Below, one piece after another: positions 1 through 26,135 of a DNA stretch of 26,135 nucleotides. Both the position numbers and the translations under genes were made by a program. The notes below the pieces were generated by a model. That model made no database searches and was not told the origin of the DNA. It saw nothing but the letters and a program-made list of their open reading frames with translations. Numbering within the stretch: position 1 is the first letter of the stretch; each line of letters opens with the position of its first letter. This stretch comes from a virus: the IMG/VR virus record IMGVR_UViG_3300028194_000428, positions 1-26,135 of that record, one strand, 5' to 3'.

Positions 1-31
1 TTAATGAAAAGTCAATTCCTATATGAATCAT
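1..31 (-). CDS. 5' fragment of a gene running off the left edge
   Basis: An ATG at 31-29 opens a frame reading MIHIGIDFSL that stays open to the window edge. It starts five bases after the TAA of the 118-aa gene, the same tight spacing as the rest of the block, so it is probably the next gene of the operon. A hydrophobic strand followed by GIDFSL resembles the first beta strand of RNase H-fold proteins, for example RuvC-type proteins that begin MIIGIDPGL, where the Asp is catalytic. Ten residues are too few to name a function, so the RNase H-fold idea is only a suggestion. Confidence 0.5.
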   Translation of the reverse strand, partial: MIHIGIDFSL

Positions 32-36
32 TCTAA

Positions 37-393
37 TTATATTCTCTTGCCGATAACTGCACCGAGCGCAGCACCTACAAGACGTGAGGTTAATAAATCG
101 TAAAGAGCACCCTTTGTAACTCCTAGTACTTTAGCTACTGCTTTACCTATTGTCTTTCCTAATGCAAAACCAGTAAGACCACCAAATATACTTCCTAAAA
201 CACCTTCATTAATAATCTCCTCAACACAATCTTCTAAATTCTTTCCATTTTTTTGAGCTTCGATTATTCTATCTACTGTAGAATCTATTGCATCTTCTTG
301 TTCTTTTGATAAATCATGTGATTCATTCAATAGGTTTTGAACATCCACACTCTGATTATGAGATTCTTGTAAATAGTCTTTAAAGGTTTTCAT
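37..393 (-). CDS. Putative internal head pro-protein with glycine-zipper C-terminus
   Basis: This 118-aa protein starts MKTFKDYLQES, close to the ten-residue capsid-targeting leader of T4 internal proteins (MKTYQEFIAE, from memory). Residues 1-63 are acidic, about 16 D/E against 6 K/R. They contain two full matches to the T4 prohead protease gp21 consensus (I/L)-x-E|(A/G): IIE|A at 43-46 and INE|G at 61-64. Two near matches end in Ser, at E10 and E24. Residues 64-118 are cationic, about +6, and carry two glycine zippers: G67, G71, G75, G79 and G83, then G107, G111 and G115. I infer packaging into the prohead and cleavage that frees a membrane-active or membrane-spanning peptide of about 55 residues. 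It could instead be a small scaffold component like T4 gp67 or gp68. No signal peptide is seen. The gene follows the tail-tube-fold gene after 25 nt. Confidence 0.6.
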   Translation of the reverse strand: MKTFKDYLQESHNQSVDVQNLLNESHDLSKEQEDAIDSTVDRIIEAQKNGKNLEDCVEEIINEGVLGSIFGGLTGFALGKTIGKAVAKVLGVTKGALYDLLTSRLVGAALGAVIGKRI

Positions 394-418
394 TTGTATA
401 CTTTATTTGTTTTATATA

Positions 419-973
419 TTAGACCACATTAACAACAACATCTAAGATGTTATAGCCAAAAGTAATATCAAAAGTTTGAAATTCAATAGTATTACTTGAA
501 AAATTTAAATCCAAGGCACCTACTTCAGAAATAAACATATCTTTTAATTGAACAGTTACAAATACAGTTCCATCAGCATCAAGCATTTGTACACCAACAC
601 CTTCAGGTAAATAAGGATGCTTACCGCTTAATTTATAATAAAAGTCAAACATTTCTACGGCCATCCAGTAATTCACATAACCGTCAAATGCTTGCATAGT
701 AACAGTCATAGTCTTATCAAATAATTGTTGCTTTGGTAAGCTAGCTCTAAACGCTCTTTGATTACCTGGATAGTCTACTTGAGTTACAGCATCAAATGAA
801 GGTCCTGGTAAATTTAAAGATTGTATTCCATAATTCCAATAATCAATAGGTTCTTTAATTAACCCACCAGGAATTCTAGTAAGAAAAGGTTTATACTTTT
901 TAGCAATTGGCTCAGGTATAAAGTTTCTTGGAAAATCAAATTTAAATTGATTATTTCTTGCGCTTAATATCAT
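419..973 (-). CDS. Tail tube-fold protein (gp19/gp48/gp54-like)
   Basis: A 184-aa protein with the layout of T4-type tail tube proteins. A strand pair around IQSLNLPGPSF (50-60) is followed by FDKTMTVTMQAF (85-96), a central helix (98-115), and a final beta pair. In that pair VQLKDMFISEVGALDL (141-156) and NTIEFQTFDITFGY (161-174) parallel the end of gp19, where an IEIKG strand leads through VGEL and SNNEIQTFEVTL. T4 gp19 is 163 aa, so the size fits. In T4 the tube protein gp19 and the tube initiators gp48 and gp54 share this fold. The gene lies among baseplate and appendage genes rather than beside a sheath gene, which favours a tube initiator or minor tube protein, but the main tube protein cannot be excluded. 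Its start overlaps the stop of the 296-aa gene by four bases (ATGA), so the two are probably translationally coupled. Confidence 0.65.
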   Translation of the reverse strand: MILSARNNQFKFDFPRNFIPEPIAKKYKPFLTRIPGGLIKEPIDYWNYGIQSLNLPGPSFDAVTQVDYPGNQRAFRASLPKQQLFDKTMTVTMQAFDGYVNYWMAVEMFDFYYKLSGKHPYLPEGVGVQMLDADGTVFVTVQLKDMFISEVGALDLNFSSNTIEFQTFDITFGYNILDVVVNVV

Positions 974-1860
974 AATACATTATTTATTCCATTTCCTAAT
1001 ATACCACCATAGAAATTCTTGCCTATTGTAAAATTTTGTAAATTTCTAGCAGCTTGTCTATAAAAAATTCTACTTCTTGCACCAGTTCTTGCAGATCTTG
1101 CAGAAACCTTAAGTGCGTTTATTTGCTGTCTCCTTTTTAATTGATTATTAGCATTTGCTTGAGCATTTGCTGCATTAAGTCTAAGGTCATTATTAAGACT
1201 TCCAATTTCAGCTGATAATCTTTCTACCTCATCTGCTAATTCTTGGTTACTTTGTTGTAGTGTTTGTATTGTTAATAAATCTTCTGCTGCTGAATTTACT
1301 AATTCTGCGTTATCTGCTTTAAGAAGAGTATTCTCATCTTGTAATTTTGCTAACTCAACACTATATTCTATTCTTTGGTCTTCTATTTGAGAAGTTAGTG
1401 TAGTTCTATTTGCAGCATCAGCAGCTAACCATAAACCTTGATAAAGAACAGATTGATCTGAAGCAGATTCATCAATTGGATCTACCATTTTAGAAGAAAT
1501 ATAAAAATTATTATTATCTAATGCTAAAATCTTTTTACTATCAGATCTACTAATTTTAAATAATACTTGACCTTGTGATAAATTAACTTCTTCAACTTGA
1601 GTATGATTTTTTATATCGATATCATCACTTGATCCAAGAAAGTTAATAAAAATATCCCCTACATTACTTAAATCTATAGGTGTATCTTCTCCGCCTATTT
1701 CATCAAATAATGTAAATAGAAAGAAATCATCAAAGGGTGTTATTCTAATCGTAGCATCACCTTGTGGTAATGGCTCTTCATTAACAGATAAATTAACAAA
1801 TCTTTGATAATATTGTTTCTCTGTCGAATTTAGTGCTATGTTAGTTTCTATTGAAGGCAT
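970..1860 (-). CDS. Putative virion protein with long coiled coil and basic C-terminal tail
   Basis: A 296-aa protein in three parts. Residues 1-130 look like a beta-rich domain, with ITPFDDFFLFTLFDE at 40-54 and PIDLSNVGDIFINFLG at 61-76. This is reminiscent of N-terminal beta-sandwich domains of phage baseplate upper proteins (BppU-type), but the resemblance is weak. Residues 152-240 form a long heptad-rich coiled coil of about 90 residues with few prolines or glycines. Residues 241-271 are strongly basic (KRRQQ, then several K/R spaced through SARSARTGARSR). The last 20 residues are Gly/Asn-rich. The shape suggests a trimeric rod, or a tape-measure or scaffold-like part of the baseplate or tail; no exact function is recognised. 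It starts 12 nt after the 467-aa gene and overlaps the tail-tube-fold gene by four bases. Confidence 0.55.
   Translation of the reverse strand: MPSIETNIALNSTEKQYYQRFVNLSVNEEPLPQGDATIRITPFDDFFLFTLFDEIGGEDTPIDLSNVGDIFINFLGSSDDIDIKNHTQVEEVNLSQGQVLFKISRSDSKKILALDNNNFYISSKMVDPIDESASDQSVLYQGLWLAADAANRTTLTSQIEDQRIEYSVELAKLQDENTLLKADNAELVNSAAEDLLTIQTLQQSNQELADEVERLSAEIGSLNNDLRLNAANAQANANNQLKRRQQINALKVSARSARTGARSRIFYRQAARNLQNFTIGKNFYGGILGNGINNVL
981..988 (-). promoter_or_regulatory. AATAAATA element before the tail-tube-fold gene
   Basis: AATAAATA on the gene strand, seven nt before the ATG and inside the last codons of the 296-aa gene (Gly-Ile-Asn-Asn). The spacing equals that at the 467-aa gene, which fits a translation signal better than a promoter, but the coding sequence alone could produce it. 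Confidence 0.15.
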
Positions 1861-1872
1861 ATCTATAATTTA

Positions 1873-3276
1873 TTATTCATTTACAGCTGAGAACGAATCA
1901 TTATTAGAATCATCTGAATCATCTGTTATTGTTTGTATTTTTACTGGTGAGATAGCAGCTTTAACTTTTATCCTATCTCTAAATGTAGTTACATAACTTA
2001 CTTTAGTTACTAGCTTCTCTACTATTTGTTCAGAAGTATCTACATTTAAAGTATTACTTCTTCCTCCACCTACAACAATTTGGTTGCCATTATCATTATT
2101 TACTTGGTTATAAACATTTGCAACAGTTGGCACTACACCTAAATTTATAGTAAGCATTTGCGGTCCATATTTTTGAGCCTCAAATGAAGTCAACTTTGCA
2201 TTCTTTAAAATTTGTGTAGCATCAACTCTATTATATAATCGTAATACATAATTAATAGAAAAAGATATTGCACTATTTGCATTTTTAATTATTGGTCTAA
2301 ATAATATAGGTTCATCAAAATCTGTAGTCTGTGTAAACACTTGAAAGCTAGATTGATTAAATGTTGTACCTATTTGCTCAGTAACACTTATTTCATGAAA
2401 CACTGTATAATTTCCACCAGATGAATTTAACTGAGCTATAAAATTACTAAATGTTGATCCTGCTACTTGCCCTGACAATTCAAAATAATCACCTGCCGTT
2501 GAAGGTTTTATTTCAGCATATAAATTATCATAAATATCTCTATTTAATATGGACACAGAATTAATTTCTTGCATTTCATAAAAACTGTATGCATTCTCTA
2601 CAATAGTTTGAAAAATACCAGTTGCCCTTAATGTAATTGGTGGTGTTCCTAAAAAGCCTTGGCCGTCAGTTATCTTATATGCTAAGCCATTTGAGTCTGA
2701 TGCAATAAAAGCATTATTCATATAAAATAAAGAAGGAACTCTCCATTCAATAAACGTTGCGTATAAATTATCTCCTAATAATAAAGGATCAGGATTAAAT
2801 GTTGGAGTATCACTTTTTAAGAAATTAATTGAACTTAAGTTCATCATAACCTCATCTCTCCTAGGGGCTAATACTTCAAATACTATACCATCATAATTTT
2901 CAAAATTAAAACCAGCAACAAAATGAATTTTTATTTTATCATAGACTACATCTAATTGTGGATTAAATGTTTGTAAAAGATTAGCACTATCTGTTAATGC
3001 AGGACTATAATCATTATAAGGAACACCTATATCTGTATCAAGAGAAACATACTGAGTTCTTGTTTCATTATTAGACACGGCGGAACCATCCCTTTCATTT
3101 CCCATAACACCAGCCACAGTATCAGTATTAAAAAAATATGTACCTTTAGTATTAGCATCTCTCATTAACTCAATAGGGTAATTAGCCGTATTAAATGTAA
3201 CAGGAGTTGCTTGGCTTGCATAAGTATACTCTATAAGTATTTGCTCCGATATTTGTATAAACCTTGATGATTCCAT
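1873..3276 (-). CDS. Structural protein of unknown function (467 aa)
   Basis: I do not recognise this protein. It has no signal peptide, membrane segment or enzyme motif. It is rich in Asn, Thr, Ser, Phe and Tyr and in short beta-type stretches, as expected of a virion protein. Its long middle section (about 110-350) reads as alternating strands and turns. The C-terminus holds a glycine patch (VVGGGRS, near 400) and ends in an Asp/Ser/Asn-rich low-complexity tail (DDSDDSNNDS) that is probably disordered. The ATG lies 14 nt after the stop of the 261-aa gene, and an AATAAATA element ends seven bases before it. Its place between the spanin-like gene and the coiled-coil gene suggests a baseplate or tail accessory, by context only. 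Confidence 0.5.
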   Translation of the reverse strand: MESSRFIQISEQILIEYTYASQATPVTFNTANYPIELMRDANTKGTYFFNTDTVAGVMGNERDGSAVSNNETRTQYVSLDTDIGVPYNDYSPALTDSANLLQTFNPQLDVVYDKIKIHFVAGFNFENYDGIVFEVLAPRRDEVMMNLSSINFLKSDTPTFNPDPLLLGDNLYATFIEWRVPSLFYMNNAFIASDSNGLAYKITDGQGFLGTPPITLRATGIFQTIVENAYSFYEMQEINSVSILNRDIYDNLYAEIKPSTAGDYFELSGQVAGSTFSNFIAQLNSSGGNYTVFHEISVTEQIGTTFNQSSFQVFTQTTDFDEPILFRPIIKNANSAISFSINYVLRLYNRVDATQILKNAKLTSFEAQKYGPQMLTINLGVVPTVANVYNQVNNDNGNQIVVGGGRSNTLNVDTSEQIVEKLVTKVSYVTTFRDRIKVKAAISPVKIQTITDDSDDSNNDSFSAVNE

Positions 3277-3283
3277 TCTATTC

Positions 3284-3291
3284 TATTTATT
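3284..3291 (-). promoter_or_regulatory. AATAAATA element before the 467-aa gene
   Basis: AATAAATA on the gene strand, seven nt before the ATG, overlapping the stop of the 261-aa gene. This is too close for a normal promoter with a leader, so an A-rich translation signal is the likelier reading here. Confidence 0.2.
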
Positions 3292-4076
3292 TACCATTGC
3301 AAAAGCTTTGGGTTCCACGAAACACCTAATCCGATATAAGGGCCAAAATTACCTTCACCTGTAATTCCCATTCCCATATTAATACCAAACCCAAAAGGTT
3401 TTCTATTTTTCATTTGTATATTTTTAAACTCAGGACTATTTTGATCAATCATAATTCCTTGAGTATTATTAAATGTTGTACCAGGATAATCAGAAGTTAA
3501 TTTAATAAAAACTTCTTTTGTATTTAAGTCTTGTGACAGCGTAGCATCTAACCATATATTTTGTTTTAATCCTATAGTAGCAGAACCAAACATTAAACTA
3601 TCAGTAAATGTGTAAGGTAAAGATACATCAATTAATCTTGAGCTCTTTTCCCAATTACTTTTAGAATTAAAGCTTAATACTGATTTAAAATCCACACCAT
3701 CTTGTTTAACAACAGTATCTTTAGTTTTAACTGGAACTTCTACAATTCTTTCTTCTACAATTGTTTTATATTTTACAATTGTTATAGGAGGTCTACTCTT
3801 TTCATATTTTAAACTATCTCTTAGTTCTTCTAAGGATAAATTTAATCCCTTAATCTCACCGACCGATTCACCATTTTCATTTACATAATTGAGAATAGTA
3901 TCATTAGCTGCCTCAAGATTATTCTGAAATCGAGTAACTTCCCCTTTAGCTTGTTCAGTTTCATTACACTGTCTAACTAGTAAAAATAATAACACTCCTA
4001 TCCCTCCTAATAAAAACATCCTAGTGTTTTTTGGATCGGTTAAAATACCAAGAATATTTTTAATAATTAATATCAT
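3291..4076 (-). CDS. Membrane-anchored, spanin-like protein (DUF6808-type)
   Basis: A 261-aa protein with one N-terminal membrane helix (about 19-35, FLLGGIGVLLFLLV) followed by a Cys at 37 and a coiled-coil stretch (about 40-92). A stalk rich in Val, Lys and Thr follows (about 94-126, including VEVPVKTKDTVV). The C-terminal half is beta-rich and ends in a glycine-alternating hairpin, GFGINMGMGITG then GPYIGLGVSW, and finally Trp. This layout resembles proteins of Bacteroidota phages annotated DUF6808 or Rz-like: inner membrane anchor, periplasmic coiled coil, C-terminal beta segment. A role in disrupting the envelope at lysis, or in the periplasm during infection, is inferred. No endolysin or holin is visible nearby, so a lysis cassette is not shown. 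Its start overlaps the stop of the 78-aa coiled-coil gene by four bases, which suggests the two act together. Confidence 0.55.
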   Translation of the reverse strand: MILIIKNILGILTDPKNTRMFLLGGIGVLLFLLVRQCNETEQAKGEVTRFQNNLEAANDTILNYVNENGESVGEIKGLNLSLEELRDSLKYEKSRPPITIVKYKTIVEERIVEVPVKTKDTVVKQDGVDFKSVLSFNSKSNWEKSSRLIDVSLPYTFTDSLMFGSATIGLKQNIWLDATLSQDLNTKEVFIKLTSDYPGTTFNNTQGIMIDQNSPEFKNIQMKNRKPFGFGINMGMGITGEGNFGPYIGLGVSWNPKLLQW

Positions 4077-4309
4077 TCTTTTATATGAGGAAGTAACTTA
4101 TTAGGTGTAACTTCAGATGCTCCGTATTTTTTTGTAATTTTATCCATGAATTTTTTTTCTTTTAATTTCATGCTATCTACTTCAGTAAAAAGATTATCTC
4201 TTTTCTTTGCTAAACTTTCAATACTTTTTTGCATTAAGTCCAATGAGAGTTGTATTTCCCTATATCTAGATACAAAACTATTTAATTCTTTTATTTCTTT
4301 TTTTGTCAT
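4073..4309 (-). CDS. Small coiled-coil protein (78 aa)
   Basis: A short, highly charged helical protein. Residues 3-62 form an almost unbroken coiled coil with hydrophobic residues at heptad spacing and no glycine or proline. A short tail (KKYGASEVTPNKLLPHIKE) follows. It has no membrane segment or signal peptide. The ATG lies 24 nt after the stop of the 921-aa fibre gene. Its stop overlaps the start of the membrane-anchored 261-aa gene (ATGA), so translation is probably coupled. It may be a partner of that protein or a small chaperone for the fibre upstream; the sequence does not decide between them. Confidence 0.6.
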   Translation of the reverse strand: MTKKEIKELNSFVSRYREIQLSLDLMQKSIESLAKKRDNLFTEVDSMKLKEKKFMDKITKKYGASEVTPNKLLPHIKE

Positions 4310-4327
4310 TTTTAACTTTTATTTAAA

Positions 4328-4335
4328 TATTTATT
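4328..4335 (-). promoter_or_regulatory. AATAAATA element before the 78-aa gene
   Basis: AATAAATA on the gene strand, 18 nt before the ATG, overlapping the TAA of the 921-aa fibre gene. A second, related AAATAAAAG follows closer to the start and may help ribosome binding. Confidence 0.3.
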
Positions 4336-7099
4336 AATCTGGATAGCGACCTCCTAATCTTATTTCTTCAGAACCTATATTAAAGGCTTTACTCAAGACC
4401 CTCCATCCTGCTTGATATTGAACAGAAGCAACGGTTGGTTGTGGTGGAGCTGGAAAATTGGGGATATCACCGTTTCCATTAGCAGCAATCGTAGTAGTAG
4501 TACCATCCCATACCATATCATACGTTACTTCAGCAACCTGAGCATCATAACCACCAGCTTCACTTACATTCACAGTCAGAGAATGATACCCTCTTTCACC
4601 ACTACTGAACATGCTAGCAGGGTATAAACTCCCCCACCAACTTGTCCAATTTCCATTTCCTGAATTACCATTAGATTGAAGAGATCTTCTTCTACCCTTC
4701 GGTATTAAAAGTTGAATATTACCATAAACCAATAATTGATTTAATGCACCACCGGGTGCTGGTATAGAATATTGTGTGGTAAAATGTCTTACTATTAAAA
4801 TAATTCTCTGTCCAGGATATGCACCTACTGGAAAATGAAATCCTCCTTGTATGGAACCAGTATTCCAAGCAACCACCACTGGGCCGTTCGAAGTATTAGG
4901 TCTTTCATCTCCAGGGTTAGTTGGCATTGGGCCAGACTCCGCTTGGTAAAGATCAGCAGCGGGCTGCGTACCATCTAAAGGTGAAGCATTAGTAGACGGA
5001 GCAAAAGTTATTTGAACTATAGGTGGAGATGTCCCAAGCTCTGCCTGTGTTGGCATACCCAAAGTGTTCGTAGGGGAAAGCTTAATTAATGTATTAACAC
5101 CATAAGTTGCTGAGTTTGCTACATTCTGACTGGCATTAGGCAGCTTATTAAGATCAGTAGCTGGGTTGTAATTCAGTGCGGGAGCATTAAGCTTTTGGTT
5201 TCTACCAAATACTAGTGGATTATTAAAAGATATTTTATTCTTGCTAAAACTAAAATATTGATTATTACCTCGCCCATAATTATCATTACCTATACTTTGG
5301 GTTAAATTTTCAAATGACTGAATTGCTATTGTTCTGTCAAAAGCACCTTCAGGATAACCCTGTGGACTTAATACAGTAGGATCAATTACGTTAATACCTG
5401 TCATTTCATCGGCTATTCTTGTGGCTATTACACTAGGATCACCTTGTACTGAGGTTAGTGGTACATAGTGTTCTGCTTTAGACATTAGGCCTGGTAACGC
5501 ATTCGTTCCGAGATTAGTAAGTTCATATATACCTTCACTCTGCTGTCTTACATCGTTTAACTTTTGAATGCCCTGTTGTGGTAATTCTGGAGATTCTCCT
5601 TGTAATGCCCAAGTTTGTCTTCCTACAAATCTAGTATGCATTCTTGCAACTCCACTACCATCTACAGATTTATAATCTAAAACAATACTTGGACCTCTTT
5701 GTGTAATTGGTAAACCACCAGCACCAGGTAAATTATCCAATCCTCTAAGAATTGTTTGTGTACCAGATTTTATATAGAGTTCTCCACCTGATCCTAATGA
5801 ATTAGGTCTCTCTGATTTTTGTTCAATAGTTACATTTTGTAAGAGTGTAGCAACATTTCCTGTAGTTTGTAATATTATTGGCCCGTTTGTTGCTGCTCCG
5901 GATATTCCACCAGTTGCAGCTGACAGTCTTATTCTACCTTGATCAATTGCATTACTAGCAATAAGGTTAATATCTGAGCCAGCTTGTAATGAAATATCAT
6001 TACCATCTCCTGCACCAGCAAGTGGAGTAACTAAGTTTATTGTTTTTGCAACTAATTGTTGTTGGCCTGTAAATGTATTTACACCAGCCGAACTTGGAAG
6101 TAATGGTATAATTCCATTTCCTGATTCTATTATAGTTTTTCCAGCCAATCCTTGAGTAAGCATTTGAAATTTATTTCCTGCTGGTGATAATGCTCCACCT
6201 GAGCCTACATTTATTTTAAAATCTCCACCACCAAAAGGTAATGCCGGTGATGAACCACTTTCCATACTAATCTCTCCACCTGCATAGAAAAACTGAGATC
6301 TATTTTGTGTTAATAACTCAAACCCATACATATCAGTAATAGAAACCGCACCTGTAGCTGGAGTAGGAACATCTAAAATTAACCTATCTTGTTTACCAAT
6401 TCTTATATTAGTTAGTATGGCCGGGTTTGTTTGTTCAAATCCATCATTAAATCCTGGTGTTACACCACCATGAAAAACAATAGCTCTACTATTAGAATTT
6501 CTTTGATGAATTAACATAGAAGTTTGATCTGAACCGTTTCCAATTATAATATCTTCTGGTACTATATAAGCTGAAGTAAAAGGTATTGTATTAAAAGGTA
6601 TCGTTTGTGATGTAACACCTGCTACCATAATTGCAGGTACACCTTCATTTGTTGTATTAGCACCGTTATTTAAACCTATCGGTCCATTATATAAAATATT
6701 TTCTTGATTAAAGATAGGCGCACCTGTAGCTAAACCATAACCACCACTTACTCCTGCATCACCCTTAGGCCCCTGTAAGTCAATTGTTGTTATAACCCAA
6801 GTTGTTCCATTATATTCCCAAACCTGACCATTAAACTGTAAATAATAATCTCCTACTAGCGGAGTTGATGTTGGTGGAGCAGTAAGTGGAGTTGCACCCG
6901 GTGATGCTGTTGAAGTATCTTCATACCATCTTGTACCTTTAGGCCCTCTACCACCAGCCGGTCCAGTAGGTCCTGGAATACCTTTAGGCCCAGCAGGCCC
7001 ACCACCATTTAGTAATATTTGGTCAAAATTAAAATTGGTCTTATCAACCAGTTGTGAAATAGTATCTGATGCTATTATTTCTTGTATAGTGATTGGCAT
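4334..7099 (-). CDS. Collagen-containing tail fibre / appendage protein
   Basis: A 921-aa fibre protein. Residues 1-30 form an N-terminal module (ITIQEIIASDTIS, then NFNFDQIL) shared with the 219-aa protein encoded about 10 kb upstream, probably for attachment to the virion. Eight uninterrupted Gly-X-Y triplets follow (34-57) and four more lie at about 110-121, so the stalk should be a trimeric collagen-like helix. Between them, GDYYLQFNGQVWEYNGTTW (83-101) matches a small beta module common beside collagen repeats in phage fibres. The rest is long, beta-rich and full of Gly, Asn, Thr and Pro. The C-terminal 200 residues (with GGFHFPVGAYPGQRIILIV and a Trp-rich WTSWWGSLYP patch) look like a globular tip that could bind the receptor. 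No intramolecular chaperone or autocleavage motif was recognised. The fibre role is well supported; the receptor is unknown. Confidence 0.75.
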   Translation of the reverse strand: MPITIQEIIASDTISQLVDKTNFNFDQILLNGGGPAGPKGIPGPTGPAGGRGPKGTRWYEDTSTASPGATPLTAPPTSTPLVGDYYLQFNGQVWEYNGTTWVITTIDLQGPKGDAGVSGGYGLATGAPIFNQENILYNGPIGLNNGANTTNEGVPAIMVAGVTSQTIPFNTIPFTSAYIVPEDIIIGNGSDQTSMLIHQRNSNSRAIVFHGGVTPGFNDGFEQTNPAILTNIRIGKQDRLILDVPTPATGAVSITDMYGFELLTQNRSQFFYAGGEISMESGSSPALPFGGGDFKINVGSGGALSPAGNKFQMLTQGLAGKTIIESGNGIIPLLPSSAGVNTFTGQQQLVAKTINLVTPLAGAGDGNDISLQAGSDINLIASNAIDQGRIRLSAATGGISGAATNGPIILQTTGNVATLLQNVTIEQKSERPNSLGSGGELYIKSGTQTILRGLDNLPGAGGLPITQRGPSIVLDYKSVDGSGVARMHTRFVGRQTWALQGESPELPQQGIQKLNDVRQQSEGIYELTNLGTNALPGLMSKAEHYVPLTSVQGDPSVIATRIADEMTGINVIDPTVLSPQGYPEGAFDRTIAIQSFENLTQSIGNDNYGRGNNQYFSFSKNKISFNNPLVFGRNQKLNAPALNYNPATDLNKLPNASQNVANSATYGVNTLIKLSPTNTLGMPTQAELGTSPPIVQITFAPSTNASPLDGTQPAADLYQAESGPMPTNPGDERPNTSNGPVVVAWNTGSIQGGFHFPVGAYPGQRIILIVRHFTTQYSIPAPGGALNQLLVYGNIQLLIPKGRRRSLQSNGNSGNGNWTSWWGSLYPASMFSSGERGYHSLTVNVSEAGGYDAQVAEVTYDMVWDGTTTTIAANGNGDIPNFPAPPQPTVASVQYQAGWRVLSKAFNIGSEEIRLGGRYPD

Positions 7100-7108
7100 C
7101 TGTTTTTA

Positions 7109-10100
7109 TTATTTTTTAACTATAGTAACACTGAAACCAAACGATTCAGAGAAACCTGTTCTTTTATTATATATTAGCCTTAAATCAAATGGATTTGTAT
7201 TTAAGGTTTTTGATGATACATTATCATTAATACTTAAGCCTGCTGCTGTTTTTTGTAAGTTAGTTAATTCAGCTGTAGTATAAATATCAGGCTCATTTTC
7301 TCTAGATGCTAAATTATAAAAATCTACATTTCCTACTTTATATAATTTTAATATATTTTGTCTAATGTATTGTCTAACGTCATCATCTAAAGTTTCCAAA
7401 TCACCAAAACCATATAAAGGATTTACATACTTTAAGAACTCTTTTTTAATCGGTTCAAATAAATATTCAACTAATCTTTTTTCAATAAATAAGTAAAATG
7501 CTACATTAGGTGAAGAAGGTTGTTTCTTTATACTCTTAATCTGTGTAGTTCCTAAACTCTTTATAACTTTTTTATTTACAGTGACTGACAATGTGTCTTG
7601 ATACATAAAGGTACCTGAAATTAAGCTAGGTTGCCTAATTGCACGTTTAACAAAAGGGTCTGGTTGAAACGTATCTAGTATAATAGATTCTGGAACTTTT
7701 AAATATTTAGAACCAAAAAATGATTTTCTTTCTTTCATTGATCTTGTACCAATAATATTCTCTATTAAACTTTTATCAATACTTTTTATAAAATATGAAG
7801 GCTCCCAGTTAGATGAAAACATATAAAAATCTTTATAATCAATTCCTACTTCATTAATAAGAGGATATAAGCTTGGGAATGCACTATCATTAGATAACTC
7901 TAATATAGTAGACGGATCTTGTTCATTTACCTTATGATAAAAGAAATTTTGAATTTGCCCAAAATTAAGATCACTACTATTAAATTGAGTGTTTTTATAT
8001 TTGCATAATTCTAATACTTTTAATTTATAAGCAGCATCTGGAATATTATTAGACCCAGTAATACCACCTGTTACAGTTTCATTAAAATCTATATTCATAT
8101 AAGGATCTCTAAAGAAAATTAAAGGCAATGAATAAGGTTCATAATAACCTGCATGCCTAGCAATAGGAGTTACATTAGGTACACGTTGTAAAGATAAATC
8201 ATATCCTATAACATCTGTTAGATTAAATTCAGTGGGTTTATTAGGATCAGGTAATATTCCAACATATAAAGATTTAAGTATATCAGCCTGTGCTCTTAGT
8301 GTAATATTAAAAGTTTGGGCTAATGTACCATCACTGTTTCTTGCCTGTGTACCATCAGCTTTAATAGTTTCGTAAATAACATTAGGATTACCATCGTTTA
8401 CCGCATCGAATATTTCACCAAAACCAATTGATACTAATCTATTTTGATATTCTAAATATCCACTATCTTGAATAGTGTAGGTAGCGGTTCCTAAATTTGC
8501 TTGTGATGGGATTATAGCAGGTAGATTTACACTCAGACCATTAGCTGTAACTTTGCTACATTCAAATTTATCTGAACTAAGAACCTTATTAATACCACTA
8601 ACTACATAATTAACCCCAGCAATAGAAAAAGTTATTGTGCCGTATGTTCCGTCCTCTAATATTCTTATGTCATTAATAAAATCAGTCTCTTGTCCAGTAG
8701 AATTTGGTAAACCTTTTATTGTGTATACTCCAGTAATTGAATCTTGTGATGATAAATTAAAACTTAAAGCCCCTCTTAACGTTCCATCTGTATAATCAAA
8801 GGAACCTGTTGCAGGATCTTTTACAGGTGAACAGTTAGTATTTGTTACATAAGAACTATTTAAAGAATATAGAGTAGTTCTATCTATAGTAGATTTATTT
8901 ATATTATTAAAGCAAGCTTCATCATAGTCTACTGAAATAAGCATAGTAACAGTTTTCCATTTTTCATTTTTTATAAACTTAACTTGGCTCTCAGGTTTAT
9001 CTGGTAAATTAGGAACTAAGATAGCAGAAAAACGATAATCATTAAATGTACCATTAGTTACATATGATAATGCAGCAGTATCAAAATTTGGCTTTTCAGT
9101 ACCTATAGCTTTTTCTTTTACTATTACTCTTACCCCTCTTAAGAAAGCTTCTGAAAAATTTTGCTCATCCCCACCACTAAATCTACCGTATCTTAATTGC
9201 CTATCAATTTCCGTAATACCACCAGTAGTAAATTTTTCTACAATAAAATATTCATCAAAATAATTTCTATTAACATTCTGAAATGTACCTGGAACAAATT
9301 TTTGTCCAGTAATTAAATTTTCATCTGTATTATCAACAGGTGCAGTATCTATATAACTCCAAGAACTTTCTATAGCTGACTTTGTAAAATAAGTTGGGAA
9401 TTCAGAAAGATAATACCACTCATGTGTAAACCCACTAGCCTCTTGTATCTTATCATATTTAGAAGGCGCAAAATTATTTAAACCAAATGCTAAATTTACA
9501 TTTAATCTATAAGGGTGATTTCTTACATCCTTTCCATTATTTACCCATGCCCATTTATTTATGTATGGAGCTATCCTAGATATTGTAGCTTGTGAGGTTA
9601 AAAAGTTTTCCTCTAGTCTGATATATTCACTAAGAATATATTCATCATCAGGATTTTGATCCTCTGCATCATTAAGTAATCCTATTAAATTGTAAAAGCC
9701 ACCGTTATCATAAAAGCTTCTAATTTCAGGATTAGAACTAATTCCAATATATTGGGGTGGATTACTTCCAGGTGATGATTGATTATACTCAGTATATTCA
9801 AAATTTAATTCCCCTTCTTGGCTATATAAAGTACTATAAAAATCTACATCAAAATCCTTAACATCAAAAAATGAAAATCTACCAAATGAAGGCATATAAT
9901 CTGAATATAATGCAACTTGGTTAGATCCTGTAACCATAATCTGATTATCATTACAAGTAATAATGGCATACTTATCAATATTCTTATAACCTATTATATT
10001 ATCAAAGCCATCATAAATAGGTTCTTCAGTATATGGTACCCAATCTCCAATCTGTGCAAAATCACCAGTAGTCTGAACAAAATTACCTTTTATAAATCTG

Positions 10101-11812
10101 TCCTGATCGCCTTGTTCTACTTTTAATAAGCTATTCTTAGTATCATTTCCACCAACAAAAGTTTGAGATGGTTTAGCTACCGTTGTAGTAGGATATGTTT
10201 GTATTTGTGAAAATGCTTCAGGATATTGTGCATCTAATTCAAAACCCATTCTATTAAATCGTGTACCACTAAATCTTGACTTAACGTACACAGTACTATC
10301 ATTATAGGAAGCAGTAAAGAATCTACTATTTTCATTTATTCCATTATTAATAGCAGATGTTATTGATTGTGCAACTTCTTGCATAGTACCGTTAGGATTA
10401 AAGAATGCCTCAAATGATTTACCAGGCGTTGGTGCAAGTACACTATTAGCAAATATTTTACCTACAACATCTACACCATCATAAAAAGTTATACCAAAAC
10501 CATCTTCTATGTTCTTTAATATCTTTATGTACATTTGTGCAAAACCTGCATGTTGAATAATACTAGCATTAGCAAAAGTATCAGGTTCTTTATAACCTGC
10601 AAATAAAGATATATCAACCTTAGTATCAAATAATCTTATTTGATCTTTACTCCATAATGAACCTTTTTTTATTGTATGATAATCATCTTCTTTATCTTTA
10701 ACATAAAATATAGATTCAACCTCATTTACTCGAGTAGGTGTAGGCAAACCTGTAACTGTTGTAGTTTTTGTAGGATCTAAGAATAATAAAATACCTTCTT
10801 CATTAGTCATTTCAAATGGGGTATTTAAATATTGTGAAACTTCAGTTATAGTATTTATGTTAGGTAATTGACTCTTTTCTGTATTTTTATAAAACCCTTC
10901 TCCAGAAATATCAAATTTACCTTCTTCAACTTCATTAACATACATACCAAAATATCTGTTAATAGAATAATCATTAGCAGTTGGATCATCAAATAAAAAT
11001 TCAATATTTAAAAGATTAGCTAAAATTATACCATTATTTTGAAAGCCTTGAGTAAATAGGTATTCGTTTTCCATAATGGTACCGTCCTTACCAATTAAAT
11101 CTTTATATGCAAAATTACCTGAGCTTGTAAACCCACCGCTTTTGTAAGAGATACCATTCCAAAGAATAGGTTCATCTGGCCTCCAAGTTATATTAAGTGG
11201 TACTTCTGGGAAATTTTCTTGATTTCTATAATTTCTAATATAAGAACCTAATGCAGTACCTTCAGTCAAATCAAATGTTTTAATTGCAGTACAATTCTCT
11301 AAAACTTGTTTTGTAAAGTTAGCTGAGGTTTGTGCATTTATGGAATTTTCATTTTGAGTTAATGCTCTGTAATTATTAATAGCTGCTGGATTGTCCATCC
11401 TAAACACAACAAAAGAATTTGGTAATTGTTCATTTAACCAGAGTGGTGCCAAGGTTCCTAGGCTTTGTGGATATGTTTCAGATGCAATAGATCTAGTACC
11501 ACTACAATAAAACATTTCATACTGATTACCATACTCTGACAATACAGCAGTATTTTCATATTCTTGAAATACCTCATACGCAGACTCTATTGGAAACTTT
11601 CCAAAATCAAAAAATCTAAAAACATCCTGGTCATAAGTAGCACGACCATCAACTTTAAATGCTTTAAATTTTTGAGATGATAATCTATTGTTAGCACTAA
11701 ATGATTCTAAGTAAATATCAGTACCATCTGATACTACTTTAACATTAGCAGTTAACTTAGGATTTGTTCTAATTAAACTATATGAAGCTTTATCAAGCAA
11801 TTGTTCAGCCAT
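7109..11812 (-). CDS. Very large virion structural protein (1567 aa)
   Basis: The largest gene of the window. No signal peptide, membrane helix or clear catalytic motif is seen, and composition is uniform and beta-rich, as in virion proteins. The N-terminal region (about 1-145) includes YSLIRTNPKLTANVKVVSDG and APLWLNEQLPNSFVVFRMD and has the look of a conserved structural domain. Residues 435-560 resemble the beta-rich module of contractile tail sheath proteins: GFGITFYDG, then an amphipathic helix with SITSAINNGI, paired strands, and FVGGND. The C-terminal region (about 1330-1567) is more helical and basic. The ATG follows a 62-nt gap containing a 9-bp inverted repeat. The location suggests a peripheral baseplate ring or a platform for fibres. 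Exact function is not recognised, and truncation is not suspected. Confidence 0.6.
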   Translation of the reverse strand: MAEQLLDKASYSLIRTNPKLTANVKVVSDGTDIYLESFSANNRLSSQKFKAFKVDGRATYDQDVFRFFDFGKFPIESAYEVFQEYENTAVLSEYGNQYEMFYCSGTRSIASETYPQSLGTLAPLWLNEQLPNSFVVFRMDNPAAINNYRALTQNENSINAQTSANFTKQVLENCTAIKTFDLTEGTALGSYIRNYRNQENFPEVPLNITWRPDEPILWNGISYKSGGFTSSGNFAYKDLIGKDGTIMENEYLFTQGFQNNGIILANLLNIEFLFDDPTANDYSINRYFGMYVNEVEEGKFDISGEGFYKNTEKSQLPNINTITEVSQYLNTPFEMTNEEGILLFLDPTKTTTVTGLPTPTRVNEVESIFYVKDKEDDYHTIKKGSLWSKDQIRLFDTKVDISLFAGYKEPDTFANASIIQHAGFAQMYIKILKNIEDGFGITFYDGVDVVGKIFANSVLAPTPGKSFEAFFNPNGTMQEVAQSITSAINNGINENSRFFTASYNDSTVYVKSRFSGTRFNRMGFELDAQYPEAFSQIQTYPTTTVAKPSQTFVGGNDTKNSLLKVEQGDQDRFIKGNFVQTTGDFAQIGDWVPYTEEPIYDGFDNIIGYKNIDKYAIITCNDNQIMVTGSNQVALYSDYMPSFGRFSFFDVKDFDVDFYSTLYSQEGELNFEYTEYNQSSPGSNPPQYIGISSNPEIRSFYDNGGFYNLIGLLNDAEDQNPDDEYILSEYIRLEENFLTSQATISRIAPYINKWAWVNNGKDVRNHPYRLNVNLAFGLNNFAPSKYDKIQEASGFTHEWYYLSEFPTYFTKSAIESSWSYIDTAPVDNTDENLITGQKFVPGTFQNVNRNYFDEYFIVEKFTTGGITEIDRQLRYGRFSGGDEQNFSEAFLRGVRVIVKEKAIGTEKPNFDTAALSYVTNGTFNDYRFSAILVPNLPDKPESQVKFIKNEKWKTVTMLISVDYDEACFNNINKSTIDRTTLYSLNSSYVTNTNCSPVKDPATGSFDYTDGTLRGALSFNLSSQDSITGVYTIKGLPNSTGQETDFINDIRILEDGTYGTITFSIAGVNYVVSGINKVLSSDKFECSKVTANGLSVNLPAIIPSQANLGTATYTIQDSGYLEYQNRLVSIGFGEIFDAVNDGNPNVIYETIKADGTQARNSDGTLAQTFNITLRAQADILKSLYVGILPDPNKPTEFNLTDVIGYDLSLQRVPNVTPIARHAGYYEPYSLPLIFFRDPYMNIDFNETVTGGITGSNNIPDAAYKLKVLELCKYKNTQFNSSDLNFGQIQNFFYHKVNEQDPSTILELSNDSAFPSLYPLINEVGIDYKDFYMFSSNWEPSYFIKSIDKSLIENIIGTRSMKERKSFFGSKYLKVPESIILDTFQPDPFVKRAIRQPSLISGTFMYQDTLSVTVNKKVIKSLGTTQIKSIKKQPSSPNVAFYLFIEKRLVEYLFEPIKKEFLKYVNPLYGFGDLETLDDDVRQYIRQNILKLYKVGNVDFYNLASRENEPDIYTTAELTNLQKTAAGLSINDNVSSKTLNTNPFDLRLIYNKRTGFSESFGFSVTIVKK

Positions 11813-11850
11813 TTATCTTTCACTTTTTTTATTTATTCACCAAAGATAAA
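11812..11850 (-). promoter_or_regulatory. Inverted repeat at the start of the 1567-aa gene
   Basis: TTTATCTTT at 11812-11820 and AAAGATAAA at 11842-11850 form a perfect 9-bp inverted repeat with a 21-base loop. One arm includes the first base of the start codon. The gap it sits in (11813-11874) is the longest of the window, and the loop contains an AATAAATA element (11830-11837, gene strand). The stem has one G:C pair per nine, so it is weak, and an AT-rich region can produce such a repeat by chance. Confidence 0.25.
11830..11837 (-). promoter_or_regulatory. AATAAATA element before the 1567-aa gene
   Basis: AATAAATA on the gene strand, 17 nt before the ATG, within the loop of the inverted repeat. 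It matches seven of eight bases of the T4 late promoter TATAAATA. It stands in non-coding sequence, so the coding need of a gene does not explain it. Confidence 0.35.
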
Positions 11851-11874
11851 GTTAAAATAAACTAAGATTACCAA

Positions 11875-14800
11875 TTACTGACCTAAGGGTCCTATACCAC
11901 CATCAACATTCTGAAGATCAGACGCTGCAATAAAAGTTTGATTTAATGAAGGCCTTAATGAAGATACAACTTTTTCTAAATCATTTAGACTTTTTGTTAC
12001 TGTAGCTTTAGGGAAATTGTCAATACTTAATCTATCAGATCTATACTTAGCAGAAATCTCAATATCAAATTGTACAACATCTGAATTATTAGGATATAAA
12101 TCAAAACCTATCCTTTTAGCATACGTTAAGTTTACTGTTGAGCCTGAGGTATCACCTCCGACATTTCCTAAACCACTACCTGTGGTTACACCAAAGTAAT
12201 CAGTCATTCTATATTGAAATACTAAAGGAATATTTACAGAATTTTGTTGGCCAAAGTTTATAAGTTCTCTAGACTGTGAAGCATCACCGTCTACTTGAAT
12301 ATTTTCATGATTATCAGAAGATATAAATAAGTAGGATCCACATGATTGCTGGCCTAGTGTAAATTGATCAAAACCATCAAATGAAGTTTTTGCATTTCTG
12401 GAATAACCTCCAGGTAATGCTAATAAACTAGGTATTGAAGTTATTGACGGACTAGCTTGAAATGGTTGAGTTGTATCAAAATTAATAAGAACACCCGTCG
12501 GAGTAGCTGCAAATGCAGATAAATCCGTAGCATTTTCATTTAGATAAATGCCTTGCTGTTTTCCAAAAGAATTTGTAGATTTAAGAGGTGAAAATTTAGA
12601 TGATCTAAACATTACTCTACTTGTACCATTACCTGCACTAGTGCAATCAACACCACCAGCAGCCGTAGCAGGTAATGTTGTAATATCACCAGTTAAAGAT
12701 TCATATGCCGCTTTATATGCATCATAATTAATTAAATTTGGGTGAGATATTGAAACAGATAATACATCATCAGTACCACCAGCAAAATTTGTTCTAGTTG
12801 TTGGTTGTCCTGTATTATCAAAACCACCACCCCATATAAATTCTGTTACGGGTGTAGCTATACCAGAGTCAGTTGATGCATTATAAAAATTCTCAGCAGT
12901 ATCTAAATTAATAGTAAAATTACCATCGGGATTTATATAACTATAAAAATCACCATCATTTGAAACATCGCTAAATCTACTATAAATAAATTGATTTCTA
13001 TTTTGTGAAGACTGAAACGGTGGTAATGAAACAGTTTGTCCATACTTTGTTGTAGCTGTAACATCTGGGTTAGTTAATAATATAGGTGTAAGATCATATT
13101 TTCTAACTGTATCATAATCAACATCGTCTGCTCTGTATGTAGCCCTACCGTTAGATTGATTTATAGCACTGTTATCTAACCATGAATACGTTGCTGGTAA
13201 AATAGTAGTACCATTATTAATGCTTCCAGTATTTGTACTACTGTATGAACCAGGATTTTCAGATTGTCTAACCATTCTTGATCTATTTCCAGAAATCCTA
13301 GCTACTAATTGTAAAGTGGTTTGAGATTTATTACCAATTTGAATAAAATATGTTTTTGATACTATTGCTCCTCTAGGATCATCTAAACCTTTAACTTCTT
13401 GTCCATAAAATCCAGCAAATATTTTAGTTACTGCATTCTGTCTTAATGGATAAGTATTACCAGTATCATCTACCAGTGTTGTTTGCATTTCACCTTGTGC
13501 ATTATTTAATATTTCTGCAAATAGATCTAATTGATTTTGCATTTCATTTAATTTAGTAAACAAATCAATCGGTGTTTGGTTTTCTGATAAAAAACCAGAT
13601 GCAATAACTGGTGTGGAGTGAGCATAGTATGTTTCATTTGCAGTAAAAGAACTACTTAAATGAGTAGGTAATGCAATTGATTCTAAATTTTCATTTAATG
13701 CAACTTGTGCTAAGTCTTCTTGGTTTTGTGCAAGTATAGATTCTATAGCACTATCAGAACTTAAGTCGGCTGGAAATTCAACTCTAATGGCAGTACTATA
13801 TTCACTCTCTAATGGATTAGCTGGCCACCCTGCTTCTGAAATAGATTTTACTTGTATTTCTACCTGTTCCCCTTTTCTAATTGGAATATCTAGTTGATTA
13901 ATATTTACCGAATCTGCATTATCATCATCAATAGGAGTCCATTCATATAAACCTGTTATTGTATTTCTTATTCTAGGTCTTACAACACTATCTACAATTA
14001 TATAGTTAGAAAACGCCCCTTGGCTAGTTCCACTACCGTCAGTAAATGTAAATTGATCAACCGGGTTAGCTGCACCATCAGCAGATAAGTATCTATATCT
14101 ATACTTAAATTTTATTATATCTTGTAAGCCAGTATCTGGAGCCGATTTTTCTTTTGGCATTGACCAAAATCCTCTTACTCTATACTTAGGTGTTATGCTG
14201 CTTACTGAATTATCAGAGGCAAATGAATCTATTTCTGTTACAACTGAAGAATATAATTTAGCTTGTGATGCTCTCTCTGTGATAAGACCCTGTAAAGCAT
14301 TCTTATCAGCATCTCTTGCTACTTCAGTTTTATAATTTGTTGTCTGTATTTTAGTTCTGCTTTGGGCAATAGCAACATCCAATTCGGATAATGTTGATTG
14401 AATAGTGTTCTTTTGATTATTTAAATCTTTTAGTTGTACTATTGCATCCGAATTACTAACTTGGCCATTTATTAAAGCAACAGTAAAATCATCGGAATTT
14501 AACAATGGTGAATTAGGTATTAATCCTTCTCTACTTGTAGGAATCTTATCCTGTGCAAATGATAAAAGATATCTACCAAAGTCTACTGCATTCTGTTGAT
14601 AATAATCAGCTAATGATTGTTCATTACCAGCAGCATTAATAGTTGTTAAGTCATTAGTATAAAAACCACTACCGGGTGACCAATTAACAGCAGGCATTTT
14701 TGACGCTGGATCAATTGGTTTAATAAATGTAACACATCTTTCGTTAAATCCAACAGTAACATCTACTTCAACATTATTATTTAATGAAGATCCTATTTTT

Positions 14801-15717
14801 AAAATATCAGCACCAATCGAAATTGGTTTAGATCCTTCTTGCAATCTTACAGTTACTGAATTAGTACTTGAATCAATTTGTGTAACTGTATATCTTGTAT
14901 CAATAGGATCAGAATTAACTTCTAAACTATCTCCAACTTTAAGCTGAACTGTATCAGCAAAATCAGCTTCAGCGTCTGTATAAAATATCTTATTAAGTTT
15001 ATAAAGTTTTTGAATTGTTGTTTGTTCAACACCGTTCACTGTTTCAGTTACACTTTCTTCTCCTATTCTTATTACGCTAAAGTTACCTGAATATCTTTTG
15101 TCCCTAGGAGGTAAGTCTACTACAGCTTCATCCAGTACATAAGAAATATTTCTTTCAACTATTTGTTGTAAAAATGTATTGTAATCAATTTCAGAATTTC
15201 CATTATATTGATCTTGAAAATAATTAACTTTAGTTTGTGAATTTGTATCTAAAATATATCTTTGAATTATTGCTCTCTCAGTATCAATCGGCGCTTGGCC
15301 TGTTATATTAAAAGATACATAAAGTAAAGGATTAATTAATTCCTCAAAAAACCAATTAGGTTTAATATCAAATTGATTAACTGAGTTAATATTAGTTAAG
15401 TCCTTAGCTTCTGTTGGTAGCTTAGCTAAAACTAATTTTCTAAATGTACCATCAGCTAATCTTATAGAGCTATCAGATCCATTAAAATTAGTAATTGTAT
15501 TAATGTTACTATTTAATCTATCTACTGAATTTTTTAAAAATCCAAAACTAGGAATAGTAATCCTAGAATTAGTTCCATCATTATTCTGTATGTTAACCGT
15601 TACAGAATCTCTACTTGATGTAATAGCCTGGTTCACTTTCTCAAAGCTCTCCAGTGAATTGTTAAAAAGTCTTAACAGTTCTGGGAGTAAAGTTTGTATT
15701 GAATTATTTTCAGCCAT
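11875..15717 (-). CDS. Very large virion structural protein with coiled coil and FN3-like domain (1280 aa)
   Basis: The start (about 1-100) is helical then beta-rich, with SLESFEKVNQAI at 21-32. Residues 423-500 form a coiled coil (for example LSELDVAIAQSRTKIQ). Residues 508-650 resemble a fibronectin type III-like or related Ig-like fold: KFKYRYRYLSADG, then YEWTPIDDD, then VEIQVKSISEAGWP and STAIRVEFP. The C-terminal half (about 730-1280) is beta-rich with many Asn, Ser, Thr and Gly, including LTYAKRIGFDLYP and FDIEISAKYRSD near the end. There is no membrane segment or catalytic motif. It is probably a baseplate or appendage scaffold linking the wedge to fibres, inferred from position and composition. 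The ATG lies 23 nt after the 704-aa gene, with an AATAAATA element 20 nt upstream of it. Confidence 0.6.
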   Translation of the reverse strand: MAENNSIQTLLPELLRLFNNSLESFEKVNQAITSSRDSVTVNIQNNDGTNSRITIPSFGFLKNSVDRLNSNINTITNFNGSDSSIRLADGTFRKLVLAKLPTEAKDLTNINSVNQFDIKPNWFFEELINPLLYVSFNITGQAPIDTERAIIQRYILDTNSQTKVNYFQDQYNGNSEIDYNTFLQQIVERNISYVLDEAVVDLPPRDKRYSGNFSVIRIGEESVTETVNGVEQTTIQKLYKLNKIFYTDAEADFADTVQLKVGDSLEVNSDPIDTRYTVTQIDSSTNSVTVRLQEGSKPISIGADILKIGSSLNNNVEVDVTVGFNERCVTFIKPIDPASKMPAVNWSPGSGFYTNDLTTINAAGNEQSLADYYQQNAVDFGRYLLSFAQDKIPTSREGLIPNSPLLNSDDFTVALINGQVSNSDAIVQLKDLNNQKNTIQSTLSELDVAIAQSRTKIQTTNYKTEVARDADKNALQGLITERASQAKLYSSVVTEIDSFASDNSVSSITPKYRVRGFWSMPKEKSAPDTGLQDIIKFKYRYRYLSADGAANPVDQFTFTDGSGTSQGAFSNYIIVDSVVRPRIRNTITGLYEWTPIDDDNADSVNINQLDIPIRKGEQVEIQVKSISEAGWPANPLESEYSTAIRVEFPADLSSDSAIESILAQNQEDLAQVALNENLESIALPTHLSSSFTANETYYAHSTPVIASGFLSENQTPIDLFTKLNEMQNQLDLFAEILNNAQGEMQTTLVDDTGNTYPLRQNAVTKIFAGFYGQEVKGLDDPRGAIVSKTYFIQIGNKSQTTLQLVARISGNRSRMVRQSENPGSYSSTNTGSINNGTTILPATYSWLDNSAINQSNGRATYRADDVDYDTVRKYDLTPILLTNPDVTATTKYGQTVSLPPFQSSQNRNQFIYSRFSDVSNDGDFYSYINPDGNFTINLDTAENFYNASTDSGIATPVTEFIWGGGFDNTGQPTTRTNFAGGTDDVLSVSISHPNLINYDAYKAAYESLTGDITTLPATAAGGVDCTSAGNGTSRVMFRSSKFSPLKSTNSFGKQQGIYLNENATDLSAFAATPTGVLINFDTTQPFQASPSITSIPSLLALPGGYSRNAKTSFDGFDQFTLGQQSCGSYLFISSDNHENIQVDGDASQSRELINFGQQNSVNIPLVFQYRMTDYFGVTTGSGLGNVGGDTSGSTVNLTYAKRIGFDLYPNNSDVVQFDIEISAKYRSDRLSIDNFPKATVTKSLNDLEKVVSSLRPSLNQTFIAASDLQNVDGGIGPLGQ

Positions 15718-15737
15718 TATCTAGGTTTCAATTTTAT

Positions 15738-15745
15738 TATTTATT
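15738..15745 (-). promoter_or_regulatory. AATAAATA element before the 1280-aa gene
   Basis: AATAAATA on the gene strand, 20 nt before the ATG, overlapping the stop of the 704-aa gene. It differs from the T4 late promoter octamer TATAAATA only at the first base. The distance would leave a short leader if transcription began 6-7 bases downstream. Confidence 0.3.
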
Positions 15746-17855
15746 TGACTATATCATAAACAAAATTTAATACACCTTGCTCTGTACAAATTAAATCAAT
15801 AATCGGCAATGTGCTTAAATCAGCATTAGGAATAGTTGCAGCCAATTTACCATAAGAACCATTATTTAGTCTACTAGGTGAATCGGTATATATTTTTATG
15901 TTTCTTGATCCCATAAGAGGAGCATTGTTAAATGTTAATCTCACAGTTTGACCAGTTCTCCATTGGACACTTAAATCATCAATGAAAATATTTAAATCCC
16001 CACCTGCTTGATTTATAGTATCTAATCTTATCATGTTTGTAAACGTTCCTAATTCTACAAAAACTCTAGGGTCTACTACATTTAAGTTTAAAGGGTTTGT
16101 TGGATTAATTGGAAGATCACTAATATCTAATGGCACCATAAAATTATATTCTTGAACATTATTAGAAATATGAATTTGGTTCGGTGTGTTAGTATTTACT
16201 GTTATACCAGTTCCTTGTCTAACCACGGAAGTGTTATATTGCAATGTTTCAGAAACTTCCCCATTTGCTAATGCCTGAATTTCATCTGAGTTTTTAGCAA
16301 TAAGATCCAACAAAGTAGTACTGCTTGCAAAAGCTAATGAAGCATTATCAACCTGTGTTTGTAAACTGTTAATCTGAGACTGTAAAAATGCAGAAGTACT
16401 TACTGAATTTAAAGTATTTTCTACGGCAGCCAATCTAAGCTCAAGGTTAGCTATCTCTACCTGTTGTCTTTGGAAAATTTGAGCAGATGATTGTAACTGA
16501 GCAGATGCATCTGAAAATAATCCCATAGAAAAAGTATTATAATCATTTACAATAGTGTCAATTCCTGATGTTCCAGGGGATGCATCAAATCTTAAATTAA
16601 TCTTAAATCCATAACTGTTACCATTTTGCCCAGTTACAACATTAGGTTTAAATTTTGGATATCTTTGAATGAACCCACCATCTGTTGTAGGAGTTACATT
16701 ATCAAGTAATAAAAGGCCATAAAGATTAGTTGTAGTATTAGCACTATTACTTAAATCTACCATATCATAATAAACCAATACTGCATTAAATTCAAATGAT
16801 TCAGCTAAATCAGTTCCATTAAATTGTGGTATAGTACTTATAGCGGCATCTGTAGCAATTTGCTGATAATCATTAGGATTAAAATCTACACTAATACCAT
16901 CCAGTTGGCTTCTCACATATGCAGATCCATTATAACCAGATGGGTTACCATAATCGGCAGGATATTTTATAATGTTATCATTTAATACACTTATAAATGA
17001 TGTAGGTTCTGTAAAGTAAGCATCAGTTGTACTAGGCGGTGTTGATTCATCCATCCAGTTTGCATTAGGATCTGTATATCCAGCAGGACCTGGCCCTTGT
17101 AAAGGTTGGTCATAATCGTACCATGCCAATATATCTAAACCTTGCGGATGGATAGTTGCAGCATTTCTACCTAATATAAACTCGTCTTTACCTTGTATTT
17201 TTAATGAAGGTTGATAATTATTATCAGATACAGATTCAAAGAGGATTGTAGGTGTTCTACCTACTTCTGTTGGTACATTAATATATAATTCTGTATAAGC
17301 TTCTCCGGCCTTATCTACATTATTTACTATATCAATTTCACCAATATATTTAACTACTCTTCTATACTGTCGAGTACCTGTTGTTATTTCATCTTCTTCA
17401 ACAAATCTAGGTGTGGTTAAACCACTAACCTGTTCTAATACAGTAGCTTCCCTAAACCTCATTGCACCAGTTTCCTTTAACCATTTAAAGAATACTCTTT
17501 CAGTTACAGATAGATTTGTGGTGTTATCATAGTCAACATCACTGATAATTAATTCTTCTAAATTTAGCGCGTAATTTTGAAGACTCTCAGTAAAATTAAC
17601 ATTAGGATCGCCTTTAAGACCTCCACTCCATATAGCCCCATCAATAGTATCAAATTGCATATAATTTTCAAACTGACTAAATGTATTTGGATCTAACCTA
17701 TCAAAATCTGGTAGATTAAGAAGCACAAACTTAGAAAAGACTAATTTAAGCTCGTCATTATTGAGAGTCCTAGATAAGTCTTTTGCGGCCGATGAGAACG
17801 TGTAAAATGTTCCACCATCAGCTTGGGGTGTCTTTATTAAGGGCGTTGTTGCCAT
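15741..17855 (-). CDS. Virion structural protein with central coiled coil (704 aa)
   Basis: The N-terminal domain (about 1-240) is mixed helix and strand, with LNNDELKLVFSKFVLLNLPD (31-50) and RVFFKWLKETGAMRFREA (120-137). A beta-rich middle domain follows (about 240-440), including a short Pro/Gly-rich stretch at 250-262. Residues 450-535 are a coiled coil in two blocks (VEIANLELRLAAVENTL and LQSQINSLQTQVDNA) that would suit trimerisation. The last 170 residues are beta-rich and start QYNTSVVRQGTGITV, a junction of the kind where phage fibres pass from coiled coil to beta structure. The layout is that of a baseplate-to-fibre connector or short fibre. No enzyme motif is seen and no family is named. 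It starts 22 nt after the 219-aa gene. Confidence 0.6.
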   Translation of the reverse strand: MATTPLIKTPQADGGTFYTFSSAAKDLSRTLNNDELKLVFSKFVLLNLPDFDRLDPNTFSQFENYMQFDTIDGAIWSGGLKGDPNVNFTESLQNYALNLEELIISDVDYDNTTNLSVTERVFFKWLKETGAMRFREATVLEQVSGLTTPRFVEEDEITTGTRQYRRVVKYIGEIDIVNNVDKAGEAYTELYINVPTEVGRTPTILFESVSDNNYQPSLKIQGKDEFILGRNAATIHPQGLDILAWYDYDQPLQGPGPAGYTDPNANWMDESTPPSTTDAYFTEPTSFISVLNDNIIKYPADYGNPSGYNGSAYVRSQLDGISVDFNPNDYQQIATDAAISTIPQFNGTDLAESFEFNAVLVYYDMVDLSNSANTTTNLYGLLLLDNVTPTTDGGFIQRYPKFKPNVVTGQNGNSYGFKINLRFDASPGTSGIDTIVNDYNTFSMGLFSDASAQLQSSAQIFQRQQVEIANLELRLAAVENTLNSVSTSAFLQSQINSLQTQVDNASLAFASSTTLLDLIAKNSDEIQALANGEVSETLQYNTSVVRQGTGITVNTNTPNQIHISNNVQEYNFMVPLDISDLPINPTNPLNLNVVDPRVFVELGTFTNMIRLDTINQAGGDLNIFIDDLSVQWRTGQTVRLTFNNAPLMGSRNIKIYTDSPSRLNNGSYGKLAATIPNADLSTLPIIDLICTEQGVLNFVYDIVK

Positions 17856-17877
17856 GTATATTCTTTATCTTTAATTA

Positions 17878-18537
17878 TTATGTAGTTGTATATCCTACTC
17901 CACCAACAACGTACCAAACGCCTACGCCTGATCCATTATCAATACATAAGAGATGTACACTTTCACCAATTTGGTTTAAATTTAAATTTGTTACAGCTAC
18001 ACCGGTAGTGTTGTTACGCAATACCAAGTTTCCTGATACTCCATTAATTGTTACCAAACCACTTCCGGTAGTATATACAAAGAAAATTTCTTGTCCTATA
18101 CTCCCATTAAATAATGATAAAGTTAAAGTGTTAGTTGTATCGGAATTTCCAACTCTGTTAATTGTATAAGGAGGGATAGCTGTTGTAGTTCCTATATTGA
18201 TAGTAGCAGGCATTGATTGCCCGATATCATCTAAAGTAACTGGATTAGTATCATTTCTAAATACACCACCACCGGTCATATTTAAATTTCCTGTCATCTT
18301 AACATTTGTTAAAATATCGAATGTGCTTGCATTAATATCTAATAATATTGTACTTAAACCAACTCTTAACGCTTCTGATGAAAGATTTGCTAAATTGGTT
18401 ATGGTACCAGCAGCAGGTGCAAAGTAAACCTCCATTGCATTAATTTCGCTGGTAAGAACATTAAAATTATCATTAATTACTAGTCTTGATCCTGATAAAG
18501 AATCAGTTCCTAAAATTTCTGTTACGCTAATTGCCAT
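17878..18537 (-). CDS. Small fibre-like or baseplate-attached appendage protein (219 aa)
   Basis: Residues 1-34 (ISVTEILGTDSLS, then NDNFNVLTSEIN) resemble the N-terminus of the 921-aa collagen fibre and are probably the part that attaches to the virion. Residues 50-110 are strand repeats ending in the fibre-like pattern VKMTGNLNMTGGGVFRND. Residues 110-219 are beta-rich with Gly, Asn and Thr (GQEIFFVYTTGSGLVTINGV, then VGVWYVVGG), suggesting a small C-terminal knob. No coiled coil, membrane helix or catalytic motif is seen. It is separated by one base from the 1380-aa gene before it. In P2-type phages a fibre gene (H) follows gene I, so this place fits a minor fibre or a capping protein of the wedge. 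The fibre role is inferred. Confidence 0.6.
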   Translation of the reverse strand: MAISVTEILGTDSLSGSRLVINDNFNVLTSEINAMEVYFAPAAGTITNLANLSSEALRVGLSTILLDINASTFDILTNVKMTGNLNMTGGGVFRNDTNPVTLDDIGQSMPATINIGTTTAIPPYTINRVGNSDTTNTLTLSLFNGSIGQEIFFVYTTGSGLVTINGVSGNLVLRNNTTGVAVTNLNLNQIGESVHLLCIDNGSGVGVWYVVGGVGYTTT

Positions 18538-18538
18538 T

Positions 18539-21500
18539 TTATTTTGTTTGTTTTATATTTAAGATATTTCTATCTTTTTTATATTTATTCCCATTCGTAT
18601 CAGTAAGTTCTAATGTTATCATATACTTTCCTGGGTCTTTAAAAAGATATGTTAGATACTTGCTATCAAAATATATATCAGCCACTGATGAGTTAGTAGT
18701 ATTAGAGATAGTCCATCTTGCCTCTGCTTTACCAACTATTCTACATTTATCATATACAAACATAGCCCATGTCATAGGAGGTAATACTTTTCCATCATTA
18801 ATAAATAGAGCAGTATTCCAGGTTGGGTTGTTTGATATACTTTGGCTACTTTTATAAATTTTACTTAAACAATCAATGTTTCCACCTACTGGACTATCTT
18901 CAAATGGTATATATCCTGATAATCCACCCGTTGCAAACATACTATCTAGAATACTTGTACTTGGTTTTGCCAATACTGTGCTTATATAGCTTACATACAA
19001 TGCATGACCTAATGGATTTGTATCTTTTACATCTGTTGCTGTTATTGCTGTCCATTCTGGTGCTAAAGTTCCACCACTAATGTAAGGTGCAATAAATCCC
19101 CACTCTGCATAAATTAATAAGTATAAATACTCTCTCATTAATAATGCTTGGAACTCATCGTTAGTATCACCAGGCTGAGGGCTGTAACCAGAAATATCAA
19201 ACACTCCATTATTTATTGCCTCAGTCATAGCATTATATGTTGGGCCATACGGTGATGTTTGGTTAAATTCTATTGGAAATGCACCAGGTAATCCAAATGT
19301 TGTTAAAGTATGTAAAGCATGTTCTAATACTTCTGTGATTTGTGATTCTGGTGAAACATTATCCAGTTCCCAAATAAAATCAACGTTTGCGTTAGTATCT
19401 CGCGTTTCATCCCAACCAACATAAGAGTCTAATGGTGGATTATATGCAGCCATACTTTCATAGCCTATCATCTGTATAGTTTTCTTTGATCGTAATGATT
19501 GTAAGACAGCTGATTGTTTATTATAATTTATTCCAGCACTATTAGGATCTAATATCATTTCATATACTCTTGCTATCTTTTTAACATATTCATCAGATAC
19601 TTTTTCAGTTCCACCCAATGATGGTAAAGCTACTAATGTAGTTCCGTTTATTGATAGTGATCTATCGAATGGTGGATATAATGTTGTTGGAGTTAAAGGG
19701 CCGCCTACATATTCTGTAGAATTACCAGTTCCTTCCGCACATATTCTAACACCATCAACATCAACCATGTCTATTGAAGTAAAATTACCAAATTTTCCAT
19801 AATACCTAGATACCGCTTGTACAAATATTTGGCTACTTGCCGCATTCATTACTAAGTTATATACATACTTATTAATTACAGGATCAGTACTTACATTAAG
19901 AATGTCTACCGCATCTCCTAAAGTAGTTACAGAAAAATCAAAGTATTCTAATCCTACTTTACCATCTTTATCTATAATCTTTAAATAAGTATTTGGTTTA
20001 ATAGTACTAAATTCAAAAAATGCAGGCGTGTCACCAGTCGTGGCTGTCATATCCCACCATAAGTGATAACCATTGTCCCAAGTACAACTAAGATCATTTA
20101 AATTTTTCCATTGATAAGGTCCACTAAAACTAGCCTTTCCACTGTTTTGAAAATTCATTAGCTGAAAGTCTGTACTTGTACCTATGCCAAAATTATTAAG
20201 AATAGCATTTACTCTATCTAAGGATTCATATAAACTTGGTGTTTCTTCATCCCATGTAGTTCTAGGTTCAATTGGTAAATCCCATAATGAACCATAGTCT
20301 TTCCAGGTATATTCACCTTCTTCACTCCAAGTATATTCTTTTTTTCTAGCTTGATACCATCCTGAATATTGTACTTCTCTAGCCTCAACACAAATTGCAT
20401 CAACCTGTATAGAAGAAGATATACTATTATACATATCAAAAAGTTTTAGCTCTACTGAATAATTTCCAACATAAGGAAGTGTAATAGGTAAAGTATTATA
20501 TTTTGCTACAGGACCTCTTACACTAAAGAAATAAGCAGGTGATACTCCTGGATCTTCATCTTTATAAACAGTCCATTCCATTTCATCAATGTTAGCAAAG
20601 TTTACACCATCCCAAGTATATAAAGTTTCACCCGGTTGTTGTACTGTAGTAAATCGACCACCGCTATTTGAATCTGCTAAAATTACAGAAGCTTTAAATC
20701 TACTAACATTATTACCATAACATCTGATAGAAGGTCCGAATGTAGCGTCATTAATTTGAGACCAATCAAACCATAACCAAGGATCAACTTGATTTTTCTT
20801 TTTATGAACTATTTGATTGAATAATGATGTTGTAATTGTTTGAACAGTATCAGTATCTGTAACTGTATGAGTAGCACCAGTAGAAGTAGCAGGATCTGTG
20901 AATTGGTAAATATCTCCAACATTAGGACCTTGTACATTAAAATCAAACGTAAAATAATCATTAGCATTACTTACTTGATTCCATGTACTACCTATATTAT
21001 TCCAAGTAATATTATTAATGCTTGTATTTTTTAATGTTATTAAAGCTCCACTAGGAATGCCCGGTTGATCTGGTAAAGATTTAGAAGATTCTCCTGGTAC
21101 AAATTCAGCCTGTGTTCTATTTAAATTTGGGGCGTATCTTGCAAAATAAGCAAGGTATACACCAGCACAGTCTGAAACACTAACATTTCCACCATTTTGT
21201 AATGCACCTAAAACACTATTAGGATCTGGGCCAATTGGAGGAGGTGGTAAAATCTCACCTGGAACATAATCTACAATCATATTTTGTCCAACTGCAACCT
21301 TTCCAGCTTTAAGTGGAGCAACGTATGCATTACAAAAATCAATTACAGCTTGCCCAGTGACAGCACCTATTTTTAAACAAAATTCATTAAAGTCTCTAAG
21401 GTCTTCTAAATATGTACATGACTCAGGGCCTACTTCAAATGTTGCATTAATACCAGCTTTAATTGTGTTAGTATCATTTCTGCTTATTGTATTTGTAACT

Positions 21501-22681
21501 TCCAATAAACCGAAGTAATCTGCTTCTGCCGTAATTCCTTGGATTCTTGCATTAAGTGGAAGATATTCATTTTCTAATTTTCTTTTTAAACCAAATAATT
21601 TAATTAGAATTTCTTCAATAGTAAAATCTTGTAATTCTTCAGTCTTAGGTAAATCATCTTCAACAAAAGTATTAGGTACAATTCTATTAATTCTATAAAT
21701 AAGTTCGAATAAACTAGTCTTTCTAAAATTTTTATTAGGTAAAGTTATTTTCCTATCATCAAATTGAACAGTAGGAGAAAATAAATCAATAGTATTACTT
21801 TGAATATATTTACCAAACTGGGCAGAGTTTGCATTTACATTTCTCCAGAATTCTTTAAGCTTTAAATTATTATATCCAAAAAACTTAATGGCATTTATTA
21901 AACCTTTATAAGAACCAATGAATGGATAAATACTACTACCCTCCATCATTATTTCTTTACGCTTTGTATTAATTTCTATATAATTAGGTAAAGCTTCTTT
22001 TATATTTGTATCTCTAAATACAGTACTATCTGATGCAATAACATTATAACCCATATTTTGAGTCATAACTCTTAATCGTTCATCTTCTTCAATGCTTTCT
22101 GCATAAACTGTAAATTTTGCAACTAAACTGTTTGTACATGTATCTGTAATTTGTAATGTTCTTTTATAAGTATTTTCATCAGCAGAACTAAATGTAATAT
22201 TTACTTGTAAAGCAGATGATATTATTTCATCCGTAATAATATACCCCTCTCCATCTACTGTTTGATTATCATCAAAATCTAAAGGTATCTTTAATTTTTC
22301 TACTTTAACTAAAGATGGACCATCAGGTTCTTGTACTAACGCAGACTGAGTCCCAGTATTAAAATCTTTATCAAATTGGAAAAGAAATATTTCTTTAGGA
22401 GTATTGGTCTCCCAATCAACTACCCAACCACAACCACCTTTCCCTGTAGGATCACCAGAGCTTGGATCAACATAATCATGAGGAGATCCAAATTCAAAAG
22501 CCTTTGTAGTTGCATTTATCATTTTTTGCAAAATAAATATTTGCCCTACTTCAAATAAATCAATAGAAACTTGAGGAAGAAATATATCACCAGTCCACAT
22601 GTCAGTAGTACTGTCATATTTCATGTTATAATTTTTTCCTTCCTTATCGAAGAAATATAAATGTTTCCAATTATTGGCCAC
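18539..22681 (-). CDS. Giant baseplate wedge protein, gp7/gpI-like candidate, with PKD-like and EHALHT domains
   Basis: A 1380-aa protein starting at GTG (22681-22679), six bases after the preceding stop; the next in-frame ATG is codon 20. Residues 251-279 (YPFIGSYKGLINAIKFFGY, then LKEFW) match the pattern of P2 gpI-type tail proteins, in which a helix with a KG.L.AI..FGY core follows the N-terminal domain; T4 gp7 is the equivalent wedge subunit (1032 aa). Residues 695-770 and 1315-1380 look like PKD-type Ig domains (YVGNYSVELKLFD; DPGKYMITLELTDTNGN). Residues 1025-1240 form a domain with EVLEHALHTL, TFGLPGAFP and AEWGFIAPY that I recall from large secreted or calcium-binding-repeat proteins of cyanobacteria and proteobacteria. 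Position directly after gp25, gp6 and one small gene supports the wedge role. The gp7 assignment is an inference; the protein may combine wedge and decoration roles. Confidence 0.6.
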   Translation of the reverse strand: MANNWKHLYFFDKEGKNYNMKYDSTTDMWTGDIFLPQVSIDLFEVGQIFILQKMINATTKAFEFGSPHDYVDPSSGDPTGKGGCGWVVDWETNTPKEIFLFQFDKDFNTGTQSALVQEPDGPSLVKVEKLKIPLDFDDNQTVDGEGYIITDEIISSALQVNITFSSADENTYKRTLQITDTCTNSLVAKFTVYAESIEEDERLRVMTQNMGYNVIASDSTVFRDTNIKEALPNYIEINTKRKEIMMEGSSIYPFIGSYKGLINAIKFFGYNNLKLKEFWRNVNANSAQFGKYIQSNTIDLFSPTVQFDDRKITLPNKNFRKTSLFELIYRINRIVPNTFVEDDLPKTEELQDFTIEEILIKLFGLKRKLENEYLPLNARIQGITAEADYFGLLEVTNTISRNDTNTIKAGINATFEVGPESCTYLEDLRDFNEFCLKIGAVTGQAVIDFCNAYVAPLKAGKVAVGQNMIVDYVPGEILPPPPIGPDPNSVLGALQNGGNVSVSDCAGVYLAYFARYAPNLNRTQAEFVPGESSKSLPDQPGIPSGALITLKNTSINNITWNNIGSTWNQVSNANDYFTFDFNVQGPNVGDIYQFTDPATSTGATHTVTDTDTVQTITTSLFNQIVHKKKNQVDPWLWFDWSQINDATFGPSIRCYGNNVSRFKASVILADSNSGGRFTTVQQPGETLYTWDGVNFANIDEMEWTVYKDEDPGVSPAYFFSVRGPVAKYNTLPITLPYVGNYSVELKLFDMYNSISSSIQVDAICVEAREVQYSGWYQARKKEYTWSEEGEYTWKDYGSLWDLPIEPRTTWDEETPSLYESLDRVNAILNNFGIGTSTDFQLMNFQNSGKASFSGPYQWKNLNDLSCTWDNGYHLWWDMTATTGDTPAFFEFSTIKPNTYLKIIDKDGKVGLEYFDFSVTTLGDAVDILNVSTDPVINKYVYNLVMNAASSQIFVQAVSRYYGKFGNFTSIDMVDVDGVRICAEGTGNSTEYVGGPLTPTTLYPPFDRSLSINGTTLVALPSLGGTEKVSDEYVKKIARVYEMILDPNSAGINYNKQSAVLQSLRSKKTIQMIGYESMAAYNPPLDSYVGWDETRDTNANVDFIWELDNVSPESQITEVLEHALHTLTTFGLPGAFPIEFNQTSPYGPTYNAMTEAINNGVFDISGYSPQPGDTNDEFQALLMREYLYLLIYAEWGFIAPYISGGTLAPEWTAITATDVKDTNPLGHALYVSYISTVLAKPSTSILDSMFATGGLSGYIPFEDSPVGGNIDCLSKIYKSSQSISNNPTWNTALFINDGKVLPPMTWAMFVYDKCRIVGKAEARWTISNTTNSSVADIYFDSKYLTYLFKDPGKYMITLELTDTNGNKYKKDRNILNIKQTK

Positions 22682-22687
22682 TGTCTT

Positions 22688-22957
22688 TTAATTTATTTTT
22701 TGATACCACTTAGGAACTGCAAAGTTAAAATAAATTCTTAAGTACTTAACTTTATTAATATAAAAAACCATTATAGGATTTAAATACTCAGTTAAGAATT
22801 TTGATAAGTGCCTATTTTTAAACATGTAATTTGACATAGTATTCCTTAATAATCCTGGAGCATAATCATATCCTGTATTTTTTAAAAGCCAACCTTCTTC
22901 ATAAGTAGCTCTATATAAGCTAGGAAAACCCGTTCTATTATCTTTAACTGTTGCCAT
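22688..22957 (-). CDS. Small orphan protein between gp6-like and gp7-like genes (89 aa)
   Basis: I do not recognise this protein. It is rich in aromatic and basic residues (TGFPSLYRATYEEGWLLK at 9-26; VFYINKVKYLRIYF at 64-77) and ends FAVPKWYQKIN. Hydrophobic stretches are short and interrupted by charges, so a membrane segment is not convincing. It is probably a small alpha/beta virion or assembly protein. It starts four bases after the stop of the gp6-like gene and ends six bases before the GTG of the 1380-aa gene, so it is embedded in the wedge operon. T4 gp53 also belongs to the wedge, but it is about 196 aa and no shared motif was seen. It could be a minor wedge subunit or an assembly chaperone. 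Confidence 0.5.
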   Translation of the reverse strand: MATVKDNRTGFPSLYRATYEEGWLLKNTGYDYAPGLLRNTMSNYMFKNRHLSKFLTEYLNPIMVFYINKVKYLRIYFNFAVPKWYQKIN

Positions 22958-22961
22958 CTTA

Positions 22962-24815
22962 TTAATTATTTAGATTTTTAAGTGTTGGTGAATTTTCTAA
23001 TCTACCAGTATTCAGTCCTCTAGCATTTGTACTTGTTGCAATTGTAGTTCCTCTATTTCTTTGGACGTTATTATATTTTTCTTGTTGAATTTTATTGTAA
23101 AGATTATCAGCAATAGCTTCTTTATAAAATACATTAAGTGAACTAATTTTATTAGCCTCTGGAATTGGTTCATAATACGTACCATTCCTATCTTTCCACC
23201 CACCTCTAATAATTGCTAAATCATTATTATCAATAACAATATCACCAAAGCTATCTAAACCTATATTAGGATCTTCTCCTTCTTTTAATACTATCTTTTT
23301 ATTTTCAATTAATACCTTTTGGTCAGTAACAGGGTCTGTACCATACACAGGAACAAAATAAAAACCATCTCTTATTGCTTTTTCATTTGCTTCTGATATA
23401 AAGAATACATTTACAGAATCAATCCCTTCTACATTTTCAATAATTGAAATAATGTCAGATCTTGGTATTCTATCTCTTCTATTAACATTTAAAAAATAAT
23501 CATCTAAATTTTTTCTTATTGCTATTCTTATTTCATCTTTATCATAATTATCAAACCATCTTATAACTATATTAAGAGCGTATCTTTTAATAATAGGATC
23601 TATTATTCTAGTTTCAGCAGTAACTACTTGTCTTCCACTAGAATTTAATATTTCGTAAGTCATTTCTTTTTCATCAGCAGTCATAACAAATTCTATTTCA
23701 GGTATACTAAAATAATCAAAATCACTAGTTATTTTCTTTTTTATATCTGGAATTAAGAAAAGGTAAATAATATTATCATCATTTAAATATTCATCGTTTT
23801 TAGTATTATAAGCATCTATGAAAGACCAAAAGTCATACTTACTTAAATAGTAAATATAATTATTAGGATTTGCTAATACAAATGAATTACTTTGATATGG
23901 TGCAATTAATCTAGTAAATGCTGGATCTTCACTATTAGATCCAAACATTGGATTTCTTGTAATGTTAATAGAAAGAATTTGGTTTAAATCTACTTGCTCA
24001 CCAGACTGGTCTGTTGCTGGTGTTGAAAATTTTAAATCTAATTGCTTACCTCCAATATTTCCTGCAGTTCCTCTAGTCGTTACATAAGTACATTTAATAC
24101 GAGAACCTAATGCAGGAGGTCTACCAAATTGATTATTTCCAAAAAATATACTTAATCCACCGTTAACACTAGTTTTTACCATTACTGTCTTTTCACCGGG
24201 ACCCATATCATACAAAGAATCGACGTTTTTCCAAAGTTCACCGTCAACATTAACACTTACTAAAAATTGATCGGTAGGGCTTTTTGTAGTTAAGTTATAA
24301 CTTTGTAATGTTAATCCATTACCAGTAAATGATTGGTCTTCTTTTTCACCTTCTATTAATTCAACATTAACAAATGCTGTATTACTTTTAGTTAATCTTA
24401 TAAAGTCACTATTGAAATTTAAAAAATAAGTTAATCCGTTTTGGCCTAGCTCACAAGATGACCCATTCATAATTTGTACATAATCACCATTAACAAGAGT
24501 AGATGCACTGGTATTTAATCTTAATCCAATTATACCTCTTGCTGAGATGCCTCGAGTAGGATCATGGCCAGTTAATCTAGATAATCCATATATAGATTCA
24601 ATATTTCTTGCTCGTGAAATATTTAGTTCTGTAGCAATTGCTTCTATATAGAAAAATATTAATTCTCCTAAATTAGAAACTACAGTTAATATTTGGCCAT
24701 AAGGTGAAGCAGGAGTAAATGTTTCAACTGCTTGTCCATAGGTACGCTGCAAGTATTCAAATGAATCTTCAAATAACTGAGTGGCCTTTATTCTTGTTTT
24801 ACTAAAAAATGACAT
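22962..24815 (-). CDS. Baseplate wedge protein gp6-like (gpJ / baseplate J family)
   Basis: A 617-aa protein with the layout of baseplate J proteins; T4 gp6 is about 660 aa. The N-terminal helical region has YGQAVETFTPASPYGQIL (26-43), a long helix through LIFFYIEAIATELNISRA (52-69), and LSRLTGHDPTRG (78-89), all typical of gpJ/gp6. A beta-rich middle follows (100-300). In the C-terminal part an IRIAIRKNLDDYF helix (429-441) leads into RRDRIPRSDIISIIENVEGI (446-465), the usual gp6/J pattern in which a helix is followed by a segment ending in a G-I/V-D strand. FGDIVIDNNDLAIIRGGW (523-540) is a pattern I associate with marine T4-like gp6. In the family two copies of gp6 with one gp7 form the wedge core that opens when the sheath contracts. 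The gene starts 13 nt after the gp25-like gene. Confidence 0.85.
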   Translation of the reverse strand: MSFFSKTRIKATQLFEDSFEYLQRTYGQAVETFTPASPYGQILTVVSNLGELIFFYIEAIATELNISRARNIESIYGLSRLTGHDPTRGISARGIIGLRLNTSASTLVNGDYVQIMNGSSCELGQNGLTYFLNFNSDFIRLTKSNTAFVNVELIEGEKEDQSFTGNGLTLQSYNLTTKSPTDQFLVSVNVDGELWKNVDSLYDMGPGEKTVMVKTSVNGGLSIFFGNNQFGRPPALGSRIKCTYVTTRGTAGNIGGKQLDLKFSTPATDQSGEQVDLNQILSINITRNPMFGSNSEDPAFTRLIAPYQSNSFVLANPNNYIYYLSKYDFWSFIDAYNTKNDEYLNDDNIIYLFLIPDIKKKITSDFDYFSIPEIEFVMTADEKEMTYEILNSSGRQVVTAETRIIDPIIKRYALNIVIRWFDNYDKDEIRIAIRKNLDDYFLNVNRRDRIPRSDIISIIENVEGIDSVNVFFISEANEKAIRDGFYFVPVYGTDPVTDQKVLIENKKIVLKEGEDPNIGLDSFGDIVIDNNDLAIIRGGWKDRNGTYYEPIPEANKISSLNVFYKEAIADNLYNKIQQEKYNNVQRNRGTTIATSTNARGLNTGRLENSPTLKNLNN

Positions 24816-24828
24816 TTACTTTATTATT

Positions 24829-25200
24829 TTAAAAAAGAGCTCCTATAACTCTTTGTTCATTTACAAAGATATCAACAAAAGCCCCGTTCCTTCCTTCACT
24901 AGTAAAAAACTTTACTTCAGATTGAACATTATAATTACCAGTTCCTGGCAAACAATATGCAGAAATTTGACCATTAATTCTTTGTTGTATAGTGTTAGCA
25001 TTTAATGTTAATGAAAAAATTAATTCATCTAAATTACATCCCATTTGTGGACTTCCTAAAACTTCACCTTTCCTAGTAAATAAAACATTATCTATTTTAA
25101 TGATTAATTGAGATAACCCATCGGTAACTTCTAATGTATCATCATTAAACTTAGGAGCATCAGCGCTTCTACTATAAATATCTCTTATTCCTCCGCTCAT
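24829..25200 (-). CDS. Baseplate wedge protein gp25-like (gpW family; sheath initiator)
   Basis: A 123-aa protein; T4 gp25 is 132 aa. Residues 31-78 carry the family pattern: a helix or strand leading to NVLFTRKGEVLGSPQMGCNL, then DELIFSL and a helix with ANTIQQRINGQI. The feature L-x-T-x-K-G-E-x-x-x-x-P-x-x-G followed by an L..LIF segment is characteristic of gp25/gpW and of T6SS TssE. The last 40 residues form strands (VQSEVKFFTSEGRNGAFVDIFV), as in the C-terminal domain that joins the sheath. In contractile tails gp25 sits at the wedge and nucleates the first sheath ring. The gene is preceded by a 60-nt gap with an 8-bp inverted repeat abutting the start codon, and is followed by gp6, the usual partner. 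This is the firmest small-gene call in the window. Confidence 0.85.
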   Translation of the reverse strand: MSGGIRDIYSRSADAPKFNDDTLEVTDGLSQLIIKIDNVLFTRKGEVLGSPQMGCNLDELIFSLTLNANTIQQRINGQISAYCLPGTGNYNVQSEVKFFTSEGRNGAFVDIFVNEQRVIGALF

Positions 25201-25253
25201 CTGAAAGCACTAATTTTTTATTATATATTCTCTTTTTATTATATAGCTTTCAG
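25201..25253 (-). promoter_or_regulatory. Intergenic inverted repeat and direct repeat upstream of gp25-like gene
   Basis: In the 60-nt gap before the gp25-like start, CTGAAAGC at 25201-25208 is perfectly repeated in inverse as GCTTTCAG at 25246-25253, separated by 37 AT-rich bases. In the mRNA the second arm ends at the base just before AUG, so a stem would cover the ribosome landing site. Inside the loop the 12-mer TTTTTATTATAT (plus strand) occurs twice, at 25215-25226 and 25233-25244, 18 bases apart. On the gene strand each copy reads ATATAATAAAAA, close to a promoter -10 element. No U-tract follows the stem, so it does not look like a terminator. It could be an operator, a promoter, or a translation control hairpin. 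Confidence 0.35.
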
Positions 25254-25260
25254 ATTATAA

Positions 25261-26124
25261 TTATCCTGTGAAAAAGTAATCAACACCTTCGTCTCCTTTA
25301 ATTTCTTCAACTATTCTGTCAACTTCTTCCCTTCCTTCAGATTGTACTAAATCATAATTAATTGTAATGTTACCAGGAAGATTAAATGAAAAGGTTCCTA
25401 GTATTCTAGATAATTGAATTTTAGCTTGTCCTATAACATATCTTTGAAATGCCTCATCCTCAAATAATGCACAATCAGGAATGGTAGAAAATATTTCAAA
25501 TATAACTGCATTTTTAGGAAGCTCTCCTTGAAATCTAAACTTCTTAGTTAATCTATTAAACGTATATGATATTTGTGGTAAAAGAACTTGTCTTGCATTA
25601 TCCATAAATAATGAATTAACAACATAGTACATTAAATTTTCACTACCTATACCTGCCCCATAAACATCATCATATATAAATTTATCAATTGAAAAATCTA
25701 CATCATCTGCATTAAAGCTCATTTGACCGAATCCACCATCCTCTCCACTAAATCCACCAATCTCAAATACATCGTTAACTGAATAAACCCTAGAAGGCAT
25801 TTTAACTATACCTCTAGGATTATCAATATTACCTTTATTAGTTATAACTTCTTTGTCTTGTCCTGTTCCATAAGGTACTCCTTGTTTAAAGGATGACTTA
25901 TGTAAAGCGCCTGCAGGTAGTGCGATATACATTTGCTCTACACTATCTTCATATATTTTATAAAAATATTTTTTTGCTCTTTGTATAATATTGTTTATTT
26001 CCTTTTTAGGAACTGTGAATGGAATTTGACAAGCAATAGTTAGTTCATCATTAACTAATTTAATTAATTCATCTAAACATGCAGCTTCATCTGGATCATT
26101 ACAATAAGTATTCTTGTTAGCCAT
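25261..26124 (-). CDS. Virion structural protein, neck or tail-completion type (287 aa)
   Basis: A 287-aa protein beginning MANKNTYCNDPDEAACLDEL. A helical N-terminal region (about 15-80) has KEINNIIQRAKKYFYKIYED at 41-60. The middle section (about 80-150) is Gly- and Asp-rich (FEIGGFSGEDGGFGQMSF). Then come helices and strands with NARQVLLPQISYTFNRLTKKF and ELPKNAVIFEIFSTI. The C-terminal pattern runs AFQRYVIGQAKIQLSRILGTF, then FNLPGNITINYDLVQSEGREEVDRIVEEI. A helix, a short loop with a strand and a second acidic helix make an ending I have seen in several structural proteins of large myoviruses. Neck, tail completion or wedge-associated roles are all possible; no exact match to T4 gp13, gp14 or gp15 was recognised. 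It is complete at both ends and is the most upstream gene here. Confidence 0.55.
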   Translation of the reverse strand: MANKNTYCNDPDEAACLDELIKLVNDELTIACQIPFTVPKKEINNIIQRAKKYFYKIYEDSVEQMYIALPAGALHKSSFKQGVPYGTGQDKEVITNKGNIDNPRGIVKMPSRVYSVNDVFEIGGFSGEDGGFGQMSFNADDVDFSIDKFIYDDVYGAGIGSENLMYYVVNSLFMDNARQVLLPQISYTFNRLTKKFRFQGELPKNAVIFEIFSTIPDCALFEDEAFQRYVIGQAKIQLSRILGTFSFNLPGNITINYDLVQSEGREEVDRIVEEIKGDEGVDYFFTG

Positions 26125-26135
26125 ACTATTTTATA

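What the first reader, a model, noticed from the sequence alone, without database searches (positions are those of the whole stretch)
37..393. Small protein with a T4-type capsid-targeting leader and prohead-protease sites
MKTFKDYLQE|S lines up residue for residue in type with the T4 internal-protein leader MKTYQEFIAE|A. Two further full matches to the gp21 consensus (I/L)-x-E|(A/G) follow at E45|A46 and E63|G64, and a near match at E24|S25. T4 internal proteins with such leaders are packed in the prohead, trimmed by gp21, and ejected into the host with the DNA, where known examples act on host defences. This gene would be a candidate packaged effector or a new core protein in a phage of a different host group.
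Basis: partly seen in the sequence, partly recalled or inferred. Interest (0 to 1): 0.8.

Follow-up and report, generated by a model that had tools for sequence, protein, structure and literature searches.

The report
Tagged internal head protein, huge phages
This small gene very probably makes a protein that huge uncultured phages pack inside their heads using a short removable tag like that of phage T4, releasing a conserved membrane-type piece; the same kind of tag sits on many other proteins in these phages, which suggests that each virion carries a large hidden protein cargo.

Summary
ORF 37-393(-) encodes 118 aa with the leader MKTFKDYLQ-E10. In 44 distinct homologues the leader is near-invariant, including among relatives retrieved through the C-terminal half alone. 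E10, E24 and E63 are invariant; the E45|A46 site is not conserved. The site just before residue 64 (E|G, once E|S) persists in homologues 29-51% identical, including Lak megaphages. Gp21-type (S77) prohead proteases exist in a 181-kb relative and in the three large-genome relatives tested (LR756500, two Lak phages). Those phages carry many other, mostly unrelated proteins with the same kind of leader (LR756500: 31 observed, 5.2 expected), and tagged proteins are enriched in internal cleavage sites. Best reading: a head-packaged protein whose acidic 63-residue propeptide targets it to the prohead and is cut off, freeing a 55-residue glycine-zipper piece. That piece is the most conserved part, so a core or ejection role fits better than a fast-evolving anti-defence effector. 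Packaging, cleavage and membrane activity are inferred. The mature domain resembles no T4 internal protein and has no annotated family; the tagged repertoire in huge phages was not found described in the papers searched.

The parts
37..393 (-). ORF, 118 aa: precursor of a putative internal head protein
   Evidence: 80 homologous loci, 44 distinct sequences, all 118 aa; further relatives by C-terminal and profile searches
364..393 (-). Leader, residues 1-10 (MKTFKDYLQE), T4 capsid-targeting-sequence type, with putative cut after E10
   Evidence: Residues 1-4, 6-8 and 10 invariant in 44 sequences; MKTF.D[YF][LI].E in every parsed homologue retrieved by C-terminal or profile searches (one locus, L159, not parsed)
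322..324 (-). Codon of E24: second conserved putative cleavage site (LLNE|S)
   Evidence: E24 invariant in all 31 aligned family members including Lak-type LFE|G
259..261 (-). Codon of E45: putative site in this sequence, not conserved as a site
   Evidence: Residue 46 is E or D in 18 of 44 homologues; lies inside a predicted helix, 30-48
205..207 (-). Codon of E63: principal putative cleavage site (INE|G)
   Evidence: E63 invariant in 31 diverse members, next residue G or S; lies in the coil between predicted helices
40..204 (-). Predicted mature piece, residues 64-118: glycine-zipper helix (G67-G71-G75-G79-G83, K80/K84/K88), LLTSRL segment, second GxxxGxxxG helix (G107-G111-G115)
   Evidence: Most conserved part of the family; GxxxG run of 5 at P 0.008 by shuffling; AlphaFold helices 65-90, 96-101, 104-117, pLDDT 73
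412..420 (-). AATATATAA, putative late-promoter element upstream of the gene
   Evidence: In the 181-kb relative 20 of 30 copies lie within 45 nt upstream of an ORF start, 0.65 expected; copies of the TATATAA core precede portal, protease, a tagged core protein and this gene; conserved in the homologues displayed
419..973 (-). Upstream neighbour: tail-tube-like protein, end of the tail gene cluster
   Evidence: phrog_45 tail tube E 4.9e-8

Best explanation
The gene encodes the precursor of an internal head protein. (1) The N-terminal leader MKTFKDYLxE binds the scaffold core of the assembling prohead, as the capsid targeting sequence of T4 IPIII does. (2) The phage's gp21-type S77 protease cuts at E63|G64, and at E10 and E24, and removes the acidic 63-residue propeptide (net charge about -10 to -15). 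(3) The freed 55-residue, mostly basic (about +6), glycine-zipper helical piece stays in the head with the DNA. (4) On infection it is ejected and most likely inserts as an oligomer into the inner membrane to help DNA and protein cargo across; a DNA-packing role inside the head is the alternative. Steps 1 and 2 rest on sequence, conservation and protease co-occurrence. Step 3 is inference from T4. Step 4 is the weakest inference.
For: Leader and E10/E24/E63 conserved while residues 11-20 vary freely. Leader retained in relatives fetched by the C-terminal half only. Distant homologues keep a leader and the final site: MKTFLELINE..TNE|G (L184), VKSFKEYLQE..TNE|G (L185), KSFKEFIQE..IEE|S (L187), Lak LFE|G..VDE|G. 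S77 protease in the 181-kb relative (E 6e-16), in LR756500 and in two Lak genomes; 32% identical to T4 gp21 with the GEL-HP and SSR motifs kept. A gp23-type capsid protein follows it, E 8e-31, and starts MYANQLINE|A. In Lak-C1 the gene lies about 4.4 kb upstream of the protease on the same strand. Tagged proteins carry 8.9 internal cleavage motifs per 1000 aa versus 3.7 in other proteins; three head-cluster proteins 16.4. Leader enrichment with a motif taken from T4: LR756500 31 versus 5.2 expected, P 8e-15; 181-kb relative 8 versus 2.1, P 0.001. Late-promoter-like element shared with head genes. Glycine-zipper and helix prediction.
Against: No virion proteomics and no cleavage assay. The window contig lacks head genes, so the protease is shown only in relatives. 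In marine phages the gene sits next to tail genes, not in the head cluster. Lak homologues have a shorter, different leader, and their mature piece is only about +1 in charge. Helix 64-90 has moderate hydrophobicity (mean Kyte-Doolittle 1.2-1.7 over the best 19 residues across the family), so membrane insertion is not certain. Structure confidence is modest (pLDDT 61 and 73), with no significant fold match.
Confidence: 0.72

Rival explanations
1. Packaged anti-defence or host-takeover effector, like T4 IPI*: the mature piece is injected and blocks a host enzyme or disturbs the membrane.
For: Same leader type as T4 IPI, a proven injected inhibitor (PMC9026906); a C-terminal piece freed by one cut; other tagged proteins in LR756500 include enzyme-like cargo such as a polynucleotide kinase 3'-phosphatase.
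Against: The mature piece is the most conserved part, shared by marine and Prevotella phages, while T4 IPs are described as poorly conserved and possibly arms-race driven (PMC9026906).
Confidence: 0.13
2. Prohead core or DNA-condensing peptide, like T4 gp67 or the T4 internal peptides: needed inside the head, not ejected and not membrane-active.
For: Acidic propeptide with a basic mature piece; high site density, like T4 gp67 and gp22 (37 per 1000); head-cluster position in Lak.
Against: Glycine-zipper spacing and a near-invariant LLTS(R/K)L segment suggest a specific helical assembly; Lak mature pieces are hardly basic.
Confidence: 0.22
3. Tail-associated membrane protein (ejection, pilot or tail-tube factor) made with the tail genes; the leader and Glu sites are structural features and not cleaved.
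For: Directly downstream of tail genes in marine phages; E63 could cap the helix that starts at 64.
Against: The leader type is repeated on many unrelated proteins, a leader swap on one body was seen, and the window's tail proteins have low site density.
Confidence: 0.1
4. Chance resemblance in an AT-rich, Glu-rich genome.
For: Loose site motifs occur in about 8% of 25-residue windows.
Against: Invariance over 44 sequences and in homologues about 30-50% identical; genome-wide enrichment.
Confidence: 0.03

Closest known systems
[quoted passage not shown]
   Same: Leader MKTF(K)(D/E)(Y/F) type with matching residue types at the four tested positions; Glu-directed cut followed by a small residue; small protein whose mature part is basic
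   Different: No similarity in the mature part was found; the propeptide is 63 residues with several sites, not 10-19; the mature part is strongly conserved rather than variable; glycine-zipper helices
T4 gp67 / gp22 prohead core proteins degraded to internal peptides
   Same: High density of protease sites; small precursor; head-assembly timing expected
   Different: No homology found; here one long conserved C-terminal piece has no internal site
PhiKZ/SPN3US head and ejection proteins with multi-cut propeptides
   Same: Propeptide with several redundant cut sites, removed by a prohead protease in giant phages (PMC10052503, PMC9026906)
   Different: Protease of another specificity (AxE|); unrelated proteins; here an S77-type, T4-like system
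Podophage ejection proteins (T7 gp14-16, P22 gp7/16/20)
   Same: Proposed function only: internal proteins forming a membrane passage
   Different: No sequence homology found; structural matches to 'internal virion proteins' were not significant

Membership tests
T4-type CTS-bearing internal head proteins | N-terminal leader with aromatic/aliphatic residues at 4, 7, 8 and Glu at 10 | tested here: met
   F4, Y7, L8, E10 invariant in 44 sequences; compared with T4 ipI-ipIII read from AF158101
T4-type CTS-bearing internal head proteins | gp21-type S77 protease in the same phage | tested here: met
   Met in relatives; not testable in the 26-kb window itself
T4-type CTS-bearing internal head proteins | Cleavage at the predicted Glu sites | not testable with these tools
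   Sites conserved; no proteomics
T4-type CTS-bearing internal head proteins | Present in the head and ejected with DNA | not testable with these tools
   No virion data
T4 IPI/IPII/IPIII by descent | Homologous mature domain | tested here: not met
   tblastn of the phage collection finds only LR756500 and Lak phages, no T4-like phage, at E up to 1
Glycine-zipper membrane proteins | GxxxGxxxG repeats in helices | tested here: met
   Five Gly at i+4 spacing, P 0.008; helices in the AlphaFold model, pLDDT 73; but Pfam Gly-zipper models stay below cut-off
Glycine-zipper membrane proteins | Membrane insertion | tested here: inconclusive
   Mean hydropathy 1.2-1.7 over the best 19 residues

The most novel reading that the evidence does not exclude
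Huge phages of the Lak/LR756500/marine lineage use a modular, exchangeable N-terminal tag as a general capsid-import code for dozens of unrelated proteins, including leucine-rich-repeat proteins, a polynucleotide 3'-phosphatase and a putative metallopeptidase, so each virion delivers a large preformed proteome; the 118-aa protein is the lineage-wide core member and forms the membrane passage.
Probability: 0.3. Interest if true: 0.85.

Novelty: new variant of a known kind. Interest (0 to 1): 0.64.

Why it matters
In T4 the capsid targeting sequence is known on a handful of proteins, and it is used to load foreign proteins into heads. Finding the same kind of tag and protease sites on tens of proteins of uncultured huge phages would let the injected cargo of these phages be read directly from sequence, and gives each tagged protein of unknown function a place and a time of action. 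The 118-aa family would be a conserved marker of that system and a candidate DNA-entry component for phages that have not been cultured.

Tried and rejected
S77 search of the window's own record: no match, but the record is a 26-kb tail-gene fragment, so uninformative. Pfam gave nothing above cut-off and PHROGs only weak matches to families of unknown function for the protein. PDB profile search: no credible match. Fold searches of the mature domain: best E 2.9 in PDB and 2.3 in BFVD, not significant. Genome-contig scan for homologues: none, so no prophage or host link. Distant homologue L185 against cultured phages: no match. E45|A46 rejected as a conserved site. The T4-type leader motif gave only modest enrichment in the 181-kb relative; LR756500 gave the strong signal. 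The Lak leader motif was defined after looking, so its P value is not a clean test.

Full report
Observation. The ORF at 37-393 on the minus strand encodes 118 aa. It ends a run of tail genes: tail-tube-like (phrog_45, E 5e-8), a gp6-like baseplate wedge protein (phrog_219, 1e-25) and a gp25-like wedge protein. Counting [ILVMF]xE[AGSN], it has four sites against 0.85 in shuffles (P 0.006), and its site density is several times that of every other ORF in the window.

Conservation. Searching viral contigs gave 80 loci and 44 distinct sequences, all 118 aa. Residues 1-4, 6-8 and 10 never vary, residues 11-20 vary freely, then LLNE24|S and INE63|G are fixed; residue 46 is often E, so E45|A46 is not a conserved site. 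Because the first search used the leader as one of its seeds, I repeated it with residues 64-118 only and with a profile whose seeds lie in the C-terminal half: the leader MKTF.D[YF][LI].E was present in every parsed homologue, with one locus (L159) not parsed. Distant members came from Lak-type queries and from the phage collection: LR756500 (462 kb), 15 Lak records, and IMG/VR contigs L181-L187. Over 31 diverse members E24 and E63 are invariant, residue 64 is G or once S, and the mature part aligns with at most a one-residue insertion plus ragged C-termini.

Protease and head genes. A 181-kb contig carrying an 81%-identical copy has a portal-like ORF, an S77 protease (PF03420, E 6e-16; phrog_207, 2e-40) and a gp23-type capsid protein (PF07068, 8e-31) in the order of T4. 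The protease is 32% identical to T4 gp21 over 113 aa, with its GEL-HP and SSR motifs retained. LR756500 and two Lak genomes also have S77 proteases. In Lak-C1 our gene lies about 4.4 kb upstream of the protease on the same strand.

A shared tag. In the 181-kb contig many ORFs start with leaders such as MKNFNEFVNE|A, MKHVKLFEQWL, MAKLKTYSEFLNE|G. With a motif taken from T4 mutagenesis ([FYLIV]xx[FYW][LIVM]xE in residues 1-18), N-termini match in 8 of 201 ORFs (2.1 expected, P 0.001); in LR756500 31 of 614 (5.2 expected, P 8e-15), mostly MKYI-type leaders; bodies are mostly unrelated apart from a leucine-rich-repeat group and a few weak links; T4's first 125 kb gives 3 of 175, 1.6 expected. Recognised cargo in LR756500 includes LRR proteins, a PNK 3'-phosphatase and a DUF2201 metallopeptidase/VWA protein. 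A 423-aa tagged protein is conserved, with its leader position, between the 181-kb contig and LR756500 (E 3e-78). In another family the body is conserved while one member carries MKYVKPLNE|A in place of MKNFNEFINE|A, which suggests an exchangeable module. Eighteen hand-picked tagged proteins (chosen by their first 45 residues; the 118-aa protein left out) carry, beyond residue 45, 8.9 cleavage motifs per 1000 aa against 3.7 in other proteins; 39 sites were observed against a shuffled expectation of 17.5, and a permutation over proteins gives P 0.009. Three head-cluster proteins carry 16.4 per 1000. As a check, T4 gp67 and gp22 score 37 per 1000 with the same motif.

Expression. AATATATAA occurs 30 times in the 180 kb examined; 20 ORFs have a copy within 45 nt upstream of their start, 0.65 expected. 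The TATATAA core precedes portal, protease, several tagged genes and this gene. It looks like a late promoter; the window copy is at 412-420 and the element is conserved in the homologues displayed.

The mature piece. Residues 64-118 have G67-G71-G75-G79-G83 at i+4 spacing (P 0.008), lysines at 80, 84 and 88, and a second helix with G107-G111-G115. AlphaFold predicts helices 65-90, 96-101 and 104-117 (pLDDT 73). In the full-length model (pLDDT 61) E10, E24 and E63 fall at or in inter-helix linkers and E45 in a helix. The propeptide carries about -10 to -15 and the mature part about +6 in the marine group, less in Lak. No fold match is significant.

Interpretation. Reviews of T4 state that ten residues of IPIII suffice for packaging, that positions 4 and 7 matter for targeting and 8 and 10 for processing, and that in phiKZ redundant sites within propeptides secure removal (PMC9026906); in SPN3US long propeptides are removed by several cuts (PMC10052503). 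The present protein fits that scheme. Because its mature part is the most conserved region and is shared between marine and gut phages, a core or ejection role is more likely than a host-specific inhibitor. I favour a membrane-active ejected piece, with a DNA-packing core peptide as the main rival.

Limits. No virion data exist; the window's own protease cannot be checked; ORFs were called by a simple longest-ORF rule; the tagged set was chosen by eye and the Lak motif after looking; four paper searches bearing on tags, proteases or huge phages found no description of the tag repertoire, but the library is partial.

Noticed in passing
LR756500.1 (L252-L277), e.g. ORFs at 13446, 180972, 198758, 313909, 315677, 317088, 455031: More than twenty ORFs with a near-identical MKYI(K/L/Q)xYxxF(L/I)xE-type leader on mostly different bodies, including LRR proteins and a PNK 3'-phosphatase.
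   Followed up: partly
L085-L093 (181-kb contig), clusters at 72.9-78, 92-97, 120-121 and 172-178 kb: Clusters of genes whose products start with MKxIKxFxxFxNE-type leaders and are rich in IxE|A/G/S sites, mostly without Pfam matches.
   Followed up: partly
L085:18182-19903: The S77 prohead protease carries a long C-terminal coiled-coil-like repeat extension (YSEYLGENLDK-type repeats), possibly a fused scaffold.
   Followed up: no
L086:11-1939: The gp23-type capsid protein has only a 9-residue putative propeptide (MYANQLINE|A) instead of T4's 65.
   Followed up: no
window 412-420 (-) and G011 genome-wide: AATATATAA element 20-40 nt upstream of late structural genes, a probable late promoter of this phage group.
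   Followed up: partly
Lak-C1 (L279-L298), e.g. 1557, 2690, 34333, 142601, 151442, 367677: Several different Lak proteins share the N-terminus MNKxIKxL(L/I/M)E(S/N)LFDD, and others MxKKALYExIM, possibly the Lak version of the tag.
   Followed up: partly
L005:13565-13783 and homologues of G011 172004: A small protein with conserved NYxxFV(S/N/T)EE leader and basic C-terminus, 34 distinct homologues: another candidate packaged protein.
   Followed up: partly

Follow-up and report, generated by a model that had tools for sequence, protein, structure and literature searches.

A conserved cationic glycine-zipper peptide as candidate T4-type internal head protein of marine phages and Lak megaphages

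In several phages, e.g. T7 (gp14-16), P22 (gp7/16/20) and SPN3US (E proteins), proteins stored in the head exit together with the DNA and function in the cell or at its envelope; some of them are matured by proteolysis. For T4-type phages, with their contractile tails, the way in which DNA and packaged proteins get across the inner membrane is, to our knowledge, still not settled. The T4 internal protein (IP) IPIII is directed to the prohead by its first ten residues, within which positions 4 and 7 serve targeting and positions 8 and 10 processing, and the protease gp21 cuts after L/I-x-E (PMC9026906). In the T6SS effector Tde1 a glycine zipper is required for inner-membrane permeabilisation and crossing, and zippers of this type have also been noted in phage tape-measure proteins (PMC10240207).

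The window analysed here is a virus record of 26,135 bases, the minus strand of which carries T4-type tail genes. The last gene of this tail gene series (37-393, minus strand, as are its features given below) starts with ATG and encodes a zipper precursor of 118 residues, MKTFKDYLQE...GAVIGKRI, which is composed of a head-targeting-like N-terminus (residues 1-10, 364-393), an acidic, fast-changing linker (residues 11-63, 205-363) and a predicted mature cationic peptide of 55 residues (64-118, 40-204). The preliminary description had placed the feature at 49-195, i.e. residues 115 back to 67, and thus covered only the two glycine series. Relatives of the precursor are encoded in at least 160 IMG/VR loci: two scans confirmed 152 and 429 stretches, respectively, from each of which 80 loci were kept, and three further loci came from an IMG/VR scan with a distant member, giving an alignment of 83 distinct rows. 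Nonsynonymous differences per codon are about a third as frequent in the mature half as in the linker (0.09 versus 0.30) at similar synonymous levels (0.31 versus 0.27), and this purifying selection, together with the homologues, indicates that the gene is real.

The carriers are a large group of T4-type ocean phages and the gut Lak megaphages. Among 50,697 records of cultured phages, searched up to an E value of 10, the only hits were LR756500 and 15 Lak records, which are likewise metagenomic, and a pattern-limited search of bacterial genomes confirmed no homologue. The family has no described function in Pfam, NCBIfam or PHROGs; phrog_22557 (E about 2e-4 to 6e-4) spans nearly the entire mature part, but is itself a family without function. 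A search of solved structures by sequence gave no significant match to the zipper protein, and among open-access papers we found none on glycine zippers in phage ejection.

The family N-terminus, MKTFKDYLxE, has the same layout as the capsid-targeting sequence of T4 IPII and IPIII, MKTYQEFIAE, an exact match to which opens both T4 ipII and ipIII. In the family alignment the positions mapped in T4 are the constrained ones, with entropies of 0.28, 0.61, 0.77 and 0.48 bits at positions 4, 7, 8 and 10, as compared to 1.89, 1.51 and 2.65 bits at the variable positions 5, 6 and 9, and all four targeting positions (bulky/aromatic 4 and 7, L/I at 8, E at 10) fit in 74 of the 83 rows. The motif [FY]xx[FY][LIV]xE is also enriched at ORF N-termini of two 180-kb relatives, with 6 occurrences versus 1.05 expected (P 7e-4) and, in the second of them, 8 versus 1.37 (P 9e-5), both counts including the zipper gene itself. 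These genomes (G001 and G002, 178,737 and 181,663 bases, loci L175-L194) each encode about 8 to 15 proteins with tag-like N-termini, among them, as named by eye, a protein resembling an ATP-dependent DNA ligase (G001 174421-175713) and an AAA-like protein (G001 125451-126788). As a set, the tagged proteins look like packaged cargo. In two further loci, L086 (6321-9438) and L087 (6198-9051), the zipper gene is directly followed by a run of small genes, most of them with capsid-targeting-like N-termini such as MKSLSSYLTE↓A, MKSLYDYITE↓A and MKNLQQIKESLILE↓S (arrows mark likely cuts); between them lies one untagged gene with similarity to endonuclease VII (PF02945), and one tagged gene carries DUF5824. 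These runs are a possible packaged-cargo island.

A gp21-type prohead protease (PF03420) scores above cut-off in all eight relatives tested, including LR756500 and Lak-C1; it was counted in relatives, the window contig being a fragment without that region. Three likely cut sites can be found in the precursor: LQE10↓S at the end of the tag, LNE24↓S (residues 22-24, 322-330) and INE63↓G (residues 61-63, 205-213). With V allowed, the [L/I/V]-x-E motif fits at E10 in 75 and at E24 in 77 of the 83 rows. E63 and G64 are present in 82/83 rows, E63 being invariant in every readable row, and the junction reads INE↓G in 40, TNE↓G in 25, VNE↓G in 11 and LNE↓G in 3 rows. Residue 61 is I or L in 44, V in 13 and T in 25 rows, the latter forming one clade that lies outside the T4 L/I-x-E rule. 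In L086 and L087 the same zipper module follows ELNE↓G behind an unrelated precursor of about 160 residues, and this joining of one module to a different precursor at the NE↓G junction supports the cut at or near E63 that had been proposed. The alternative precursor (L086 5665-6140, L087 5536-6010) begins with VNGMGEVSLPANGEVGSGDVP, a sequence that resembles the N-terminal arm of the G001 major capsid protein, GMGNVSLPSATADGSGDKAP. The major capsid proteins of the two 180-kb relatives have an L-x-E close to where the N-terminal cut would be expected (LNE↓S in G002, LYE↓D in G001), which, in our own reading of these sequences, may correspond to the T4 cut site. The prohead protease of these relatives (G002 18182-19903, G001 132108-134003) has a long tail fused to it in which YxxYLxE-like units recur, so that protease and scaffold look like a single protein.

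Based on the tag-like N-terminus, the protease in 8/8 relatives and the LNE↓G module junction we infer, with good support, that the precursor is likely to be both packaged and processed in the head. Packaging of the precursor and the cut at E10 are highly probable, and a cut at E63 seems probable, with cutting at exactly this residue moderately supported in view of TNE↓G in 25/83 rows. The suggestion that the peptide is stored inside a capsid gains support from both the match to the mapped T4 targeting sequence and the gp21-type protease of the relatives. The idea that the acidic half is one partner lost by a single cut does not hold, as this half contains the ten-residue tag and the second likely site; moreover, the middle of the acidic part is the least conserved, which makes a specific pairing with the zipper unlikely.

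The charge split and the conserved glycine register are confirmed as real observations. In the window protein the recalculated charge (K+R-D-E) of residues 1-63 is -10 and that of residues 64-118 is +6, in agreement with the preliminary description, and the same division into acidic pro-region and cationic zipper is found across the 83 rows, with a median of -14 (range -20 to -6) before and +6 (range +1 to +6) after E63. All eight glycines are located as claimed, i.e. five in i+4 spacing at 67, 71, 75, 79 and 83 (first zipper, 145-195) and three at 107, 111 and 115 (second zipper, 49-75). When the 55-residue C-terminal half is shuffled, a five-glycine i+4 run arises in 0.7% of shuffles, or in 3% if steps of 3, 4, 5 and 7 are all permitted, so that on a single sequence the run is suggestive and post hoc; it is the conservation across relatives that lifts the register above chance. 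Loss of the register in homologues had been set beforehand as the refuting test, and the register is kept: 81 of 83 distinct rows, at 45-100% identity, retain all eight glycines, and the only exceptions are the two Lak phage rows, one of which is probably shortened by Lak's in-frame TAG, read as Q in the alternative code. At about 35% identity the Lak module has lost half of the register (T, G, S, G, M at the positions 67-83 and L, G, G at 107-115 in Lak-C1), but keeps E63-G64, G71, G79, LLTS(R/K)L, G111 and G115. The LLTSRLVG motif of the window protein (residues 100-107, 73-96) is similarly constant, T102, S103, R104 and L105 being present in 82/83 rows and also in Lak-C1. Beside the glycine stripe and overlapping the first zipper runs a lysine stripe, K80, K84 and K88, with K or R at these positions in 78/83 rows.

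Structure prediction of residues 64-118 as monomer, which had been proposed as a check, yields a helical hairpin, though with medium confidence only: AlphaFold models two helices, 65-90 (26 residues) and 96-117 (22 residues), with a pLDDT of 72.8, the full-length model (58.6) being too poor to use, and a fold search with the mature model gave no match. The first helix consists of an uncharged, glycine-rich half followed by the half with the lysine stripe, and the stretch 65-79 is without any charged residue. Hydrophobicity over 19 residues reaches a maximum of 1.45, below the usual transmembrane threshold of 1.6, and a classical transmembrane pore or holin was therefore rejected. A hydrophobicity below that of a classical transmembrane helix fits a peptide that stays soluble until assembly and is equally compatible with a soluble bundle.

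The genomic setting is conserved as well. The zipper gene lies directly after the tail tube gene (419-973, minus strand, phrog_45, in the window) in 148 of 155 readable loci, L086 and L087 being counted among the exceptions though their tube gene is also directly upstream, and a RuvC-like resolvase gene comes next after it in 156 of 160 loci. Further neighbours in the window are large structural proteins and, as weak matches, gp25-like and baseplate-J/gp6-like proteins. A counterpart in LR756500 exists for the gene at 3291-4076, which is located three genes upstream of the tail tube gene; its product of 261 residues has a hydrophobic segment at the N-terminus and weakly resembles DUF6808 and DUF6549, with scores below cut-off. 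A few relatives carry extra genes between tail tube and zipper (L092 2512-4312, L152 286-741 and L066 5418-5993, the product of the last starting with MKTFDLIEEQ), and another five-glycine i+4 run, GNMLGGFLGSQVGGQTG, occurs in a 599-residue G002 protein without PHROGs match (133084-134883). In Lak-C1 the surroundings differ, the zipper gene lying about 4.5 kb from the prohead protease gene. Phages of Tenacibaculum and of Chryseobacterium have related tail tubes, and Prevotella is the host of Lak phages; thus, the host here is probably a member of the Bacteroidota. Profile searches of two Tenacibaculum phages and one Chryseobacterium phage (cultured, with related tail tubes) and of four uncultured phages of 634-735 kb with related tail tubes did not find the zipper gene.

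Taken together, we tentatively favour, at somewhat less than even chances, a T4-type internal head protein that releases a cationic glycine-zipper hairpin, which would be ejected with the DNA and open or line the inner membrane, the membrane step being putative. The first ten residues would bring the precursor into the prohead core, where the gp21-type protease would cut after E10, E24 and E63 and the acidic pieces would be discarded. Until then the acidic pro-part may maintain the solubility of the peptide and prevent it from harming the producing cell. The hairpin would stay in the head, its positive charge holding it against the packaged DNA, and on infection would exit together with the DNA or before it. 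The two glycine-zipper helices may then pack as an oligomer in the inner membrane of the host and aid the passage of DNA and of other packaged proteins. What is seen directly is the sequence with its charge split and conserved register, the tag-like N-terminus, the protease gene in relatives and the conserved neighbourhood; on this basis we infer that the peptide is probably ejected, and it could permeabilise a host membrane, a putative step for which the chances appear slightly below even. As T4 uses the same head-targeting scheme and has no zipper homologue detectable by profile search, the peptide is not needed for ejection in all T4-type phages.

Part of the evidence also fits a prohead-core or assembly factor (gp67/gp68-like), in which the targeting sequence would keep the precursor in the core, the zipper would be the anchor of the nascent prohead in the inner membrane or at the portal and the cut at E63 would free the prohead from the membrane, with no ejection. 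T4 proheads do start on the membrane and detach upon gp21 proteolysis (PMC9026906), the genes of the cleaved T4 core proteins (67, 68, 21 and 22) follow the portal gene and adjoin tail genes, just as the zipper gene follows a tail gene, and three likely cut sites are reminiscent of core proteins that are cut to several fragments. Nevertheless, we consider this unlikely, since core fragments are mostly discarded, yet no other part comes near the conservation of the segment beyond the last cut, and since the profile search of T4 returned no zipper homologue. A soluble basic internal protein, the hairpin of which binds DNA or a host protein while the glycines allow tight packing of a soluble bundle, would be in line with the small, basic T4 IPs that are injected with the DNA and of which IPI blocks a restriction enzyme (PMC9026906), with the low hydrophobicity and with the LLTSRLV motif, a potential contact site that is kept where Lak loses glycines. 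However, T4 IPs are poorly conserved between phages (PMC9026906), as an arms race predicts, whereas the zipper half is nearly fixed, and a charge-free stretch such as 65-79 is unusual for a soluble domain of 55 residues, so that this reading, too, has a low probability.

The position directly after the tail tube gene in 148/155 loci would suit a structural component of the tail tube or the neck, in processed or unprocessed form, whose zipper lines or seals the end of the tube, but a head-targeting N-terminus is unexpected on a tail protein and the different Lak-C1 surroundings, with the prohead protease nearby, argue against it, making it highly unlikely. It is extremely unlikely that the peptide is a holin, a superinfection-exclusion factor or an antibacterial peptide produced in the infected cell: the resemblance to cationic GxxxG peptides is general, and opposed to it are the head-targeting N-terminus, the structural neighbourhood, the lack of a second peptide gene and the absence of any match to a lysis or defence family. 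Thus, the superinfection-exclusion and bacteriocin-like roles suggested in the preliminary description find no support, the gene lying in the tail-tube region and bearing a head-targeting tag, with no partner peptide. A two-peptide bacteriocin (class IIb) was rejected as there is no tandem second peptide gene and the neighbours are tail tube and RuvC-like resolvase, and a defence-system reading as no defence family matched.

Ejection with putative membrane activity hence stays the best single reading, although held with slightly less than even confidence. It may be speculated, doubtful as this is, that the family represents a previously unrecognised class of T4-type ejection peptide, freed in the head by proteolysis, DNA-borne, forming an inner-membrane glycine-zipper conduit for the genome and many tagged cargo proteins, and that the 540-kb Lak megaphages have this class in common with abundant marine phages. 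A small, highly conserved candidate for a head-packaged membrane peptide provides a concrete molecule for the question of inner-membrane crossing, and the T4-style tag makes large sets of head-packaged proteins recognisable in abundant, mostly uncultured marine phages.

Among known systems, the Pfam families PF13488 (Gly-zipper_Omp), PF05433 and PF13441 share the glycine periodicity; with the mature alignment 23/23 members weakly match PF13488 and PF05433, but the window protein stays below the curated cut-offs (25, 24.2 and 28.9, with 18.1 and 19.9 bits for PF13488), and these families are outer-membrane or lipoprotein domains, i.e. belong to a different context. To the ejection proteins of short-tailed and giant phages (T7, P22, SPN3US) the peptide compares in the way it would work, homology not being detected and the window phage being T4-type contractile. 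The N-terminal zipper of Tde1, a T6SS DNase effector, and the tape-measure zippers have in common with it tandem GxxxG in a short segment and, as proposed for the peptide, entry into a target cell by way of a contractile machine; in contrast to Tde1, the window peptide has no nuclease domain or adaptor and would be a separate peptide from a capsid precursor, so that this, too, is a works-like comparison, not homology. T4 IPII and IPIII and the window family are both small proteins with the ten-residue N-terminus MKT(Y/F)xx(F/Y)(I/L)xE, E at position 10, a basic mature part (family median +6) and a gp21-type protease. The window family matches no T4 protein and differs by two further likely cut sites, the long acidic linker and its cargo, a glycine-zipper hairpin nearly fixed over a wide phage group, whereas T4 IPs vary. 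The zipper family is best placed with the T4 internal-protein kind and is not a separate kind of system.
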